Assembly: GCF_006151785.1 (NCBI RefSeq)
Contig: NZ_VDDD01000002.1
Span: forward strand, 1-64,000
Direction of reading: 5' to 3'
Origin: Paracoccus marcusii
GTDB taxonomy: Bacteria > Pseudomonadota > Alphaproteobacteria > Rhodobacterales > Rhodobacteraceae
DNA: 64,000 bases
Positions 1-64,000 of the stretch are shown here, in pieces. The notes under the pieces are model-generated. The model did no database searches, was not told where the DNA came from, and saw nothing but the letters and a program-made list of their open reading frames with translations. A program made the position numbers and the translations under genes. The stretch's first letter is position 1. Every line of letters begins with the position of its first letter.

Positions 1-2
1 GC

Positions 3-59
3 CCGAAGGTCTTCCTTTCGGCCGTCGCCCTAGCCGCCCTCGTCATCTACTGGTTATGA
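3..59 (+). CDS. C-terminal end of a gene cut by the window edge
   Basis: Frame 3 is open from the window start to a TGA at 57-59. It encodes 18 residues that are mostly hydrophobic and end in IYWL, as expected for the last membrane segment of an integral membrane protein. Too little remains to name it. It could also be chance, because only 57 bases are visible. Confidence 0.35.
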   Translation, partial: PKVFLSAVALAALVIYWL

Positions 60-340
60 ATCCTGACCCTAGGCCAAAGCCTAGATGAACCAAGAGTCAA
101 ACGAGGCCTACAGCCGTGATACGTTTTCCGCCAAGTTCTGTCAAAAGCTAAGGCCTTCCCAGAGCAAATGGGGGAATTTTCGGGGGAAGAAAACCAACCC
201 CGGTGCGTAAATGCAATTAATAACAATAGGTTACGAAAGAAATATGGCGGAGGGGATGGGCCTGATATCCAACCTTCTCCACCCTAAGTCATTGTTTCCG
301 TTATAGCGATCTTGGGATCGTTACCACACTGCAGCTCGCA
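60..340. other. Intergenic stretch with one small hairpin
   Basis: No gene is visible here. An inverted repeat at 69-84 (CTAGGC, loop CAAA, GCCTAG) lies ten bases after the upstream stop codon and could end that transcript, although no T-run follows. The rest is more AT-rich than the flanking genes and shows nothing further that I recognise. Confidence 0.4.
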
Positions 341-1273
341 TCAGTCCGCATCCTCCTTTCCTCCATGTCCATAGAGGCTAGCATTCTGGTGGGCCCGATC
401 TTGTCGCTCGAACTCGAGCGTCGAGTGCGTGATGCCAAATTCGCTCTCAAGCGCCCGCTTTATCGCGTGCTTGATGTCCTCGAGGCGATCCCATGCATTC
501 ACCTCGACCACCACATGTGTGTCGAGCGCAGCAGCATGCTCTTCCATCTGCCAGAAATGGGCGTGGTGGATGTCAGCCACCCCGTCGATGCCACGCATCG
601 CGGCGACAACCGCGTCGTTGTCGATGTCCGGCGGGCTGCCGAGCATCAGGGTCCGGATCGGCCCACCGATCTCGGTCAAAGCCAAGTAGAGGATATAGAG
701 CGCGATGCCGATGGTGATCGCCGGATCGACCCACCGCATGTCGTAAAGGATGATCAGCGCGCCACCCACGATCACGGCGACCGATGCCAGGGCGTCCGAC
801 AGGTTGTGCAGGAAAAGGGCACGGATGTTCACGCTGCCCTTCTGCATCGAATAGGTGAGCAGCGCCGTCAGCGTGTCCACCACCAGCGCGACACCGCCGA
901 GGATGACCACAGTCCAGCCAGCGACCTGGGGCGGGTCGATCATCCGCATGCCGCCCTCGTAGATGAGATAGAAGCCAACGAGGATCAGCGTGGTGTAGTT
1001 GATCAGAGCGGCGACGATTTCGATGCGGCCGTAACCGAAGGTCATCCTCTCGTCAGCGGGCCGCCGCGCGATCTTGCGCGCAGCGAAGGCGATCACGAGG
1101 GACGCCATGTCGGAGAAGTTGTGCAGCGCATCGGCGATCAGGGCGAGGCTGCCGGACAGGATGCCACCGACGATCTGGGCGACCGTCAAAAGCGCGTTCG
1201 CCCAGATCGCAATGGAAACCCGTCGGTCGCCGGACTTGGGGTCGATATGTGCGTGGCCATGGTCGTGAGACAT
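341..1273 (-). CDS. Cation diffusion facilitator (CDF) metal efflux protein
   Basis: This 310-residue inner-membrane antiporter would export Zn(II) or a similar divalent metal in exchange for protons. It begins with a His-rich stretch (HDHGHAH). It carries the two HxxxD metal-site motifs typical of the family, HNFSD near residue 52 in TM2 and HNLSD near residue 157 in TM5, and a cytoplasmic C-terminal domain with further His (IHHAHFWQ). Length and layout match ZitB/DmeF-type CDF proteins. It lies 11 bp downstream of a second CDF gene in the same direction, so the two are probably co-transcribed. The exact metal is not determined by what I can see. Confidence 0.92.
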   Translation of the reverse strand: MSHDHGHAHIDPKSGDRRVSIAIWANALLTVAQIVGGILSGSLALIADALHNFSDMASLVIAFAARKIARRPADERMTFGYGRIEIVAALINYTTLILVGFYLIYEGGMRMIDPPQVAGWTVVILGGVALVVDTLTALLTYSMQKGSVNIRALFLHNLSDALASVAVIVGGALIILYDMRWVDPAITIGIALYILYLALTEIGGPIRTLMLGSPPDIDNDAVVAAMRGIDGVADIHHAHFWQMEEHAAALDTHVVVEVNAWDRLEDIKHAIKRALESEFGITHSTLEFERQDRAHQNASLYGHGGKEDAD

Positions 1274-1284
1274 CGTGTTCTCGC

Positions 1285-1905
1285 TTAAGTCTTGCCGTCA
1301 TCTTGATGGACCGCCTTGTGGTGCTCGCCATGCGCGTCGCGCAGGATTTCGATACCGCCCCAGGCGGCGACGCCGGCGACCGCGATACCGACCACCAGAT
1401 CGGGCCAATTGCTGCCCAGCAACCAGACCAGACCGCCTGCGACGAGAATCCCGCCGTTCGAAATGAAGTCATTGAGACTAAATGTGTTAGCCGCTCGGAC
1501 GTTCACGTCGGGATCCTCGAGCCGACCAAGGAGCCAGATGCAGATGCCATTAACGACCGCGGCAATGAGCGCCATGGAGATCATGAGCGGGCCGAGTGGT
1601 TCGGAACCGGTGTAGAAACGGCGGACGGCATCAATCAGGATACCGGCCGCGAAGATCAGCAGCAGCCCCCCCGACACGTTAGCGGCCGCACGCTTCCATT
1701 TGTCCGAACGAGACAGGGCGAAAAGGCTGATGGCGTACACGAAGCTGTCGGAGGTGTTGTCCAGACCGTTGGCGATCAGCGCACTGGAGTCGCCCAATGC
1801 ACCTGTCGCAAAAAAGCCGATGGCGATGGCCGCATTCAGCAGCAGAACCGTCCAGAGCGTACGGCGCTGACGTTCATCCGGATCCTTTGGCAGTTCTTTG
1901 GTCAT
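1285..1905 (-). CDS. Short CDF-family cation transporter with atypical metal site
   Basis: A 206-residue membrane protein with CDF-like transmembrane segments but almost no cytoplasmic C-terminal domain. The ATG at 1905 is preferred over longer readings because GGAGGCGAACCTG lies just before it on the coding strand. Where most CDF proteins have HxxxD in TM2 and TM5, this one reads GLDNTSDS and NDFISN. The usual His ligands are therefore absent and Asp/Asn take their place. It is first in a two-gene unit with the full-length CDF gene. It may transport a different metal or work with its neighbour; that part is inference. Confidence 0.82.
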   Translation of the reverse strand: MTKELPKDPDERQRRTLWTVLLLNAAIAIGFFATGALGDSSALIANGLDNTSDSFVYAISLFALSRSDKWKRAAANVSGGLLLIFAAGILIDAVRRFYTGSEPLGPLMISMALIAAVVNGICIWLLGRLEDPDVNVRAANTFSLNDFISNGGILVAGGLVWLLGSNWPDLVVGIAVAGVAAWGGIEILRDAHGEHHKAVHQDDGKT

Positions 1906-2079
1906 CAGGTTCGCCTCCGTTCGTGCTGGCCGTCGGATCAAGGCGGCCTCATTTGCCCTGCATGCGCAAGCCACTCGATCCCCGCCAGAAAAGAGGCAGC
2001 TTGCTGCCCAAGAATCGGCCGAGAGGCAGTTCTAGTTCCTCTAGTCAGAGAGATTCAAGGGCTGCGCGTGGATTTATGT

Positions 2080-2415
2080 CTAGACGCCGCGCGGGGCGAG
2101 CAGGATCAGGGCCGCGCCCGCAAGGCAAACGACGCCGCCTGTGAGATCCCAGCGGTCGGGTCGCTCGCCTTCGGCCAGCCACATCCAGAGCACGGACGCC
2201 ACGATGTAGACGCCCCCGTAGGCTGCGTAGGCGCGCCCGGCGAAGGCCGAGTCGATCTGCGCCAGGAGCCAGCCAAAGGCGATCAGGCTCGCAACGCCTG
2301 GAACCAGCCAAACCGCTGAGGCGCCGAGGCGCCACCAAGCCCAGATCGCGAAACAGCCCGCAATTTCCGCCAGAGCCGCGGCGGCATAGATCGCCAGGGT
2401 CGGCAGCGCCGTCAT
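2080..2415 (-). CDS. YnfA-type small membrane protein (UPF0060)
   Basis: A 111-residue protein with four predicted transmembrane helices. It has the family's features, including an early [10 protein letters not shown] segment, the Ala/Tyr-rich [10 protein letters not shown] segment, and [12 protein letters not shown] before the last helix. The family (YnfA/UPF0060, SMR-like) is sometimes linked to efflux, but its substrate is not settled. The chosen ATG overlaps the stop codon of the merR-type gene by four bases (ATGA), so the two are translationally coupled. Its place beside metal transporters suggests an accessory role in metal resistance. Confidence 0.85.
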
Positions 2416-2846
2416 TCGGCGGCCCCGGACGTCCTGTGGTCTTGCGCGCAATGTGAATGATCGCTCAGCACCTCGATCACGCGGCAGTCGGCCACGGTGC
2501 CCTGTGCGCACTGCGCGATCATGCGCTCGAGCTCTGCCTTCAGCGCCGTGAGCCGCGCGATCCGGGCCTTGACGGCGGTGAGCTGTTTCTTCGCGATGAC
2601 GTCGGCGGCTGCGCAGGATTGATCGGGCTCATCGGAGAGGCTCAGAAGGTCCCCGATAGCGTCCAGCGGAAACCCAAGCTCGCGCGCGTGGCGGATGAAC
2701 GCCAGCCGATCCAGCGCCGAATCCCCATAGAGCCGCTGGTTTCCGGCGCTGCGCTCCGGCTCCGGCAGGAGCCCGATCTGCTCGTAGTAGCGGATCGTCG
2801 GAACCTTTACGCCGGCCGCCTCACCCAATTTTCCGATGGTGAGCAT
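2412..2846 (-). CDS. MerR-family metal-responsive activator (CadR/PbrR/ZntR-like)
   Basis: A 144-residue regulator with the MerR winged helix at residues 1-70 ([13 protein letters not shown], then [10 protein letters not shown]), a dimerisation helix, and metal-site cysteines at the C-terminal end. One Cys lies in DQSCAAAD, two in [11 protein letters not shown], and one in HSHC. This pattern fits regulators of Zn, Cd or Pb export. It is divergent from the P-type ATPase gene. The shared intergenic region holds a dyad inside an over-long promoter spacer, the hallmark of MerR control, so the ATPase gene is its likely target. Confidence 0.9.
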
Positions 2847-2857
2847 CAGATTGCCTC

Positions 2858-2888
2858 TTGAAGCTATAGCTACTAGAGACCTTACATT
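2858..2888 (+). promoter_or_regulatory. MerR-type promoter/operator of the metal ATPase gene
   Basis: A -35 element TTGAAG (2858-2863) and a -10 element TACATT (2883-2888) are separated by 19 bp, longer than the normal 17. The dyad CTATAG-CTA-CTAGAG (2864-2878; five of six arm bases match) fills the spacer. MerR proteins untwist exactly this kind of promoter when metal binds. The layout is shared with the mer promoter at 24295-24325. Confidence 0.78.
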
Positions 2889-2937
2889 CCCGACTCAGTA
2901 AATACAACGTCGCCCGCTGGGCGGGTGGAAGGGCGTG

Positions 2938-5166
2938 ATGACAGCGAGCGACAGTGCAACCTACGAGTGGACGGTTTCCGGGATGGACTGTGCGTCCTGC
3001 GCCAACAAGGTCCGGGGTGCGGTCGAACGCTTGCCGGGCGTGAGGGACGTCGACGTGGCGCTTATGACTGAGCGGCTTCGGCTAACCCTCGACGACGGGC
3101 AGACGCCGCGCGATCAGATCGAGGCGACCGTCAAGCGGCTCGGCTACGGGATCGCAGCGAAAGGATCGAGCCCCGACCGAAAACGCTTCGTGCTGCCGGA
3201 GGGCGAGCAAGCGTCCCGTGCGGACCGCTCGCGGGATGGCGCAGGACTCGAGCCCGACACTGCATCGACAGAGCCCGAGACCGGCCCTGCGCCCGGTTCG
3301 CGTTGGTATCGAACTGCGAAGGGCAGACTGGTGATCGGCACCGGGCTCCTCCTCGCGGCGGCATGGGCCGTGAAACTGCTCGCTTCCCAGGACGTGGCGA
3401 CCTGGGCATTCGTCCTCGCCACGCTCATCGGGGTTGCGCCAATCGCGCGCCGCGCCGTGGCGTCCGCCCGAGCGGGTATGCCGTTCACGATCGAGATGCT
3501 GATGACCATCGCCGCCACCGGCGCGCTCGTCATCAATGCAGCAGAAGAAGCGGCGCTGGTCGTCTTCCTCTTCGCTGTTGGGGAGGTTCTCGAAGGCGTG
3601 GCGGCGAACAAGGCGCGCGACGGGATCCGGGCGCTCGCTCGCCTGGTGCCGAAGACTGCGCTCCTCGAGATCGGCGGCAGGACACGGGTGATACCGGCCG
3701 ACCAGTTGCAAGTGGACCAGATCGTTCTGGTGCGCCCGGGGGACCGGGTCCCGGCAGACGGCGAGGTGATCGAGGGCACTTCGGGCGTCGACGAGAGCGC
3801 CGTCACGGGGGAGAGTGTGCCGAAGCTGAAGGAGCCGGGGTCCCCGGTTTTTGCAGGCTCGATCAATTCCGAGGCGGCGCTGCGTGTCCGGGTCACCAAG
3901 TCGGCCGAGGACAACACCATTGCCCGTATCATTCGGCTGGTCGAGGAAGCGGAAAGCGCCCGGGCGCCGGTCGAGCGCTTCATCGATCGTTTCAGCCGTA
4001 TCTACATGCCCGCAGTCGTCGGGGTTGCGGTGCTGGTGGCGATCACTCCGCCCCTCGCGTTCGCGCAAGCCTGGGATACCTGGATCTACCGCGCGCTCGC
4101 GTTGCTCTTGATCGGATGTCCCTGCGCGCTGGTGATTTCGGTGCCGGCTTCCATCGCCTCTGCGCTTTCTTCCGGCGCGCGGCGCGGACTCCTGATGAAG
4201 GGAGGCGCCGTGATCGAGGCCGCGGCGGCCACCACGCATGTCGCATTCGACAAGACGGGGACCCTGACCTACGGGCGGCCGCGCGTCACGGACGTGGTGC
4301 CGATCTCGGGATCGGGAACGGAGGTGCTGGCGCTGGCTGCCGCCGTCGAAGCGGGGTCGAGCCATCCTCTGGCGGAAGCGATCTTGACCCGCGCGGAAGC
4401 TGCGGGAGCGCCGTCCCTGGCCGCGACCGCCGCCAGAGCACTCCCGGGCAAAGGGGCAGAGGCAGTCGTTGAGGGTGAACCCGCCTGGGTAGGCTCTCCA
4501 CGGTTCGCCGAGGAGCGCGGTGTGTTGGACGACAGCACGCGTGGGGCGGTGGTCGGCATGGAGGATGAAGGCAAGACCGTCGTCGCGGTCTTCCGCCGGA
4601 GCCAGCTTGTCGGACTCGTCGCGCTCCGGGACGAACCCCGAGAGGATGCCGCCCGCGCGGTGCAGCAACTCAAGGCGCTTGGCATCGCGTCGGTGATGCT
4701 GACCGGCGACAACCGGCGCACGGCAGCAGCCATTTCCGCTGGGCTGGGCATTGAGCATCGCGCCGAACTGATGCCTGAAGACAAGGTCGCGGCGGTCCGC
4801 GAGATGACGGCCACGGGCCATGTCATGATGGTGGGCGACGGCATCAATGATGCCCCTGCGCTCGCCACCGCCCACATCGGCGTGGCCATGGGCTCGGGAA
4901 CGGATGTCGCGCTCGAAACCGCGGACGCCGCGATCCTGCGCAATCGGGTGACCGACGTGGCCGGCAAGATACGCCTTGCTCGCGCAGCCATGGCGAACAT
5001 CAGGCAGAACGTGGCGATCGCGCTCGGCCTCAAGGCGGTGTTTCTGGTGACCACCATCCTTGGCATTACCGGGCTCTGGATCGCCATCCTCGCCGATACC
5101 GGGGCGACGGTGCTCGTCACGCTGAACGCGCTGCGGCTTCTCGCTTTCGATCCGGAGGAGACCTGA
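2938..5166 (+). CDS. cadA: Zn/Cd/Pb-exporting P1B-type ATPase
   Basis: A 742-residue ATP-driven exporter of soft divalent metals in the inner membrane. It has one N-terminal metal-binding domain (GMDCASC, about residue 15). The intramembrane metal site CPCALV has its first Cys at residue 394, and the phosphorylation loop DKTGTLT has its Asp at residue 438. An HP motif (SSHPLAEA) and the hinge GDGINDAPALA follow. A poorly conserved linker separates the metal-binding domain from TM1. A GTG at 2935 immediately precedes the ATG at 2938; GGAAGG at 2927-2932 favours the ATG. It is driven by the divergent MerR promoter. Cadmium/zinc/lead specificity is inferred from CPC plus the regulator type. Confidence 0.93.
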   Translation: MTASDSATYEWTVSGMDCASCANKVRGAVERLPGVRDVDVALMTERLRLTLDDGQTPRDQIEATVKRLGYGIAAKGSSPDRKRFVLPEGEQASRADRSRDGAGLEPDTASTEPETGPAPGSRWYRTAKGRLVIGTGLLLAAAWAVKLLASQDVATWAFVLATLIGVAPIARRAVASARAGMPFTIEMLMTIAATGALVINAAEEAALVVFLFAVGEVLEGVAANKARDGIRALARLVPKTALLEIGGRTRVIPADQLQVDQIVLVRPGDRVPADGEVIEGTSGVDESAVTGESVPKLKEPGSPVFAGSINSEAALRVRVTKSAEDNTIARIIRLVEEAESARAPVERFIDRFSRIYMPAVVGVAVLVAITPPLAFAQAWDTWIYRALALLLIGCPCALVISVPASIASALSSGARRGLLMKGGAVIEAAAATTHVAFDKTGTLTYGRPRVTDVVPISGSGTEVLALAAAVEAGSSHPLAEAILTRAEAAGAPSLAATAARALPGKGAEAVVEGEPAWVGSPRFAEERGVLDDSTRGAVVGMEDEGKTVVAVFRRSQLVGLVALRDEPREDAARAVQQLKALGIASVMLTGDNRRTAAAISAGLGIEHRAELMPEDKVAAVREMTATGHVMMVGDGINDAPALATAHIGVAMGSGTDVALETADAAILRNRVTDVAGKIRLARAAMANIRQNVAIALGLKAVFLVTTILGITGLWIAILADTGATVLVTLNALRLLAFDPEET

Positions 5167-5167
5167 G

Positions 5168-5839
5168 ATGCTGTCTCCGTTCGGCTGGTCGGCGCTCGCC
5201 GTCTTTGCGCTCTACCTCGCGCTCTTCTTCTGGGGCGGCGTATCGGCGGCCCGGGCCGCGGGGCGGCCGATATGGCTGTTCGGGCGGGCGACCGGCCGCG
5301 ACCGGCTAGCCGCTGCGGGCTTCCGCGCCGCCTTCGCTATCGCCTTTCTCGGGCCACTGATCTGGCTGGCATCTCCGCAAGTCCAGAACGCCGACCCGTT
5401 CTGGGCCGACGGTGGGCTGCCTCTTCTGAGCTTCGCCGGACACCTTCTCGCCATTCTGGGCGCGATGGTCGCCTTTGCCGCTCAGATGTCGATGGGGGCG
5501 TCCTGGCGTGTGGGTGTCGATCCGGCCGCAATCGGTGAACTTGTTTCCGGTGGCCTCTATCGGATCAGCCGCAACCCGACGTTTCTGGGCCAATTGCTGC
5601 TGCTCGTCGGAATCGCCCTTGCCATTCCTTCTGTCCCGACGGTGTTGGCAGCTCTCCTGTTCTGGGCATCGGCGAGCACTCAAATACGGAGTGAGGAACG
5701 TCTGCTCTCCCAGGAGCTCGGCAGGCCATACGACGAATTCAGGGAGCGCGTCCCTCGGTGGGCCGCTTTTCGGCACTGGGGCGAAGGATCAAAATCAGCA
5801 TCCACTCGCAATTCCCATATCGCCGAGATCAACGGGTAG
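5168..5839 (+). CDS. Isoprenylcysteine carboxyl methyltransferase-family membrane protein
   Basis: A 223-residue protein with about five membrane helices. The C-terminal signature of the ICMT/PEMT-like methyltransferase superfamily is visible: GLYRISRNPTFLGQ, then EERLLSQELGRPYDEFRERVPRW. Bacterial members often lie next to heavy-metal ATPases, and their substrate is generally unknown. It starts one base after the ATPase stop codon and so belongs to that operon. A role in metal tolerance is suggested only by position. Confidence 0.8.
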   Translation: MLSPFGWSALAVFALYLALFFWGGVSAARAAGRPIWLFGRATGRDRLAAAGFRAAFAIAFLGPLIWLASPQVQNADPFWADGGLPLLSFAGHLLAILGAMVAFAAQMSMGASWRVGVDPAAIGELVSGGLYRISRNPTFLGQLLLLVGIALAIPSVPTVLAALLFWASASTQIRSEERLLSQELGRPYDEFRERVPRWAAFRHWGEGSKSASTRNSHIAEING

Positions 5840-5912
5840 TGAGCCGGCAGAACTTGAATCCCGACAGGCCGAAGCCTCTAAGGCTTCCGATGGCATCGAG
5901 GCGAAGGAATAG

Positions 5913-6503
5913 ATGACGTTGAGAAAACTGCAGATCGCACTTTGGGCAGCGGTAGCGCTGGTCCTGATCGGCACTGCCGGCTTCATGCTCGGCGCGCGAA
6001 ACGAAGAGCCTGTCGCAGCGGCGACCTTTCAGCCGAGCTTTGCCTTGGCCGATGCTGCGGGACGGGAGCGCACGGGCGAGGAATTCAGGGGCAAGTATCT
6101 TCTCGTCTTCTTCGGCTTTACCAACTGCCCGGATGTCTGCCCGACGACGCTGGCCGAGGTGGCGCAGGTGATGGACGGGCTCGGCGAGGACGCGGCGCAG
6201 GTGCAGCCGCTGTTCATTTCGATCGATCCCGAGCGCGATCGGCAGATGGGGCTTTCCGAATTCACGGAGGCGTTCCATCCCTCGATCCTCGGGCTTGCCG
6301 GCACTGCGGATGAAACGCGGGCCGCCGCCGAGAGCTTCAAGATTTTCTACGAGCGTCAGGAGGCCGAGGCCTCCCCCGACGGCTACAGCATGTCGCACAG
6401 TTCGGCCCTTTACCTGATCGGGCCAGAAGGCCACTGGATCAGGCAGTATAGCTACGGGACGCCAGCATCGGAAATTCTGGCCGATCTCCAGACGAGATTG
6501 TGA
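5913..6503 (+). CDS. Sco1/SenC-family copper chaperone (first copy)
   Basis: A 196-residue protein anchored by an N-terminal membrane helix (residues 8-27) with a thioredoxin-fold domain outside the cytoplasm. It carries the Sco signature NCPDVCP (CxxxC), and the distal His that completes the Cu site is within MSHSSALYL. Sco proteins deliver copper to, or reduce, the CuA site of cytochrome c oxidase. It starts a tightly packed run with PCuAC and a second Sco gene; its stop codon lies 8 bp before the next start. Confidence 0.92.
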   Translation: MTLRKLQIALWAAVALVLIGTAGFMLGARNEEPVAAATFQPSFALADAAGRERTGEEFRGKYLLVFFGFTNCPDVCPTTLAEVAQVMDGLGEDAAQVQPLFISIDPERDRQMGLSEFTEAFHPSILGLAGTADETRAAAESFKIFYERQEAEASPDGYSMSHSSALYLIGPEGHWIRQYSYGTPASEILADLQTRL

Positions 6504-6511
6504 GGCAAACA

Positions 6512-6982
6512 ATGAAAAGATTGGCGATCATCCTGGCCCTTCTCATCGCCGCACCCCCTGCCATAGCATGCGAGACCTTCACGATAGGCGATATCACGGT
6601 GGAGCAAGTCTGGTCGCGTGCCTCTATCGGGACGCAGCGGCCGGGTGTGCTGTACGTGATGATCCGCAATGAGGGGGCAGCCGACGACGCATTGGTCTCG
6701 ATCTCAACGCCGATCGCGGAACAACCGATGCTGCACGAGACAACGGTCGAGGATGGCGTCGCTTCGATGCCGCACGCCATGCGAGTCCCCGTGCCTGCCG
6801 GGCAGACGGTCGAGCTCCGCCCCGGCGGCTATCACGGCATGCTGATGGGCCTGACCCGGACGCTGGAAGAAGGCGCGTCCTTTCCTGTCACCCTGACATT
6901 CGAGCAGGCCGGAGAGCTGACGGTTTCGGCCGAGGTGCTGTCGATGCGGGCGGAGGCGCCGGCATGCGACGCCGCACAGTGA
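6512..6982 (+). CDS. Periplasmic PCu(A)C copper chaperone
   Basis: A 156-residue protein with a signal peptide ending near IAC, and the PCu(A)C metal site made of a His in MLHETT, following Met residues, and HGMLM. The family carries Cu(I) in the periplasm and works with Sco in CuA assembly. I chose the ATG at 6512 because GAGG (6502-6505) is correctly spaced before it; the in-frame GTG at 6500 overlaps the Sco stop and has no such signal. Its last 19 bases overlap the second sco gene. It ends in EAPACDAAQ. Confidence 0.9.
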   Translation: MKRLAIILALLIAAPPAIACETFTIGDITVEQVWSRASIGTQRPGVLYVMIRNEGAADDALVSISTPIAEQPMLHETTVEDGVASMPHAMRVPVPAGQTVELRPGGYHGMLMGLTRTLEEGASFPVTLTFEQAGELTVSAEVLSMRAEAPACDAAQ

Positions 6983-7569
6983 TCGCCGGCCTCGGTGCCG
7001 TGGCCGGAGGCCTCGCGTTCACGCTCGGGCTCGGCGCGTGGCGAACCCGTGATCGGGAGATCGTTCAACAAGATCCACGTCTGCCGCTGCCGCTCTCGTC
7101 GATGGACTGGCGTCTGGTCGATCACCGCGGCGAGCCCGTTGTGCCGGCCGACTGGGTCGGGCGACCGGCGCTGGTGTTCTTTGGCTTTACCTGGTGCCCC
7201 GATGTCTGCCCGATGACCTTGGTCGATATATCGGGCTGGCTCGAGGATCTCGGTCCCGACGCCGACCGCCTGACGGTCGCGCTCATCACCGTCGATCCGG
7301 AGCGCGATACGCCGGAAGTGCTGGCGGAGTATCTCGGCAACTTCGATCCCCGCATCACCGGACTGACCGGCGACCCAGAGCAGATCAGGGCGGCCGCGGA
7401 GGATTTTCGCGTGCGCTATGAGAAGATCCCGCGAGAGGATGCAGACTACACGATGAATCACACGGCCGGCGTGTTCCTGTTCCATCCCGAAGGACGCTTT
7501 GCGAGCATCATCGACTTTCACGAGGACAGGCGGCACGCCGTTCCCAAAATCCGGCGCGCCCTGAGCTGA
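6964..7569 (+). CDS. Sco1/SenC-family copper chaperone (second copy)
   Basis: A 201-residue paralogue of the Sco protein two genes upstream. It starts MRRRTVIAG with a hydrophobic stretch, so it may be exported by the Tat route or stay anchored. The Cu site is WCPDVCP, with the later His in MNHTAGVFLF. Its start lies 19 bp inside the PCuAC gene, which indicates translational coupling. Two Sco proteins in one operon may divide the work of Cu delivery and disulfide reduction; this is inference. Confidence 0.9.
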   Translation: MRRRTVIAGLGAVAGGLAFTLGLGAWRTRDREIVQQDPRLPLPLSSMDWRLVDHRGEPVVPADWVGRPALVFFGFTWCPDVCPMTLVDISGWLEDLGPDADRLTVALITVDPERDTPEVLAEYLGNFDPRITGLTGDPEQIRAAAEDFRVRYEKIPREDADYTMNHTAGVFLFHPEGRFASIIDFHEDRRHAVPKIRRALS

Positions 7570-7605
7570 GAACCAGAGCGAATGCCGTACGCCGAAGGAG
7601 AACCA

Positions 7606-8079
7606 ATGACGTTCAATCTATCTCGACGTGACCTGGTGTTGGGCGCCTGCGCTGCATCTCTGGTGGCTCCCTTCGCTGCGCGGGCTGAAGCCGCGCTGGC
7701 CGTGCACGTGGTCAAGGGCACTGGCTGCGCCTGCTGCACCGCGTGGGCCGAGTACCTGCAGGCGGAAGGATTCGATGTCACCGAGGAGGAACTTTACGGA
7801 ACCCTGCTCATCCGCCACAAGCTCGACCATGGCGTCCCCCAGAAGATGATGTCCTGCCACACCGGACACGCTGGGGGGTATGTCCTTGAAGGCCATGTGC
7901 CGGCTGCCGACATCCGCCGCCTCATTGAGGAGCGGCCTGACGCCGTGGGTCTGGCAGTTCCCGGCATGCCCTACGGTTCACCGGGCATGGGTCCGGAGGA
8001 TAAGCGCGAGGCCTATGACGTCTTTCTGATCCGCCGCGACGGATCGACAGAGGTGTTCTCCAGCTACGAGGCAGCCTGA
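7606..8079 (+). CDS. Exported DUF411 metal-binding protein
   Basis: A 157-residue protein with a twin-arginine-like leader (SRRDLVLGACAAS). The DUF411 core follows: GTGCACCTAWAEYL, then MMSCHTGH, then an invariant VGLAVPGMPYGSPGM. The Cys/His/Met arrangement suggests Cu(I) binding in the periplasm, as proposed for family members found beside copper genes. I chose the second ATG because AGGAG precedes it; the ATG at 7582 has none. It is the last gene of the copper run and is convergent with arsH. Confidence 0.87.
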   Translation: MTFNLSRRDLVLGACAASLVAPFAARAEAALAVHVVKGTGCACCTAWAEYLQAEGFDVTEEELYGTLLIRHKLDHGVPQKMMSCHTGHAGGYVLEGHVPAADIRRLIEERPDAVGLAVPGMPYGSPGMGPEDKREAYDVFLIRRDGSTEVFSSYEAA

Positions 8080-8153
8080 CCAGAAATTTACCCGGCCAGA
8101 GAACGATTCCGCTGCAGTCCAAGGAGCCCGCTAGCCTTCCATAGCCCACGCGG

Positions 8154-8885
8154 TCAGATCGAGCGCTGGTTGACGCGCTTCGACAGCTCTGCAGCGCTTT
8201 CCACCCGCTCCGAGTATCGATCGGTCAGATAGGCCGAGCGGTCGCGCGTGAGATGGGTGAACTTCACGAGTTCCTCCATCACGTCGACGATGCGGTTGTA
8301 GTAGGGCGAGGGGCGCATCCGGCCGGCCTCGTCGAACTCGCCCCAGGACTTCGCCACCGAGGACTGGTTCGGGATCGTCACCATGCGCATCCAGCGGCCG
8401 AGGATGCGCATCTGGTTGACCGCGTTGAAGCTCTGCGAGCCGCCTGAGACCTGCATGACGGCGAGCGTCTTACCCTGCGTCGGCCGCACACCGCCGAGCG
8501 ACAGCGGCAGCCAGTCGATCTGCGCCTTCATGACGCCTGTCATCGCGCCATGCCGCTCCGGCGAGCACCAGACCATGCCCTCAGCCCAAATCGCGAGGTC
8601 GCGGAGCTCCTTGACCCTCGGGTGGTCGGGACCTTCCGCGTCCGGCAGTGGCAGGCCCGAAGGGTTGAAGGTGCGGGTCTCGGCGCCGAACCAGCGCAGC
8701 AGGCGCGCCGCCTCCTCCGAGGCGAAGCGCGAGTAGGAGCGTTCCCGCAGCGAGCCATAAAGCATCAGGATGCGCGGCGGATGCGTGGGCGCGCCCGGCC
8801 CGGCGAGCGCGGCCACGTCGATCGGCCTGAGCGACGCGGGATCGACGTTCGGCAGATCCTCGATCGGGAAAGGATGATCAGCCAT
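8154..8885 (-). CDS. arsH: ArsH, NADPH-dependent organoarsenical reductase/oxidase
   Basis: A 243-residue flavodoxin-fold protein. The FMN-binding loop [14 protein letters not shown] and the downstream [13 protein letters not shown] and [13 protein letters not shown] segments are characteristic. ArsH family enzymes act on trivalent organoarsenicals. The start at 8885 is used because GGAGG lies just upstream of it; the earlier in-frame ATG sits before that ribosome site. It overlaps the acr3 stop by 8 bp and is the last gene of the ars operon. Confidence 0.93.
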
Positions 8886-9990
8886 GACGTGCGCCTCCGT
8901 CATCGCCAGGAAAATGGTGCCGCGTCCGGTTGGCGAAGGCGACGAGCGATAGCATCACCGGAACCTCGACGAGAACGCCAACCACCGTGGCGAGCGCAGC
9001 ACCGGATTGAAGTCCGAAGAGGCTGATCGCGACGGCGACCGCCAGCTCGAAGAAGTTCGACGTGCCGATCAGCGCGCAGGGCGCCGCGACGGTGAAGGGC
9101 ACGCGCCAGGCCCATGCCGCAGCATAGGCGAGCGCGAAGATGCCGTAGGATTGGATGAGCAGCGGCACCGCGATCAGCGCGATCAGCAGCGGCTGGTCGA
9201 GGATGATCTGCCCCTGAAAGCCGAAGAGGAGCACGACCGTCGCCAGAAGGCCGACCACCGAAAAGGGTTTCACCGCTGCCGTGAAGCGCGCGACCGCCGC
9301 CTCGGCGCCCGCGCCCCGCCGTCCCCGCGCGAGCCACTGGCGCGTGGCGGCGCCGGCAGCGAGCGGGATCAGGATGTAGAGTCCGACCGAAAGGATCAGC
9401 GTCTCCCACGGCACGACGATGTCGGTGACGCCGAGGAGCAGCGCCACGATCGGCGCGAAGGCAAAGATCATGATGACGTCATTCACCGACACCTGCACCA
9501 GCGTGTAGGTGGCGTCGCCCCGAGTGAGCTGCGACCACACGAATACCATCGCCGTGCAGGGAGCGGCCCCCAGCAGGATCAGACCGGCGATGTATTGCTG
9601 GGCATCGGCCGGTGCAATCAGATCCGCGAACAGGACCTCGAAGAACAGAACGGCGAGCCCTGCCATGGTGAAGGGCTTGATCAGCCAGTTCACCGCGATC
9701 GTCAGCACAAGCCCTTTCGGCCGATCGCCGATATGGCGCAGGCTCGCGAAATCGACCGCCACCATCATCGGATAGACCATCGCCCAGATCAGGACGGCGA
9801 CGACGAGGTTGACGGAAGCGATCTCCAGCCCGGCCAGCACCTCGAACAGCCCTGGAAACACGTTGCCGAGCAGCAGGCCAGTGGCGATGCAGAGCGCCAC
9901 CCAGACCGAGAGCCACTTTTCGAAGAAGCCGATCCCGGCAGGCGGCGCCGCGATGGCCTCGGCCGTGGGCGCATAGGTGTCGTTGCTCAT
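8878..9990 (-). CDS. acr3: ACR3-type arsenite efflux permease
   Basis: A 370-residue inner-membrane transporter with about ten helices. The ACR3 signature is visible in [13 protein letters not shown], which contains the Cys needed for As(III) transport, and in [12 protein letters not shown]. It exports arsenite formed by ArsC. Its start overlaps the arsC stop as ATGA, and its end overlaps arsH. The name arsB is also used for this gene, but the sequence is the ACR3 family and not the ArsB family. Confidence 0.94.
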
Positions 9991-10424
9991 CGGGCGGCGC
10001 TCTCGTTTACGCGACGTCCGTTGGCGTCCACCACGAGCTCGCCATCCTCCTTGCGGAATTCGCCCTGCTGCGGATTCGGCAGGATCTCCAGCACGGCCTC
10101 GGACGGACGGCAGAGCCGGGTCCCGAGCGATGTCTCGACGATCGGTCGGTTGATCAGGATTGGATGCGCCAACATCAGATCTATCAACTCGTCGTTGGAG
10201 AACTTCGGGTCGTCGAGCCCGAGCTCGTCGAAGGGCGTGCCCTTCCGGCGCAGGAGATCGCGCACGGAAATGCCCATTGCGGCGATCAGGGCCACGAGCC
10301 GCTCGCGGCCCGGCGGCGTCTTCAGGTATTCGATGACCTCCGGCTCCTCGCCGGAGTTACGGATCAGCGCCAGCACGTTGCGCGACGTGCCGCAGTTTGG
10401 ATTGTGATAGATCGTGGTGGTCAT
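9987..10424 (-). CDS. arsC: Arsenate reductase, glutaredoxin-dependent type
   Basis: A 145-residue enzyme that reduces As(V) to As(III) with glutathione/glutaredoxin. The catalytic Cys is residue 11 in [10 protein letters not shown]. The arsenate-binding Arg residues lie in the later [16 protein letters not shown] segment. The ATG at 10424 overlaps the arsR stop by four bases. The longer open frame upstream is arsR read in another frame and was not used. Confidence 0.94.
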
Positions 10425-10762
10425 GCGGTCTCCTTCCGGGCGGCGGCAGTCGGGGGAGCGATCCCGCAGGCTGCCGGATCGCCAGCGCAGCAGTGACGGG
10501 TCAGGTAATCGATCAGGCCTGTCATGGTGTCGAAGCTGGCCGCGTAGATGAGCGAGCGCCCTTCGCGCCGGACGGTCACCAGCCCGGCATGCTTCAGCTC
10601 CTTGAGGTGGAACGACAGGGTCGCCGAGGGAAGATCGAGCGCCTCGCCAATCCGGCCCACTGCTCGGCCCTCCGGGCCGGCCTCCACCAGCAGGCGGAAG
10701 ATGTCGAGACGCGTCTCCTGCGAGAGCGCGGCCAGCGCCGCTAAGGTATTTTTCTTCTCCAT
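10421..10762 (-). CDS. arsR: ArsR arsenite-responsive repressor
   Basis: A 113-residue winged-helix repressor (helix-turn-helix around LPSATLSFHLKELKHAG). Its cysteines lie near the C-terminus (C91, C92 and C99 in RHCCAGDPAAC), not in the classical ELCVCDL position. That layout resembles ArsR proteins such as the Acidithiobacillus type, which bind As(III) through C-terminal Cys residues. It is first in arsR-arsC-acr3-arsH. An inverted repeat touches its start codon, as expected for autoregulation. Confidence 0.9.
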   Translation of the reverse strand: MEKKNTLAALAALSQETRLDIFRLLVEAGPEGRAVGRIGEALDLPSATLSFHLKELKHAGLVTVRREGRSLIYAASFDTMTGLIDYLTRHCCAGDPAACGIAPPTAAARKETA

Positions 10763-10782
10763 ATCTCCACAATATTGGAGAT
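10763..10782 (-). promoter_or_regulatory. ArsR operator
   Basis: The inverted repeat ATCTCCA (10763-10769) and TGGAGAT (10776-10782) surrounds an AT-rich centre directly upstream of the arsR start codon. This is the position and symmetry expected for the ArsR dimer to block the ars operon. The left arm also supplies the GGAG read by the ribosome on the coding strand. Confidence 0.72.
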
Positions 10783-10795
10783 GTAAGGGACAATC

Positions 10796-10804
10796 AATCC
10801 CCCG
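10796..10804. repeat. Candidate left attachment repeat (AATCCCCCG)
   Basis: The 9-bp word AATCCCCCG lies between the arsR control region and the last phage lysis gene. It recurs in the same orientation at 54769-54777, right after the last gene of the recombinase cassette. Its place at both exact edges of the phage gene block makes it a candidate attL core. A match this short could be chance. Confidence 0.4.
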
Positions 10805-10815
10805 AGTGCGGCAGC

Positions 10816-11085
10816 TCAGCGCCGATCGTCGCTGGCCCTGCACGCCCATGCCTGCTCGCGCAGTACGACGTAGTCGCTCATCATCTCCGCCAGCACCGAG
10901 CGCTCCGGCAGCAGCAAGAGCTCGTCGGCCGCACGCGCCTGGAGACCGCGACTGTACTCCACGACCGGCGGGCATGCAGAGATGCCGCCCGTCTCAGAAC
11001 CGGCCGTCGCGCAGCCGCTTAGCAAGCTCGTCGCGATCACGAGGGCGGCGCGCCGCCGCTTCCAGCATCTGGCGTTGGACATCAT
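10816..11085 (-). CDS. Outer-membrane spanin (Rz1-like lipoprotein)
   Basis: An 89-residue protein with a charged N-terminus, a hydrophobic stretch and a lipobox LLSGC, so it should be lipidated and sent to the outer membrane. A GGAG lies eight bases before the ATG at 11085; a second ATG follows directly at 11082. Its first 92 bases overlap the inner-membrane partner gene in another frame, a classic arrangement for Rz/Rz1 pairs. Together the two proteins fuse inner and outer membranes at the end of lysis. Confidence 0.7.
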   Translation of the reverse strand: MMSNARCWKRRRAALVIATSLLSGCATAGSETGGISACPPVVEYSRGLQARAADELLLLPERSVLAEMMSDYVVLREQAWACRASDDRR

Positions 11086-11251
11086 TGGCTTTCTCCGCGG
11101 TCGCAAGGCGTTCGGCGAGGCGTCCCGCTCGCTCGCCGGACCGCCGAAGCGCAAGCAGGAACAGGAGCACGGCGAGGACGATGGCGCCGTAGCGCGGCGC
11201 TGCCCGCATCCACGGGCCGGCGGCGAACCCGCTCAGGAGCGCGGCGATCAC
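10994..11251 (-). CDS. Inner-membrane spanin (Rz-like)
   Basis: An 85-residue protein with one N-terminal membrane helix (YGAIVLAVLLFLLAL) and a charged, Ala-rich helical tail (RLAERLATAEKANDVQRQML) that should form a periplasmic coiled coil. The size, the topology and the out-of-frame overlap with a lipoprotein gene point to the i-spanin. Its ATG overlaps the endolysin stop (ATGA). Confidence 0.68.
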   Translation of the reverse strand: MIAALLSGFAAGPWMRAAPRYGAIVLAVLLFLLALRRSGERAGRLAERLATAEKANDVQRQMLEAAARRPRDRDELAKRLRDGRF

Positions 11252-11922
11252 CGCCGCCCCCGCTTCCAGTCGTCGAGCCGGGCGTAGATCGTGACCGCGA
11301 TCCCGAAAAGCGCCACGGCAATGAACACCCAGCGCAGCGTGTCGAGATACGGGACCAGCGGCAGGATTGCGGATTGGGTCTCGGCCAACACGGTCTTCGC
11401 CACCTCGACCCCGGCCGCGCCCAGCGTCGCGACACCAGCAGCGCCGCCACCCTTCATGGTGCGGCTGTCGGCCAGCACTTCGCGGGCGGGCGGCGTCTCG
11501 GCGGCGAAGACCGTCTCCCGGACCGGGAACCTCTCACCCCACTGGCGCGCGGGGCCGAGGTCGACATGCATGAACCCCGAGCGGGGGTAGAAGCCGAAGC
11601 CGAGGAACCCGACCTCTCGCGCCGCCGCCTCGAAGGCCACGGGATCGTGGTTCGCCATGGCGATGTCGAAGGCGGCGCCGTCCATGTGCTTTGACCGGGT
11701 CGCGCCGCCGACGGCACGGTTGTGCTCGGGGCTGCGATAGGCCGAGCGGACGATCAGCGGCTTGCCCAGCCGGTCACGCAGCGCCTGCAGCTTGTCGAGC
11801 GCAGCTTCGTTGACCAGCAGCTTGCCCGTCCCTCGGCAGGCGATCTCGGCGGGTGAGAAATTCGGCCAGCGCCAGGCGCTCTCCGGCACGTCGCGCCAAT
11901 GATTGTGGAATGTCGTCGTCAT
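11248..11922 (-). CDS. Phage endolysin, peptidase M15A family, membrane-anchored
   Basis: A 224-residue protein. The N-terminal 120 residues match M15A (D-Ala-D-Ala carboxypeptidase-like) murein peptidases, with zinc ligands in RSKHMDGAAFDIAM and HVDLG. The C-terminal half has a Gly/Ala-rich linker and a membrane helix (WVFIAVALFGIAVTIYA), so the enzyme may be held at the inner membrane until release. GGAGGACCCC precedes the ATG at 11922. It leads the lysis group with the two spanins; I see no separate holin gene. Confidence 0.85.
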   Translation of the reverse strand: MTTTFHNHWRDVPESAWRWPNFSPAEIACRGTGKLLVNEAALDKLQALRDRLGKPLIVRSAYRSPEHNRAVGGATRSKHMDGAAFDIAMANHDPVAFEAAAREVGFLGFGFYPRSGFMHVDLGPARQWGERFPVRETVFAAETPPAREVLADSRTMKGGGAAGVATLGAAGVEVAKTVLAETQSAILPLVPYLDTLRWVFIAVALFGIAVTIYARLDDWKRGRR

Positions 11923-11979
11923 GGGGTCCTCCGAAAACGAGTTTCCGGCCCCTCGCAGGGCTCGGTGCGTTCGCCGCTC

Positions 11980-12048
11980 GGGAAGGTCCACTGGACCTTC
12001 CCGTCTGCCTGTCAGGCAGACCACGGCTCACCCCGCCACGAGGGCGGG
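11980..12048. repeat. Three tandem perfect hairpins between tail and lysis genes
   Basis: Three inverted repeats follow one another. The first, 11980-12002, has 11-bp arms GGGAAGGTCCA and a 1-base centre. The second, 12003-12021, has 9-bp arms GTCTGCCTG and a 1-base centre. The third, 12032-12048, has CCCGCC/GGCGGG arms and a 5-base loop. All are perfect. They fall in the gap between the endolysin start and the preceding gene, so the likely jobs are partial termination or RNA processing between late tail and lysis genes. Confidence 0.75.
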
Positions 12049-12082
12049 TCATTGCGGGCCGATGAATGGGGATGGTGCGCGG

Positions 12083-12370
12083 CTACGGGCTGCCGCCGAA
12101 GATCTTCAGCTTGATGGCGATGCCGGCGAGCAGCGCCAGCATGACGCCAGTGGTGATCATGCGAACGGCGGTCTGCATGGCGGTGCGGCGCACCAGCCGG
12201 ATGCAGTCGACCAGCGAGCGCAGATCGCGGATGTCGAGGGCCGCCTCGTCGCCGTCGAGGCCGACATCGGCCAGCGCGCGCTTCGCGCCTTCCTCGGCCG
12301 CCCGGGTCAGGATCGCCTCGAACTCGGCGTCAGGCATACGCACGAAGCCCTCGGATCGGGGTGGTGTCAT
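12083..12370 (-). CDS. Small phage membrane protein (probably DUF6127 family)
   Basis: A 95-residue protein with a soluble, acidic N-terminal part and one or two C-terminal hydrophobic stretches (AVRMITTGVMLALLAGIAIKL). GGAGGATCCG precedes the ATG at 12370. Small proteins like this recur between tail-fibre and endolysin genes of rhodobacterial phages. Given its position it might be a holin-like protein, but I have no motif to prove it. Confidence 0.7.
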   Translation of the reverse strand: MTPPRSEGFVRMPDAEFEAILTRAAEEGAKRALADVGLDGDEAALDIRDLRSLVDCIRLVRRTAMQTAVRMITTGVMLALLAGIAIKLKIFGGSP

Positions 12371-12389
12371 CGGATCCTCCTTCCGCGGC

Positions 12390-13466
12390 TCAGCCGATCT
12401 TGCAGCCCCAGAAGGACGTGTGGTCGGCGGCGAAGTAGCCGTCCGCGACCCGGAAATACCCCTGCAACTCGACGGTATCGCCCGCGATGAGCGGCACCAT
12501 GGTCTGCAGCCAGATCGCGGTGGCGAGCGAGACATGGGTGGCGGAGATTTCGCCGAGGGAGCCGCGGATTTCCGTCGTGCCGTTCAGCACGAGCCGCCCG
12601 CGCATGCGCGCCGTGGCACTGGCGTTGATCTTGTAGAGGAGCGTCGCGCCGAAGAGGTAGGTGCCGTCCACCGGCGCCACGAAGTGGTTGTTCGCGGCGT
12701 CAAAGGCGCCCTGGTCGTTGTAGTCGGTGTTGTTCAGGCCGATCTTCGTCCAGGTCCCGACGCCGACATAGTTGTCGTAGTTGGTGTACGCCTTGAACCG
12801 CGGCAGGCGCGGCTGGTCGACGATGCCGGTCGCGTTGTCGACGCTCAGCCCATCGAAAAATGTGCTGCCGTCTGCCGAGACCGCGAGGCGGAAGCGGTCG
12901 GAGCCGAACAGCCCCACCAGCGCCTTGGTCACGAAGCCGGTCTGCAGCGTCAGGCCGAGATCGTCGCCCGCAGCCTCCTTGTTCATGGTGTAGAACAGAT
13001 CGCCGGTGCCACCCTCGGCCACGGTCTTCGCGGTCCAGAGCGCGGCGTTGAGCTTGGCCGAGAACGGGTTCGACGCGTCGGCCGTTGTACCCAGCCCCAA
13101 CAGTGCGAGGTTCTGCAGCGTCGCAGGCGTGGTCCCGATCCAACCCGCGCCATCATAGACCAGCAGCAGTCCTTCGTCCTCGACCCATGCCCGCCAGCCG
13201 GTCCGCGGCGGCAGGCGCAGCCAGGCGCCGTCCGTCCAGAGCGCGACATTCAGATCCCAGCCGGCCCAATCGCCGGTGGCGCTGGAGGCGACGATGTAGC
13301 GGTCGCCGTCGGCGGGGCTGCCGGGCGGCGCAGTCAGATCCCGGTCGAGCACCGAGAGCTGGACGAGCCCGTCGAGGATCCGCAGCGCCTCGTTGTGGGT
13401 GACGTGCTTCTGGGCCTGCGCCGCCAGAATGTAGGGCAGCAGAAGATGGGTCGTGGCGTCGGACAT
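12390..13466 (-). CDS. DUF2793-containing tail fibre/tip protein
   Basis: A 358-residue protein. Residues 1-110 match the DUF2793 domain (LLPYILAAQAQKHVTHNEAL near the start, then LQNLALLG). The C-terminal 130 residues have beta-rich C1q/TNF-like features (FVAPVDGTYLFGATLLYK, then GDTVELQG). Such proteins sit at the tail tip of GTA-like phages and probably bind host surface sugars. It starts 10 bp after the stop of the megatron-like gene. Confidence 0.8.
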   Translation of the reverse strand: MSDATTHLLLPYILAAQAQKHVTHNEALRILDGLVQLSVLDRDLTAPPGSPADGDRYIVASSATGDWAGWDLNVALWTDGAWLRLPPRTGWRAWVEDEGLLLVYDGAGWIGTTPATLQNLALLGLGTTADASNPFSAKLNAALWTAKTVAEGGTGDLFYTMNKEAAGDDLGLTLQTGFVTKALVGLFGSDRFRLAVSADGSTFFDGLSVDNATGIVDQPRLPRFKAYTNYDNYVGVGTWTKIGLNNTDYNDQGAFDAANNHFVAPVDGTYLFGATLLYKINASATARMRGRLVLNGTTEIRGSLGEISATHVSLATAIWLQTMVPLIAGDTVELQGYFRVADGYFAADHTSFWGCKIG

Positions 13467-13476
13467 GGAATGGCCT

Positions 13477-16400
13477 TCAGAACGTGAGGGTGACGGTCTT
13501 GGGCGCGCCCCGCCCGACGAGGGCGGAGAGCTGGTGGATGCGGATGGCGAGCGTGTTGCCCGGCCCAAGCGGCGCGCCCCAGTCAGCGATCTGGTCGGCG
13601 GCCGCGTAGATCGCGCTCGTCGAAGTCGCGCTCAACACCCGCTTCACGGTCGCACCTCCGAGGATCTCGACCTCATAGGCTTCGAGCTCTTCTCCGAGCG
13701 GCACCTCAACCGCGCCCCAGCTGTCGGCCGCGAGCGCGCGGGTCCTGCGCGTCCAGCGGATGGTCAGATCGCCGGGGCTGCGCGGCGTGCGCCATGGCTG
13801 CTCGACATGAGCGACCGAGAACGGCCGCAGTCCCACGCCCTTGGGCGCGAAGGGCTGCGCGACGTAGGTCTCGTCGCTGACGGGGCGGCTCGCCGGGCCA
13901 ATGCGCCAGTTCCACGGGATACCGAGATCGGCCTCAGCGATCGGCAGCGATGCGAGGCTGTCGTCGAGTACCACGACGCGGGCGCCAGCAGGCGCATGAT
14001 TGCCCATCGTACTCTCGGTCCCGCGCTGGCCACGCAGGAGCCGGGTGAGCCGGTACCGGCCCGGCGCCAGCAGCTCGGCCGCACCCGCCTGCACGATTTC
14101 CCAGACGCCGGGCGCGCTCTCGATGGCCAGCGCGTTCGCCCCGCCGAACAGGGTCAGGTCCGTGACGCTTTCCAGCGTGCCGGTCAGCAGATCGACCACC
14201 AGCGCATTGCCGAGATCGAAGCGCGACGTCGGCCCCGCGAAGAAGTCGGAGACCAGCGCCCCGATCCGGGCGCGGCTGCCAAGCGTCGTCAGCAGCTCGA
14301 AGCCATCGGTCGAAGGGCTGCGGAACACCGCCATCTCGCCGGGCCAGGGAACCGCGTGCGCGGCTACCAGCGGCCGATGCGCGGGCTGATCTTCGGTCAG
14401 CTGCGGCAGGTCCATCAGCACGGCATCCGGCGCGCCGAACACGACGGCCCGCGTCAGCGACGCCGCGCGGGGATCGCCGGGCGGCAGATCGTAGGTCGCG
14501 CGGTCCTGGCGGACCGCCTCAATGCCGCGCGCCTCGGCGTCGGCGATGGCGACGAGTCGCAGATCGTCCAGTCGCCCGTCATGGGCGAGCCGGATCGCGT
14601 CGGCCGGATCGAGCGCGAGGCGCGAGGGCGGCAATCGGAACGCCGCCGTCTCGCGCCCCACCCACGCCTCCATCAGCGCGCGGCGGCAGCGCCGCTCGGC
14701 CTCCTCGGGCGGCACCGCCATCGGGAAGGACTCGGAGGCGATGCGCGTCGTGTCCACGGTGATGCGCCGCGCCTCGACGAGGGCCGCATCGTAATCCTCG
14801 TCGGCGCGGGCGACTTGCCACTTCAGTGCCTGCGGCAGTTCGGTTTCTTGGCCGCGCGTCAGCTCCAGCACATCGCCCTCGCGGGCGGCCACCAGGTCGT
14901 CGGGCGCGAGGGTGGCGACGGAGGCTCGGCCGCGCATCACGAAGCGGATCACGCCCTCGGTCTCCACCGCGTCGAAGCCGAAGTGACGCGACAGCGTGGT
15001 GATCGAGGCGCGCGGGCTTTCCAGCGCGGTGATGGCGTAGCCCTCGACCGCGCCCCAAAGCCCGGTGACGTCGATCCGGGACTCTTGCAGCCCGGCGCGT
15101 AGGCAGAGGTGGCGGACGAGCGCCGCGAGCGACACCGCGCCGAGACGGCCCGTCAGCCAGTGACCCAGCCGCCAGTTCGCCCCGTCCGTCCAGACGTCGG
15201 TCAGCGCCGGGAAGAACGGATAGGGCCGCGCGTCCCAGGTCCAGGCGGCGCATTCCGGCACATGCACCATGCGTGCGCCATAGACCGATGACACCGGGTT
15301 GTTCGCAGCCTCGCCCCACCAGAGGTACGTCGCCTCGAGATAGGCGCGCTGGATGGCGTCATCGCGCCAGCCCCGCGAGAAATGCGGCGTGAAGCTCTCG
15401 GACGATTTCGGGTCGAAGAAGACGTTGGGCTGGTTGGTGCCCCGGTCGATGGCCGGGCAGCCGAGTTCGGTGAACCAGATCGGCTTGGACTGCGGCGCCC
15501 ATGCCGTCGCCGCTGCGCTCTCGACCCCGCCCGAGCGGTCGTAGTGCGGGTTCGACCACCAGGCGCGCAGATCCTTGTAGCGGAACACCCACGGCTTGGC
15601 CGCCGCACCGTCTGTGATCGGCGTGCGGACCTGCGCCAAGCGATCCGCCGCGCTGGCATAGAACCAGTCGAAGCCTTCCCCGCCCGCGATGTTGCCCTGC
15701 AGGTAGGCCCGGTCGTAGATCGCGGGCCAGCCCTCCTGTGCATCGGCATGCTCGAAGCCGTCCCGCCAGTCGGATAGCGTCATGTAGTTGTCGATGCCGA
15801 CGAAATCGATCTCGGGATCGGCCCAGAGGGGGTCGAGGTGGAAGAACACGTCACCGCTGCCGTCGCCCGGCTGGTGCCCGAAATACTCCGACCAGTCCGC
15901 CGCATATCCGATCTTCGTCCCCGACCCGAGGATCGAGCGGACATCCGCAAGGAGGTCCCGATAGGCCTGCACCGCCGGATAGGTGCTGTCGCCCGAGCGG
16001 ATGGTGGTCAGCCCCGGCATCTCGGTGCCGATCAGGAAGGCGTCGACCCCGCCCGCCGCGGCACAGAGATGGGCGTAGTGCAGCACCATGCGCCGCAGGC
16101 CCCAGTCGCCGGGCGTGCCGGTCCACGAAACCGACTGACCCGAGACGCTGAAGCTCGCGGGCGTGGCCGCGCCGAACAGCGCCGCGACCTGCGCGGCCGC
16201 CGTAGCGGTCTTGTCCACGGTCCCGGCGAAACCGGCGGCCGGGGAATAGGTGATCCTGCCCCGCCAGGGGAACGCGGGCTGGCCGGTCTCGGCGGCGTTG
16301 TCGGAATAGGGGTTCGGCAGCGCGTTGTCGGGCGGCACGTCCATCAGGATGAACGGGTAGAAGGTGACGCGCAGCCCGCGCGCCTTCATCTCCTGGATCG

Positions 16401-17442
16401 CCTGCACCACGGCGAAGTCAGACGGCGTGCCGCCATAGACCGGGCGATCCTCTGCATCCCGGCTGACGAGGAAGGCGCTGGCGCGGCTGACGCCATTGAC
16501 CGACCAGGTGGCGGGCGTGGTCGATTTGGCCGACACCTCGACTCCCGGCCGCACCTTGCAGGACCCTGCGCGCAGATCGTCGCCGAACCAGGCGACGACG
16601 AGACTGACGCTCTCGACTGCCGGCGCCATCGCCTGCAGCCGGTCCAGCGCCTCCACCATGTCGGTGGAGTCGGCCAGCGCGTTCAGGTTCTCTGCCTGCG
16701 TCGCGCCGCCATCGGTCTTGCGGATCGCCTGCGTGGCATAGGTGAATTCGCCCGAGGCCGGGATCATGGTGACCGCGCGGGTCAGCCCTTCGGCGGTGTC
16801 GGGATCGGCGAGCGGGCGGAACACCTCGAAGGAGAGCTGCGGCAGGCGGCTGCCAAAGGTCGAGAGCGCCAGTTCCTCGAAGACGACATACGCCGTGCCG
16901 CGATAGGCGGGCGTGCTGGCCGCGCCCATCTTCGCGGCGATGAACGGATCAGCGATCTGGGTTTCGTCGCCGGGATACCAGCGCCAGGTGACGCCGGAGA
17001 GGTCCATCGGCTTGCCGTCGGCCCAGATGCGGCCGATGCCGGTGATCGGACCTTCGCAGAGCGCCACGGCGAAACTTGCGTAGTACAGATACTCGGTGGT
17101 CTTGACCTTGCCGCCCCCGCCGCCCTTGCCGCCGCCCTGCGTGGTGGTCTTCGTCTCCTCTCGGAAATCGGTCGCCCAGATGATGTTGCCGCCCATCCGC
17201 ATCCGACCATAGAGCCGCGGGATCACCGCGCCCTCGGTGGCCGAGGTGATGCGCAAGGTGTCGAGCCGCGCGCCCTCGATGCGCTGGGTGGGCGCCAGCG
17301 ACGAGATGATCCAGCTGTCGACGACCGACCCGATGGTGGAGCCGATGAAGCCGCCGATCGTCGCGGCGCTGACACCGAGGATCGCGCCGCCGATGCTGCC
17401 GCCAATGGCGGCGCCGGCGGCACCGAGAACAAGCGTTGCCAT
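13477..17442 (-). CDS. GTA gp15-like baseplate protein with TIM-barrel domain
   Basis: A 1321-residue protein, the largest of the phage. It opens with glycine-rich hydrophobic segments, then a tail-hub region. A central glycoside-hydrolase-like TIM barrel (about residues 430-750, with WADPEIDFVGIDNYM and WFTELGCPAID) follows, then a phage-tail-3-like domain and a beta-rich C-terminus. The architecture corresponds to the so-called megatron protein (gp15) of the Rhodobacter capsulatus gene transfer agent. The length matches the family and no frameshift is seen. Confidence 0.92.
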   Translation of the reverse strand: MATLVLGAAGAAIGGSIGGAILGVSAATIGGFIGSTIGSVVDSWIISSLAPTQRIEGARLDTLRITSATEGAVIPRLYGRMRMGGNIIWATDFREETKTTTQGGGKGGGGGKVKTTEYLYYASFAVALCEGPITGIGRIWADGKPMDLSGVTWRWYPGDETQIADPFIAAKMGAASTPAYRGTAYVVFEELALSTFGSRLPQLSFEVFRPLADPDTAEGLTRAVTMIPASGEFTYATQAIRKTDGGATQAENLNALADSTDMVEALDRLQAMAPAVESVSLVVAWFGDDLRAGSCKVRPGVEVSAKSTTPATWSVNGVSRASAFLVSRDAEDRPVYGGTPSDFAVVQAIQEMKARGLRVTFYPFILMDVPPDNALPNPYSDNAAETGQPAFPWRGRITYSPAAGFAGTVDKTATAAAQVAALFGAATPASFSVSGQSVSWTGTPGDWGLRRMVLHYAHLCAAAGGVDAFLIGTEMPGLTTIRSGDSTYPAVQAYRDLLADVRSILGSGTKIGYAADWSEYFGHQPGDGSGDVFFHLDPLWADPEIDFVGIDNYMTLSDWRDGFEHADAQEGWPAIYDRAYLQGNIAGGEGFDWFYASAADRLAQVRTPITDGAAAKPWVFRYKDLRAWWSNPHYDRSGGVESAAATAWAPQSKPIWFTELGCPAIDRGTNQPNVFFDPKSSESFTPHFSRGWRDDAIQRAYLEATYLWWGEAANNPVSSVYGARMVHVPECAAWTWDARPYPFFPALTDVWTDGANWRLGHWLTGRLGAVSLAALVRHLCLRAGLQESRIDVTGLWGAVEGYAITALESPRASITTLSRHFGFDAVETEGVIRFVMRGRASVATLAPDDLVAAREGDVLELTRGQETELPQALKWQVARADEDYDAALVEARRITVDTTRIASESFPMAVPPEEAERRCRRALMEAWVGRETAAFRLPPSRLALDPADAIRLAHDGRLDDLRLVAIADAEARGIEAVRQDRATYDLPPGDPRAASLTRAVVFGAPDAVLMDLPQLTEDQPAHRPLVAAHAVPWPGEMAVFRSPSTDGFELLTTLGSRARIGALVSDFFAGPTSRFDLGNALVVDLLTGTLESVTDLTLFGGANALAIESAPGVWEIVQAGAAELLAPGRYRLTRLLRGQRGTESTMGNHAPAGARVVVLDDSLASLPIAEADLGIPWNWRIGPASRPVSDETYVAQPFAPKGVGLRPFSVAHVEQPWRTPRSPGDLTIRWTRRTRALAADSWGAVEVPLGEELEAYEVEILGGATVKRVLSATSTSAIYAAADQIADWGAPLGPGNTLAIRIHQLSALVGRGAPKTVTLTF

Positions 17443-17451
17443 GTCGGGGTC

Positions 17452-17898
17452 TCAGCGTTGCGGGAAGAGGAAGGCGAAGGCGATGCGCCGCCGCCAGGCA
17501 TTGGTGAGCGGTTCCTCGATCACGCCGAGCCGCTCATAGGCGTGGAGGAAGGTGGCAGGACCGGTGAGGATCCCGACATGCTTGGCGATGGCGCGGGGCC
17601 TCATGCAGAAGAGGACCAGCGCGCCGGGACCGGCCTCGGCAGGCGACACCTCGATCATCATGCGCCGCGCGCCTTCGGCCAGAACCTCGCGCGGGCCGGT
17701 CTCGCCCCAGTCGCGGCTGTAAGGCAGAATCGGGAACGGCTCCGGCCCCACCACGTCGCGCCAGACCCCCCGCGCGAGCCCGAGGCAATCGCAACCGACG
17801 CCGCGCAGGCTGGCCTGGTCGTGGTACGGCGTGCCGAGCCAGGAGCGTGCGACGGCGACGACACGCGCGGGGTCGGCCGATGCGAGAGGTTGCGTCAC
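17452..17898 (-). CDS. NlpC/P60 tail peptidase (GTA gp14-like)
   Basis: A 148-residue cysteine peptidase that would cut peptidoglycan during DNA entry. The catalytic Cys is in GVGCDCLGLARG, and the His is in AKHVGILTG. It lies between the DUF2163 and gp15-like genes exactly as in the RcGTA cluster, and it overlaps the DUF2163 gene by 4 bp (ATGA). Confidence 0.92.
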   Translation of the reverse strand: MTQPLASADPARVVAVARSWLGTPYHDQASLRGVGCDCLGLARGVWRDVVGPEPFPILPYSRDWGETGPREVLAEGARRMMIEVSPAEAGPGALVLFCMRPRAIAKHVGILTGPATFLHAYERLGVIEEPLTNAWRRRIAFAFLFPQR

Positions 17899-18779
17899 AG
17901 CACGCCTCCCTCGTGGCCGCCATCCTTGGTGGCGTAGCGCAGCACGGCATCCTGGCCGGGGATGTGCGGGAACCCCCGGAAGTTGGCCGTGTTGGCGAAC
18001 CTGGCGCCGCAGGTCTCGATCCGCTTATCGCAGCCCGCACGGATGGTGAAGGCATTGCCCTCGGAGATCTCGCGCACCGGCGCCTCGAGAAGGGTCAGCA
18101 CGGCGATGCCGTCCGTCACATCATGGCCGAGAACCTCGGCCCGACGCCCCGCGTTGGAGCCACTGGTCCATTCGATGGTCCCGAAGGTGAACCAGCCGGA
18201 GGCGAAGCCGCCGAGGCCCGAAGCGGTGAAGGCGCGGTCGCGTAGAAGGTCGATCACGACGCTCGTGCCCTTGAACGCCGGGTTCTCCAGATCGACGCCG
18301 CAGCGCGCATCGCCGAGCGCGGCATCGCAGGTCGCCTGGAACGTCCGCCCGATCGTCTGGCCAAGCACATGCGCGAGCGAGCGGACTTCGGCGACGAAGG
18401 CCAGCCGCCCGCGCCGGATCTGGCCGATGGCCCCGCGCCGCATCAGCACGCGCTGGTTCGTGTCGGCCCAGTTCACCCGCCAGACTTCGACCTCGGCGTT
18501 ATCCCAGCGGCCGTCGAGGATGTCGGTCTCGGTAATCCGGTCCGAGGTCAGCACGCCCTCGGCGTCCTGCGCATCGACCGAGAGGTCCGAGCCGGAACGG
18601 ACCTCGGAGGCCGTCAGCCCGCTCTCGGGCTCGAAATCCGTCCCCTCGAAGCTGAGCGTCCGATCGTGGTCGGTGAAGCCGAAACTCGTGCCGTCGGCGC
18701 GCACGATCCGCCAGCACCAGGCGAGCGTCGTCGTTCCCTCGTCGAGATGGGCCTGCAGGTCGGGGTCGAGGGACTTCAT
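17895..18779 (-). CDS. DUF2163 baseplate hub protein (GTA gp13-like)
   Basis: A 294-residue structural protein of the DUF2163/BR0599 family. The N-terminal half carries the usual FGFTDHDRTLSFEG motif. The C-terminal half has four cysteines in two pairs (CDAALGDARC and CDKRIETC). Similar cysteines in lambda gpL-type hub proteins hold an iron-sulfur cluster, so a cluster here is plausible but inferred. Start and stop overlap the neighbouring genes by 4 bp each. Confidence 0.9.
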   Translation of the reverse strand: MKSLDPDLQAHLDEGTTTLAWCWRIVRADGTSFGFTDHDRTLSFEGTDFEPESGLTASEVRSGSDLSVDAQDAEGVLTSDRITETDILDGRWDNAEVEVWRVNWADTNQRVLMRRGAIGQIRRGRLAFVAEVRSLAHVLGQTIGRTFQATCDAALGDARCGVDLENPAFKGTSVVIDLLRDRAFTASGLGGFASGWFTFGTIEWTSGSNAGRRAEVLGHDVTDGIAVLTLLEAPVREISEGNAFTIRAGCDKRIETCGARFANTANFRGFPHIPGQDAVLRYATKDGGHEGGVL

Positions 18780-19402
18780 CGGCGCAGTTCCAGAAGCGGG
18801 ATGGAGGTGATCGAGCCGAGCCGCTCGAGGTCGAGCGTCACGTCGAGCGCGTCGGTGTCGAAACGGACCGGCACGTCGAACTCGAAGCCCGCGGTGATGG
18901 CGGCGCCAGCGCCCGGCGCGGTGCTGAAGGTGACGACGCCGGTGGCGGTGTCGACCGACCAGCCGGAAGGCTGCTCGACCCCGCCGAGCGCGATGCGCGC
19001 GGTTCCGGTCACCGGCTTCGCGACGGCGCGCGTCCAGGATTGCGCACCCGAGGCGTAGCGCTTGACCAGCTGGAAGGCGGTCGTCGCGCCGTCGCCCGTG
19101 CCGATAGACTGATCGGTGGGCGACGGCGTGCCCGAAGGCAGGCAGGACTTGTGGTCACCCCAGTCCTTGAACCGGAAGCCATGCAGGCGGCCATTGCGCG
19201 CCTCGAAGAAGGCGACGACGGCGGCCAGATCGTCGGCGCGGCGGATGCCATAGGCGACATCGTAGCGGCGGCGCGAATTGGCCCAGCTGGCGTTGCGCTC
19301 CTCGTCGCCCGAGGCGAGCTCGACGATCTGCGTGCGCCGCTCCGGTCCGCCCCGCGCACCTCGGCTGATGTTGTCGGGAAACCGGACCTCGTGAAACGCC
19401 AT
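18776..19402 (-). CDS. DUF2460 distal tail protein (GTA gp12-like)
   Basis: A 208-residue protein of the DUF2460/TIGR02217 family. It begins MAFHEVRFPDNISRGA and contains the diagnostic ARNGRLHGFRFKDWGDHKS. In RcGTA the homologue forms the ring joining tail tube and baseplate. Its ATG shares a base with the tape-measure stop (TGATG). The longer open frame upstream is the tape-measure gene in another frame. Confidence 0.93.
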   Translation of the reverse strand: MAFHEVRFPDNISRGARGGPERRTQIVELASGDEERNASWANSRRRYDVAYGIRRADDLAAVVAFFEARNGRLHGFRFKDWGDHKSCLPSGTPSPTDQSIGTGDGATTAFQLVKRYASGAQSWTRAVAKPVTGTARIALGGVEQPSGWSVDTATGVVTFSTAPGAGAAITAGFEFDVPVRFDTDALDVTLDLERLGSITSIPLLELRR

Positions 19403-21819
19403 CACATGCCCCTCCGACCGAGCGACACGGCGCGGGCGATATCCGCGGCGACCTGCGTTCGCGATTGCCGGAAGCTCTCGGCGTCGCGGGCCATGATGGT
19501 CACGTTGACCCCGCCGCCCGCGCCGTAGCTCTGTGCCTCCCGCCGCGACAGCACGCGTTCCCCGCGCTGCAGGATCGCGGGCACCTCGTCGTGACGAAGC
19601 CCGGCCATGCCGCCACCATGCATCCGCGGCGCGGCGGCGAAGGCCATGGCCGGGACCATCCGCGAGGGTCCAGCCGATCCGACCATCCCGCCCGCATGCA
19701 GGACGTTGGCGAAGATGCCGCCCACCCCGGAGAAGACGCCGGAGAGCGCATTGGCGATCGGCCCGAGGATGAACCGCCGCGCCGCCAGTTGGGCGAGATC
19801 GGCCAGCAGCGACGTCACCAGATCGCGGAAGTCGAGCTTGCCGGTCTTCACGAACTGGCCCACCGCGTTCTCGGCCGACTGGAAGGCGCCGACGAGGCTC
19901 TGGCCGATGTCGCCACCGATCTCGCGGGCCTTGCTGGCGTAGTCGGAGAGCGCGGCGGTGACCGCCCGCCAGCCGGTGACGGCCGCATCGGTCGCGGGCT
20001 CCGCTACCGCAGCAGCAGCTCCGGCCGCCACACCTGCATCTGTTGCGGCGCGCCCGGCGTCGCCGAGGGACGTCTCCAGGCGCTCCGCCGCAGCGGTGGT
20101 CTCGGCCAGTGCGTCGGCGCCGTCCTCGTCGGTGCCGCGTACGGCATCGCGCAGCGCCTGCCAGCTTTCGAGGGGCGCACGGGCCCCCTCCGCCAGGTCG
20201 CGCGCCGCGCCGCGGTAAAGGTTGGCGGACTCGAGCGCCCTGTTCGCCGCCTCGGTCAGACCGAGATCGGGCGCGGAGAGCGGATTGTCCTCGAAGGCCC
20301 GATCGAAGGCCGCCTGAGCTGCCGTGGTTGCGGCAGTCGCCGCTCCCTCGAAGCGGTTCTCGATCTCGCCGAGGTCGAGGTCCGGAACCAGCGATATGCG
20401 CCGCTCCGACCCGAGCGCTTCGAGCCCCTGGTTGATGCCGCCGATAAAGCCGTTGATCCGCGAGACCACCCCGTTCAGCATCGCCTCGACGCCATCGACC
20501 AGGCTGTTGGCCGCCTGGAACGCGAGATCGCCGATGGCGGCGGGCAGCAGGCCCCAGATCGCCTTGATCGCCTCGTAGGCGCCTTCGAAGGTGTTCGCGG
20601 CCGTGTTGCCGAAGCCCACCACGCTCTCGATGGCGCTCTGCATGCCCGATGCGGCATCCGCCTTCAGGTCGAAGAACATCGCCGTGGCGGCCGCGCCCGC
20701 CGCCGCCGCGCCCATACTGATGCGTTCCCAGACCTCGACCGCGAGGTCCTTCAGGAGCGACATCGCTTCTCCGAAACCGCCGGCGCCGGAGACGAGCCGG
20801 GTGAACTGGTAGACGAGCTCGCCCGCGCCGACGATCAGCGCGCCGATGCCGGTGCGGATCAGCGCCCCGCGCAGGACAACGAGCGCCGTGGCGAGGCCCC
20901 GGACCGAGAGCGCCGCAGCCGCCATGCCGGCGACCCAACGTCCCGCGAGGAACGCCGCGAAGGTGGCGGCATAGGTGGTCAGGCGGCCGATGTTGTCCAA
21001 GAGACCGCGGATCGCGATGCCGAGCGGCCCGGTGCGGCTGGCCACCGCCGCCATGGCATCGGCGACGGCTTCCAGCGCAGGTGCCGCTGCGACCGCCAAC
21101 TGGTTCGAGAGCCCGCGCCAGACCAACCCGAGCCGCGAGATGGCGTCGTTCGTCCGCTCGATCTGGTCGGCGTCCTGCTCGGAGACGACAACCCCGAAGG
21201 CGAGGACGTCCTCTGTCGCCTGGCGCAGCGTCGCGGTGTCGATCCGGCTCATCGCGATGGAGCCTTCCTCGCCGAAGAGCTGGCCCGCGACCGCCGCGCG
21301 CTCGGCGGCAGGCACGAAGCTCTCGATCGCCGCGTTGATCGCGCCCACGCGCTGGTCCAGCGGCAAGGCGATCAGCTCATTTGCTGAAAGCCCCAGCCGG
21401 TCGAGCGCGTCGGCAGCAGGGCCGGTCCCGGCGGCCGCCTGACTGAGACGGCGCGTCAGATCCTTGGTGGCCTGCTCGATGCCGGACATGGAGACGCCCG
21501 CCAGATCGCCCGCGCGCTCCAGCGTCTGGATCGAGGCGACGGTGGTGCCGAGCGACTGCGCCAGCTTCGCCTGCGCATCGACCGTCTGCAGGCTGGACCG
21601 GATCATCGCCACGCCAGCAGCGGCTGCGGCGGCCACGGCAGCGGCAGCCGCGACCCGCACCCGCCGCGAGAAGGCCGCGAGCCGGGCGTTCGCGGCTTCC
21701 ATCTCCCGGCTCAGCCGTCCGAAGCCGCGCGACCCGGCCTCGCCCACGCCTTCGAGTTCGGCGCGCACCTGCCGTCCGCCCACGGCCGCGAGGCGGACGC
21801 TGACCCTCTTCTCAGCCAT
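19402..21819 (-). CDS. Tail tape measure protein
   Basis: An 805-residue protein, rich in Ala and helix. An early hydrophobic run (AAAAAVAAAAAAGVAMI) and several central membrane-like segments lead to a C-terminal part with Gly/Met/His (MHGGGMAGLRHDEVPAILQ), typical of lambda-type tape measures. It sets tail length and is ejected ahead of DNA. It lies directly after the tail-chaperone genes, whose extended frame overlaps its start by 8 bp. Confidence 0.9.
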   Translation of the reverse strand: MAEKRVSVRLAAVGGRQVRAELEGVGEAGSRGFGRLSREMEAANARLAAFSRRVRVAAAAAVAAAAAAGVAMIRSSLQTVDAQAKLAQSLGTTVASIQTLERAGDLAGVSMSGIEQATKDLTRRLSQAAAGTGPAADALDRLGLSANELIALPLDQRVGAINAAIESFVPAAERAAVAGQLFGEEGSIAMSRIDTATLRQATEDVLAFGVVVSEQDADQIERTNDAISRLGLVWRGLSNQLAVAAAPALEAVADAMAAVASRTGPLGIAIRGLLDNIGRLTTYAATFAAFLAGRWVAGMAAAALSVRGLATALVVLRGALIRTGIGALIVGAGELVYQFTRLVSGAGGFGEAMSLLKDLAVEVWERISMGAAAAGAAATAMFFDLKADAASGMQSAIESVVGFGNTAANTFEGAYEAIKAIWGLLPAAIGDLAFQAANSLVDGVEAMLNGVVSRINGFIGGINQGLEALGSERRISLVPDLDLGEIENRFEGAATAATTAAQAAFDRAFEDNPLSAPDLGLTEAANRALESANLYRGAARDLAEGARAPLESWQALRDAVRGTDEDGADALAETTAAAERLETSLGDAGRAATDAGVAAGAAAAVAEPATDAAVTGWRAVTAALSDYASKAREIGGDIGQSLVGAFQSAENAVGQFVKTGKLDFRDLVTSLLADLAQLAARRFILGPIANALSGVFSGVGGIFANVLHAGGMVGSAGPSRMVPAMAFAAAPRMHGGGMAGLRHDEVPAILQRGERVLSRREAQSYGAGGGVNVTIMARDAESFRQSRTQVAADIARAVSLGRRGM

Positions 21820-22476
21820 GGGAATGATCCATCTTTTCGTTGAGCTTGGCCACCATCACCGCTTCGATGACGGGCAAGAGTTCACCCGCAGCAGCGGGCG
21901 GGACGCCGAGCGCATTTCCCAGAGCGAGGGCCGCGGACAGGTCCCAGCCGACCACCGCGCCGGGCAGCACGCGCAACTGACCGCCGAGGCGGCCGACGAG
22001 ATCCCAGACCTGCCAGCCCTCATGGGTAAGCGGCCGGTTCAGGCGCGTCGGGCAGTCTTCGCACGCTTGCGCGCAGGCTTCGCAGTAGCGCTCGCCCCCG
22101 CCGAAGGACCACTCGGCGAGAGCGCGGAGGCGTTTTTTTCCTGTTCCAGCAGCAGGCCTTTGGACACGTAGGTCAATTGGAAGGCCTCGAAGATCGGCCA
22201 GACGTCGAGCAGCGTGTCGATGGCCTCGGGGGTGGGATCGATCGGGTTGCCGTCGGCATCGCCGATGCCCTCCCAGCCGAGCACAGCCCGTCGCGCCAGC
22301 GCCTTGGCGAAGGCGACGGCGCGCTCCTCGTCGGAAGCCTCCTCGGGCACCGCCTCGACGGCGGGGTCGCTGCGCGTCGCGACCATCAGGGCGGTCGTCA
22401 GCGGGCGCAGTTGCACCCGGACGCCGGGGGCGAGGTCATGCCAGCGCGGCGCGTTGGTCAGGTCGAGCGTCAGCAT
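21812..22476 (-). CDS. Tail assembly chaperone GT fusion made by -1 frameshift
   Basis: Translation starts at 22476 and reads 115 codons to the heptamer A AAA AAC (22132-22138). A -1 slip there lets it continue for 106 codons to a stop at 21812-21814, giving 221 residues. The extension has no ATG, GTG or TTG between the slip site and its conserved core. It carries a four-Cys knuckle (CEACAQACEDC) and then THEGWQVWDLVGRLGGQL. This mirrors lambda G/GT and sits in the expected place before the tape measure. The frameshift is inferred, not shown. Confidence 0.65.
22039..22476 (-). CDS. Tail assembly chaperone, unshifted product (G-like)
   Basis: A 145-residue protein that starts MLTLDLTNAPRW and ends in a basic, Ala-rich tail (AKPARKRAKTARRA) after the slippery site. 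The ATG at 22476 overlaps the tail-tube stop (TGATG). The low-complexity tail after the slip site, compared with the well-structured -1 extension, suggests the first 115 residues are the functional shared part. It would coat the tape measure during tail assembly. Confidence 0.8.
   Translation of the reverse strand: MLTLDLTNAPRWHDLAPGVRVQLRPLTTALMVATRSDPAVEAVPEEASDEERAVAFAKALARRAVLGWEGIGDADGNPIDPTPEAIDTLLDVWPIFEAFQLTYVSKGLLLEQEKNASALSPSGPSAGASATAKPARKRAKTARRA
22132..22138 (-). promoter_or_regulatory. Probable -1 ribosomal frameshift site A AAA AAC
   Basis: On the coding strand the codons GAA AAA AAC contain seven A residues followed by C. They are aligned in the zero frame as X XXY YYZ, so both tRNAs can re-pair one base back. 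The -1 frame then stays open for 106 codons. RNA polymerase slippage on the A-run is an alternative mechanism. Confidence 0.65.
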
Positions 22477-23417
22477 CAATACGTCTCCACGTCATTCACG
22501 AGGGTGGCGGTGCACATCCGGCCGACGACGCTGTCGCGCGCGGCCTGCCAGTCGAATGTCGCCTGGACGCCCTGCGGCCCGGAAATCTCGATCCGTGGAC
22601 GCGGCAGGTAGACGGCGTGCACGGTGAAGGAGAAGCTTTCGCCTGAAGGCAGGACGTAGGCGAATTCCATCTCGCAGGCCTCGCCGTTGATCGCCTGCGT
22701 CACCAGCGTCTGGTCGGCGAAGCGCACCTCGATCCGGCCCGTCAGCGCGGCAATGGATGGATCCGCGCCATCGATGCGGCCGTCCGAGCGGATGGTCTCG
22801 ATCCGGTCGAGGTTGTTGGCGTAGGTGATCTCGGCCGAGACCACATTGCCGAGGGCGGTGCCGTTCCGGGTGATCGCCCCGTTGAAATGGCCGAAGCGCT
22901 TCAACTCCAGTGCGGCGGGCGTTCCGGCACTGGTCGTGGTGCCGACCGTCTCGCCCTGCGCCACCAGCCGCGCGGTCGCGGTGAGCAGGCCCGAGCGCTG
23001 CATCTGCCAGGTGATCTGGTCGAGCACGCAGCCCGAGTACATCGCATAGCGGGGCACCTCGGGCATGCCGGTCTCGATCGACATCGAGGGCAACGTCCAG
23101 GACCCCGACTGAAATTCGTGGCTGTACGGGGCCTCCGCGCCCGTGGTCGTGGGCGCGCCGAAGGCTGCCTTCAGCCAGAAGCCGAACGCCTCGGCGTCCA
23201 GCGGCACGACGACGTCGCCGTCGGCCGTCACGGCGTCCTTGATCGGCGCTAGCGGATCGCGGCCGTAGCCGAGAAGCTCCGAATTCAGCAGCGGCTGCTC
23301 CGCGCCGAGCGACGTGCTGGCGAAGGGCATGCGGGTGAAGCCGCTGACGGGCGGCGTTCCATAGGTCGTCTCGAACGCAAGCGCCATCAGCGCTCGCGCC
23401 CCTTGGGCTCGTGCCAT
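22476..23417 (-). CDS. Phage tail tube (major tail) protein
   Basis: A 313-residue beta-rich protein that begins MARAQGARALMALAFETTYGTPP, as in many rhodobacterial tail tube proteins, and ends with the chaperone gene overlapping its stop codon. Its size and its place before the G/GT chaperone and tape measure support the call. It would form the tube through which DNA leaves the capsid. Confidence 0.85.
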   Translation of the reverse strand: MARAQGARALMALAFETTYGTPPVSGFTRMPFASTSLGAEQPLLNSELLGYGRDPLAPIKDAVTADGDVVVPLDAEAFGFWLKAAFGAPTTTGAEAPYSHEFQSGSWTLPSMSIETGMPEVPRYAMYSGCVLDQITWQMQRSGLLTATARLVAQGETVGTTTSAGTPAALELKRFGHFNGAITRNGTALGNVVSAEITYANNLDRIETIRSDGRIDGADPSIAALTGRIEVRFADQTLVTQAINGEACEMEFAYVLPSGESFSFTVHAVYLPRPRIEISGPQGVQATFDWQAARDSVVGRMCTATLVNDVETY

Positions 23418-23441
23418 GTTCGTCTCCTGTGGTCGGTTGGG

Positions 23442-23858
23442 TCAGGCCAGCGGGTCGGCCGTGGAATAGTGCAGCACGACCGGGATAACGGCGGCCTTCA
23501 GACTCGCCGCGCCCTCGACCGGCAGATCGACCGGGCGCGGGGCTTCGGCCTCGACCCAGTCGCAGAACCCGCCCAGCGTCCGGTCGGCGGCGAGCGCTGC
23601 GCCGATGCTGGCGGTCAGCGTGTCAAAGGCGGCGTCGCGATCGGCACCCTGAACGACCGCCTCGATCTCGGCTCGGTGCTGGTAGTGATAGCGCAGCGGC
23701 GACAGCGTGACTTCGGGCGCACCTGGTTCGCCATCGCGCAGGATCATCAGGCCCTCGACCGGCATGCGCTCGGGCAGCACGTCCCCGCGCAGAGCGGTGG
23801 CGGGCAGCGCCGAGAGCCGCGCGTGCAGCGCGACGAGGATGGTTTCGCGAGGTGTCAT
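23442..23858 (-). CDS. Tail terminator/completion protein
   Basis: A 138-residue protein starting MTPRETILVALHARLSALP, in the position of tail terminator (lambda gpU-like) proteins just before the tail tube gene. Homologous phage proteins are often mislabelled in databases. Its ATG overlaps the merR stop codon by four bases (CCATGA), and I see no Shine-Dalgarno sequence of its own. Its translation may therefore depend on ribosomes finishing merR. Confidence 0.75.
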   Translation of the reverse strand: MTPRETILVALHARLSALPATALRGDVLPERMPVEGLMILRDGEPGAPEVTLSPLRYHYQHRAEIEAVVQGADRDAAFDTLTASIGAALAADRTLGGFCDWVEAEAPRPVDLPVEGAASLKAAVIPVVLHYSTADPLA

Positions 23859-24280
23859 GGGTCGGCCGAGTTGGAAATCGCGTCGAGCACCGGACAATCG
23901 GGGACTTCGGCGCCCGAACACCTGGATGCAGTTGTAGCGAGGACGGATTCGATACGCCGAAGATCCGCGATCCTCGCGCGGACATCGGCAAGGTGCCGCT
24001 CCGTCCGTTCCTTGACCTCGGCGCAGGTCGGCGCGGCGCCGTCGCCGAGCCCCATCAGCCCGCGGATGTCCTCCATCGAGAACCCGAGTTCGCGGGCGCG
24101 CAGGATGAAGCGGAGGCGTGTGGCGTGTGCGGCGGAATAGACCCGGTAGCCGGCGTCCGTGCGGGGCGGGTCGGGCAGCAGGCCGGTCTTCTCGTAATAG
24201 CGGATCGTCTCGATGTTGCAGCCGGTCGCCCGGGCCAGGTCGCCGCGTGTGAAGCCGCTCTCGCGCTCGTGATCGGTCAT
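23855..24280 (-). CDS. merR: MerR mercury-responsive regulator
   Basis: A 141-residue MerR protein. The winged helix spans about residues 10-75 (FTRGDLARATGCNIETIRYY). The Hg(II) site cysteines are in APTCAEV and, near the end, in SRCSGAEVPDCPVL, the C-x7-CP pattern of mercury MerRs. It is divergent from merT across a MerR-type operator. It runs in the phage late direction, and its stop overlaps the start of the tail terminator gene. Confidence 0.93.
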   Translation of the reverse strand: MTDHERESGFTRGDLARATGCNIETIRYYEKTGLLPDPPRTDAGYRVYSAAHATRLRFILRARELGFSMEDIRGLMGLGDGAAPTCAEVKERTERHLADVRARIADLRRIESVLATTASRCSGAEVPDCPVLDAISNSADP

Positions 24281-24294
24281 GGGCAAGTTTCCTC

Positions 24295-24325
24295 TTGAGC
24301 CTGTAGTTGCTACAGACCCTACACC
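24295..24325 (+). promoter_or_regulatory. MerR-type operator/promoter of merTPFA
   Basis: The -35 TTGAGC (24295-24300) and the -10 TACACC (24320-24325) are 19 bp apart. The spacer begins with the perfect dyad CTGTAG-TTG-CTACAG (24301-24315). The over-long spacer with a centred dyad is the mercury-switch design, repressed without Hg(II) and activated with it. Confidence 0.82.
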
Positions 24326-24356
24326 CATCGTCAATCACAGACGAGAGGTGCGCGAC

Positions 24357-24746
24357 ATGGCGCTGACAGACGACAGAACGGACAGCACGGGCGCGGATCG
24401 CCCCGCCCGAAAGGGCTGGCTCGCGGCGGGCGGTGTGGTGGGCGCCTTTCTCGCCTCGGCCTGCTGCATCGGGCCGCTGGTGCTTCTGACTCTCGGCATC
24501 TCGGGCGCCTGGATCGGCAACCTGACGGCTCTGGAGCCTTACAAGCCGATCTTCGCCGTGATCGCGCTCGGCTTCATCGCGGCGGGTTTCTGGCAGGTCT
24601 ATTTCCGCAAGCCAACCGTCTGCGAACCCGGTTCCTACTGCGCAAGGCCAGCATCGGCGCGCATCACCAAGTCGGCTCTCTGGGCCTCCCTGATCCTCGT
24701 TCTCGCAGCCCTCACCATCGACTGGTGGGCCCCGCTTCTCTACTGA
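24357..24746 (+). CDS. merT: MerT mercuric ion inner-membrane transporter
   Basis: A 129-residue protein with three membrane helices. The first holds the vicinal cysteine pair SACCIGP that takes Hg(II) from MerP. A second pair (VCEPGSYC) lies in the loop after TM2, facing the cytoplasm. A longer reading from 24279 would cover the promoter, so the ATG at 24357, preceded by GAGAGG, is used. It is first in merT-merP-merF-merA. Confidence 0.94.
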   Translation: MALTDDRTDSTGADRPARKGWLAAGGVVGAFLASACCIGPLVLLTLGISGAWIGNLTALEPYKPIFAVIALGFIAAGFWQVYFRKPTVCEPGSYCARPASARITKSALWASLILVLAALTIDWWAPLLY

Positions 24747-24764
24747 CCCCGAAAGGACATCCAC

Positions 24765-25070
24765 ATGAAGAAGATCCTTGCACTCGCCTTGTTCGGCCTG
24801 ACCGCCGTTGTGCCGATCACCGCCATCCCTGTTGCCGCGCAGACCGTCGCCGCCGAGCAGACCGTCACCTTCGCGGTGGACAACATGACCTGCGCGCTCT
24901 GCCCAGTCACCGTGAAGCGTGCGATGGAGGGCGTCGCGGGCGTGCGCGCCGTCGAGATCGACTTCGATGCCCGCACCGCCACGGTGATCTTCGACACCGC
25001 CGCGACGAGCGCCGACGCCATCGCGACCGCGTCGGCCAATGCAGGCTACCCGGCGCGTGTCGCGGGCTGA
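24765..25070 (+). CDS. merP: MerP periplasmic mercury-binding protein
   Basis: A 101-residue protein with a signal peptide (cleavage probably after VAA, near residue 25) and one heavy-metal-associated domain with MTCALCPVTVK. It binds Hg(II) in the periplasm and passes it to MerT. AAAGGA precedes the start codon. It lies 18 bp after merT. Confidence 0.94.
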   Translation: MKKILALALFGLTAVVPITAIPVAAQTVAAEQTVTFAVDNMTCALCPVTVKRAMEGVAGVRAVEIDFDARTATVIFDTAATSADAIATASANAGYPARVAG

Positions 25071-25074
25071 CGAG

Positions 25075-25308
25075 ATGACCGAGCAGTCCGACCGCAAGCT
25101 GATCGCGACAGGGATCGTCGGCACCGTCATCGCGGCGCTCTGCTGCTTCACTCCGGTGCTGGTGGTGCTTCTGGGTGCCGTGGGCCTGTCGGCCTGGCTG
25201 GGTTGGCTCGACTACGTTCTGCTGCCCGCGCTCGCCTTTTTCGTCGCGCTGACCGTGTACGCGGTCTGGAGACGGCAGCGGCGCCAGACCACTCGAACGG
25301 ATGGATGA
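25075..25308 (+). CDS. merF: MerF mercury transporter
   Basis: A 77-residue protein with two membrane helices and a vicinal Cys pair in the first (AALCCFTPVLV). MerF is an alternative Hg(II) importer to MerT. The start at 25075 lies four bases after the merP stop. Its end overlaps merA by 8 bp. Confidence 0.92.
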   Translation: MTEQSDRKLIATGIVGTVIAALCCFTPVLVVLLGAVGLSAWLGWLDYVLLPALAFFVALTVYAVWRRQRRQTTRTDG

Positions 25309-26737
25309 CTTGATGAAAGACGATTGCTGCGCGCCCAAGGGCGATTTCGACCTTGCCGTGATCGGCGCCGGATCGGCCGGGTTCTCGGCCGCGATCACCG
25401 CCGCCGAGGGAGGCAAGCGCGTCGCGCTGATCGGCCATGGCACCATCGGCGGGACCTGCGTGAACGTGGGCTGTGTGCCCTCCAAGACGATGATCCGGGC
25501 CGCGGAAGCCCTGCACGGTGCGCAGACAGCACATCGGTTCCCGGGCCTGAACAGCGAGGCGCAGGTCGCCGACTGGTCGGCGCTGATTGCGGCCAAGGAC
25601 GATCTTGTCGCGACACTGCGCCAGAAGAAGTACGCCGATCTGCTGCCGGGCTACGGCGGTGTGACCTATCTCGACGAGGGTCCGGCGCGTCTCGTCCTCG
25701 GCGGGGTCGAGGTCGGCGGGCGCAGGATCACGGCTCCCAAGGTGATCGTCGCGACCGGTGGCCGACCCGCCGTGCCCGACATCCCTGGGATCCAGGACGC
25801 ACCAACGCTCGACAGCACGTCGCTGCTGGAGCTGGACCGGTTGCCCGAAAGCCTGATCTTCCTCGGCGGCGGCTACATCGGCGTGGAGCTGGCGCAGATG
25901 ATGGCGCGGATGGGCACCCGCGTCACCATTGTCTGCCGCTCGCGCCTGCTGCCGCGCACAGAGCCGGAGGTGTCCCGGGCGCTGACGGAGACGCTGCGCG
26001 CCGAGGGCGTCGCGGTTGTCGATGGCGCGACCTACGACGCCGCACGGCGCGACGGGGTCCGTGCGGTCCTGACGGTGACGGTGGACGGCGCAGACCGCGA
26101 TCTGACGGCCGACCGCCTCGTCCTGACGACGGGACGCGCAGCCAACACCGAGGGGCTGGGCCTCGCGGAGATGGGCGTCGAGACCGACGCGCGTGGCGCG
26201 ATCCGGGTGGGCGACGACATGCAGACCACGAAGGCCGGCATCTTCGCGGCGGGCGATGTGACCGACCGCGACCAGTTCGTCTACATGGCCGCCTATGGCG
26301 CCAAGCTCGCGTCCCGCAACGCCGTTCTGGGCGGGGCGGAGCGCTACGACAACGCCGCGATGCCGTGGGTGGTGTTCACCGATCCGCAGGTCGCCGGCGT
26401 CGGGCTGACCGAGGCGCAGGCGCGCGCCGCGGGTCATGACGTCAAAACCAGTGTGCTGACGCTCGACAACGTGCCCCGCGCGCTCGCCGCCCGCGACACG
26501 CGCGGCCTGATCAAGCTCGTCGCGGACCGGGCGACCGACCGCCTCCTGGGCGGCGTGATCATGGCGCCGGAGGGAGCCGACAGTGTCCAGACGCTCGCCA
26601 TGGCGCTCAAGTTCGGCATGACGACAAAGGCGCTCGGCGAGACGATCTTCCCCTATCTGACCACGGTAGAGGGGCTGAAGCTCGCCGCGCAGACCTTCGA
26701 CAAGGATGTCGCGAAGCTGTCGTGCTGCGCGGGGTAA
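25301..26737 (+). CDS. merA: Mercuric reductase, short form
   Basis: A 478-residue flavoenzyme that reduces Hg(II) to volatile Hg(0) with NADPH. The active-site disulfide pair is C53/C58 in GGTCVNVGCVPSK, with FAD and NADPH Rossmann loops (GAGSAGFSAA and GGGYIGVELA). The C-terminal Cys pair C475/C476 hands over Hg. It lacks the separate N-terminal MerP-like domain found in many MerA proteins, but has a Cys pair at residues 9-10 (DDCCAPK). A second ATG at 25313 is possible. It ends 50 bp from the convergent phage gene. Confidence 0.95.
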   Translation: MDDLMKDDCCAPKGDFDLAVIGAGSAGFSAAITAAEGGKRVALIGHGTIGGTCVNVGCVPSKTMIRAAEALHGAQTAHRFPGLNSEAQVADWSALIAAKDDLVATLRQKKYADLLPGYGGVTYLDEGPARLVLGGVEVGGRRITAPKVIVATGGRPAVPDIPGIQDAPTLDSTSLLELDRLPESLIFLGGGYIGVELAQMMARMGTRVTIVCRSRLLPRTEPEVSRALTETLRAEGVAVVDGATYDAARRDGVRAVLTVTVDGADRDLTADRLVLTTGRAANTEGLGLAEMGVETDARGAIRVGDDMQTTKAGIFAAGDVTDRDQFVYMAAYGAKLASRNAVLGGAERYDNAAMPWVVFTDPQVAGVGLTEAQARAAGHDVKTSVLTLDNVPRALAARDTRGLIKLVADRATDRLLGGVIMAPEGADSVQTLAMALKFGMTTKALGETIFPYLTTVEGLKLAAQTFDKDVAKLSCCAG

Positions 26738-26787
26738 CCCGAGCCGTCGGTTTCGTGGCTGCCGAGCAAGATTGCGCATCGATGCGA

Positions 26788-27417
26788 TCACAACCTACCC
26801 CCCACCCAGTTCGCCACGATCAGCCCCGGCACGCTGTCCAACGCCCGGTCTGCATCCCGCGCCAGATCCAGCCGCTTCGGCAGCTTGACCTGTGGCACCA
26901 GCAGGAAGATCGGCGCAGTGACCTTTCCGCGCCCGGTCTTCGACCGCGACACCACCGCCTGGCCTTTCGTGTTCAGCCGCCCCTCGGCGACCAGCAGGCT
27001 GGGGCCCGTCCGGCGATAGACGAAACGCAGGCGGAGGCCGCGTCGCCGCTCCCATTCACCGGGGGTGATCCGGCCGCCGCGCAGGGATTTGCCCGCCGCG
27101 GGCAGCGGGATCGCCAGCCAGAACCCGTTCTTCGATCGGATCAGCGGCCCGGTGTCATGCGCACCGACGATTACCGGCGCCTTCGACCAGACCAGCGCCG
27201 CAGCCTCAAGGCTCTCGCCCGACCTCGGGAAGTTCTGGCTCCGGATCGAGTTGGCGAGCCGTGTACCAAGCCCCGCGCCGGTGATCTGCAACCGCCACGC
27301 CGTCTTCAGCCCAGTCCCGGCCTCGCGAATGGCGGCGGTGACGGCCCGTTCACCCGCCGCGACCTCGGCCGCCATCATCGCGACGATGTCGGGATCGATG
27401 TCGAGCTTCAGTTTCAC
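26788..27417 (-). CDS. Phage virion-associated protein, DUF6441-like
   Basis: A 209-residue protein starting MKLKLDIDPDIVAMMAAEVA, in the place of head-tail/tail completion proteins between the head-joining gene and the tail terminator. I recognise it as the DUF6441 type seen in rhodobacterial phages. The next phage gene in its operon is almost 2.9 kb further on, because the mer cassette intervenes. Its start overlaps the preceding gene (ATGA). Confidence 0.72.
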   Translation of the reverse strand: MKLKLDIDPDIVAMMAAEVAAGERAVTAAIREAGTGLKTAWRLQITGAGLGTRLANSIRSQNFPRSGESLEAAALVWSKAPVIVGAHDTGPLIRSKNGFWLAIPLPAAGKSLRGGRITPGEWERRRGLRLRFVYRRTGPSLLVAEGRLNTKGQAVVSRSKTGRGKVTAPIFLLVPQVKLPKRLDLARDADRALDSVPGLIVANWVGGRL

Positions 27418-27725
27418 GCGGGCCTCAGGTCGACGGTCCAGACCAGCCGCTCGCGGTCGCGGACCGGCTCGCCCTGTATGAGGAAGGCGTCGCCGTCGAT
27501 CTCGATGCGGTCGCCGGGACGCGGGTTCGCCACCTCGGCCACGCGCAGGTCGATCCGGGTGGTTTCGGACCAGAGCCGCGCGTCGCCGAAGTCGGTGACC
27601 GCGTCGGCGCGACGGGCGACGGCACGCACCAGCACGGGTGTACCGCCGTCGGCGATGTAGACCGCGTCCCGGCCGATGTTCGGATCGGCGAAGAGCGCGC
27701 CGATGGCGGCGGCGAAGGCCGACAT
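27414..27725 (-). CDS. Probable head-tail joining protein
   Basis: A 103-residue beta-rich protein (AVYIADGGTPVLVRAVARR, then RPGDRIEIDGDAFLIQGEP) that resembles lambda FII-like head-tail attachment proteins in size, pattern and genomic place. Its ATG overlaps the stop of the decoration-protein gene (TGATG). The name rests mainly on position and length. Confidence 0.65.
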   Translation of the reverse strand: MSAFAAAIGALFADPNIGRDAVYIADGGTPVLVRAVARRADAVTDFGDARLWSETTRIDLRVAEVANPRPGDRIEIDGDAFLIQGEPVRDRERLVWTVDLRPA

Positions 27726-28060
27726 CAGAACGTCGCGTTCAGGCGCACCCGGCCGATGGTGTCGCCGGCGCCGCTCGCCACCGCCTCGACGGCCGCGCCG
27801 ATGAGGGTGTTGTCGGTCGCGACGGTCGTGGTGCGCTTGTTGGTGTCGTCCCAATAGACCTTGGCGCCAACCGTCCACGCCTGGGAGCCGACCTTGGTGA
27901 TGTCGAACACGCCGACGAGCGCGGTCTCGACGGGCTCGCCAATGGCGGCGGCACCCGCGGCGATGCCGAAGATGGAGCCGACGAGCAGGCCATCGCCGGA
28001 GGCGACGGCATAGGGCGCGGTCAGGGTGATGGTGTTGCCGGGCTGGACGTAGGTTTTCAT
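27725..28060 (-). CDS. DUF2190 capsid decoration/cement protein
   Basis: A 111-residue protein beginning MKTYVQPGNTITLTAPYAVA with Gly-rich turns and VYWDDTNK, features of DUF2190 proteins that stabilise phage capsids. It lies directly after the capsid gene, the usual place for a cement protein. Confidence 0.83.
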   Translation of the reverse strand: MKTYVQPGNTITLTAPYAVASGDGLLVGSIFGIAAGAAAIGEPVETALVGVFDITKVGSQAWTVGAKVYWDDTNKRTTTVATDNTLIGAAVEAVASGAGDTIGRVRLNATF

Positions 28061-28134
28061 GATGGGGATCCTCGTGGAAAGACGAAGGGCGGCCCGTCAG
28101 GACCGCCCGTGTGTCAGGGTTCAGGAAGCGCGCC

Positions 28135-30189
28135 TTACGCGCCCGGGTTCTTGTAGAGGCCGCGCCAGTCGATGGCCTTGGCTCCGAAGTCGAGGCGGCA
28201 CTTGATCTCGACCCCGTCGACGTCGAAGCCGTTGCGCGTCTCGATATAGGCGCCCTGCTGGCCCTCGAGATAGGCGTACTCGATGGTGTCGATCTGGTTC
28301 GGGCTGGCCGCCAGATACCAGGCGGTCTCGCTGGCGGCGTCGAGCCGGGGCTCGCTGATCGGCGCCAGCGTCCTGATCGACTGCGGCACCACGCTGGACG
28401 TCGCGGCGGGCACGAGGTTCTGGGCCACCAGCTGTTCGGCTTTCAGTTCCAGTGAGGCCGGCACGATCAGGAAGGCAGGCCGGACGTTCAGCACCGTCTT
28501 CTTGTCGAGGCCGGTCTGCTTGGCCATCGCCGCGCGCGCCGCTCCGACGCTGCTGACATCGAGCGCCGCGCCGGTGCCTGCCAGGTTCTTGTGGGTGGTG
28601 TGGAAGAGCGCATTGCCGTCGGCCATCGCCGGGTTGGCGGTGATGATGCCCCAGACCACGTCCGACTCCAGCTGGGCGATGGAGTTGCCGTACATCGCCG
28701 GGATGCGGGTGAAGGCGTCGAGATCGTCGTTGATCAGCGTCTGACGGGTGATGGCGACCACCCGGCCATAGGTCTTGACCTTGTAGCTCTCCTTGCTCTC
28801 GCCCAGCGTGCCGCGCTTGAACTCGCCGCTTTCGCCGACCTCGAGCAGCTGCGGGGCTTCGCCGAGCTGGACGCGATGCATCGCCTTGAAGTCGGTCGCC
28901 AGCACCTGGCGACAGAACAGCATGAAGGTGCGGGGATAGGCCTCGTAGGCCTGCCGCAGCGTCTTGTTGGTGACGGCCGACAGGATCTCGGGGAAGTCCG
29001 AGGTCGAGTGCAGCGCGCGCGTCGCCACCTCGTCACGCGACAGGCCGCGCGTGTTGACCCCGGCATTGCCGAGGCTTTCGCGGGCGAGCTCCAGCAGCGT
29101 CATGCCGCGATACTGGCGCGCGGCGTCCTCGAGCTGGAACAGCGTTGGGCTGTAGCGGTGCAGCAGTGCGTTCGCCACCGCGTCACGGCGGGTGATGCAC
29201 TCGTCTCGGCCGCCGAGCGGGACGGAGACATGGGGGAAGTTCCGGGTCTCGTCGGATTTCGCGGCGACCTGGTCGAGGATCAGTCGGCGGGACTCGTCGA
29301 TGCTGACGCCGCGCTTGACCAGATCCTCGGCGAAGCCGCGCTCGAGGTTCAGCCGCCCGGCCAGATCGTAAATGGTGGAGACGCGGTCGCGCTCGGCCTC
29401 GCGGGCGCGGGTGGCGACCACTTCGGTATCGGGCGCGGGAGTTACCTGCGTCTTCTGGCTGCGCGTCTCGCTGGCCGCGACCTTCGGGTCGGGCGCAGCC
29501 GGTTTCGGCTCGGTCATGGGGGTGTCCTCGGTATCATTCGGCTCGGTCGGCTGGGTGTTGGCGGGGGTTGCGGCGTCGCTCGCCGGGGTCTGGGTCGTGT
29601 CCGTCATCGGGATCGGTCCTTTCGTGGTGGAAGGGGCGTCCCGGCGGTGGAGGACGCAGTCGTGAAGGGGGTGCTGGGCGCGGAAGCCCGCTGCTGGGTC
29701 GGCTCCGACCGCGACGGCGGAGACCTCGAAGGGCGTCCAGTCCACCGCGCGCCAGAGCTCGCGGGCGCCATCAGGCTTCGAGATATCAAACCGGTGGACC
29801 TGGTAGCCGATGGAGACGGCGCGGATGTGCCCCGCCTGGATGTCGCGCCAGATCGGCTCGACATCGGCACGCTCGCTGATCCGGACCAAGGCGATGCCGC
29901 GACCGTTCTCGATCCGGGCCGAGCCCGGCACGACCGAGCCGATCACCGCGTCGAGCGTGTCGAGCTCGTGCACCTTCAGGAACGGCGCGCCCGCGTTCAG
30001 CCGGTCGAGCCGGACATGGGCCGGGTCGAGGCTGAGTTCCTCGTCATAAGGCTCGCCGAAGAAGGTGGCACGGCGGACGCGAGCCCCGGCCGACCAGACC
30101 ACCTCGACGGTGCGGTTGTCGGCATCGGCCGTGTTCGGCGCAAGCTCCGCCGACCGGCGCATGGCCGGCAGTTCGATCATCGTGTCCAT
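28135..30189 (-). CDS. Prohead protease and major capsid protein in one chain
   Basis: A 684-residue fusion. Residues 1-190 match a phage prohead serine protease (VVWSAGARVRRATFFGEPY, then HVRLDRLNAGAPFLKVHE and GHIRAVSIGYQVHRF). Residues 195-290 are acidic, Pro/Thr/Glu-rich and scaffold-like. Residues 320-684 are the capsid part (ITRRDAVANALLHRYSP, then LFCRQVLATDFKAMHRVQLG). A Shine-Dalgarno AGGA lies before the ATG at 30189. Fused protease-capsid chains are known in phages; the protease would cut itself free during maturation. Confidence 0.88.
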   Translation of the reverse strand: MDTMIELPAMRRSAELAPNTADADNRTVEVVWSAGARVRRATFFGEPYDEELSLDPAHVRLDRLNAGAPFLKVHELDTLDAVIGSVVPGSARIENGRGIALVRISERADVEPIWRDIQAGHIRAVSIGYQVHRFDISKPDGARELWRAVDWTPFEVSAVAVGADPAAGFRAQHPLHDCVLHRRDAPSTTKGPIPMTDTTQTPASDAATPANTQPTEPNDTEDTPMTEPKPAAPDPKVAASETRSQKTQVTPAPDTEVVATRAREAERDRVSTIYDLAGRLNLERGFAEDLVKRGVSIDESRRLILDQVAAKSDETRNFPHVSVPLGGRDECITRRDAVANALLHRYSPTLFQLEDAARQYRGMTLLELARESLGNAGVNTRGLSRDEVATRALHSTSDFPEILSAVTNKTLRQAYEAYPRTFMLFCRQVLATDFKAMHRVQLGEAPQLLEVGESGEFKRGTLGESKESYKVKTYGRVVAITRQTLINDDLDAFTRIPAMYGNSIAQLESDVVWGIITANPAMADGNALFHTTHKNLAGTGAALDVSSVGAARAAMAKQTGLDKKTVLNVRPAFLIVPASLELKAEQLVAQNLVPAATSSVVPQSIRTLAPISEPRLDAASETAWYLAASPNQIDTIEYAYLEGQQGAYIETRNGFDVDGVEIKCRLDFGAKAIDWRGLYKNPGA

Positions 30190-30194
30190 GAAGG

Positions 30195-31763
30195 TCAGTC
30201 CTGTTGGTCGGCCTGCGCCGGGTCTGTATCCGCGTCGGCGGAGGGGTCGTCGGCGTCTGGTTCGTCGGCGGCCGGATCGTTCGCCGGATCGCTGGCCCCG
30301 TCTTTGGATTGTGCGCTGCCGGTCTTGGTGACGCGGCGAGGGTCGCTGTCGAGGACCAACCCCAGCGCGTCGAGCTTGGCGTTGGTCGCCGCGATCTCGG
30401 CCAGCACGGCGTCGGGGTTGCGGCCCTGCCGGGCGATCACCTCGGCCAGCGTCATGGTGCCCGAGCGGATGGACAGCAGGTTCGCCATCGCGTCCTTCTG
30501 CGGATCGACCGCCTCGAACTTCGGCGGCGACCATTCCACAGGCACGATCGGCGACGGGATCTGCCCCGCCGCCCATGCGGCTTCCGTGAACCACCGCCAC
30601 ACCGGGGCGCAGAACATCGGGATGAACAGCTGCCATTGGACGGCGTCGATCTGGCGGCGGAACTCCACGAGACCCGCCCGGATCGAGGAGTAGTTCACTT
30701 GGGACAGGTCCCCCGTCAGCAGCTCGTAGGGCACGCGGAAGCCTGCCGAGATCGTGTGCAGGCTCGCGCGCTTGTATTCGCCGTAGCCGCCCGTCGCCGA
30801 GGGCTGGTTGAAGCGGATGTCCTTGCCGCCGCGGGCATAGGCGATCAGCCCCGGCTCGAACTGTTCCACCCGGTTGCCGTCGGCATCGACCACGGAGGGC
30901 GCGATGCCCTGTTGCGCCTCGTCGTCGCCGAAGACGATGGCGGTGACGCAGGCCTCGGTCTTCTTGCGAACCAGTTCGGCCACTTCATAGTCGTCGAGAT
31001 CACGCAACGACCGGATCACCGGCGCGCCCCAGGGGACGCCGCGCGCTTGCGTGCGCTGCTTCTCGTAGACATGGGCGATCTCGGTCGCGGGGACCGGGCG
31101 GCTCTGCAACCCGTTCTGCAAGGCCCCGTAGGCGTCGCCCGGATGCTCGGCATGCAGCCAGTAAGCCCGGCGCTTCCCGACCGGGTCGAACTCGATCCCC
31201 TGCACGAGGCGCCCTGCGCCGAGGGCTCCGGACTTGGTGGCGTCGAGGAAGTCGGCTTCCAGCACCTGCAATTGCAGCGGCACCGGCAGGCCGTCGCTCG
31301 CGCGCCGCAGGCGGCGGCGCACCAGAACCTCGCCCGCCTCGACCATCTCCCGGCAGATCAGCGTCTGCAGGCCATAGAAGTCAAGCTGGCCATCGGCGTC
31401 GCAGTCCGCCGTCCAGCGTTCGAAGAGCGCATCGACCTTCCGGTCCAGCTTGTCGTCGCCGCTAGCGGCGCGGGGCATGATGCCCGCGCCGATGATGTTG
31501 TTGACCAGCACCGCCACGGCCTTGGCCGCATGCGGGTTGTTGCGCACCAGATCGCGCATGCGGTCGCGCAGCAGCGCCCCGGCGACGCCGATTTCGGTGT
31601 CGGCCGAGGATCCCGGCGCGCGCCAGCCGTCCGTCCGTCGCCCGCGCGCCGCGCCGTCATAGCCACGCGTCAGCGTCTCGAATGCCTGACGCGCCATCAC
31701 GCGCCGAGCCGCCATGCGCGGCGCCACCGTGGCGATGGCGTGGTCGAACCAGGTCGCCGACAT
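30195..31763 (-). CDS. Lambda-type portal protein
   Basis: A 522-residue portal protein, with the lambda-family segments MRDLVRNNPHAAKAVAVLVNN, a Trp/Gly stretch ARGVPWGAPVIRSLRDLDDYE, and VNYSSIRAGLVEFRRQID. The last 60 residues are a disordered Asp/Ala tail. It forms the ring for DNA packaging and exit. It ends 5 bp before the protease-capsid start, and its own start overlaps the gpW-like gene. Confidence 0.93.
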   Translation of the reverse strand: MSATWFDHAIATVAPRMAARRVMARQAFETLTRGYDGAARGRRTDGWRAPGSSADTEIGVAGALLRDRMRDLVRNNPHAAKAVAVLVNNIIGAGIMPRAASGDDKLDRKVDALFERWTADCDADGQLDFYGLQTLICREMVEAGEVLVRRRLRRASDGLPVPLQLQVLEADFLDATKSGALGAGRLVQGIEFDPVGKRRAYWLHAEHPGDAYGALQNGLQSRPVPATEIAHVYEKQRTQARGVPWGAPVIRSLRDLDDYEVAELVRKKTEACVTAIVFGDDEAQQGIAPSVVDADGNRVEQFEPGLIAYARGGKDIRFNQPSATGGYGEYKRASLHTISAGFRVPYELLTGDLSQVNYSSIRAGLVEFRRQIDAVQWQLFIPMFCAPVWRWFTEAAWAAGQIPSPIVPVEWSPPKFEAVDPQKDAMANLLSIRSGTMTLAEVIARQGRNPDAVLAEIAATNAKLDALGLVLDSDPRRVTKTGSAQSKDGASDPANDPAADEPDADDPSADADTDPAQADQQD

Positions 31764-31972
31764 CAGCGATCCCCGCGCGAGAAGCCAGCGAGCCCCGCCA
31801 CGGGCAGCGGGCGGCTGAAGCCCGCGATGGCGCGCTCGATGGTCCGGATGCGGGCGAGCAGATCCTCGGCCGAGCCGTAATCCACCGACTTGCCATCATA
31901 GCTGACGCGCGTCGTGCCGCTGGCATAGGCCCGGCGCAGCGCCGAAAGCTCGGTTTCCGTCCAGTCGATCAT
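31763..31972 (-). CDS. gpW-like head-tail joining protein
   Basis: A 69-residue protein (MIDWTETELSALRRAYASG, then YGSAEDLLARIRTIERAI) with the length and helix pattern of lambda gpW, which seals the portal after packaging. It lies between terminase and portal, as in lambda. Its stop overlaps the portal start codon (TGATG). Confidence 0.83.
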   Translation of the reverse strand: MIDWTETELSALRRAYASGTTRVSYDGKSVDYGSAEDLLARIRTIERAIAGFSRPLPVAGLAGFSRGDR

Positions 31973-31974
31973 GT

Positions 31975-33978
31975 TCAGAACCATCCCTCCCGCCGCCCGA
32001 GCCAGTCGGAGCGGCGCTTGCCCTGCGGGGCCTGTCCCGGCCGGTTGATCTGCCCGGCGGGATCGGTGTCGGTGGGGGCGGCCCCGAGCTGATCCTCGAG
32101 GTCGCGCCATTTCTCGTCGGGCCAGCGGTCCGCGCCCGCGATCCAGGCGGCTGCGCGGGCGTAGACCCGGCAATCCAGCGCCTCGTTGCGCTCGCGCAGC
32201 TTCTGCCATTCCAGCCGGGCGAAGCCGCGCTTGGTGCGCACCGTCACCAGCTGCTCGGCCACGAACTGCTTCAGCCATTCGTTCTCGACCCAGTGCGGCA
32301 GGTGCACCGAGCCGGGCGGGAACGCCGCCCCGTCGGCCATCTCCTCCTCGGTCGGGCGTGCCAGCCGCAGGAAGCGGTAGGTTTCGGCCTTGAAGGTCGA
32401 GACCGCCACGGTCCAGAGCCGCGCCCCGCGCCGCAGGCGTTTGCCGCCCTCGGTCGCGTCGACAAAGGTCGGCCCCGACACCGGGCTCGAGCGGTTGAAC
32501 CCCTCGACGCCCTTGACCGGCGACACCTGCGCGAAGCCTTGCGCCCGCGACCAGGAATAGACCGCCGGGGCCTCGTAGCCGGTGTCGATGGCGAGCCGCG
32601 CGATCCTGAGATGCGCGCGGCGTTCATGCGGCCAGGACCTGTCCAGCAGCGCGGTCAGCTCCGACCAGGCGTCGTGCCGGTCGGGCCCGCCCTCGATGAC
32701 GACGTGATCGACGAGCCAGCTTTCCAAGCCGCGACCCCAGGCCCAGACATCGACCTCGATCCGGTCCTTCTGCACGTCGGCTCCGGCTGTCAGGAACAAC
32801 CCGCCTGCTGGCACCGTGCCGGATTTCCAGCGTTCGCGCCGGTCGTAGAGCCGCTGCCAGTCGGGCGCTTCCCCGGTCTCGACCCATGTCTCGCCGAGGA
32901 TCGTGTTGCGGAACGCCTTGATCGCCTCGTCCGACCCTTGGGCTGCTTCCCATGACCGCACGATCCGCTCCCAGCTCAGCCAGCCGATCGGCGAATAGAG
33001 CGCCGAAAGGTGATACCCGACCGTGGTCGGATCGGCGGCCGTGGCGGTCGCCCGCCATTCGCCGCCCTCCAGCATCGCCGTCTTGTGGTGTTCCGCGATT
33101 GCCGCGTCGCAGCCCTCGCAGTGATACTCGGCCGTCTCCGGGCGGCCCTTTTGCCAGCGCAGCCGGTCGAACTTCAGCCATTGTGCGTGGCCGCATTGTG
33201 GGCACGGCACGAAGAACCGACGCTGGTCGCTGGCCTCGTACTCGCGCTCGATGCGCGACAGCCCCCGGATCGTGGGCGTCGAGACCAGCAGCACCTTGCG
33301 CCGGTGGGCGAAGGTCAGGGAGCGCGCCTCGGCGAGCGTGACCGGATCGCCTTCCTCGTCGGCCGAGGCGGGATAGGCGTCGACCTCGTCGAGGAAGATG
33401 TAGCGCGCCGGGGTGGACCGAAGCCCGACCGCCGAGTTCGCGCCCGTCATGATCAGGATGCCGCCCGCGAACTCCTTCGAGAGCATCGTGTTGCCCGCAT
33501 CGCGGGATCGCGCGGGCTTCACCCGCTCCCGCAGCTCTGGGCTTTCATCGATCAGCGGGTCGATGCGCTGGCGCGAGTTGCGCTTGGCCAGTTCCACGGT
33601 CGGCTGGACCGCCAGCATCGGACCCGGCGCCTGGTGGATCGCGAACCCGATCCAGTTGTTGCCCGCCTCGGTCGCGCCGACCTGCGCCGCCTTCATGAAC
33701 ACGATCCGCTGCGTGGGATCCCCCGGCGACAGCCGGTCCATGATCTCGCGCATGTAGGGCGTGCGCACGGTGCGATACCGCCCCGGTTCGGCTGAAGCCC
33801 GCCCCGAGAGCATCCGGTGCCGGTCCGCCCATTCCGAAACGGTCAGGTCCGGGTCGGGCCGCAACCCGTTGCCCCAGGCGCGGAGGATCTCGCCCGCGCC
33901 GTCGAAGTCGATCAGGCCATCATCGTCACCGGAAGTCGGGCCGGACCTCGGCGAGTTCGTCGAGGTGGGCGCGTACAT
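31975..33978 (-). CDS. Terminase large subunit, GpA family
   Basis: A 667-residue packaging motor. The ATPase Walker-A-like loop KAAQVGATEAG is at residues 95-105, and the Walker B YIFLDEVDA at 192-200. A zinc knuckle (CPQCGH and YHCEGC) follows near 245-275, then a C-terminal nuclease domain (TAGADVQKDRIEVDVWAW). It ends two bases before the gpW-like start. It overlaps the small-subunit gene by 53 bp. Confidence 0.95.
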   Translation of the reverse strand: MYAPTSTNSPRSGPTSGDDDGLIDFDGAGEILRAWGNGLRPDPDLTVSEWADRHRMLSGRASAEPGRYRTVRTPYMREIMDRLSPGDPTQRIVFMKAAQVGATEAGNNWIGFAIHQAPGPMLAVQPTVELAKRNSRQRIDPLIDESPELRERVKPARSRDAGNTMLSKEFAGGILIMTGANSAVGLRSTPARYIFLDEVDAYPASADEEGDPVTLAEARSLTFAHRRKVLLVSTPTIRGLSRIEREYEASDQRRFFVPCPQCGHAQWLKFDRLRWQKGRPETAEYHCEGCDAAIAEHHKTAMLEGGEWRATATAADPTTVGYHLSALYSPIGWLSWERIVRSWEAAQGSDEAIKAFRNTILGETWVETGEAPDWQRLYDRRERWKSGTVPAGGLFLTAGADVQKDRIEVDVWAWGRGLESWLVDHVVIEGGPDRHDAWSELTALLDRSWPHERRAHLRIARLAIDTGYEAPAVYSWSRAQGFAQVSPVKGVEGFNRSSPVSGPTFVDATEGGKRLRRGARLWTVAVSTFKAETYRFLRLARPTEEEMADGAAFPPGSVHLPHWVENEWLKQFVAEQLVTVRTKRGFARLEWQKLRERNEALDCRVYARAAAWIAGADRWPDEKWRDLEDQLGAAPTDTDPAGQINRPGQAPQGKRRSDWLGRREGWF

Positions 33979-34522
33979 GTTTCTCCAGGACCTTCTGCAT
34001 CGCGGCTGGCTCCACGGTGATCTGCTGGCCGGTCACGTCGGCGCACGAGGCTGACAGTTCGGCCGCCATCAGCGCCGCCGCGCGTGCAGGCCAGTTCACC
34101 CACGCGTCCCGTTCCTCCCGCGCCAGCCGGAACACCAGCGCCAGCGCGCGGGCCCGCTCGATCAACTCCCCCTTCAGCTTCTGGAGCCGGATGCGCCGCT
34201 CCTGCGCTTTCAGCACCTCGTTCGCGGTCTTCGCCTGCAGGAAGGTCGTGCCGCCGCCGACGGCCGGGACTGCCAGCCCCTGTTCACGCAGCGTGTCGCC
34301 AACAGCGGCCACGGCCGCCTCGGGGACGGGCTTCAGCTTCGGCGTGGGCGGCTTGCGGGTCTTGGACGGGTCGGTCGTCTCGGCACGTCTGGCGTCGCTG
34401 GCGGCCGCGTTGATGCTGCCGTCGGGATAGAGGACCAGCCGCTCGGCGGCCTTGGCCTTCTGGATCGCGCCCCGCGACAGCCCGACATGCGCGGCGTACT
34501 GGCGCTCGCTCATGCCCTGCAT
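33926..34522 (-). CDS. Terminase small subunit-like DNA-binding protein
   Basis: A 198-residue protein with an N-terminal helix-turn-helix (MSERQYAAHVGLSRGAIQKAK), a Pro/Lys-rich linker and a long helical C-terminal half. It lies immediately before the large terminase gene and overlaps it by 53 bp. Position and fold suggest that it recognises the packaging site. It might begin at the second ATG a few codons in. Confidence 0.78.
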   Translation of the reverse strand: MQGMSERQYAAHVGLSRGAIQKAKAAERLVLYPDGSINAAASDARRAETTDPSKTRKPPTPKLKPVPEAAVAAVGDTLREQGLAVPAVGGGTTFLQAKTANEVLKAQERRIRLQKLKGELIERARALALVFRLAREERDAWVNWPARAAALMAAELSASCADVTGQQITVEPAAMQKVLEKHVRAHLDELAEVRPDFR

Positions 34523-34551
34523 CGACGGCTCCGATTATCTATCGAAATCAT

Positions 34552-34566
34552 GTTCTTATCGAGTTG
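34552..34566. promoter_or_regulatory. Near-match to the alphaproteobacterial LexA box
   Basis: GTTC-TTATCGA-GTTG matches the alphaproteobacterial SOS box GTTC-N7-GTTC at seven of eight positions. It lies in the 111-bp gap between two divergently transcribed phage genes. TTATC-GAGTT-GATAA at 34556-34570 also forms a small dyad. Either could be a regulator site; neither is proven. Confidence 0.35.
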
Positions 34567-34633
34567 ATAAGCAGCGCGACCGGAGCGAACGTCCGTTCAG
34601 AAGGACGATGCAACTCACCAAGGAGCCATCACG

Positions 34634-34906
34634 ATGACCACGCGCCTGAACCCGATCACCACCCCGCGCCACGAACTCCGCGCCGAGAAGGCGCGCCGGA
34701 ATAAGGAAGCCGCGCTCGCGGCCTTCATCGGCAAGAAGGCCGAGATCGACGAGATGCTCGCCCGGCTGCAGACGCTGAGCGACGACCACTTCAACGCCCA
34801 CCCCGACGAGATCAACTGGGGCCATGTCGGCACCCTCGAACACTACGCCAGCCTCCTGAAGCGCATCACCGACAGCGCCTTCGGCGAGGGCGAGCACGCC
34901 CGCTGA
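34634..34906 (+). CDS. Small phage protein of unknown function
   Basis: A 90-residue, mostly helical and charged protein (MTTRLNPITTPRHELRAEKARRN, then FIGKKAEIDEMLARLQTLSD). AAGGAG precedes the start codon. It is one of only two early genes of the phage reading left to right before the recombinase end, together with the DUF3489 gene. I know no function for it. Confidence 0.75.
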   Translation: MTTRLNPITTPRHELRAEKARRNKEAALAAFIGKKAEIDEMLARLQTLSDDHFNAHPDEINWGHVGTLEHYASLLKRITDSAFGEGEHAR

Positions 34907-35001
34907 TCTCCGGCACTGCCGGAACTCCCGCCGCGCGCCCTGCGCGGCTCGGGGTCGTAGGAGGCGCCGCATGACGCGGGCCCGAATACGGAGACGATCC
35001 C

Positions 35002-35574
35002 ATGACCAAGCTTTCTGACACCCAAGCCATCATCCTCAGCGCCGCCGCACAGCGCGAGGACCGCATCGCACTGCCGCTGCCCGAGAGCCTGCGCGGCGGC
35101 GCCGCTGCCAAGGTGGTCGGCGCGATGCTCGCGAAGAACTTCCTGCAGGAGGTCGACGCCGACACGCGCAAGGGCGAGCTTATGTGGCGCGAGACCGGAG
35201 ACGGCCACGGCGTCACGCTGGTTGCCACCGACGCGGGCCTTGCCGCCATCGGGATCGAGACCGAGGACGCGAACCCCGCGCCTGCGGGCGCGACGGACGC
35301 GCCTACCGAGGAGGCCGCGCCGGACACCCCCACCGTAGCCGAAACCGCGCCCAAGACGCGCACACCGCGCGAGGGCACCAAGCAGGCCACGCTGATCGCC
35401 ATGCTGCGCGCACCGGACGGCGCGACCATCGAGGAGATCATGGCCGCGACGGGCTGGCAGTCGCACACGGTGCGCGGCGCGATGGCGGGGGCGCTGAAGA
35501 AGAAGCTCGGGCTCGAGGTGACCTCGGAGAAGGTCGAGGATCGGGGGCGCGTGTACAAACTCCCCGCCGCCTGA
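35002..35574 (+). CDS. DUF3489 phage protein with winged-helix-like C-terminus
   Basis: A 190-residue protein. The first 80 residues form one domain (MTKLSDTQAIILSAAAQRED). A Pro/Thr/Glu linker follows, then the DUF3489 segment (TPREGTKQATLIAMLRAPDGA, then GWQSHTVRGAMAGALKKKLG), which looks like a winged helix. A DNA-binding regulatory role is likely by fold. It is convergent with the following gene, and a strong hairpin lies between them. Confidence 0.83.
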   Translation: MTKLSDTQAIILSAAAQREDRIALPLPESLRGGAAAKVVGAMLAKNFLQEVDADTRKGELMWRETGDGHGVTLVATDAGLAAIGIETEDANPAPAGATDAPTEEAAPDTPTVAETAPKTRTPREGTKQATLIAMLRAPDGATIEEIMAATGWQSHTVRGAMAGALKKKLGLEVTSEKVEDRGRVYKLPAA

Positions 35575-35598
35575 CGCGCCGGACCCCGACAAGCTGAT

Positions 35599-35625
35599 GA
35601 CCGCCGTCCCTACGGGGCGGCGGTC
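35599..35625. terminator. Hairpin between convergent phage genes
   Basis: A 12-bp stem (GACCGCCGTCCC with GGGGCGGCGGTC, one G-T wobble) closes a 3-base TAC loop between the stop codons of the DUF3489 gene and the opposing small membrane-protein gene. Its place suits a two-way terminator, although only short T-runs lie beside it. Confidence 0.65.
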
Positions 35626-35627
35626 GA

Positions 35628-35852
35628 TCATTTGGCGCTCCGCATCCGGGTCGCCTCGAACACCCGCCGCAAGGCGAAGGAACGGGCGATCGAGACGACG
35701 GTGAAAATGGCGCCCATCTTCAGGTTCTGCGCCAGCGTCGTGTGCAGCCCGAAGATCGGGAAGATCAGGATCTGCGTCACGACCGCGACGCCGTAGCCGA
35801 CGATCACGTTGGCGACGGACTCGACCAGCGACATGAGGCGGGTCTGCTTCAT
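35628..35852 (-). CDS. Small phage membrane protein (DUF7220-like)
   Basis: A 74-residue protein with two membrane helices (VESVANVIVGYGVAVVTQIL, and a second from MGAIFTVVSIA) and a basic C-terminus. I believe it belongs to the DUF7220 family common in rhodobacterial phages. It starts 9 bp downstream of the cytosine methyltransferase stop codon. Its function is unknown. Confidence 0.72.
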   Translation of the reverse strand: MKQTRLMSLVESVANVIVGYGVAVVTQILIFPIFGLHTTLAQNLKMGAIFTVVSIARSFALRRVFEATRMRSAK

Positions 35853-35861
35853 GCCGCTGCC

Positions 35862-37043
35862 TCATCCATCGGCCAGCAGTTCAGCCGCGAGAGTTCGCAG
35901 CGCATGCGCCGCAACCAAGGGGACCACGCCGTTGCCACAGAGGCGAAGCCGGTCCACCCGGTGGGCCAACCCATCAGTGCCTCGACGAACAGCGGGTTCA
36001 AGGTCCGGCGCGGCTCGGAGGTATCGCTCCCAGCCATCGGCGTCACCAGGACCTGGCGGCCAAGCAGGCCGTTCACCGGCCTGTTCGCGAGTGTCGTCGC
36101 CCCGTCCTTGTGATCCCGCGCCGTCGGCGTCATCCACAATCCCACCGCATGGGTCAGATCGGCCGTCTTGCGGTTGCCCGCGCTCGGCTTGCAGCCGTCG
36201 TTCGCCATCGGCGTCGGCCAGTCCCGCGCCATGCGGTCCAGACCCTTCTCGTCTCGTCGTTCGCCGCCCCGGCTGCGGAAACTGTCGGTCTGCGGCGTGG
36301 GCCACATCGCAGCCGTGGTCGCCAGGTTCATGCCGTGCTGGCCCGCTTTCTGCGACGGCGTCGGTATTGTCTGCCTGTTCTCGTTGGCGCTGGCCCTTGG
36401 CGTCGGCCAGAGCCGCAGCAGTTCCGTCCGGTTCCCGCCACTCGACCGGGTGCCAGAGCAGGCGCGCGGGGTCGGCCAGCTCGTCCCCTTCGCGGATGGC
36501 GAGGATGAAGAGCCGCTCGCGCTTGTGGGGCGCGCCGACTTCCGCCGCCGTGAAGAGGCCTGCCGCAAGGCGGTAGCCCATGCCGACCAGTCCTGCGGCG
36601 ACTTCGGGGAAGCCGAGGCGGAGATGATGGGCGACATTCTCGAGGAAGACGAAGGGCGGTTCGACCTCGCCGATGATGCGGGCGACATGCGGCCAGAGGT
36701 GGCGCGGGTCGTCCGTACCCCTGCGTTTGCCCGCGACGGAGAACGGCTGGCACGGATAGCCCGCAGTGACGATGTCCACCGCGCCGCGCCACGGGCGGCC
36801 GTCGAAAGTTGCAACATCGTCCCAGACAACAGCCTGATCCAGGGACGCGTCTTCCATCCGCGCCACGAGAGTGGCTGCGGCGAAGGTTTCCCGTTCGACA
36901 TGGCCCACAGTTCGATATCCGGGGATGGCGATGGTGAGCCCGAGGTCGATACCGCCCGCGCCGGAGCAGAGGGAGAGGCCGAACAGACATGCGTCTCCGG
37001 CTCCGGAAGCGTCTCCGGAGGAAGGTAGAGCCAGGTCATGCAT
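35862..37043 (-). CDS. Phage C5-cytosine DNA methyltransferase
   Basis: A 393-residue enzyme. Motif I is FGLSLCSGAGGIDLG, the catalytic PC lies at residues 97-98 in GYPCQPFSVAG, and ENV is at 135-137. An RERLF motif VIII follows, and motif X is near the end (LCGNGVVPLVAAHAL). The region between about residues 205 and 350 is a Gly/Asp/Arg-rich target-recognition stretch. It probably protects phage DNA from host restriction. It starts one base after the stop of the upstream methyltransferase. A longer overlapping frame is a shadow. Confidence 0.88.
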   Translation of the reverse strand: MHDLALPSSGDASGAGDACLFGLSLCSGAGGIDLGLTIAIPGYRTVGHVERETFAAATLVARMEDASLDQAVVWDDVATFDGRPWRGAVDIVTAGYPCQPFSVAGKRRGTDDPRHLWPHVARIIGEVEPPFVFLENVAHHLRLGFPEVAAGLVGMGYRLAAGLFTAAEVGAPHKRERLFILAIREGDELADPARLLWHPVEWREPDGTAAALADAKGQRQREQADNTDAVAESGPARHEPGDHGCDVAHAADRQFPQPGRRTTRREGSGPHGAGLADADGERRLQAERGQPQDGRSDPCGGIVDDADGAGSQGRGDDTREQAGERPAWPPGPGDADGWERYLRAAPDLEPAVRRGTDGLAHRVDRLRLCGNGVVPLVAAHALRTLAAELLADG

Positions 37044-37044
37044 G

Positions 37045-38409
37045 TCACGCGGCGGTCTGGCGCTTTCGCGCGGGTTCGGGTTCGGCGTCCGTGTCCGGCG
37101 TATCGGTGACGTCGCCCAGCCGCTCCGCCTTCACCTGCGCGAAGGTCCGGCCGTCGCCGTCGAGGATCGCGTCCTTGTCGGTTTCGGCCTGCCAACGCTC
37201 CACGGCGACATCGACATACGCCGCGCTGATCTCCATTGCGAAGACGCGGCGGCCATTGGCCTCGCCCGCCATGATCTGCGACCCGGAGCCGGAGAACGGC
37301 TCATAGCAGAGGCCGCCCCGCGCCACATGCTGGCGCATCGGGATCCCGAAGGCGTCGAGCGGCTTCGGCGTCGGATGGTCAGGCCGGTCATCCTTGGCGA
37401 AGCTGGGAAGCGCCCATGTCGATGGCAGCGTTTCCTCGGCCACCTTCGGCGGGCGGTTCGGGCGACGCCAGCCCATGAAACAGGGCTCGTGCTTCCAGAG
37501 GTAATGCGACCGGGTCAGGACGCCCCGGTCTTTCACCCAGATGATTTGCTGATGCACAAAGGCGCCTGCCTTCTCCCAGCAGGCTTCCAGCATCGCCTGG
37601 CGGCGCGAGGCGTGCCAGCAGTACCAGGCAGCATCCTCGGCGATGGCTTCCGCCACGGCTGCAGCGATGAACCCGTCATAGAGTTCCGCGCCCTGCGAAC
37701 TGTCGTCCCAAGTCGTGCCGTAGGACGCCGACCAGTCCTTGTTGCGGGTCGGATGGTTCGAGCCGTCGTAGTCGACGAGATACGGTGGATCGGTCGCGAA
37801 AAGGATCGCGCGCTCACCGTTCATCAGGCGGCGCACATCGGCCGCGCTGGTGCTGTCGCCGCAGAGCAGCCGGTGATCGCCGAGGATCCAGAGATCGCCC
37901 GTCCGCGACGCCGGATTGCGTGGGGGTTCGGGGATGGTCACCGGCGGCACGGAGCCCCCGGCGCCCTCTTCCTCGCCGCCACCGTCGAGATCGAAGGCCA
38001 GCAGCTTGTCGAGTTCGCCATCGGAAAACCCGACCAGCGACAGGTCGAAGTCTTCGGCCAGCAGGTCGTTCAGTTCCGCCGACAGCAGCGCCTCGTCCCA
38101 GGTGCCGAGTTCCGTCAGCTTGTTGTCCGCAATCCGGTACGCCCGGCGCTGCGCTTCGGTCAGGTGCCCGAGCACGATCACCGGCGCCTCGGTCAGCCCG
38201 AGCTGCGTCGCGGCCAGCACGCGCCCGTGGCCTGCTATCAGTTCGCCGTCCTCGCCGACGAGGCAGGGCACGGTCCAGCCGAACTCGGCCATGCTGGCGG
38301 CGATCTTCGCGACCTGATCCGCGCCATGCGCCTTCGCGTTCTTCGCGTAGGGCTGGAGGCGCGACAGCGGCCACGTCTCGATCGCGTCCGGGGCGAAGCT
38401 CAACGTCAT
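37045..38409 (-). CDS. ParB-domain/DNA methyltransferase fusion
   Basis: A 454-residue protein. Residues 10-110 form a ParB/sulfiredoxin-like domain (PYAKNAKAHGADQVAKIAAS, then LIAGHGRVLAA). The C-terminal part is a beta-class amino methyltransferase, with DPPY at residues 207-210 and the SAM loop EPFSGSGSQI later. Such fusions are widespread in phages and methylate adenine (or N4-cytosine). The longer upstream frame is not used, because the protein family begins at the ATG at 38409. Confidence 0.9.
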   Translation of the reverse strand: MTLSFAPDAIETWPLSRLQPYAKNAKAHGADQVAKIAASMAEFGWTVPCLVGEDGELIAGHGRVLAATQLGLTEAPVIVLGHLTEAQRRAYRIADNKLTELGTWDEALLSAELNDLLAEDFDLSLVGFSDGELDKLLAFDLDGGGEEEGAGGSVPPVTIPEPPRNPASRTGDLWILGDHRLLCGDSTSAADVRRLMNGERAILFATDPPYLVDYDGSNHPTRNKDWSASYGTTWDDSSQGAELYDGFIAAAVAEAIAEDAAWYCWHASRRQAMLEACWEKAGAFVHQQIIWVKDRGVLTRSHYLWKHEPCFMGWRRPNRPPKVAEETLPSTWALPSFAKDDRPDHPTPKPLDAFGIPMRQHVARGGLCYEPFSGSGSQIMAGEANGRRVFAMEISAAYVDVAVERWQAETDKDAILDGDGRTFAQVKAERLGDVTDTPDTDAEPEPARKRQTAA

Positions 38410-38814
38410 GATGGGCACGGTTCCTCGGTCGGGTGGATGCCGGTGGCTTCCGGACTCCGGATGCCGGGCCGGACTCCACACGGGGTCCAGCGGCCACCAG
38501 CGGTGTCCGGTCGGAAGGCCAGCGTTCATTGGTGTTTGCGCGGGGCGCGCGTGGCTCCGGCTTCCGGGTGGCTTCCCAAAAATCCGGCCCTGTCGCTGGC
38601 GATGTTCCGCGCTTCGCCCGCCAGCATACGAATGTCGCCAGGAAGGAACCAAGAACTCAGTGGGTTAGCCCATCGGACCCTGGCTGGACCCTTCGCTGGA
38701 CCCCGGAAGCCAGCGGCGCGGCGTCTGCCTGCGCGCTCCTCTCCCGAGCATATTGGTTTTCTAACGGCCTCGACGAAATGTGTAAGGCCCTGCGATGTAC
38801 ACCCGAAAATTTCC
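38410..38814. other. 405-bp stretch without a convincing gene
   Basis: Open frames exist on both strands but none shows a recognisable protein or a good start signal. The segment is rich in CCGG words, and around 38740-38840 it becomes AT-rich with a TTGACA-like word on the plus strand. It may hold regulatory or packaging sequences; nothing firmer can be said. Confidence 0.4.
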
Positions 38815-39261
38815 TCAGAGGACGATTTTTCTTGACAGCCGATTGGCGTTTTCGATGACGAACTGCTGTGACCGCCGGGGCGACGGCACGCGACCGTTCA
38901 GCCGCCAAGTGATCACCGCCAGACCGTATTGCCAGCGCTTGGTCGCCGCCGTGCGCGAGAGGCCGAACTGCCAGCAGATCGGCTTCCACGCCATTCCGTC
39001 GGCGCGGGCCCAGACCAGGCGCCCATCCTCGGGCTCGAGCCAGCGCAGCCAGAGCATCGCCTCCTCGGCCTGCGTGATCTGACGCGGGCTGGGCCTCGGG
39101 CGACGCATCTGCGGCTCCTGGCCGACCTTGTCGGCGAAGCTGTGGAAATACTCGGGCCATGCGTTGAAGAAGCCCTGCGGCATTACGCCCGGCATTTGCC
39201 GCATCACGCCCGCCGCAAGTTCCAGCCGATCCTGCACCTGCGCTGTGGTCCACTCACCCAT
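38815..39261 (-). CDS. Phage protein, DUF6362-like
   Basis: A 148-residue protein starting MGEWTTAQVQDRLELAAGVM, with a helix-turn-helix-like C-terminal part (AWKPICWQFGLSRTAATKRW). I recognise it as the DUF6362 type found before methyltransferase genes in rhodobacterial phages. It may bind DNA. Its ATG overlaps the stop of the next upstream gene by 8 bp. Confidence 0.75.
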   Translation of the reverse strand: MGEWTTAQVQDRLELAAGVMRQMPGVMPQGFFNAWPEYFHSFADKVGQEPQMRRPRPSPRQITQAEEAMLWLRWLEPEDGRLVWARADGMAWKPICWQFGLSRTAATKRWQYGLAVITWRLNGRVPSPRRSQQFVIENANRLSRKIVL

Positions 39262-39457
39262 GACGCGCCTCCCGTTCCCGCTTGCCGTAGAGCCGCTCGC
39301 CGAGCTGGCGGACCAGCTCGCGCTCGGGCCAGGTCAGGCGGTCGTCGTCGACGGCGACGGCCAGCAGGCCCTGTTCCTTCCAGCCGTCGCGCTTGACCTC
39401 GTCGGGGTTGCGGCGGTGACCGCCGTAGCCCTTGGGCGTGAACCGCATGCCACTCAT
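39254..39457 (-). CDS. Small hypothetical phage protein
   Basis: A 67-residue basic protein (MSGMRFTPKGYGGHRRNPDE, then LTWPERELVRQLGERLYGK). It is coupled by overlaps to the RuvC-like gene upstream (4 bp) and to the DUF6362-like gene downstream (8 bp). No function is recognised; the tight packing supports it as a real gene. Confidence 0.62.
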   Translation of the reverse strand: MSGMRFTPKGYGGHRRNPDEVKRDGWKEQGLLAVAVDDDRLTWPERELVRQLGERLYGKREREARHG

Positions 39458-39990
39458 TGCACACCTCCCCGGGTCTCCAGCGCCCAGAGCAGGATCGCGA
39501 TGGCGTCGGCCTCGTTGTCGTCGGCGGGCGAGAAGCCGCGCGCCCGCGCGGCCGCCATCATGGCGTCCTTGTTCGCGTTTCCCTTGCCGGTGGCGTGGCG
39601 TTTGATGGTGCCGACCGGCACGCCCTCGTAGGGAATGCCGCGCAGTTCGGCCCATGCCGTCAGCGTGGCCATCAGCCCGCCATAGACATGGGCGGCATCG
39701 GTCGCGGCATGGCGGCGGACCTCTTCGAACCAGATGGCGGCGACGGGCCCGGACAGCCGGTCGATCTCGGTGAGCCAGTTGGTGAACCGCAGATACCGCA
39801 TGCCGCCACCATCGAACCGGCCGGGGCGGAACGACGCCGTGCCGGAGGTGATCAGCCCGTCGATGCCGTGCAGCGCCCATCCCGTTGCGGTGCCGAGGTC
39901 GAGCGCCAGCATCACCCGGTTGGCGTGGACGACGGGCCGCAGATCGGGGATTGCCGCGCGGCTGGAGGTGGCGAGAGTCAGGTCAGCCAT
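39454..39990 (-). CDS. RuvC-like nuclease (phage Holliday-junction resolvase type)
   Basis: A 178-residue RNase-H-fold protein. The first strand with catalytic Asp is MLALDLGTATGW, a mid Glu is in IWFEEV, and the last acidic pair is in DDNEADAIAI. This is the pattern of RuvC-like resolvases in phage replication modules. It probably resolves branched DNA before packaging. Confidence 0.82.
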   Translation of the reverse strand: MADLTLATSSRAAIPDLRPVVHANRVMLALDLGTATGWALHGIDGLITSGTASFRPGRFDGGGMRYLRFTNWLTEIDRLSGPVAAIWFEEVRRHAATDAAHVYGGLMATLTAWAELRGIPYEGVPVGTIKRHATGKGNANKDAMMAAARARGFSPADDNEADAIAILLWALETRGGVQ

Positions 39991-40363
39991 GGGTGGTCTC
40001 CTCTTCAGGTTGGCTGCTCGGGGGGAAGACGACGGTGGTCTGGTGCGTGGGCAGGTCGGGGCCGCCGTCGTCGGATCGGAATGTGCAAGGAGCGTCGGAG
40101 CCCGCGCGCGGATACCCTCGACGTATGGGAGGGGAGGCCAAACCTGCCGGTTGGCCTCCCCATACGTAGTATGGGGGCTTGCCCACTCGTCTCATGTTTT
40201 GGCTGCAAGCCTCTGTTCCCGTTAATTTTTCATGGCTCAGAGGATGAGGCGGGTCGATGAGAAAGGCCTTTCTCATCCTCATCACCAACCCATTGATTTC
40301 ATTGGGCCATGAGGACGGGATGAGAATGAGGAAGACCGCGCTCATGATGAGGAAGTCAGTCAT
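39983..40363 (-). CDS. Possible small gene spanning a repeat-rich region
   Basis: An open frame of 126 codons starts at an ATG that overlaps the primase-helicase stop by 8 bp. It is preceded by GGAGGAGGCCC, a strong ribosome site, and it ends on the RuvC-like start. The protein has a hydrophobic beginning (MTDFLIMSAVFLILIPSS) but no recognised domain. A large stem-loop and a cluster of GATGAG words lie inside it. It may therefore be a non-coding control region that happens to be open. Confidence 0.35.
   Translation of the reverse strand: MTDFLIMSAVFLILIPSSWPNEINGLVMRMRKAFLIDPPHPLSHEKLTGTEACSQNMRRVGKPPYYVWGGQPAGLASPPIRRGYPRAGSDAPCTFRSDDGGPDLPTHQTTVVFPPSSQPEEETTHG
40122..40166. repeat. Long imperfect stem-loop
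   Basis: CGTATGGG-AGGG-GAGGCCAAACC pairs with GGTTGGCCTCCCCATACG. The stem is about 20 bp with a 4-base and a 1-base bulge and a TGCC loop. It lies between the replication genes and the RuvC-like gene. Termination or RNA processing are the likely roles; no long T-run follows on either strand. Confidence 0.6.
40243..40351. other. GATGAG repeat cluster with 22-bp palindrome; candidate replication origin
   Basis: GATGAG occurs at 40243, 40256, 40319 and 40346 on the plus strand, and at 40272 and 40278 on the minus strand, six copies in 109 bp. Two of them build the perfect 22-bp palindrome at 40256-40277 (GATGAGAAAGG and its complement). The cluster abuts the 3' end of the primase-helicase gene. 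Short iterated words beside replication genes are typical of phage origins; the role is inferred. Confidence 0.45.
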
Positions 40364-42722
40364 GGGCCTCCTCCGGATAGACCCAGACGGAGGGGTTCTC
40401 GACCTCGCGCGCGCGGCCGGAATGGGGGCATTTGTAGTGCGTCGGCAGCACCGCGACGCCCTCGGCAAGGACCTCTCCGGTGTCCGTGTCGATCACGGGA
40501 TCGCGGCCGAAGCGCATGTCCCTGATCACGAGATATCCGAAATGCGATTGCGTCCCGGCGTACCCGTGCTTCGTGAAACTTCGGCGGAACTTGATCAGGC
40601 CCTTGGTGGCGAGCACCGACAGCCGCTCTCGGATGCTGTAGCGCCCGCCGAGATCGTGCTGGTTCTCGAAGGCCTCCGCGAACTGCGTGGCGGTGTAGAG
40701 CCGACCCTCGGCCGCCTCGTCGAAGATCATCCCCAGGACGACCTGGTTTTTCCGATCCCGCTCGGCATCATGCCTGGCGCCGATGTCCTGGCGCACGAGG
40801 CGCTCGTTCATCGGGTTGATCTCGACCCATTGGCCGCGCACCTTGTCGATCAGCTTCGAGGCCAGCGCGGGACCGTTGCGCAGCTCGATCTCCAGCTTGC
40901 GCTCTGACGCGTCCTCGTCGGGGCGGTGCAGGATCAGCCCGGAAGTGTAGAAGCCCCGCAGGGCGCTGGCGCCCGAAAGCGCGAGGAACGGATCCTCCTT
41001 CACTTGGTGCTTGCTGAGCTTCTTGGTGTGATGGACCAGGATGACCCCGCAGTCCGGGTCGATGTGGTCGCGCAGAACCTCGACCCGCTCCTTGAGGAAG
41101 AACATCACGGCGGTGTTGTCGTTCTCGCCACCGCCGTCAGGTCCGCCGTCGAAGAGGTTCCGGATCGGGTCGACGCAGAGGATGTCGGGCGGCGCGTCCG
41201 GGAATGCCGTCCGGATCGCACGGGCAACCCGCACGCTGCCCTCGTTGTCGAGCAGCATTTTCAGCTTGGGTGTGGCGACGAAGGTGTCGCGCGCGGCGGC
41301 AAGCACGTCGGGCGGCAGGGCGATCTGCTTCAGCCGCTCGCGCAGATAGTGATACTGGATCTCGGCCTGCAGGTAGAAGATCCGCAGCGGCCGTGGCGGC
41401 GTGAAGCCGAGGAAGGGCACACCGGCGGCCATGTGGACAAGCCAGGAGATCAGCAGGTCGCTCTTGCCGACCTTGGGCGCACCGCCCAGCACCAGCAGTC
41501 CGCCCGGCGTCAGCACCCTTGGCGCGATGATGTCCTCCGGCATCGGGCTCTGATCGTCCAGCAGCGCGCCCAGCGTGAAGGCGGGCATCTCGACCGGTCC
41601 CGGTGCGCCGGAGTCCAGCCGGATCAGCGGCGGGCCGTATTTCTCGACATGCCGTTCCCAGAGCCGCTCGGACTCCCGCTTCAGCCGCTCGACCGGCCAC
41701 TGGGGCCGCAGCATCGCGGCGTTGTAGCCGCAGATGCCGATCCAGCCCTCGTCCTTTGTCATCCGGCCCTCGTGGACCATGCGGATGAAGTGCCCGATCG
41801 CGGCGGAGGCGCCCTCGAAGCGGGACCAGTCGTCCTGCGCCCCCTCCCGCACCGGCATGACCAGCACCTCGTCCAGGATGGGCTTGTCGGGATGGGTGAA
41901 CGCGGGCTGCAGGGACACGCCCGCCGCGGGCGGCATGTCGGTGACGGCTTCGATGAATTCGGCCAGATCGCGTTCGCGGTCGGCGTTCAGTTCGACGATC
42001 CGCACCTGCGTCTTGAGGTTGTTCTTGTAGTAGACCGAGCCCGCCACGCGGATCGGCTGATGGGCGGAGCGGAAATGCATGTCGCCGCCGACCTTTGCGG
42101 CGATGTCGCCGCGCAGACGGCAGACGCGCGCTATGTCGTCACCATCGGCGGGTTCGGTCAGCGCCCACCAGACGTGGCACTTGCGCTGCCCTTCGGCCGT
42201 CACGCCGCCGCTTTCCACCACCATGCTGGGACCGCCAAGGTGGCGCTCGAGGTGCGCGCGCTTGGCGGCGATGTCACCTGTGTCGAGATCGACCACCACC
42301 GTCTGCATCTGCAGGATATCGGTGGCCTTGGCCTGGCCGGGCGCGGCCACGGTGCCGGGGATCACATAGACCGCCGCTCCCTCGCGTGAGGCCCATGTCG
42401 CGAAGGTCGCCATCTTCTCGGGGGCGGAATGATCCGCTTCCAGCCAGATGTTGTGGGGGCGGCCATCGATGCCCTGACCCTTGTCGATGAAGCTGCGGAC
42501 AGGGATCAGACCGTCGCAATACCCGAAGACGACCTGCATGAATTGCGCGATCTGCGCAGGGTCGGGCTCGTCGCCGAAGACGTCGATCTGCGGCGCGGCA
42601 TCGTTGAAGTCGCGCCACGGGTTGAAATGGACGATGTTTTCCTTGGGCTCGTCGGGCGTGGTGTCGTCGCGCATGGCTGGCTCCTGGTCGGGATCGGATG
42701 GCTCGGTGGGCTCGTCGGTCAT
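40356..42722 (-). CDS. Phage primase-helicase (RepA-like ATPase)
   Basis: A 788-residue protein. The N-terminal half has primase-like features (TVVVDLDTGDIAAKRAHLER, then HFRSAHQPIRVAGSVYYKNN). The C-terminal half is a hexameric RepA/AAA-25 helicase with Walker A GGAPKVGKSDLL, Walker B ILCVDPIRNLFDGG, and LVHHTKK. The ATG at 42722 overlaps the upstream stop by 4 bp; longer readings run into other frames. It should start and drive phage DNA replication. Confidence 0.88.
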   Translation of the reverse strand: MTDEPTEPSDPDQEPAMRDDTTPDEPKENIVHFNPWRDFNDAAPQIDVFGDEPDPAQIAQFMQVVFGYCDGLIPVRSFIDKGQGIDGRPHNIWLEADHSAPEKMATFATWASREGAAVYVIPGTVAAPGQAKATDILQMQTVVVDLDTGDIAAKRAHLERHLGGPSMVVESGGVTAEGQRKCHVWWALTEPADGDDIARVCRLRGDIAAKVGGDMHFRSAHQPIRVAGSVYYKNNLKTQVRIVELNADRERDLAEFIEAVTDMPPAAGVSLQPAFTHPDKPILDEVLVMPVREGAQDDWSRFEGASAAIGHFIRMVHEGRMTKDEGWIGICGYNAAMLRPQWPVERLKRESERLWERHVEKYGPPLIRLDSGAPGPVEMPAFTLGALLDDQSPMPEDIIAPRVLTPGGLLVLGGAPKVGKSDLLISWLVHMAAGVPFLGFTPPRPLRIFYLQAEIQYHYLRERLKQIALPPDVLAAARDTFVATPKLKMLLDNEGSVRVARAIRTAFPDAPPDILCVDPIRNLFDGGPDGGGENDNTAVMFFLKERVEVLRDHIDPDCGVILVHHTKKLSKHQVKEDPFLALSGASALRGFYTSGLILHRPDEDASERKLEIELRNGPALASKLIDKVRGQWVEINPMNERLVRQDIGARHDAERDRKNQVVLGMIFDEAAEGRLYTATQFAEAFENQHDLGGRYSIRERLSVLATKGLIKFRRSFTKHGYAGTQSHFGYLVIRDMRFGRDPVIDTDTGEVLAEGVAVLPTHYKCPHSGRAREVENPSVWVYPEEAHD

Positions 42723-43486
42723 GCCGCCAGGCTCCAGCACCGCTCGGCATGGGCGCAGAACCGGCATTCGAAGAAGTCGCGGCTGGCGGCGACGCGCGGC
42801 AGCAGTTCGCCCGCGTCGGTGGCCTGCAGGATCCGCACCGCGCGATCGGACATGCGCTGAGCCAGATCGGCATCGAAGGCGACCTGCTCGTGATGCAGTT
42901 CGGCCGTGTCCTTGTTGACCGCCGTGAACAGTGCCGGGGCCGAGGAAATGCCCGGCACCGAGGGCTCCATGTAAGCCTGGTAGATCGCGATCTGGGCGGC
43001 ATAGACGGGCTTGGAAACGGCAACCCCGTCCTTCACGCATGCCCGCCAGTTCTTCGCGTTCATCGTCTTGCATTCCCAGAGCGCCGGAGTGCGAAGACCG
43101 AGCGCGGCCGGGGCTGCGGCGATAACCCCGTCGACATGGCCACGAATGCGGCCGCCCGCGACGGAGAAGCCGAACTGATCCCCATCGGGCCGATTGCCCC
43201 TGCGGGTGTAGAGGTCGAGCCCCGCCGCCCGCAGCCAGCGGATCGCCAGATTCTCGAGCTGGTGACCGATTTCGAAGATCCGCAGCGTCTGCCCGCCGAA
43301 GTCCGCACTCTCGTCCTTGGGCGCGCCTGCGAACTCGAACTGCAGCGCGCGTTCGCAGGCATGTCCCAGACGGGACGCGCCGAGATAGGTCCGGGGCGGT
43401 GTGGCCTCCCACTCGGCGATCAGCGCGGCGTCGACCAGCGCGTTGATCCGCTCGGCCATGGAGGGGCGCGGGTTGAAATCCAGCAT
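42719..43486 (-). CDS. Cas4/RecB-like PD-(D/E)XK nuclease with Fe-S cysteines
   Basis: A 255-residue nuclease. The catalytic residues D119, E138 and K140 lie in GHVDGVIAA and LWECKTMN. C44, C241, C244 and C250 (CxxCx5C at the end) form the four-Cys set that holds a 4Fe-4S cluster in Cas4 and AddB. No cas1/cas2 is nearby; its role is probably phage recombination (5'-end processing). The ATG at 43486 overlaps the upstream stop (TGATG); a TTG one codon earlier is less likely. Confidence 0.85.
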   Translation of the reverse strand: MLDFNPRPSMAERINALVDAALIAEWEATPPRTYLGASRLGHACERALQFEFAGAPKDESADFGGQTLRIFEIGHQLENLAIRWLRAAGLDLYTRRGNRPDGDQFGFSVAGGRIRGHVDGVIAAAPAALGLRTPALWECKTMNAKNWRACVKDGVAVSKPVYAAQIAIYQAYMEPSVPGISSAPALFTAVNKDTAELHHEQVAFDADLAQRMSDRAVRILQATDAGELLPRVAASRDFFECRFCAHAERCWSLAA

Positions 43487-43911
43487 CAAAACGGCACCTC
43501 GCTCCCGGCAGCGATGCGCGACATCTCGGCGCCATAGCCCTCCAGCACCTCCTCAATCAGGGCGGTGACATCGGTTTCGGTGAGATCGCGCAGCCGCTTG
43601 TCCCAGCCGATCAGCTCCATCGTCTGGCCCAGCCGCTTCATCACCAGTGCAATGGCGAGGCGTTCTTCATCGGTCGTTCCCTGCATGGTCAGTCCTTTCC
43701 GGTGGCGAGCCGCGAAGAACGCCTGGCAGTGCATCGAGCAGAACCAGCGGTGTTCGCGAGGGCGGGGTTTGTAGGGGTTGAAGAAGCCGAAGCCGCGCGC
43801 GGGGCGCAGACAGACGGCGCAAGGCTTGAGGCGCGGGTGCCAGAGCCGAATACGCTCCGGGCGATACGCAGGCGCTGCGGGCGGGGATGGGACTTGCGCG
43901 ACATGATTCAC
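43486..43911 (-). CDS. Phage zinc-finger protein (DUF6511-like)
   Basis: A 141-residue protein. A probable zinc finger at residues 30-65 (PCAVCLRPARG and WFCSMHCQAFF) is followed by a helical part (LAIALVMKRLGQTMELIGWD). I recognise it as the DUF6511 type of rhodobacterial phages. It is coupled to the helicase gene by a 4-bp overlap upstream and to the nuclease gene downstream. Its function is unknown. Confidence 0.75.
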   Translation of the reverse strand: MNHVAQVPSPPAAPAYRPERIRLWHPRLKPCAVCLRPARGFGFFNPYKPRPREHRWFCSMHCQAFFAARHRKGLTMQGTTDEERLAIALVMKRLGQTMELIGWDKRLRDLTETDVTALIEEVLEGYGAEMSRIAAGSEVPF

Positions 43912-45587
43912 GCCGCCCTCCGCTCGGGCTCGGCCGCCGTGACGAGGCGCCGGATGTCGCGCTTGTTGAACTGGAACGAGATCAGCGCGGAGGCGCGATG
44001 GCGCGTCAGGCCGTAATCGCGCCGGATTTCGGGCGGCAGGCAGTTCAGCTGCTTCTCCGTCGCGTCCTGCTTCAGCCAGCCCTTCGACTTGAAGGCGCTC
44101 TCGTCAGTCTCATGGGTGTTCAGCCAGTCGTCGGCCTGCGCGAGACAGACGATGCGCTCGCCTACGCTCAGGAGCCGCGTCGCCTTGCCCTTGGCGCCCC
44201 CGACCGCGTGCCAGCGGCCCTCGAGGAAGAACACGCCGCCCCAGGCGTGAAAGCCGTTGGCCATCAGCGCCGCGTCGTCGCCGAACAGGTCCACCCACGC
44301 GAAACTCGATCGCTCGAGAAGATCGAGCTCGGTCATGACGAAGCTGTCGATTGGCTCCGCGCCTTCGCGCGGCAGCTCGCACCCGCAGATCGGGCATTCG
44401 GTGACGGCGATCGGGATCTCGGCCTTGCATTCGGGGCAGAGTTTCGTGGGGGCTTCCCCCGCAGTCGGAACGCGCCCGTCGAGATCGACATCCTGTTCCA
44501 GCGTGCCGTGGATCAGGCTCGACGTCCCGAAATCCAGCACGACGCAGTCGGTCTTCACGATGCCGGGGTGTTCCTCGGGATCGACGGTGCGCAGCCCGCG
44601 CCCGACCATCTGGATCATGGTGGACTTGTAGGAACTGGGGCGCAGCAGCACGACGCAGGAGGTGGGCGGATGGTCCCAGCCCTCGGTCAGCACCGCGACG
44701 TTGACGACGACGCGGATGTCGCCCGCGGCGTAGTCGGCGAGGATCGCCTTGCGGTTCTCGGCCGCCAGATCGCCGTGGATCAGCGCGGCGGAAACGCCCG
44801 CTGCCCTGAACGCGTCGGTGACGTGTTCGGCGTGCGCGACGGTGGAGCAGAACACCACGGTCTGCCGGTCGCCCGCCTTTTCCTTCCAGTGGCGGATCAC
44901 CTCCTCAGTGACGGGGGCGCGGTCCATGATGCCCGCGACCTCCGCCATGTCGAAATCCGACATGGTCTTGCGGACGGACCGCAGTTCGTCCTGCACGCCC
45001 ACGTCGATGACGAAGGTGCGCGGCGGCACGAGATGGCCCGAGGCGATCAGTTCGCCCAGACGCACCTGGTCGGCGACATTGTCGAAGACCTCGCGCAGGC
45101 CCTTCCGGTCGCCGCGGTTCGGCGTCGCCGTGACCCCGAAGATGCGTGCGTCGGGATTGGCCTCGCGCACCCGATCGATGATGCGGCGGTAGCTGTCGGC
45201 GACCGCATGGTGCGCCTCGTCCACGACCAGCAGGTCGAGGCGCGGCATGTCCGCGAGGTTCGAGGCCCGCGCCAGCGTCGGCACCATGGCGAAGGCGACC
45301 TGGCCGCCCCAGGACTTCTCCGTGGCGTCGATCACCGAGGTAGCGACGCCCGGCACCACGCGCTGGAACTTGGCGCGGTTCTGCGCGGTCAGTTCGTCGC
45401 GATGGGCCAGCACGCAGGCCTTGGCCCCCATATTTTTTGACATGGCGCCGATCATCTCGCCGGTAACCGCCGAGAGCATGATGGTCTTGCCCGCACCGGT
45501 GGGCGCCACGCCCAGCGTGTTGCCGCGGGAAGCGAGCGCAGCCACGCTGCGCTCGACGAAGGTCTTCTGGCGGGGGCGCAGGCGCAT
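43908..45587 (-). CDS. DEAD/DEAH-box (SF2) helicase
   Basis: A 559-residue helicase. Motif I is APTGAGKTI (about residue 28), motif II is VVDEAHHA, and motif III is FGVTATPNR. Motif VI in the second RecA-like domain is QMVGRGLR. A Cys4 zinc element (CPECKAEIPIAVTECPICGC) lies near residue 400. It would unwind DNA in phage replication or recombination. It lies 14 bp after the next gene upstream. Confidence 0.92.
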   Translation of the reverse strand: MRLRPRQKTFVERSVAALASRGNTLGVAPTGAGKTIMLSAVTGEMIGAMSKNMGAKACVLAHRDELTAQNRAKFQRVVPGVATSVIDATEKSWGGQVAFAMVPTLARASNLADMPRLDLLVVDEAHHAVADSYRRIIDRVREANPDARIFGVTATPNRGDRKGLREVFDNVADQVRLGELIASGHLVPPRTFVIDVGVQDELRSVRKTMSDFDMAEVAGIMDRAPVTEEVIRHWKEKAGDRQTVVFCSTVAHAEHVTDAFRAAGVSAALIHGDLAAENRKAILADYAAGDIRVVVNVAVLTEGWDHPPTSCVVLLRPSSYKSTMIQMVGRGLRTVDPEEHPGIVKTDCVVLDFGTSSLIHGTLEQDVDLDGRVPTAGEAPTKLCPECKAEIPIAVTECPICGCELPREGAEPIDSFVMTELDLLERSSFAWVDLFGDDAALMANGFHAWGGVFFLEGRWHAVGGAKGKATRLLSVGERIVCLAQADDWLNTHETDESAFKSKGWLKQDATEKQLNCLPPEIRRDYGLTRHRASALISFQFNKRDIRRLVTAAEPERRAA

Positions 45588-45601
45588 GGCCGGTCTCCCC
45601 C

Positions 45602-46231
45602 TTACTGCGCCCAGCTCGGCCGACCGGCGAACCCGGGGGCGGACGCAGGCTGGCTGGGCTGATGTGCGGGTGCCGCATGGGTGGTCTGCTGCGGGGCATG
45701 CCCGGCCAGACCGTGTCCGCCGAACTGCAGCGGCGCCGTCCCCATGACCTGCGCGTAATCACGATGGTCAGGCGTGACCGCGCTGCGGATCTCGTTCTTG
45801 TCGTCGCCGCTGGCGTCGGTGCCGATGTCGATGCGGGCGATGAACTCGATCCCGTCGAGATCGGCGAAGCCGTTGATGCGCCGCGCCGCCTGCGCCTCGG
45901 CCGACATGTCCTTGTCGGAAATCCCGAGGGCCGAGTTCAGCATGCCGCGCACGAGGCTGCGGCCCATGTTCGCCCAGTCCGGCCCCTTGGGGCTGTAGAG
46001 CCCGATCAGGGTGAAGATCTTGCGCCGGGCGTACTGGCCCTCGGTCACCGTGAACTCGCCGTTCAGATAGACAGCACCCGTCGAGCCGCGCGTGGCATAG
46101 CCGCCGGTCCAGCCTTGCGAGTCGTCGTCGAAACCGCCCGGTCGGATGGTCAGGCGCACTTTGGCCAGCGTGCCCTTGGGGATCAGGTTGGTGTTGCTCT
46201 GCGCGTCGTTGAAATCGTTCCAGGAACCCAT
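45602..46231 (-). CDS. Phage early protein, possibly ssDNA-binding
   Basis: A 209-residue protein (MGSWNDFNDAQSNTNLIPKG, then KVRLTIRPGGFDDDSQGWTG). A conserved beta-rich core is followed by a disordered Ala/Pro/Gln/His tail. It lies between an ATPase and a helicase gene, where phages often keep a single-strand-binding or recombination protein. I see no defining motif, so that role is only a suggestion. Confidence 0.6.
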   Translation of the reverse strand: MGSWNDFNDAQSNTNLIPKGTLAKVRLTIRPGGFDDDSQGWTGGYATRGSTGAVYLNGEFTVTEGQYARRKIFTLIGLYSPKGPDWANMGRSLVRGMLNSALGISDKDMSAEAQAARRINGFADLDGIEFIARIDIGTDASGDDKNEIRSAVTPDHRDYAQVMGTAPLQFGGHGLAGHAPQQTTHAAPAHQPSQPASAPGFAGRPSWAQ

Positions 46232-46250
46232 GGGGAACCTCCTTTTCTGA

Positions 46251-47123
46251 TCAGGATTGCGGTTGGGATTGGACGTCGGCCGCCGGATCGGCGGGTGGCG
46301 GGGTGTAGGTCAGGCGCTTGGGCGCTGGTGCGACGGGAGCGCGGATCTTCGTCATCAGGCGGCCGAGGTGAGGCTCCTCGACCTGATCCAGACGCCCTGA
46401 GCGGTCCTTGGCCGGAAAGCCCCAGGGGTTGATCGTCTGGCAGATGAAGGCGCGATAGGGATCGCCGTCGGCTTTCAGCTCCGCCATGGTGATCACCTCG
46501 TCGACGATCCCCGGCAGCTCCAACCCGGTCTTCGAGCCGTCGATCTGCGGCTGGAACACCTTGCGGTTGAAGTCGTCGAGCTTCTCGTCGAGGATCCCGA
46601 CGAACCAGACGTTCTTCGCCCGCGTGTGCTGGAGATGCGTGAGCCAGCCGATCATTTCGCGGCCATGGAGGCCGTAGGCCCCGCGCACATCCGGCTTGCC
46701 GGTCTTCTCCGACAGCGCCTCGGGCTGGCCCTTGCACCAGCCGAAGCACAGCCGACCCGCCACGGTGATCGAGTCCACGAAGATCGTGTCGTAGCGGTCG
46801 AGTGCGGCCGGATCGCCGAAGCGGTCGCAGACTGCCTTGTAATGTGCTGGGCTGTAGGGCTGCTCGTCGCGCAGCGCAGGGTTGGGCCCGCCGATGAACA
46901 CCGCGAAATCCCGGCATTCCGTCCAGGTTCGCGGCCGGATGCTGTCGCCCGCCCAGCCCTCGATGGCGAGATCGCCCGCCTCGAGATCCATGAACAGGGT
47001 CGTCGACGCGTTCAGGGTCCAGAGGAGCGAGGTCTTCCCGATGCCAGACTTGCCGAAGATGCAGCCCTTGATCCCACGCGGCTCCGCCAGCCGCTGGTCG
47101 GCGCTGATGATCGGGAGGCTCAT
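46251..47123 (-). CDS. RecA-fold ATPase (AAA_24 type) of the recombination module
   Basis: A 290-residue protein with Walker A FGKSGIGKTSLL, Walker B YDTIFVDSITVAG, and a C-terminal Pro-rich tail. AAA_24-type phage proteins are thought to act in recombination or replication, like Sak4 annealing ATPases. The ATG at 47123 overlaps the upstream stop by 4 bp; the longer frame upstream is not used. Confidence 0.85.
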   Translation of the reverse strand: MSLPIISADQRLAEPRGIKGCIFGKSGIGKTSLLWTLNASTTLFMDLEAGDLAIEGWAGDSIRPRTWTECRDFAVFIGGPNPALRDEQPYSPAHYKAVCDRFGDPAALDRYDTIFVDSITVAGRLCFGWCKGQPEALSEKTGKPDVRGAYGLHGREMIGWLTHLQHTRAKNVWFVGILDEKLDDFNRKVFQPQIDGSKTGLELPGIVDEVITMAELKADGDPYRAFICQTINPWGFPAKDRSGRLDQVEEPHLGRLMTKIRAPVAPAPKRLTYTPPPADPAADVQSQPQS

Positions 47124-47653
47124 TGATCGCCCCCCTGCGGGACGATCTCGATCTTCAGCGTGCCGGGCCGGACGGTGCGCGCGGACTCGAAACCGGCACG
47201 GATCGCATCGGGCCAGGCGGCGTATTTGCGCTCGGGCACCTTGAACGCGATGTCGACATACTGGCCGGGATCGTCCCCGGCGGCGCGGATGCGCTCGACC
47301 ATGGCGGCGAGGCGATCCTGATCCCAATCGACCCGTTTCGGCAGGTCCGCGACCACGGTGAAATCGCCGTCGTCGAAGCGGATCGTGCCGGTGTCCTTGC
47401 CCGCCGCCTGCCGTTCCTCGGCGGCGCGGGTGGCGTAGCGGACCGTCAGCGCGCCATCGAGGCGGGCCTTCGCGGCCTTGTCCCGCTTGATGCGCTCGTC
47501 GACGTCGCGCTGCAGGATGGCCAGCAGTTCGACGGGCAGCTGGGCGATGTCCTGCAAGCCGAGGCCCGGCAGGTCGTCGACGGTGGGGGTGTTCGCGGGG
47601 AACGGCATGTAAGGGTCTCCATGATCGGCAAAAAGGAATTGGAAGGCGGTCAT
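47120..47653 (-). CDS. Hypothetical early phage protein
   Basis: A 177-residue protein with a helical, charged middle (LLAILQRDVDERIKRDKAAK). It is coupled at both ends by overlaps (TGATG upstream, ATGA downstream) and has GGAGG before the ATG at 47653. It always travels with AAA_24 ATPases in such modules as far as I recall, but has no known function. Confidence 0.7.
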   Translation of the reverse strand: MTAFQFLFADHGDPYMPFPANTPTVDDLPGLGLQDIAQLPVELLAILQRDVDERIKRDKAAKARLDGALTVRYATRAAEERQAAGKDTGTIRFDDGDFTVVADLPKRVDWDQDRLAAMVERIRAAGDDPGQYVDIAFKVPERKYAAWPDAIRAGFESARTVRPGTLKIEIVPQGGDQ

Positions 47654-48006
47654 CACGCGGCCTCCTGCTCGGCGAGCAGAAGCGCGGACAGCGACACGGC
47701 TGCGGCCTTCGGTTTGGGGCGGGCGACGGCGATGTAGGCGAACTGGTCGGGGCCCGTGCGCTCCTGCACCAGGTGCACGAGGCCCTGTTCGGCGGCCCAG
47801 AAGGCGCGCGACCCGAGCCGGGCCAATTCCGCGCGCTGTTGATCCGGGAGCCGGGCGAACATCGGGAAGATGTCGAGGACCAGAAAGCCGCGATGGTATT
47901 CCAGCCGGTCGCCCGGCACGGCCTGCGCCACCCAGGCGCAGAACTCGATCTCGGTAAGCGGTCGGCGGGCGCGGACCGTGATGAAGGGGGTGGTGCCCAT
48001 GAACAT
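47653..48006 (-). CDS. Hypothetical early phage protein
   Basis: A 117-residue protein (ITVRARRPLTEIEFCAWVAQ, then PDQQRAELARLGSRAFWAAE). The second ATG at 48000 has the better spacing to GGAGG and may be the true start. It is coupled to the next gene by TGATG. Function unknown. Confidence 0.68.
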   Translation of the reverse strand: MFMGTTPFITVRARRPLTEIEFCAWVAQAVPGDRLEYHRGFLVLDIFPMFARLPDQQRAELARLGSRAFWAAEQGLVHLVQERTGPDQFAYIAVARPKPKAAAVSLSALLLAEQEAA

Positions 48007-48028
48007 GATCTCCTCCTTTCGCCTCTAC

Positions 48029-48622
48029 TCAGGCCGCCGCGAGATCGTCCCAGGCGGGACCGAGACCGTGGGCGGTGAGGACGTGGCGGAGATCGGCGAG
48101 GCGGCGGTAGAGCGCGGACCGGCTGCCGAACCCCTCGGCCGCGAGCGCGGTGACGGGGCGATGCGCCAGCGCCGCACAGAACCGGCGATCCTCGGCCGGC
48201 AGCCGCGCGAGGGCGGCCTGCAGGGCGAGGTGAAGTTCGGTGACGGCGGCAGCGCAGCAGGTCTGGCCGTGCCAGGCGGCAAGCCCGTCGTCCTCGGTCA
48301 GCGTGTCCCCGACCGGCTCGCGGGTTTCGGCCAGGGGCACTTCGAGCGAGAGGAGCGACCCACCCTGCGCACGGCGCTGGCGGTGATGGCGCATCGCGAT
48401 CCGCGAGGACTGGTTACGCAGCACGATGTTGGCGAAGGCGCCGATGCTGCCGCGCGAGGGATCGTAGGCGGGCAAGCGGCGCAGCAGATCGACCAGGAGG
48501 TCCTGGCCCAGATCCTCGCGCTCGCAGACCGGCAGGCACAGCTTGCGCCGCAGCCGCTGTGCCGCCGCATCGGCCGCGCGAATGATGATTTCAATGTCGG
48601 CGGGGTAGAGTTCGATCTGCAT
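48029..48622 (-). CDS. Sigma-70-like transcription factor of the phage
   Basis: A 197-residue protein. Residues 30-75 resemble sigma region 2 (EREDLGQDLLVDLLRRLPAY, then GAFANIVLRNQ), and residues 135-185 a helix-turn-helix like region 4 (RLPAEDRRFCAALAHRPVTA). It is the first gene of the leftward early operon. It could redirect RNA polymerase to phage promoters or control lysogeny. The family is divergent and the role is inferred from fold. Confidence 0.72.
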   Translation of the reverse strand: MQIELYPADIEIIIRAADAAAQRLRRKLCLPVCEREDLGQDLLVDLLRRLPAYDPSRGSIGAFANIVLRNQSSRIAMRHHRQRRAQGGSLLSLEVPLAETREPVGDTLTEDDGLAAWHGQTCCAAAVTELHLALQAALARLPAEDRRFCAALAHRPVTALAAEGFGSRSALYRRLADLRHVLTAHGLGPAWDDLAAA

Positions 48623-48686
48623 CGCTGTGCGCCTCGGTCATCGTTTCTGATGAGCCCAAGATGCCGGATGCGGTCGGCGCGCAGGT

Positions 48687-48722
48687 GGGAACGGGGTGGG
48701 AATGAGGTGGGGGTTTGGTGGG
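48687..48722 (+). repeat. G-run cluster, possible G-quadruplex
   Basis: Five G-runs (48687-48689, 48693-48696, 48698-48700, 48709-48713, 48720-48722) stand on the plus strand in the gap upstream of the sigma-like gene. The loops are 3, 1, 8 and 6 bases, so a quadruplex is possible though not optimal. It may affect transcription of the early operon. Confidence 0.35.
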
Positions 48723-48802
48723 CCTGGCCCTTTGCCCGAGGCGATGAGTTGGGCGCTTCACTCAACCCTTGTGCTTATTGTCGGGCGGGTTTTGCGTTCA
48801 GC

Positions 48803-50050
48803 CTACCCCGGGTGGTAATAAATGGCGTCGAGCATTGCAGCCCGACACTCCCAAAGCTGTCCATCGCGAGTTTCGGGCTTGTCGATGTTGTACCACTCCG
48901 ATGCGCGGATCACTTCCACGACTCGGTCCCAGTAATTTTCGAGGTTAAGAGTCGACTTGGCGAAGCCCATCCCATTCGCCGCGGCCACAATATTGGGATT
49001 GGAGATGCATAGGAATACGTCGGGGCGTTTCATGGCAAGCAGGCGTGACGCCGTCGCGACGCCCCCAACCCTGCTCGAATTGGCAAACGCCTTGACGAAA
49101 AGGCGGGCAAATCGGTCGAAATGCTCTCTTGTGACCTCTCCCTTCTGTGGAATGCTGTCAACGGCGCGAGCTAAAAATCGGTCGTTTTCTGCAACGCGAT
49201 TCTTGAAGTCTCCCGCCCCACGCATTGAACCGAACCAACCCCAATCTCTATCAAGCGACTCGTCACCGGCCTTTTCTTGAACACCTATTGCACCTGCGAT
49301 TGCTTTCCTTTGTGACGTTGTTAGGTCGTGGAACGAAGGCACGGCCGATAGCCAACCCTGCGCAGTTCGGAGCAGGTCGAGACTTTCATCAACGTCGTGG
49401 TGAGCGGAACCTCGCACGGCGCGGACATACTGATCCCAATCCATACCGACCAAGGGGGACGATAGGCTCTTCACGCTTGCAGGCGGCACCCCTGCCAGCG
49501 GATCGCGAGGCGGACCTGGCCGCCTTGCGGCGAGTTTGCATCCGAGACGGTATCGCGCCGCCAGTTCTTTTGTCACGCGCTCACCGATTGAGGCACTTCG
49601 CGCGGCGAAGGAAAGGGTGTCAGCGAGCACCTTGTCGCTGACGGAACCCTTAACAAGGACGCAGGCTTCATGGTTCTTGCCCAGCCCGCCGCGAGTGAAG
49701 TTAGCGCTCCCGATTACAGCAGCAGCCCGTTTCCCAGAACGGAACGCGTAGACCTTTGGGTGGAACGTCCCACCAGGAAATTTCGTGACGACGTAGCATC
49801 CGTCGACCCCGATGAAAGAGTCTACAAGGTCTGGATCGGTCTGAGCGAACGCGAGGCCGAATGTCACGGCTCTGATTTTTGCTGAATGGGATAGCACTTT
49901 TCGGGCGAGGGAGGTGGATGTGCCCCAAGCAACCGCCCAATGAAGCTCGTCATATTCGGCCAGAAGGCCCTGGATGGCACTCTCTACGTCGTTCCCCGTC
50001 AGAAATTCGATTTCCAATTCAATTATCCCCTCACGCGACTTGCAGGTCAT
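48803..50050 (-). CDS. Phospholipase-D-fold nuclease, possible defence gene
   Basis: A 415-residue protein. One HKD-type motif lies at residues 97-120: H97 and K99 in TFHPKVYAFRSG, then N117 in GSANFTRGG. The rest is helical with no known domain. A single motif means two chains would form the active site, as in the BfiI-type restriction nucleases. Its base composition is less GC-rich than the phage genes around it, and it lies between the early operon and the integration module. It looks like added cargo. The start at 50050 is an estimate. Confidence 0.72.
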   Translation of the reverse strand: MTCKSREGIIELEIEFLTGNDVESAIQGLLAEYDELHWAVAWGTSTSLARKVLSHSAKIRAVTFGLAFAQTDPDLVDSFIGVDGCYVVTKFPGGTFHPKVYAFRSGKRAAAVIGSANFTRGGLGKNHEACVLVKGSVSDKVLADTLSFAARSASIGERVTKELAARYRLGCKLAARRPGPPRDPLAGVPPASVKSLSSPLVGMDWDQYVRAVRGSAHHDVDESLDLLRTAQGWLSAVPSFHDLTTSQRKAIAGAIGVQEKAGDESLDRDWGWFGSMRGAGDFKNRVAENDRFLARAVDSIPQKGEVTREHFDRFARLFVKAFANSSRVGGVATASRLLAMKRPDVFLCISNPNIVAAANGMGFAKSTLNLENYWDRVVEVIRASEWYNIDKPETRDGQLWECRAAMLDAIYYHPG

Positions 50051-50121
50051 CAGTTGATCGAAGCATAGCAGGCGCGGGTCAGCCCACAACTCGTGGTGAG
50101 GGGAGAGAGACCGAAGCGCCC

Positions 50122-51075
50122 CTAGCAGCCGTCGACCAAAATCTCGGTCGCAGGGACGCCAAGCCGATAGCCACGGTTGCGGACCGTCTCGATCATGACC
50201 TTGCTCTCGGCATCGCTGAACCCCGCAGCCTTGAACGCGTCGCGCAGCTCGCGGATCAGATCCTTGGCCTCGCGCGCAGTCGTGCCTTCGACATGGGATC
50301 CGGAGGCGACCTGGTCGCGCGACTGCGCCTTTTCCAGCAGACGCTCGAACACGGGGAAAATCTGACGCGACAGGATGACGGAGCGACCATCCCATTGAAC
50401 CTCGGCCGTTGCCCTTCGCACGCGAAGCACGGGCGCCAGCGGGACCGGCGCCAGAGCCGCGACGTCGATTGTGCCGCCGAGGCCATTTGTGGCGGGCGTC
50501 AGCACCTCAAGGGTTTCGATGAGATGAAAGCCCGCATCCTGATGTCGCCGGGCAGTCTCCGCTGGCAACTGCGGCGCGAGGATCGTGACGTCCGAGCCCT
50601 GCGCCGCCTGGCGCAACGATGCGATGATGCCGTCGCTGGTCAGGGCTGCGGACTCCAGCACAAGAAACACTGCCCGACCCGATGGCGTATCGCCGAGCCG
50701 CCAGACCTTCTCTGCCGCCAGCTTCGGGGCCGCGCCAAATCCCGCAGCCGTGCCGATCACGGATGCGAGTGCCGCAGCCCCGATGCGGAACTCGCGCAGA
50801 TCGTCCTCGGTGAGATCGATGTCATGTCGGCGGTCGAGCGGGCACTCAGCACGATATCCATCGCCCGCTTTCCGGATCGGCCGACAGGGGAGCCCGCATT
50901 CACAGGCATCGCAGATGTCCCAATCGGCGAGCGGCGCCTGTTCGACAAGGACACGTTTCGCCAGCAGCCGGTCGAAGACCGGACCGAAGAACGGCGCGGC
51001 AAGCTCGCCGGACAGGATCGCGTCGTCGCCAGCCTCACTCAGCCGCGTCAACAACCTCAAAATCGTCTCGGTCAT
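50122..51075 (-). CDS. Unknown protein with zinc-knuckle and C-terminal winged helix
   Basis: A 317-residue protein with no family I can name. Residues 50-80 hold a Cys cluster (CDACECGLPCRPI, then AECPLD). The last 60 residues look like an OmpR-type winged helix (LRDAFKAAGFSDAESKVMIE, then VRNRGYRLG). Its first 41 bases overlap the end of the 413-residue gene upstream, so the two act together. Because no CI-type repressor is visible in the phage, it is a candidate lysogeny regulator; that is inference. Confidence 0.7.
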   Translation of the reverse strand: MTETILRLLTRLSEAGDDAILSGELAAPFFGPVFDRLLAKRVLVEQAPLADWDICDACECGLPCRPIRKAGDGYRAECPLDRRHDIDLTEDDLREFRIGAAALASVIGTAAGFGAAPKLAAEKVWRLGDTPSGRAVFLVLESAALTSDGIIASLRQAAQGSDVTILAPQLPAETARRHQDAGFHLIETLEVLTPATNGLGGTIDVAALAPVPLAPVLRVRRATAEVQWDGRSVILSRQIFPVFERLLEKAQSRDQVASGSHVEGTTAREAKDLIRELRDAFKAAGFSDAESKVMIETVRNRGYRLGVPATEILVDGC

Positions 51076-52276
51076 TCATCAGCCCGTTCCGTTCGATCAG
51101 CTTCATCACCCGCGCCTCATGCTGGGTGCGGCGGAACTGCACGACGCCCGGTGGCCGCAGCTTGACCGTGACCTGCGGCTGGCGTTTGCCGTCGCCCTTG
51201 AACAGGATCCGGAACACGAGCTCGCCCAGCCGCCAAGCACCGCCGAACGAGACCGGCGTGGTGCCGAAATGCTGGAGCGCGTCACCGCCGAGATCTCGCG
51301 AGCGCAGCGTGCGCACCACGCGCGGATACCCCTTCTTGCCGGGCGCCATCAGATCCGCCGCCGCCTCGATGATCAGCACCTTGTCGATCAGCGGATCGTA
51401 GGCGGCATCGAAGGCGAAGCTCGGTCCGGCCAGTTCGACCGGGCGCAGGGTATAGAGGTCCTGCGCATCGTCGCCGTCGAAGAAGCCGGGTCTGTCGAGG
51501 ATGATCGAGGCGAAGAGTTCCGCGATCTCGGGCTGATGCGCCTTCCGGATGCGGGCCAGCCGCAACATGCCGGTGTTTTCGGAGTACCGCAGCACCGCGT
51601 GGGAAATCTGGCGCACGCTGATGACCCGTTCGACCTGGCCTTCGACGACCGGCATGGTCGAGACCATGGAACCGTGGCTGACCACGAGGTTGATCTCGTC
51701 ATCGTCGTCGTAGTCACCCACCCGGCAGTAGTCCCCGAGAAACGCATCACGGAAGAGCGCGGCGACGGCCGTCCGGAACGCCTCGACCTTCTCCTCTGTC
51801 AGGTCGATCGCGACGCCACGTTCCCGCCCGGCAAATTCATGCAGGCGGTCGGCGGTGAGCATCGCCATGTGATCGGCGGCCGCGTCAAACAGATCGGGAT
51901 GCTCCAGAAACACCCGGACGGCGATGTGTTTGGGATCATGCGCCTTGTTCGGCGAGTCCTCGTCGCCGGTCTTCATGTCGGGGAACAGATCGACGCCCTG
52001 ACGGGCAGCCTGCGCCTGGATGATCTCGAGGCCGCGGGCATCGCCCAGTTCCGCGATGCGGTGCAGATCGCCGCGCAGCCCCTCGGGATAGCTGTCCTCG
52101 GCGCCGGTCAGCAGTTTCTCCAGCGCCTCGCGGGCGACATCCTCCTCCTGGTCCAGCAGGTCGACGGAGAAACCCTTGTACTTGTCCTCGTGTCGCGCCA
52201 GCAGCGGCTTCATCAGGGCGAGATCGATGGTCTTGATGAACCGGGGGTTCACGAACTTCTTCAAATTGCCGGCCAC
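51035..52276 (-). CDS. Large unknown protein paired with the winged-helix gene
   Basis: A 413-residue, mostly soluble protein (GNLKKFVNPRFIKTIDLALM near the start, then an acidic DDDDEINLVVSHGS in the middle, and PQVTVKLRPPGVVQFRRTQH at the end). The GTG at 52276 follows GGAAAGGGG at good spacing; a TTG 21 bases earlier lacks one. It overlaps its partner by 41 bp. I recognise no domain. Its place next to the recombinase cassette suggests a role in integration, lysogeny or defence. Confidence 0.7.
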   Translation of the reverse strand: MAGNLKKFVNPRFIKTIDLALMKPLLARHEDKYKGFSVDLLDQEEDVAREALEKLLTGAEDSYPEGLRGDLHRIAELGDARGLEIIQAQAARQGVDLFPDMKTGDEDSPNKAHDPKHIAVRVFLEHPDLFDAAADHMAMLTADRLHEFAGRERGVAIDLTEEKVEAFRTAVAALFRDAFLGDYCRVGDYDDDDEINLVVSHGSMVSTMPVVEGQVERVISVRQISHAVLRYSENTGMLRLARIRKAHQPEIAELFASIILDRPGFFDGDDAQDLYTLRPVELAGPSFAFDAAYDPLIDKVLIIEAAADLMAPGKKGYPRVVRTLRSRDLGGDALQHFGTTPVSFGGAWRLGELVFRILFKGDGKRQPQVTVKLRPPGVVQFRRTQHEARVMKLIERNGLMNDRDDFEVVDAAE

Positions 52277-52412
52277 GACGAATCCCCTTTCCTGCAAAAC
52301 CAGTGTTCTTGCTACGTTCTTTCTGGCGATTCCTCAACCTGCGCGGGATCGCTGGGACAGTTTCCGACAGCGACGAGTAGAGGCCGGAGGAGACGACTGC
52401 TCCGAGGCCCGC

Positions 52413-52616
52413 ATGAAACGCCCCAATCCGCTACCTCCCGACCAGATGACCGCCGCCGAACGCCGCACCGAGCTGTGCGGCCTGCTGGCGCTCGGGCTGG
52501 TTCGGTTGCGGATGCGGGATGGGGGCGAAGTATCTGACGATACTGGAGGACGTTGCCTACACTATCCGCCCGACCAATGCCGTCATGCAACTCCAACTCG
52601 CCGGAGAAATGCATGA
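52413..52616 (+). CDS. Small conserved protein of the recombinase cassette
   Basis: A 67-residue protein (MKRPNPLPPDQMTAAERRTE, then LLALGLVRLRMRD). It overlaps the next gene by ATGA. Small proteins of this kind precede DUF2924 and serine-recombinase genes in alphaproteobacterial elements. Its helical, charged body suggests binding to DNA or to the recombinase; the function is unknown. Confidence 0.75.
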   Translation: MKRPNPLPPDQMTAAERRTELCGLLALGLVRLRMRDGGEVSDDTGGRCLHYPPDQCRHATPTRRRNA

Positions 52617-53068
52617 ACAAGCCCGATCCCATCCCCGCGCGCCTCGCCGCGCTCAAGACCACGCCGACGCCTGACCTGAAGCAACAGTGGCGCGACCTGT
52701 TCGACAGCGAGCCGCCGCCGTTCAATCGCCGCTACCTCGAATCCCGGCTGGCGTACCGCATCCAGGAACTTGCCTATGGCGGGCTGAAGCCGGAGACGAT
52801 CCGGCGCCTTGAGCGGTTGGGCGAGGAACTGGACGGCGGCGACAGCAAGAAGCGCGGCATCCGCGCCGATCGCAAACGCCCGATCACCGGCACGCGGCTG
52901 CTGCGCGAATGGCAGGGCGTCGAGCAGATCGTCACCGTCACCGCCGATGGCTTCGAGTGGCAGGGGCGACCCTACAAGTCGCTGTCGGCTATTGCGCGCG
53001 CCATCACCGGCACCCGCTGGAACGGATGGACCTTCTTCGGCCTCAAGAACCACAGGGGGCGGACATGA
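52613..53068 (+). CDS. DUF2924 protein
   Basis: A 151-residue basic protein, with the DUF2924 marks FDSEPPPFNRRYLESRLAYR and then a beta-rich end (VTVTADGFEWQGRPYKSLSA, ITGTRWNGWTFFGL). The family is closely tied to large serine recombinases in phages and may help them on DNA. It is coupled at both ends by 4-bp overlaps. Confidence 0.9.
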   Translation: MNKPDPIPARLAALKTTPTPDLKQQWRDLFDSEPPPFNRRYLESRLAYRIQELAYGGLKPETIRRLERLGEELDGGDSKKRGIRADRKRPITGTRLLREWQGVEQIVTVTADGFEWQGRPYKSLSAIARAITGTRWNGWTFFGLKNHRGRT

Positions 53069-54390
53069 CCAAGCCCCCCGAAAAATCGAAGGTTGTCCGC
53101 AAGCTGCGGTGTGCCGTCTATACCCGGAAATCCTCCGAGGATGGGCTGGAGCAGGAGTTCAACAGCCTCCACGCCCAGCGTGAGGCCTGTGAGGCTTACA
53201 TCGCCAGTCAGCGATCCGAAGGCTGGGTGCTGGTCCGCGACCAGTATGACGACGGCGGCATCTCGGGCGGCACGCTGGAGCGCCCCGGACTGAAGCGGCT
53301 GCTGGAGGACATCGAGGACGGGCTGGTCGATGTGGTCGTGGTCTACAAGATCGACCGCCTCAGCCGCTCGCTGGCGGATTTCGCCAAGCTGGTGGAGGTG
53401 TTCGACCGGAACGGCGTAACCTTCGTGTCGGTCACGCAAAGCTTCAACACGACCACCTCGATGGGGCGGCTGACGCTGAACATCCTGCTGTCGTTCGCCC
53501 AGTTCGAGCGCGAAGTGACGGCTGAACGCATCCGCGACAAGGTCGCGGCCTCTCGGCGCAAGGGCATGTGGATGGGCGGCGTGCCGCCCTTCGGCTACCG
53601 CGTCGAGAACCGGAAGCTGATGGTCGACGAGGAAAGCGCCACGCATGTGCGCTGGATCTTCGCTCGCTTCCTCGAGATCGGGTCCTGCACTGAACTGGCG
53701 CGTGACGTCGGCGCGCGCGGCCTCCGGACGCCGCGCGGCAACCGGATCGACAAGAAATACATCTACCGGATGCTCAGCAACCGCGCCTACATCGGCGAGG
53801 CGGTCCACAAGGGCGACAGCTACCCCGGCGAGCACGACGCGATCATCGACCGCGAGATGTGGGACCGTGTCCATGCGATCCTGCAGGAGAGCCCGCGCAA
53901 GCGTGCCGCGCGCACCCGTGCCGACACGCCCGCGCTGCTGAAGGGGCTGCTGTTCGGCCCCGATGGCGCGGCGTTCTCGCCGACGCATACGCGCAAGGGC
54001 GACAGGCTCTACCGCTACTACGTCAGCCAGACAGTGCTGAAGCATGGTGCCGGGTCATGCCCGGTGGGCCGCGTGCCCGCGGGCGAGATCGAGGCCGCCG
54101 TCATCGATCAACTCCGCGCCGTGTTCCGCCAGCCCGAAATCGTAGTGGGCACTTGGAAAGCGGCTCGGGCGCAGGACGAGGAGATCACCGAGGCCGACGC
54201 ACGGGCAGCGCTTCAGCAGCTCGACCCGCTGTGGGACGAATTGTTCCCCGCCGAGCAGGCCCGCATCGTGGCGCTGCTGGTCGAGCGGGTGGACATCGGC
54301 ACGGATGGGCTCAACGTCCGGCTCCGGATCGATGGCCTTAGCGACCTCGCGCGCGAAATGCTGGCCAGCGGTATCGGAGAAGCTGCATGA
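53065..54390 (+). CDS. Large serine recombinase (phage integrase)
   Basis: A 441-residue resolvase-invertase family protein. The catalytic Ser is at residue 23 in AVYTRKSSEDG, followed by DDGGISGGTLERPGLKRLL, KIDRLSRSL and MGRLTLNILLSFAQFERE. A recombinase domain (GVPPFGYRVENRKLMVDEES) and a C-terminal helical part come next. The family's zinc-ribbon cysteines are sparse. It would carry out integration and, with a helper, excision. Start at 53065 by the ATGA overlap; the longer frame is a shadow. Confidence 0.94.
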   Translation: MTKPPEKSKVVRKLRCAVYTRKSSEDGLEQEFNSLHAQREACEAYIASQRSEGWVLVRDQYDDGGISGGTLERPGLKRLLEDIEDGLVDVVVVYKIDRLSRSLADFAKLVEVFDRNGVTFVSVTQSFNTTTSMGRLTLNILLSFAQFEREVTAERIRDKVAASRRKGMWMGGVPPFGYRVENRKLMVDEESATHVRWIFARFLEIGSCTELARDVGARGLRTPRGNRIDKKYIYRMLSNRAYIGEAVHKGDSYPGEHDAIIDREMWDRVHAILQESPRKRAARTRADTPALLKGLLFGPDGAAFSPTHTRKGDRLYRYYVSQTVLKHGAGSCPVGRVPAGEIEAAVIDQLRAVFRQPEIVVGTWKAARAQDEEITEADARAALQQLDPLWDELFPAEQARIVALLVERVDIGTDGLNVRLRIDGLSDLAREMLASGIGEAA

Positions 54391-54770
54391 CCCGCGCGAC
54401 GTCGATCCCAGAGGCCGTGACGATCCACGTCCCGCTCCGCATCGTGAAGCGCGGCGGGCGGAAGGAGATGCAGCTGCCGGAAGGCGCCAGCCAGACGCGT
54501 CGGACGAATAGTGCGCTGGTCAAGGCGCTGGCGCGCGCGTTCCGTTGGAAGCGCATGCTGGAGTCGGGCGAGTTCATGTCAATCTCCGAACTGGCCGAGC
54601 GCGAGGGCATCGCCTTTACATACATGGCACGGGTCCTGCGCCTGACACTGCTCGCTCCCGACATCGTCGAGGCGATCGTGGATGGCACGCAGGGACAGGA
54701 AGTGACGTTGGCGTACGTTCTGGAACCACTCTCGATCATCTGGTCGGAACAGCGCGCTTACCTCCTGTAA
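54387..54770 (+). CDS. HTH protein at the end of the recombinase cassette
   Basis: A 127-residue protein. A basic N-terminus is followed by a helix-turn-helix (LVKALARAFRWKRMLESGE, then MSISELAEREGIAFTYMARV). It is coupled to the recombinase gene by ATGA. It could be the recombination directionality factor or a control protein of the cassette; the call rests on position. The candidate right attachment repeat covers its stop codon. Confidence 0.75.
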   Translation: MTRATSIPEAVTIHVPLRIVKRGGRKEMQLPEGASQTRRTNSALVKALARAFRWKRMLESGEFMSISELAEREGIAFTYMARVLRLTLLAPDIVEAIVDGTQGQEVTLAYVLEPLSIIWSEQRAYLL

Positions 54771-54777
54771 TCCCCCG
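54769..54777. repeat. Candidate right attachment repeat (AATCCCCCG)
   Basis: The same 9-bp word as at 10796-10804, here overlapping the last codon of the HTH gene. Everything to its right belongs to a different, less GC-rich island. It is a candidate attR core. Confidence 0.4.
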
Positions 54778-54929
54778 CTTTCTGCTTGTGCGAGCGCAGC
54801 TAGCTCCCGTACGGTGAAGCTGAAAATGAGGTGGACGTTGGGATTGCACCGTCACAGGACGAGGCGCTATTGGGACGAATCTGGCTCCCTTGTATTTTGT
54901 TCAATTCAACCTTCTAAGGAGCGGTTTCC

Positions 54930-56294
54930 ATGATTCCAGCCGACAAGAAGAGGGCGGACGCCAATCCAACCAAAGCATTCTTTGTTCGCATGATCACCCG
55001 AGATATCACGCTGGAAGACTGCATTTTCGACTTAGTAGACAACAGTATCGACGGGGCCTGGGAACTAGCAGGCGGTCATCCGCTAAGCCTAGATGATAAA
55101 ACGGATCTCTCCGCCTACAAGATCAGCATCAAGATCGAGGCGGACCGCTTCGAAATCTCGGACAACTGCGGAGGCATCACACTGGATGACGCAGTCGACT
55201 ATGCCTTTACTTTTGGGCGTAAGGACGATGCCGAGACCGAGAACTTTAGTATTGGAGTTTACGGCATTGGTATGAAGAGAGCGGTTTTCAAGCTCGGCAC
55301 AGAGATCGACATCCGGAGCACGTACGAGGACAACGGCAATCTTGCATCCTTTCGGGTACCAATAAACGTTGAGAATTGGCTAGCTTCGGGCGACGAAAAT
55401 TGGGACTTCGACATTGAGGAAGCCGACAATTTGGACCAAAAAGGAGTTCGAATAACCGTCTCTGAGCTCACTGAAGCCGCAAAGAGGTCATTCGAAAGCC
55501 CCAGGTTCATCCGAAACCTGAGGCGGGCGATAGCTCGTGACTATGCGCTCCATTTGCACCGCGGGCTCGTAATTGAGGTTCAAGGCACGCCGATCACTGG
55601 ATGGACAATAGAGCTGCGGCAAGGTGGAGAGTTCAGCCCTATGCGGGCTCAGTTCGAAGAAGTGATGGACGGGGAGAAGGTTTTCGTCGAACTCTTGGCC
55701 GGCATGGCCGCTCCACCGCCGAACGATAGCGAGCCCAGCGATGACTTCGATGAAGGACAAAATACCTCCGGGTGGTATGTGATCTGTAATGGACGGATCG
55801 TCTTGGCCGCTGACAAGACGACATTAACAGGTTGGGGAACCGAGGGCTGGCCTCAATGGCACCCGCAGTATGCAGGGTTCATGGGGATAATAATATTTTC
55901 GTCTCGACGCGCTGACCTCCTGCCTTTGACGACGACAAAGCGCAGTGTCGACGAAACGTCAGCCATCTACAGGCAGTTTCGTCCAAAGATGCGTGAGACG
56001 ACAAAGGAATGGATTTCCTACACGAATACACGGAAGCAGATTAGGGAAGAGGCAGTTCAGCGAGAGGAAGCCGCCAAGGCCGTTCCCATATTCGAAGTCG
56101 CCATCCGGCAGGAGGTTGAGCTTCCAAAGATCGCACAGAAACCGAAGATCCCCGAAGCAAATGTGCTGTACACCGTCCCGAGGCCACGACTGAGGAGTCT
56201 CGCTTCGGCATTTGGCAATATCAACATGGCCTACAAAGATGTTGGCTTGCGTTCGTTCGAGTATGCCTTCAACGATCTTGTGGGCGACGAGTGA
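54930..56294 (+). CDS. GHKL (Hsp90/MutL/MORC-like) ATPase, defence candidate
   Basis: A 454-residue protein with an N-terminal GHKL ATPase domain. The N box is DCIFDLVDNSID (residues 30-41), the G1 box ISDNCGGIT (76-84), and the G2 box GVYGIGMKRA (109-118). The C-terminal half is helical and ends in a coiled-coil-like stretch. Such ATPases occur with restriction-modification genes, as in MORC-related systems. AAGGAG precedes the start. The codons are clearly less GC-rich than the surroundings, a sign of recent transfer. It is coupled to the following gene by TGATG. Confidence 0.85.
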   Translation: MIPADKKRADANPTKAFFVRMITRDITLEDCIFDLVDNSIDGAWELAGGHPLSLDDKTDLSAYKISIKIEADRFEISDNCGGITLDDAVDYAFTFGRKDDAETENFSIGVYGIGMKRAVFKLGTEIDIRSTYEDNGNLASFRVPINVENWLASGDENWDFDIEEADNLDQKGVRITVSELTEAAKRSFESPRFIRNLRRAIARDYALHLHRGLVIEVQGTPITGWTIELRQGGEFSPMRAQFEEVMDGEKVFVELLAGMAAPPPNDSEPSDDFDEGQNTSGWYVICNGRIVLAADKTTLTGWGTEGWPQWHPQYAGFMGIIIFSSRRADLLPLTTTKRSVDETSAIYRQFRPKMRETTKEWISYTNTRKQIREEAVQREEAAKAVPIFEVAIRQEVELPKIAQKPKIPEANVLYTVPRPRLRSLASAFGNINMAYKDVGLRSFEYAFNDLVGDE

Positions 56295-57244
56295 TGGCTT
56301 CTTTCGATTCAATCAACTATAGCATTCGACCAAGCAAAAGCGTTCAAAGAGGAATAGTCTTCGAGGGGTTGCGTCGGATTGCAAACAAAATTGACCTCGA
56401 TAACGCCGTATATATCGGCTTCGGTTCAATTTGGTTCACTGACTTTGTTCAGGCGCACAAAATCCTACATATCGATGACATGGTGTCGATCGAAGCAAAT
56501 GATATTGGGTTTCGTCGCGCGACGTTTAACAAGGAATATCGAACGATCTCTGTTATGGAGGGGCGTGCAAGTGCTCGGCTTCCCGATGTGCTAGCAATCG
56601 ATGGATACAATGCTCGTCCTTGGGTCGTCTGGCTAGATTACGACTGCGCACTAAACGAGGAGATCGTCGAGGACATGCAATGGGTGCTCGCGAATGCTCC
56701 GCCAAGCAGCGTAGTCTTGTTCACCTTCAGTGCCAATGCGACCCAAACCGCGTATGGCAAGCCGCGAAACAGGCCAGATCGCGTAAGAGCGCTTCTGGGC
56801 GATGTTGTTCCCGATGAGCTTTCCAAAGATGCCTGCGAGAAGGAGACGCTGCCTACTACGCTTGCAGGCTTGGTATCGGATTTCTTGAAGTCCGAGGCCG
56901 CCGATGCGGCGCGACCTGGTGGCTTCATAGATGCCTTTAGGCTGCCTTATCTCGACAGCGTTGCAATGGTTACAGTCGGCGGAATACTTCCGGCAAGGGA
57001 GGATACTGCTAGTGTTCGGGCAATGGTAGCGGACGCGTCCTGGGGTGGCATTGTTGACGAAATCATTGAAGCTCCTCCGATGACCCTTCGCGAAATTGCT
57101 ACGCTGCAAGCGGAACTACCGGCGGTGGCGGAGTTGACGCGCGCGCGTATCCAAGAACTCGGATTCGACTTACACGAGCGGCAAATCAGATCCTTTCAAA
57201 ATTACTACAAGTATCTGCCGAGTTTCGCGGAGATCGTTGCCTAG
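56294..57244 (+). CDS. Methyltransferase-fold partner of the GHKL ATPase
   Basis: A 316-residue protein of no family I can name for certain. It looks like a Rossmann methyltransferase: a glycine loop AVYIGFGSIWFTDF (residues 38-51), an acidic strand end SIEAND (65-70), and WLDYD (113-117) before a helix and a VLFTFSAN strand. RPSKSVQRGIVFEGLRRIA near the start looks like a conserved binding helix. The ATG shares a base with the ATPase stop (TGATG). The two probably form one system. Low GC, like its partner. Confidence 0.68.
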   Translation: MASFDSINYSIRPSKSVQRGIVFEGLRRIANKIDLDNAVYIGFGSIWFTDFVQAHKILHIDDMVSIEANDIGFRRATFNKEYRTISVMEGRASARLPDVLAIDGYNARPWVVWLDYDCALNEEIVEDMQWVLANAPPSSVVLFTFSANATQTAYGKPRNRPDRVRALLGDVVPDELSKDACEKETLPTTLAGLVSDFLKSEAADAARPGGFIDAFRLPYLDSVAMVTVGGILPAREDTASVRAMVADASWGGIVDEIIEAPPMTLREIATLQAELPAVAELTRARIQELGFDLHERQIRSFQNYYKYLPSFAEIVA

Positions 57245-57316
57245 GCTCGATGGGATGGCGTCGACCCAGAACAGTAGCAGCGGTCAGTTCCTCTCGAACC
57301 CATAGAGAAGACATTC

Positions 57317-57724
57317 ATGGCCGACCACGTGACGCCAGAACGCCGCTCGTACATAATGTCGAAGGTCGGCCAGAAGGACACAAAGCCTGAACTCGCCCTG
57401 CGCCGGGCCCTGCACCGGCTCGGATACCGGTTCAGGCTTCATCGTCGCGATCTGCCGGGCAGCCCCGACATCGTGTTCCCGTCGCGGAAGAAGGTCGTGT
57501 TCGTGCACGGCTGCTTCTGGCATGGCCACGGCTGCAGGTGGGGCCGACTGCCGAAGTCCAGGCCGGAGTACTGGAAGCCGAAGATTGAAACAAACAGGGA
57601 ACGTGATACGAGAGCCTTGACCGAGCTGAGGGAAGCTGGCTGGGAGCCGCTCATTGTCTGGCAATGCGAACTGAGGGACCTCGAAGAAGCCGTCGGCCGC
57701 GTCGAGGCCTTCCTGAGAGGCTAG
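57317..57724 (+). CDS. vsr: Vsr very-short-patch mismatch endonuclease
   Basis: A 135-residue nuclease that nicks beside T-G mismatches left by deamination of 5-methylcytosine. The family marks are the active-site Asp51 in LPGSPDIVFPSRK and the zinc/active-site cluster FVHGCFWHGHGC. It sits 60 bp before the cytosine methyltransferase it serves. GC content returns to near local average here. Confidence 0.94.
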   Translation: MADHVTPERRSYIMSKVGQKDTKPELALRRALHRLGYRFRLHRRDLPGSPDIVFPSRKKVVFVHGCFWHGHGCRWGRLPKSRPEYWKPKIETNRERDTRALTELREAGWEPLIVWQCELRDLEEAVGRVEAFLRG

Positions 57725-57784
57725 GTTTCGCTGGTCAATCCGGCACCACACCGATATGTTGAGTGAAAACGACAGGAGCAAGGC

Positions 57785-59098
57785 ATGGCAAGACCGATAG
57801 GAGTCGACCTGTTCGCAGGGGCCGGGGGCATGAGCCTCGGCTTTGAGCAAGCCGGCTTCGATGTGGTCGCGGCCGTCGAACTCGACCCTGTGCACGCTGC
57901 GGTGCACAAGTACAACTTCCCGCGGTGCGCCGTTCTCCCACGATCTGTCACGGACGTCTCAGGCGACGATATCAGGGCGGCAGCCGGGATCGGCAACCGT
58001 CGTGTGGATGTCGTGTTCGGTGGCGCTCCGTGCCAAGGCTTCTCGCTGATTGGCCAGCGGGCCTTGGACGATCCCAGGAACGGACTCGTCAAGGATTTTG
58101 TGCGCATCGTCAGAGAACTGGATGCCGCCTATTTCGTCTTCGAGAACGTGAAGGGGCTAACGGTCGGAAAGCACCGGAAATTCCTGTTCGAACTGATCGA
58201 AGAGTTCGAGGCTGCCGGTTACGAGGTGCAGAAGGATTGGCGTGTGCTGAATGCGGCCGACTATGGCGTGCCGCAGGATCGCCAGAGGTTGATCCTTATG
58301 GGCGCCAAGAGAGGCGAAGAGGTGCCGACCTACCCGACGACGATTGCTGAGAGACCGACGTGCCAAGCCGCGCTCGCCGATTTGCCCGACGCCGAATTCT
58401 TCGAGGAGCTTAGATCGTCGGATTCCGTAGAGACGTCTGCCTTCGGGAATCCGAGCAAATACGCCGAGCCGCTGCGAGGGATTGGAAACGATGCTTGGGC
58501 CTTCGGGCACCCTAGAAAATGGGATCCGAGCCTGTTCACTTCGAGCGCCCGCACCGAGCATACCGAGATCTCGCGGCGCCGTTTTCGAGAAACCGATCAG
58601 GGACGGGTCGAGCCGATTTCCCGTTTCTTCAAGCTCCCGGCGGACGGCGTGTCCAATACTCTCCGAGCTGGGACCGACTCGGCACGAGGCGCGTTCACCA
58701 GTCCGAGACCGATCCACTTTGCCTACGCGCGCTGCGTAACAGTCCGCGAGATGGCGCGTCTCCACGGCTTCCCCGACTGGTTTCGTTTCAATGCCACCAA
58801 GTGGCATGGGGCCCGCCAGATCGGTAACGCCGTGCCGCCGCCACTTGCACGCGCCGTCGCGGCAGCCGTCATGCGAGCCCTAGGCGTCGAACCCACTCGC
58901 CCGACAGAGGCAATCGCCCTCGGCGACGAGCGGCTCCTGACCATGGGCAACACCGAGGCGGCTGCGCACTTCCAGGTCGAGAATCCAATAGGTCGACGCG
59001 ACAAGAAGAGTGGCGCAAAGAAGCGAAAGCAGGAAGAAATCGAGGCCTCATATGCCTTTAACGGGCGGCCTGAGTTCGTAGATGGCGTCGCTGGCTAG
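57785..59098 (+). CDS. C5-cytosine DNA methyltransferase of a type II system
   Basis: A 437-residue enzyme. Motif I is VDLFAGAGGMSLGF (residues 7-20), and the catalytic PC is residues 82-83 in GGAPCQGFS. ENV is at 120-122, motif VIII is PQDRQRLI, and motif X is IGNAVPPPLA. The target-recognition domain lies between about 190 and 300. A basic tail (KKSGAKKRKQEE) follows. It protects the cell's sites from the convergent nuclease gene, whose end overlaps its own by 51 bp. The recognition sequence cannot be read from the protein. Confidence 0.94.
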   Translation: MARPIGVDLFAGAGGMSLGFEQAGFDVVAAVELDPVHAAVHKYNFPRCAVLPRSVTDVSGDDIRAAAGIGNRRVDVVFGGAPCQGFSLIGQRALDDPRNGLVKDFVRIVRELDAAYFVFENVKGLTVGKHRKFLFELIEEFEAAGYEVQKDWRVLNAADYGVPQDRQRLILMGAKRGEEVPTYPTTIAERPTCQAALADLPDAEFFEELRSSDSVETSAFGNPSKYAEPLRGIGNDAWAFGHPRKWDPSLFTSSARTEHTEISRRRFRETDQGRVEPISRFFKLPADGVSNTLRAGTDSARGAFTSPRPIHFAYARCVTVREMARLHGFPDWFRFNATKWHGARQIGNAVPPPLARAVAAAVMRALGVEPTRPTEAIALGDERLLTMGNTEAAAHFQVENPIGRRDKKSGAKKRKQEEIEASYAFNGRPEFVDGVAG

Positions 59099-59950
59099 CG
59101 TCAGCTCGTCGAGCGCCTGTGCGTCGGCTCTCCTGACGGCCTCGAATTCCGTAAGATAGATCCCGACGCCTCTGACAGTTCGGAGGCCGATCGGGATTAC
59201 CGTATCGACTTCCGCTTCCGCGAAAGCGGCCTGAACCTGGTTGATGATCTGGCTGGGAATCAATGGATCCTTGGCCTGCTTCGCTTCACAGGTGACCAGC
59301 ACAGAATCAGGATTTTTGGGGTCGCCGGCCTTCCCGAGAAACAAAGCATCGATCTCAGTCGAGCGGAGCTTGATGCCCATCTGCAGGTGCGTCAGCTCGA
59401 GGAGCGGAAACGCTGGGGCGACTGCGAAGTGCGTCTCCACCACCCGGAGATTGATGGCCGTCTGGATAAGCCAGGTTTCATCGGATCGACCGAGCGACTT
59501 TGTGGCCAGCGGCAGGCTGATCGATTGCACGAGGAAACGCCGTGCATCCTCTCGAACCTTGAAAGCGTCTGGAAAGGGCTCGGTATGACCAGGTCGGTAG
59601 GGGATGAACTCGAAGCACTCCCCGTCGCCCGTACGCTGGATGCCGGTGAACCGTCGTGCTGCAACCGAGGCAGGCCAGTTCTTCGAAGCGTTCGCTCCTC
59701 GGAGCAGATCCTTCATGAAATTGGCTGGGTTCCGGTCGCTCAGAGTCGAGCCGTATAGCTTGTTGCATTCGCGTATCGCCTGAGCCACGTCGTCGAGGCT
59801 CATGAGCCTCTTGTCGAGCGCGCCGTTCGTCGCGTCCCAGTGCTTTTCGAACAAGTGCTCGATCACCTGCGTCTTCTGCGATTTCGCCACTTTGTCCGAT
59901 CCGGTATGCCGATGATTAGGCAATAGTATTTCGAACAAATGCCGAGGCAC
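59048..59950 (-). CDS. PD-(D/E)XK nuclease, probable restriction endonuclease
   Basis: A 300-residue protein with the nuclease core STEIDALFLGK and VLVTCEAKQAKD, giving likely catalytic E199, D201, E222 and K224. The N-terminal half (VIEHLFEKHWDATNGALDKR) is probably the DNA-recognition part. It converges on the cytosine methyltransferase and shares 51 bp of coding sequence with it. The start is a GTG at 59950 without a clear ribosome site; a GTG at 59890 is an alternative. Confidence 0.72.
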   Translation of the reverse strand: MPRHLFEILLPNHRHTGSDKVAKSQKTQVIEHLFEKHWDATNGALDKRLMSLDDVAQAIRECNKLYGSTLSDRNPANFMKDLLRGANASKNWPASVAARRFTGIQRTGDGECFEFIPYRPGHTEPFPDAFKVREDARRFLVQSISLPLATKSLGRSDETWLIQTAINLRVVETHFAVAPAFPLLELTHLQMGIKLRSTEIDALFLGKAGDPKNPDSVLVTCEAKQAKDPLIPSQIINQVQAAFAEAEVDTVIPIGLRTVRGVGIYLTEFEAVRRADAQALDELTLASDAIYELRPPVKGI

Positions 59951-60279
59951 AAGAGCGCGTCACGTCATCGAACGAGCAGTTTGAGGCTGGAGACTCGCAG
60001 GCGGGTGAACCGCCGACCGGAGGCGGAAGATAGAGTTCGTAGATCGGTCACCAGACCACCGTCCGCGGATAGGTTCGATTTCTGTTCCGTCTCGCGGAAG
60101 CGACCGACTTCGAAGTGTTCAGGCAGGGAAAGCATTTTCCGTAAGGACTTTAAATGCTTACAGGCTCTACACCAAAACCGCGCAGTCGAGAGGTCCGGAG
60201 AATATCGGCCCTGAGAGACCGCTTCTGGGCCAACTGGTAGCAGGGGCAGTGCTTAGCCCCATCCGCATAACCATTCAGA
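59951..60279. other. Gene-free junction between defence island and chromosome
   Basis: About 330 bp without a plausible gene. It changes from island sequence to chromosomal sequence somewhere here, but I see no direct repeat of the tRNA end or other integration scar. Short AT-rich stretches near 60125-60175 could hold a promoter. Confidence 0.45.
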
Positions 60280-60309
60280 TAAAACGAGAAAATCCGGCCG
60301 CGGCCGGAT
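60280..60309 (-). terminator. Rho-independent terminator of the tRNA gene
   Basis: On the minus strand the perfect 18-bp palindrome ATCCGGCCGCGGCCGGAT (60292-60309) is followed by TTTTCTCGTTTT. It lies 26 bases after the tRNA CCA end. A GC-rich stem with a T-run is the standard terminator form. Confidence 0.78.
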
Positions 60310-60335
60310 CGGGAGAACGCTTTCGCGGGGGCAAG

Positions 60336-60425
60336 TGGCGGAGCGAGAGGGATTCGAACCCTCGAGACGGTCTCCCGCCTACACACTTTCCAGGCGTGCG
60401 CCTTCGACCACTCGGCCATCGCTCC
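60336..60425 (-). tRNA. tRNA-Ser(GGA)
   Basis: The acceptor stem pairs GGAGCGA with TCGCTCC, and a discriminator G and an encoded CCA follow. The anticodon loop CTGGAAA gives anticodon GGA. A long variable arm (GGCGGGAGACCGTC) marks a serine tRNA. The T-loop GGTTCGAATCC is intact. Its 3' end faces the defence island, an arrangement often seen where elements integrate, but no duplicated tRNA end was found. Confidence 0.95.
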
Positions 60426-60467
60426 GTGAGGCGGGTCTAGCCCGACGCACGGCGCGGTGCAAGGGGA

Positions 60468-61046
60468 TCACAGCTTGGAAACGCGCTTTTGCAGTTCGGC
60501 AAGCTGGCGGCGGATCTCGGCCATGTCGCGCTCGTCTTCGGGGGTTGCGGGTCCGGCAGGGGGCGCGGGCGTGCCATCCTCGCGTTCGGGGCCCGAGGCA
60601 CCACCGCGCCAGCCGCCCATCATCGCCTTGAGAAACATCTGCTGCTGGCGCTGCAGCGCGTCGAATCCCGGCATGGTGGCCATCGGATTGGGCATCGCCG
60701 CCATGTTCTCCATCAGCTTGGACTGTCCCTCGCGCAGCATCTCGAAGCTCGCGGCAAGGAACTGCGGGACGACCGATTGCGCGTTGGTCGTATAGCTGCG
60801 CACCAGGTCGGTCAGAACGTCCAGCGGCAGGACGCTCTCGCCCCGGCTTTCATGTTCGGCGATGATCTGCAGCAGATATTGGCGGGTCAGATCGTCACCC
60901 GACTTCAGGTCGATGATCTTGACCTCGCGGCCATCGCGGATGAAGCCCGCGATATCCTCCAGCGTAACATAGTCGCTGGTCTGCGTGTTGTAGAGGCGGC
61001 GGCTGGCATAACGCTTGATCAGCAGCGGCGCAGTCGATGCGGCCAT
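60468..61046 (-). CDS. phaR: PhaR, polyhydroxyalkanoate synthesis repressor
   Basis: A 192-residue regulator. The N-terminal PHB/PHA-accumulation domain (LLIKRYASRRLYNTQTSDYV) is diagnostic; a second conserved part follows, then a Gly/Pro linker and a C-terminal coiled coil (DMAEIRRQLAELQKRVSKL). PhaR senses polymer granules and represses phaP and itself. A matching operator lies before phaP. The longer frame upstream is not used. Confidence 0.94.
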   Translation of the reverse strand: MAASTAPLLIKRYASRRLYNTQTSDYVTLEDIAGFIRDGREVKIIDLKSGDDLTRQYLLQIIAEHESRGESVLPLDVLTDLVRSYTTNAQSVVPQFLAASFEMLREGQSKLMENMAAMPNPMATMPGFDALQRQQQMFLKAMMGGWRGGASGPEREDGTPAPPAGPATPEDERDMAEIRRQLAELQKRVSKL

Positions 61047-61137
61047 CCTGGGTTCCTTGAATTCATCCTGGCCGCCATGATGAATTCTGCACCCGCAAAA
61101 CGCAAAGGAAAAAGCCCCGGCGCGCAAATGCGAACAA

Positions 61138-61155
61138 GGGCGACCGAAGTCGCCC
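61138..61155 (-). terminator. Stem-loop after phaP
   Basis: On the minus strand GGGCGAC, a TTCG tetraloop and GTCGCCC form a 7-bp stem 30 bases after the phaP stop codon, followed by a T-rich stretch (TTGTTCG). UUCG-capped stems are very stable. It probably ends or protects the short, abundant phaP message before phaR. Confidence 0.6.
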
Positions 61156-61184
61156 CTGCCCCGTCGTTTCTGGTGATCAGGCGA

Positions 61185-61640
61185 TCACTTGTCGGCGGTC
61201 GCCGTGGCGGCCTTCTTGACGGCGGTCTGGGTGTCGCGGGCGGCCTTTTCGGCCACCTTCTGCGCATCCGACGCCATGTCCTTGCCGGCGGTCAGCATCA
61301 GGTCGACGGTGTCCATCTGGACCTTCTTGGCGACTTCGGCATAGGCAGCCATGTGCTCGGCGGCCATTTCGGCTGCGGCCGAGGCGAAATCGCTCATGGC
61401 CTTGGCGTATTCGGACGGGTCCTGCTTGACGGCAGCCAGCTCTCCCATGCGCGAGATCGAGTCCTTGGCCCAGCGGGCCGAGATCTCGGTCGAACGCTCG
61501 GCGGCGCTCAGCGCGACGCGGGCCAGCTTCTCGCCCATCATTGACTGCGACTTCATCGCGTCCTGCATCGAGCTGGTGTCGATGGGAAAGTTCGCCATCA
61601 TGTCCTGCATCGTCTTGGTCATATCGGGGGTCTTTGCCAT
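61185..61640 (-). CDS. phaP: Phasin, granule-coating protein
   Basis: A 151-residue, almost wholly helical protein with amphipathic repeats rich in Ala, Met and Lys (AEHMAAYAEVAKKVQMDTVD, then AQKVAEKAARDTQTAVKKAA). This is the usual composition of phasins, which coat polyhydroxyalkanoate granules. It lies between phaC and phaR. Its promoter has a PhaR operator. Confidence 0.9.
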   Translation of the reverse strand: MAKTPDMTKTMQDMMANFPIDTSSMQDAMKSQSMMGEKLARVALSAAERSTEISARWAKDSISRMGELAAVKQDPSEYAKAMSDFASAAAEMAAEHMAAYAEVAKKVQMDTVDLMLTAGKDMASDAQKVAEKAARDTQTAVKKAATATADK

Positions 61641-61711
61641 GTCGTTCACTCCTGTGATGCAGCGACCGAGAGACAGAGGGAACGGGTCGCTGCGATCCAT
61701 TCCATGCCACC

Positions 61712-61740
61712 AATATGAATGCTGCACCGCAGCATTTCAA
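61712..61740 (-). promoter_or_regulatory. phaP promoter with PhaR operator in its spacer
   Basis: On the minus strand TTGAAA (61735-61740) and CATATT (61712-61717) are 17 bp apart. The spacer contains the perfect inverted repeat AATGCTGC-GGT-GCAGCATT (61718-61736), which includes CTGC-N3-GCAG, the PhaR site described in Rhodobacteraceae. A repressor here would block RNA polymerase directly. Confidence 0.8.
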
Positions 61741-61816
61741 GTATTTTTTCTGCGGCGCGGCGAAAATCCGGCGGGTCGGCGCAAGCCCTTGGAAAGTCCC
61801 GTGCGCCAGCCCCGCT

Positions 61817-63796
61817 TCAGCCTGCGCGCTCGTGGACATAGCGGCCGGGGGCGGGATCAAGACCCGCTCCGGGGTCGCGGGCGGGCACCATCGGACCGGC
61901 TCGCTCGGCCAGCCATGCGCCCCAGGTCGGCCACCAGCTGGACTGCTGGAACGCCGCCGCGTCCTTCCAGTCCTGATGCGTGCCGTCAAAGCCGTGATCG
62001 CTGAGATAGTGGCCGTATTTCTGCCGCGTGGGCGGGTTCACGATGCCCGCCACATGCCCCGACTGCGACAGGATGAAGGTCTTGTCCTTCGATCCCATCT
62101 GCGCCACCCCGCGCCAGCAATCCTTCCAGGGTGCGATGTGGTCACCCTCGCAGGCGATCGAACACAAGGGCACCGTGACGTCGGACAGGTGCAGGCGGTG
62201 GCCCAGCAGCTCGAACCCCTCCTTGGCAAAGGCGTTCTTCTGGCACAGGCCGCGCAGGTACTGCATCGCCATGCGTCCGGGCAGGTTCGTGCTGTCGCCG
62301 TTCCAGAACAGCAGATCGAAGGCCGGCGGCGTCTCTCCCATCATGTAGCTGCGGATGGCAGGGCCCCAGACCAGGTCGTTGGCGCGCAGGAAGCTCATGG
62401 TGCGCGACATCAGCTGCGCCCGCAGCAGGCCGTGGCGCTGGACCTCGGCCTCGATGCCGCCGACGAAATCGTCCTGCAGGAAGCTGGTGAATTCGCCCTG
62501 GTCGGAAAAGTCCGTCAGCGTGGTCAGCAGCGTGGCCGAGTTCACGCGGCGATCGCCCTTCTGCTTCAGCAGCGCCAGAGTCAGCGACAGCGTGGTGCCC
62601 GCGATGCAATAGCCGACCGCGTTCAGCCGCGCCTGTCCCGTCAGGGCCTGCACCTGGTCCATCGCGTCCAGATAGGCCTGGACGTACTCCTCCATGCCGG
62701 TGTCGGACAGGCTGGCATCGGGGTTCTTCCAACTGACGACGAACAGCGTCTGACCCTGATCCACCAGCCAGCGGATCAGACTGTTCTGGGGCTTCAGGTC
62801 CAGAATGTAGAACTTGTTGATCCAGGGCGGAAAGATCACCAAGGGCAGGGCATGCGCCTTGGGCGTCGTGGGCGCGTACTGGATCAGCTCGAACAGTGGC
62901 GCGCGATAGACGACGGTGCCGGGCGCGGTTCCGATGTTCTCTCCGACCGTGAAGGCGCGGCGATCGGCCAGGGACACGATCATCTCTCCGCCATGCTGCT
63001 CGACGTCGCGAACCAGGTTCTCCAGCCCCTTGACCAGGCTCTCGCCCTCGGTCTCGACGGCCTTCTCCAGCGCGTCGGGATTGGTCGCCAGAAAGTTGGT
63101 GGGCGCCATCATGTCGATGATCTGCGCGGTCATCCAGTGGACACGCTTGCGGGTCACATCGTCGGGCAGGTCCAGCGTCGCCGTCGCATCCTTCAGCGCG
63201 CGCGCATTGGTCAGGTACTGCTTCTTGATCAGGTTGAAATAAGGATGGGTCTGCCACAGCGGGTTGGCAAAGCGGCGATCGGCGGGGCTGTCATCCTCGG
63301 GAGCGGTCAGCTGCCCGGTGGCCAGCGCCTTCTGCGCGCGGGCATAGTTCGACAGGGTCTGCCCCCAGAAGGTGACCTGCGTCTCGATCATCTTGGCGGG
63401 ATGTTCCGCCAGCGTCTTCAGGAACGCGTTCGCGGCGGTCAGGTACAGCTCGGCGCCCGGCCCCTCGACGCCGGGATTGGGCAGGTTGCGATCGGCCAGC
63501 GCGGCCATCAGGCGGTGACCCAGGGTTTCGATCCGCTCGATGTTCTCGGCCAGCTTGTGGGCGGCAGGGGCGGGCTTGGGCGCCGCGACCTTAGCTTCGC
63601 CTTCGGGCGGCGTGCCTTGGACCTGGGGCGTCTCGATCTTGGGTTCGGCGGCCTCCACCTTGGCCTGGGGCGTCTTCACCTCGACCTCCGGGGTCTTGGC
63701 CTGGGGCTTGGGCTTCGCGCGCGCCTTTGCGGTTGTTGCCGGTTTCGCACGTAATTTGGCAACATTTTTACCCGTCTTGTCCGGCTGTCTTGCCAT
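61817..63796 (-). CDS. phaC: Class I polyhydroxyalkanoate synthase
   Basis: A 659-residue enzyme that polymerises hydroxyacyl-CoA into storage polyester at the granule surface. The lipase-like box GYCIAGT has catalytic Cys397, and Asp and His follow in EGDHIAPWKD and SQSGHVAGI. It has an unusual N-terminal extension of about 75 residues rich in Lys, Pro, Ala and Glu before the conserved start (HKLAENIERIETLGHRLMAA). The length from there is normal for class I. Confidence 0.95.
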   Translation of the reverse strand: MARQPDKTGKNVAKLRAKPATTAKARAKPKPQAKTPEVEVKTPQAKVEAAEPKIETPQVQGTPPEGEAKVAAPKPAPAAHKLAENIERIETLGHRLMAALADRNLPNPGVEGPGAELYLTAANAFLKTLAEHPAKMIETQVTFWGQTLSNYARAQKALATGQLTAPEDDSPADRRFANPLWQTHPYFNLIKKQYLTNARALKDATATLDLPDDVTRKRVHWMTAQIIDMMAPTNFLATNPDALEKAVETEGESLVKGLENLVRDVEQHGGEMIVSLADRRAFTVGENIGTAPGTVVYRAPLFELIQYAPTTPKAHALPLVIFPPWINKFYILDLKPQNSLIRWLVDQGQTLFVVSWKNPDASLSDTGMEEYVQAYLDAMDQVQALTGQARLNAVGYCIAGTTLSLTLALLKQKGDRRVNSATLLTTLTDFSDQGEFTSFLQDDFVGGIEAEVQRHGLLRAQLMSRTMSFLRANDLVWGPAIRSYMMGETPPAFDLLFWNGDSTNLPGRMAMQYLRGLCQKNAFAKEGFELLGHRLHLSDVTVPLCSIACEGDHIAPWKDCWRGVAQMGSKDKTFILSQSGHVAGIVNPPTRQKYGHYLSDHGFDGTHQDWKDAAAFQQSSWWPTWGAWLAERAGPMVPARDPGAGLDPAPGRYVHERAG

Positions 63797-63930
63797 GATC
63801 CGTAATCCCCCCTACTTATACGGTCATGATATGCGCAGGGCAGGCAAGGCGTAAACCCGGCTTCTGACCCCGTTCCCGCCGCCCCGTCGCGCGCAGATCA
63901 TGTGCCGCGGCGCAGCAATTGTGGGGTTAC

Positions 63931-64000
63931 ATGTCGGTCAAAGGTCTTCGCGGCATCGTGTCCTATGACGCGATGGAGACGATTCGGAACACGAACGAAT
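63931..64000 (+). CDS. phaZ: Start of a probable PHA depolymerase gene, cut by window edge
   Basis: An open frame begins at an ATG divergent from phaC and reads MSVKGLRGIVSYDAMETI, then RNTNE before the window ends. YDAMETIRNTNE resembles the start of intracellular polyhydroxyalkanoate depolymerases, which stand in this place in Paracoccus (phaZ-phaC-phaP-phaR). Only 23 codons are visible. Confidence 0.6.
   Translation, partial: MSVKGLRGIVSYDAMETIRNTNE

What the first reader, a model, noticed from the sequence alone, without database searches (positions are those of the whole stretch)
54930..59950. GHKL ATPase and methyltransferase-fold pair joined to a Vsr-Dcm-nuclease system
Five genes form an island between the phage edge and tRNA-Ser: a GHKL ATPase and a TGATG-coupled Rossmann protein of lower GC, then Vsr, a C5-cytosine methyltransferase and a convergent PD-(D/E)XK nuclease. 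MORC/MutL-like ATPases are known beside some restriction systems with Vsr and Dcm (Iyer, Abhiman and Aravind described such links). However, the usual Z1 helicase partner is absent and the second protein is unfamiliar to me. It may be a two-gene antiphage module of its own.
Basis: partly seen in the sequence, partly recalled or inferred. Interest (0 to 1): 0.72.

Follow-up and report, generated by a model that had tools for sequence, protein, structure and literature searches.

The report
MORC-like ATPase and methyltransferase defence pair
Two genes beside a DNA-methylation system in this bacterium are a pair that usually travel together in bacteria and their phages, mostly next to a DNA methyltransferase, and are probably an unnamed phage-defence module built around a bacterial relative of MORC chromatin proteins.

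Summary
54930-57244 encodes a GHKL ATPase and a Methyltransf_35 (PF20553) protein overlapping at TGATG; Vsr, a C5-cytosine methyltransferase (Dcm) and a convergent PD-(D/E)XK-like protein follow.

The ATPase is MORC-like: MORC3/MORC4 are its closest solved folds by VIA-align, Hsp90 close behind, and the published MORC motif is in 89 of 91 aligned homologues. The partner's closest fold is the tRNA methyltransferase Trm1; 'O-methyltransferase' is only a label. The two genes are adjacent in 101 of 110 non-redundant loci and co-vary (Spearman 0.71); Dcm co-varies weakly (0.18). Dcm lies within 1.2 kb of 77 of 101 pairs, against about 0.4% expected; six pairs lie in DISARM operons.

A compact triple (ATPase, partner, convergent Dcm) is in 217 of 5426 complete E. 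coli genomes, as two versions in near-identical copies; where examined, it sat in a lambdoid-type prophage or in the published P2 defence hotspot. PADLOC-DB 2.0.0 has no model.

Best reading: a restriction-like antiphage module in which Dcm marks self, the ATPase senses DNA and Methyltransf_35 is its obligate partner, perhaps effector. Protection and mechanism are untested. New variant of the MORC/paraMORC restriction theme.

The parts
54930..56294 (+). MORC-like GHKL ATPase (454 aa), first gene of the pair
   Evidence: Pfam HATPase_c_3 3e-9; phrog_20521 1.5e-88; AlphaFold pLDDT 93.8, best VIA-align folds MORC3/MORC4/MORC2, Z 23.8-22.4; motif GWYVICNGRIV fits GhXhhpXXRhl
56294..57244 (+). Methyltransf_35 (PF20553) class I SAM methyltransferase-like protein, 316 aa from the ATG in TGATG (ORF finder: GTG at 56291)
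   Evidence: PF20553 3.5e-93; AlphaFold pLDDT 94.1, closest fold Trm1, Z 16.3; R13 K16 R20 Y41 G45 D51 W114 D116 M226 E268 invariant in 93 aligned sequences
57317..57724 (+). Vsr mismatch endonuclease
   Evidence: TIGR00632 159 bits over cut-off 97.85; Pfam Vsr 8e-31
57785..59098 (+). C5-cytosine DNA methyltransferase (Dcm-type); P82-C83, E120-N121-V122, R166 and R168 invariant in eight aligned sequences (their catalytic role is recalled)
   Evidence: PF00145 2.5e-65; alignment A6
59048..59950 (-). putative PD-(D/E)XK nuclease, candidate restriction enzyme, convergent with and overlapping the Dcm gene
   Evidence: no Pfam/NCBIfam/PADLOC/PHROG match; E199-I-D201 / E222-A-K224 invariant in six aligned sequences including itself
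52909..54390 (+). large serine recombinase of the adjoining prophage (context)
   Evidence: Resolvase + Recombinase + Zn_ribbon_recom; same neighbour in L006 and L007
60336..60425 (-). tRNA-Ser(GGA), likely edge or target of the element (context)
   Evidence: ARAGORN; homology with L096 ends at 60343

Best explanation
The pair is the fixed core of a restriction-like antiphage module. (1) A linked DNA methyltransferase, usually Dcm and in DISARM the adenine methyltransferase DrmMI, marks the cell's own DNA. (2) The MORC-like GHKL+S5 ATPase binds ATP, dimerises and clamps or loops DNA, and its activity is gated by that mark. (3) Its obligate partner, the Methyltransf_35 protein, is a SAM-dependent methyltransferase with a Trm1-like fold that the ATPase recruits or licenses and that probably acts on nucleic acid as the effector. 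(4) Vsr repairs deamination at 5mC, and a nuclease such as the one at 59048-59950 is an optional extra restriction arm. Shown here: the gene pairing, conserved motifs, predicted folds, Dcm linkage with exchange of the Dcm partner, and placement in prophage cargo sites, DISARM operons and beside restriction genes. Inferred: antiphage function (about 0.8), methylation gating (about 0.5), Methyltransf_35 as effector (about 0.35).
For: Pairing: 153 of 166 GHKL loci have the partner within 100 bp on the same strand; 96 of the 158 loci with any partner match overlap by 4 or 1 bases; 101 of 110 non-redundant loci. Seeded the other way, with PF20553 in whole genomes, 7 of 7 testable loci (the window among them) have the ATPase directly upstream, the eighth being cut by a contig end. 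Co-variation over 75 loci: GHKL-partner rho 0.71, GHKL-Dcm 0.18, partner-Dcm 0.11. Dcm within 1.2 kb in 77 of 101 against 0.36% expected from Dcm density. The tree needs at least 34 changes of context among 98 labelled loci. DISARM: six loci with the pair between drmMI-like and drmA-like genes (PADLOC names checked in L073; NCBI annotation in L010). Prophage cargo: P2 site between portal and replication genes, a published defence hotspot (PMC9519451, PMC9122126); a lambdoid-type prophage; Pf phage PfAC20. E. coli: 172 + 45 of 5426 complete genomes hold at least 80% of one of two triples. Folds.
Against: No phage or biochemical data. No nuclease is constant, so how a three-gene version would stop a phage is unknown. 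Six of 101 pairs have usable flanks and no DNA methyltransferase that I recognised (L061, L087, L088, L091, L092, L094; not all their neighbours were scanned), so methylation gating may not be universal in cis. Dcm contexts are clustered on the tree as well as changing (34 changes against 57.7 shuffled), and GHKL-Dcm co-variation, though weak, beats all 500 permutations. The catalytic-position Glu of the GHKL N-box is Asp in 88 of 91, so ATP turnover may be weak. Hsp90 folds score almost as high as MORC (Z 22.2 against 23.8) and Foldseek ranks TRAP1/Hsp90 first. A shared fold does not show substrate, and Trm1 stands only modestly above other methyltransferases. Genome loci were the best 80 of 445 GHKL relatives, so the pairing rate is for close relatives; 8 viral loci show no partner, mostly with a longer GHKL (L158 is cut by the contig end). 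The E. coli copies of each version are at least 99% identical, so 217 genomes are far fewer independent cases.
Confidence: 0.6

Rival explanations
1. Pair and DNA methyltransferase are separate neighbours: GHKL plus Methyltransf_35 is a self-sufficient antiphage module that merely clusters with restriction systems in cargo sites and does not read their methylation.
For: Six of 101 pairs have no recognised DNA methyltransferase nearby, and their neighbours include other defence-type genes (SIR2 with HerA, NERD, Fic, PIN, SMC-like ATPases); GHKL-Dcm co-variation is weak (0.18); Dcm position and orientation change often.
Against: Dcm within 1.2 kb in 77 of 101; the compact triple sits without other added genes in the P2-like cargo sites examined, and stands first in the Pf phage record, where a chance neighbour would not be kept; DISARM loci, L014, L048 and L109 supply adenine-type methyltransferases instead.
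Confidence: 0.22
2. The pair is a second modification machine: the ATPase loads Methyltransf_35 onto DNA to add another methyl mark that protects the element, with restriction done by separate nucleases.
For: Methyltransf_35 keeps methyltransferase motifs and invariant basic residues; nucleases accompany some loci (HNH_2, AspBHI-like, PD-(D/E)XK-like).
Against: A dedicated DNA methyltransferase is already present; the E. coli and Pf triples have no recognisable nuclease to protect against.
Confidence: 0.12
3. The ATPase is a MutL-like repair factor working with Vsr at deaminated 5mC; the partner is regulatory.
For: Vsr is adjacent here; PMC2292703 treats Vsr as the nuclease that works with MutL in very short patch repair and MORCs as relatives of MutL.
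Against: Vsr is near only 38 of 101 pairs and absent from the E. coli and Pf triples; DISARM loci carry DrmMI-type methyltransferases.
Confidence: 0.06

Closest known systems
Prokaryotic MORC and paraMORC restriction-modification systems (Iyer, Abhiman and Aravind 2008, PMC2292703; parts 1-3 of 4 read)
   Same: GHKL+S5 ATPase with the MORC motif GhXhhpXXRhl; neighbours are C5 methylases and Vsr; that paper already notes a minority of MORC neighbourhoods with methylases or nucleases but no helicase.
   Different: No Z1 helicase; a fixed Methyltransf_35 partner, which the parts of the text I read do not mention (figures are not held).
HEF_HK / Response_reg_2 systems (PMC8011034, passages)
   Same: GHKL ATPase (HATPase_c_3) with a fixed partner gene beside C5 methylase and Vsr.
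   Different: Partner is a response-regulator-like protein and the ATPase has a HEF_HK C-terminus; P0001 and P0002 show no such Pfam match.
DISARM class 1
   Same: In six non-redundant loci the pair lies between drmMI-like and drmA-like genes, and in the Microvirga plasmid; DISARM is reported to be repressed by methylation and to carry auxiliary genes (PMC9142583, passages).
   Different: None of the window's five proteins matches DrmA or DrmB; PADLOC has no model for the pair.
VcSduA / Shedu type I with GHKL domain (paraMORC3; PMC12137116, passages)
   Same: GHKL ATPase in an experimentally shown antiphage protein.
   Different: VcSduA carries its own C-terminal DUF4263 nuclease; no such domain was matched in P0001.
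Trm1 tRNA (guanine26-N2) methyltransferase
   Same: Closest solved fold to Methyltransf_35 (Z 16.3-14.8 over 208-222 residues).
   Different: Sequence identity 11-12%; PDB sequence searches gave nothing or chance-level hits; substrate unknown.

Membership tests
Prokaryotic MORC family | N-terminal GHKL domain with conserved ATP-binding motifs | tested here: met
   HATPase_c_3 over cut-off; N38, D78, G82, G112, G114 invariant in 91; the residue at the usual catalytic Glu is Asp in 88 of 91 and Glu in 3
Prokaryotic MORC family | S5-type second domain with conserved basic residue | tested here: met
   model aligns with MORC3/4/2 chains over 294-340 residues spanning both domains; K337 in TTTK invariant in 91; taking K337 as the basic finger is inference
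Prokaryotic MORC family | motif GhXhhpXXRhl | tested here: met
   89 of 91 aligned sequences of 425-490 aa, P0001 among them; motif text from PMC2292703
Prokaryotic MORC family | SFII helicase neighbour (about 70% of cases, not obligatory) | tested here: not met
   none of the five genes; no Z1 in the genome; other SFII types were not searched genome-wide
Methyltransf_35 (PF20553) | match over Pfam gathering score | tested here: met
   312.8 bits against 27
O-methyltransferase | methylates a hydroxyl group | not testable with these tools
   label only; closest fold is a tRNA N2-guanine enzyme
Trm1 | sequence-level membership of the Trm1 family | tested here: inconclusive
   fold similarity only; Pfam gives PF20553 alone
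Type II restriction-modification system | cytosine DNA methyltransferase with intact motifs | tested here: met
Type II restriction-modification system | cognate restriction endonuclease | tested here: inconclusive
   P0005 has a conserved E-D-ExK pattern but no family match
DISARM | DrmA and DrmB present with the module | tested here: not met
   no match among the five window proteins (other window ORFs were not scanned); met in L073
Mza (MutL-Z1-AIPR type; composition recalled) | Z1 helicase and MzaB-type ATPase | tested here: not met
   no Z1 in the genome; P0001 no PADLOC match up to E 1; the PfAC20 homologue matches MzaB only weakly (1e-3)
paraMORC3 / Shedu | C-terminal RE-fold nuclease (DUF4263) | tested here: not met
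   no such Pfam match in P0001 up to E 1
HEF_HK / Response_reg_2 | HEF_HK C-terminal domain and RR-like partner | tested here: not met
   neither Pfam family matched P0001 or P0002 up to E 1

The most novel reading that the evidence does not exclude
A non-nucleolytic restriction system: a bacterial MORC clamp that recognises DNA lacking the cell's methyl mark switches on a Trm1-like methyltransferase, whose methylation of phage DNA or of host/phage tRNA or other RNA stops infection. Restriction would be by methylation instead of cleavage.
Probability: 0.2. Interest if true: 0.88.

Novelty: new variant of a known kind. Interest (0 to 1): 0.67.

Why it matters
Prokaryotic MORC proteins were predicted in 2008 to serve restriction systems, and a 2021 paper (PMC8011034, passage) still calls bacterial MORCs poorly understood. 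This work points to a compact version of about 3.5 kb, present in about 4% of complete E. coli genomes (in near-identical copies), which in two E. coli genomes examined lies exactly in the P2 defence hotspot and can be tested in one cloning experiment. It also names an obligate partner of unknown substrate. If it protects, it would connect bacterial relatives of eukaryotic MORC silencing factors to sensing of DNA methylation, and PADLOC-type tools would need a new model.

Tried and rejected
Rejected: 'already in PADLOC' (no match for pairs from the window, two E. coli prophages or a DISARM operon; only 1e-3 to 5e-4 matches for the PfAC20 ATPase and the long GHKL of L156). MutL/Vsr repair as the main role (Vsr in 38 of 101). 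Shedu/paraMORC3, HEF_HK and Mza membership.

Corrected on checking: I had first counted L048 among pairs without any DNA methyltransferase; searches show two (N6_N4_Mtase and MethyltransfD12), so the count is six, not seven.

Led nowhere: PDB sequence searches with P0001, P0002, P0005 and alignments A1 and A2 gave only weak or chance hits (best for A2 topoisomerase VI B at 0.03 and MORC2 at 0.22). A second copy of the tRNA-Ser end as an attachment site was not found in the window. C-terminal extensions of the long GHKL variant gave no meaningful Pfam match. Two papers that looked relevant in a listing (PMC8620254, PMC9716671; passages) do not concern the pair in the passages seen. Literature searches listed no paper that names the pair in its title or the abstract start shown; PF20553 and Methyltransf_35 occur in 0 papers of the library. 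Only open-access full texts were searched and no supplements could be read, so Table S5B of PMC9122126 (169 P2-hotspot systems) may list the E. coli triple.

Not done: complex prediction, search of the 365 GHKL relatives beyond the best 80, systematic search for non-Dcm methyltransferases around every pair, REBASE look-up. Dcm, Vsr and DISARM labels come from BLAST clusters, checked by family search only for examples.
Full report
The observation. All five genes stand at the stated coordinates. The ATPase gene ends in TGATG, whose ATG at 56294 starts the second gene. G+C drops over the pair (0.49-0.56) relative to Vsr-Dcm and the upstream phage genes. Pfam recognises HATPase_c_3, Methyltransf_35 (PF20553), Vsr and DNA_methylase. 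The convergent protein has no match, but it and five homologues share an invariant E-D-ExK pattern typical of PD-(D/E)XK nucleases (the pattern's meaning is recalled knowledge). The same five genes follow the same serine recombinase in two IMG/VR contigs, and the block is also in Roseovarius aestuariivivens (L016, 83% DNA identity over 52545-60426).

The pair is a unit. Relatives of the ATPase were sought in 84,980 species genomes (445 found, the best 80 kept) and in viral contigs (77 loci). With profiles built here, 153 of 166 GHKL loci have the Methyltransf_35 partner within 100 bp on the same strand; three more lie within 300 bp, two are interrupted or remnant (L009, L043), and 8 viral loci have none. 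Overlaps of 4 or 1 bases make up 96 of the 158 loci with any partner match. After removing GHKLs 85% or more identical (and leaving out L009), 101 of 110 loci hold the pair. Starting instead from PF20553 in genomes (5 of 398 and 5 of 385, two shared), all 7 testable loci, the window among them, have the ATPase just upstream; the eighth is cut by a contig end. Of the three plasmid and phage records found with P0002, two have the adjacent ATPase and one is interrupted (L009). Record titles span Alpha- and Gammaproteobacteria, Actinobacteria, Acidobacteria, Firmicutes, Bacteroidetes, a cyanobacterium, a planctomycete and one archaeal bin (titles; phyla partly from recall).

Its partners. Of the 101 pairs, 84 have a Dcm in the held flanks (up to 8 kb) and 77 within 1.2 kb (Dcm and Vsr by BLAST clusters). 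PF00145 density, taken only from the 88 of 150 genomes that have any match (200 matches in 334 Mb), predicts 0.36%. Vsr is near 38. Six pairs lie between drmMI-like and drmA-like genes of DISARM operons, sometimes with one extra ORF; one of the six also has a full-length Dcm. PADLOC names were checked for one operon, L073 (its first gene scores for both DrmA and DrmD models), and the Microvirga plasmid record annotates the same arrangement. Of the 12 pairs with neither a Dcm of 200 aa or more nor a DISARM operon, L014, L048 and L109 have other DNA methyltransferases, L050 a 158-aa Dcm fragment, L036 and L093 are cut by contig ends, and six have none that I recognised (not all their neighbours were scanned). 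Neighbours of these six and of L048 include SIR2 with HerA, Fic, PIN, NERD, SLFN/AlbA and SMC-like genes. In 75 loci, GHKL and partner distances correlate at 0.71, GHKL and Dcm at 0.18, partner and Dcm at 0.11; permutations reach the last in 4 of 500 and the others never. A tree of joined GHKL and partner rows needs at least 34 changes of context among 98 labelled loci, against 57.7 when labels are shuffled (quick method, 53 of 98 inner branches starred). So ATPase and partner evolve together while the DNA methyltransferase is held for a time and then exchanged.

Mobile cargo. In P2-like prophages the pair lies between portal and replication genes, with Dcm convergent and no nuclease (two E. 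coli genomes; five IMG/VR contigs by gene map, one of them checked by Pfam). Two papers call exactly this site a defence hotspot (PMC9122126 and PMC9519451, passages). A second triple sits in a lambdoid-type prophage (one genome examined; 'lambdoid-type' is my reading of its neighbours). At 80% coverage, 172 and 45 of 5426 complete E. coli genomes hold the two triples; the places add up with the 221 found by the distant search, so no genome seems to be counted twice. All copies of each version are at least 99% identical, so the count reflects clonal sampling too. The record of filamentous phage PfAC20 starts with GHKL, Methyltransf_35 and Dcm; its authors listed only the cytosine methyltransferase, as part of an incomplete system (PMC11878078, passages).

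What the proteins are. The ATPase model (pLDDT 93.8) is closest by VIA-align to MORC3, MORC4 and MORC2 (Z 23.8-22.4), with Hsp90 at 22.2, SMCHD1 at 21.7 and topoisomerase VI B near 20; Foldseek alone ranks TRAP1/Hsp90 first. The motif that Iyer et al. 2008 give as uniting MORCs is in 89 of 91 aligned sequences. The residue at the catalytic Glu of the N-box is Asp in 88 of 91. The partner model (pLDDT 94.1) is closest to Trm1 (Z 16.3-14.8), with other methyltransferases from 13.8 down. Its conserved residues include Y41-x-G43-x-G45, E68 (90 of 93), W114-x-D116 and an N-terminal R13/K16/R20 set, so an active SAM enzyme acting on nucleic acid is plausible, not shown.

Mechanism. The best-supported model is methylation-marked self, a MORC-like DNA clamp as sensor, and Methyltransf_35 as obligate partner and possible effector. 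A faint lead for the effector idea: the longer GHKL variant that lacks the partner has, in L156, a C-terminal extension that matches PD-Lambda-5_A weakly (5e-4), a system its discoverers call a compacted prophage version of a restriction-plus-abortive-infection system (PMC9519451, passages). Seven of the 8 partnerless viral loci have Dcm nearby; the eighth, L158, has its GHKL cut by the contig end.

Known and new. The wider theme, MORC/paraMORC ATPases beside methylases, Vsr and nucleases, is published (PMC2292703, parts 1-3 of 4 read; PMC8011034, passages). In the searches listed under Tried and rejected I saw no paper naming the Methyltransf_35 partner or the triple, and PADLOC-DB 2.0.0 has no model that they match. 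I therefore file it as a new variant of a known kind.

Noticed in passing
L156, L159, L160, L163, L164, L165, L167 (also L033 and L044 beside a normal pair): A longer MORC-like GHKL (573-631 aa) without the Methyltransf_35 partner also sits near Dcm in viral contigs; in L156 its C-terminal extension matches PD-Lambda-5_A weakly.
   Followed up: partly
L043:7989-9515: A GHKL gene runs in frame into the last part of a Methyltransf_35 gene, as if a deletion had fused the two; probably a decayed pair.
   Followed up: partly
L009:1671-6816 (Sinorhizobium meliloti pSymA): GHKL and a partial Methyltransf_35 are separated by about 3 kb holding other ORFs, with a P0005 homologue and a Dcm-like ORF (by its first residues) downstream; looks like an interrupted copy.
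   Followed up: no
window 36462-36977 (-): A second, partial PF00145 match (7e-33) lies in the phage part of the window.
   Followed up: no
window 52553-54770: A 171-aa ORF, the serine recombinase and a 127-aa ORF form a block that recurs with the five genes in L006 and, with a 151-aa version of the first ORF, in L007.
   Followed up: no
L008:3718-4035 (Pf phage PfAC20): A 105-aa protein of unknown function follows GHKL, Methyltransf_35 and Dcm on the same strand.
   Followed up: no
L033, L044: Dcm, a long GHKL, (Vsr in L044) and the GHKL-Methyltransf_35 pair stand side by side, resembling the MORC plus paraMORC1 neighbourhoods described in PMC2292703.
   Followed up: no
L092:12715-15040: A SIR2-like gene and a HerA-like gene lie side by side about 2.4 kb downstream of a pair that has no recognised DNA methyltransferase, a known defence-type combination (the combination's role is recalled).
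   Followed up: no
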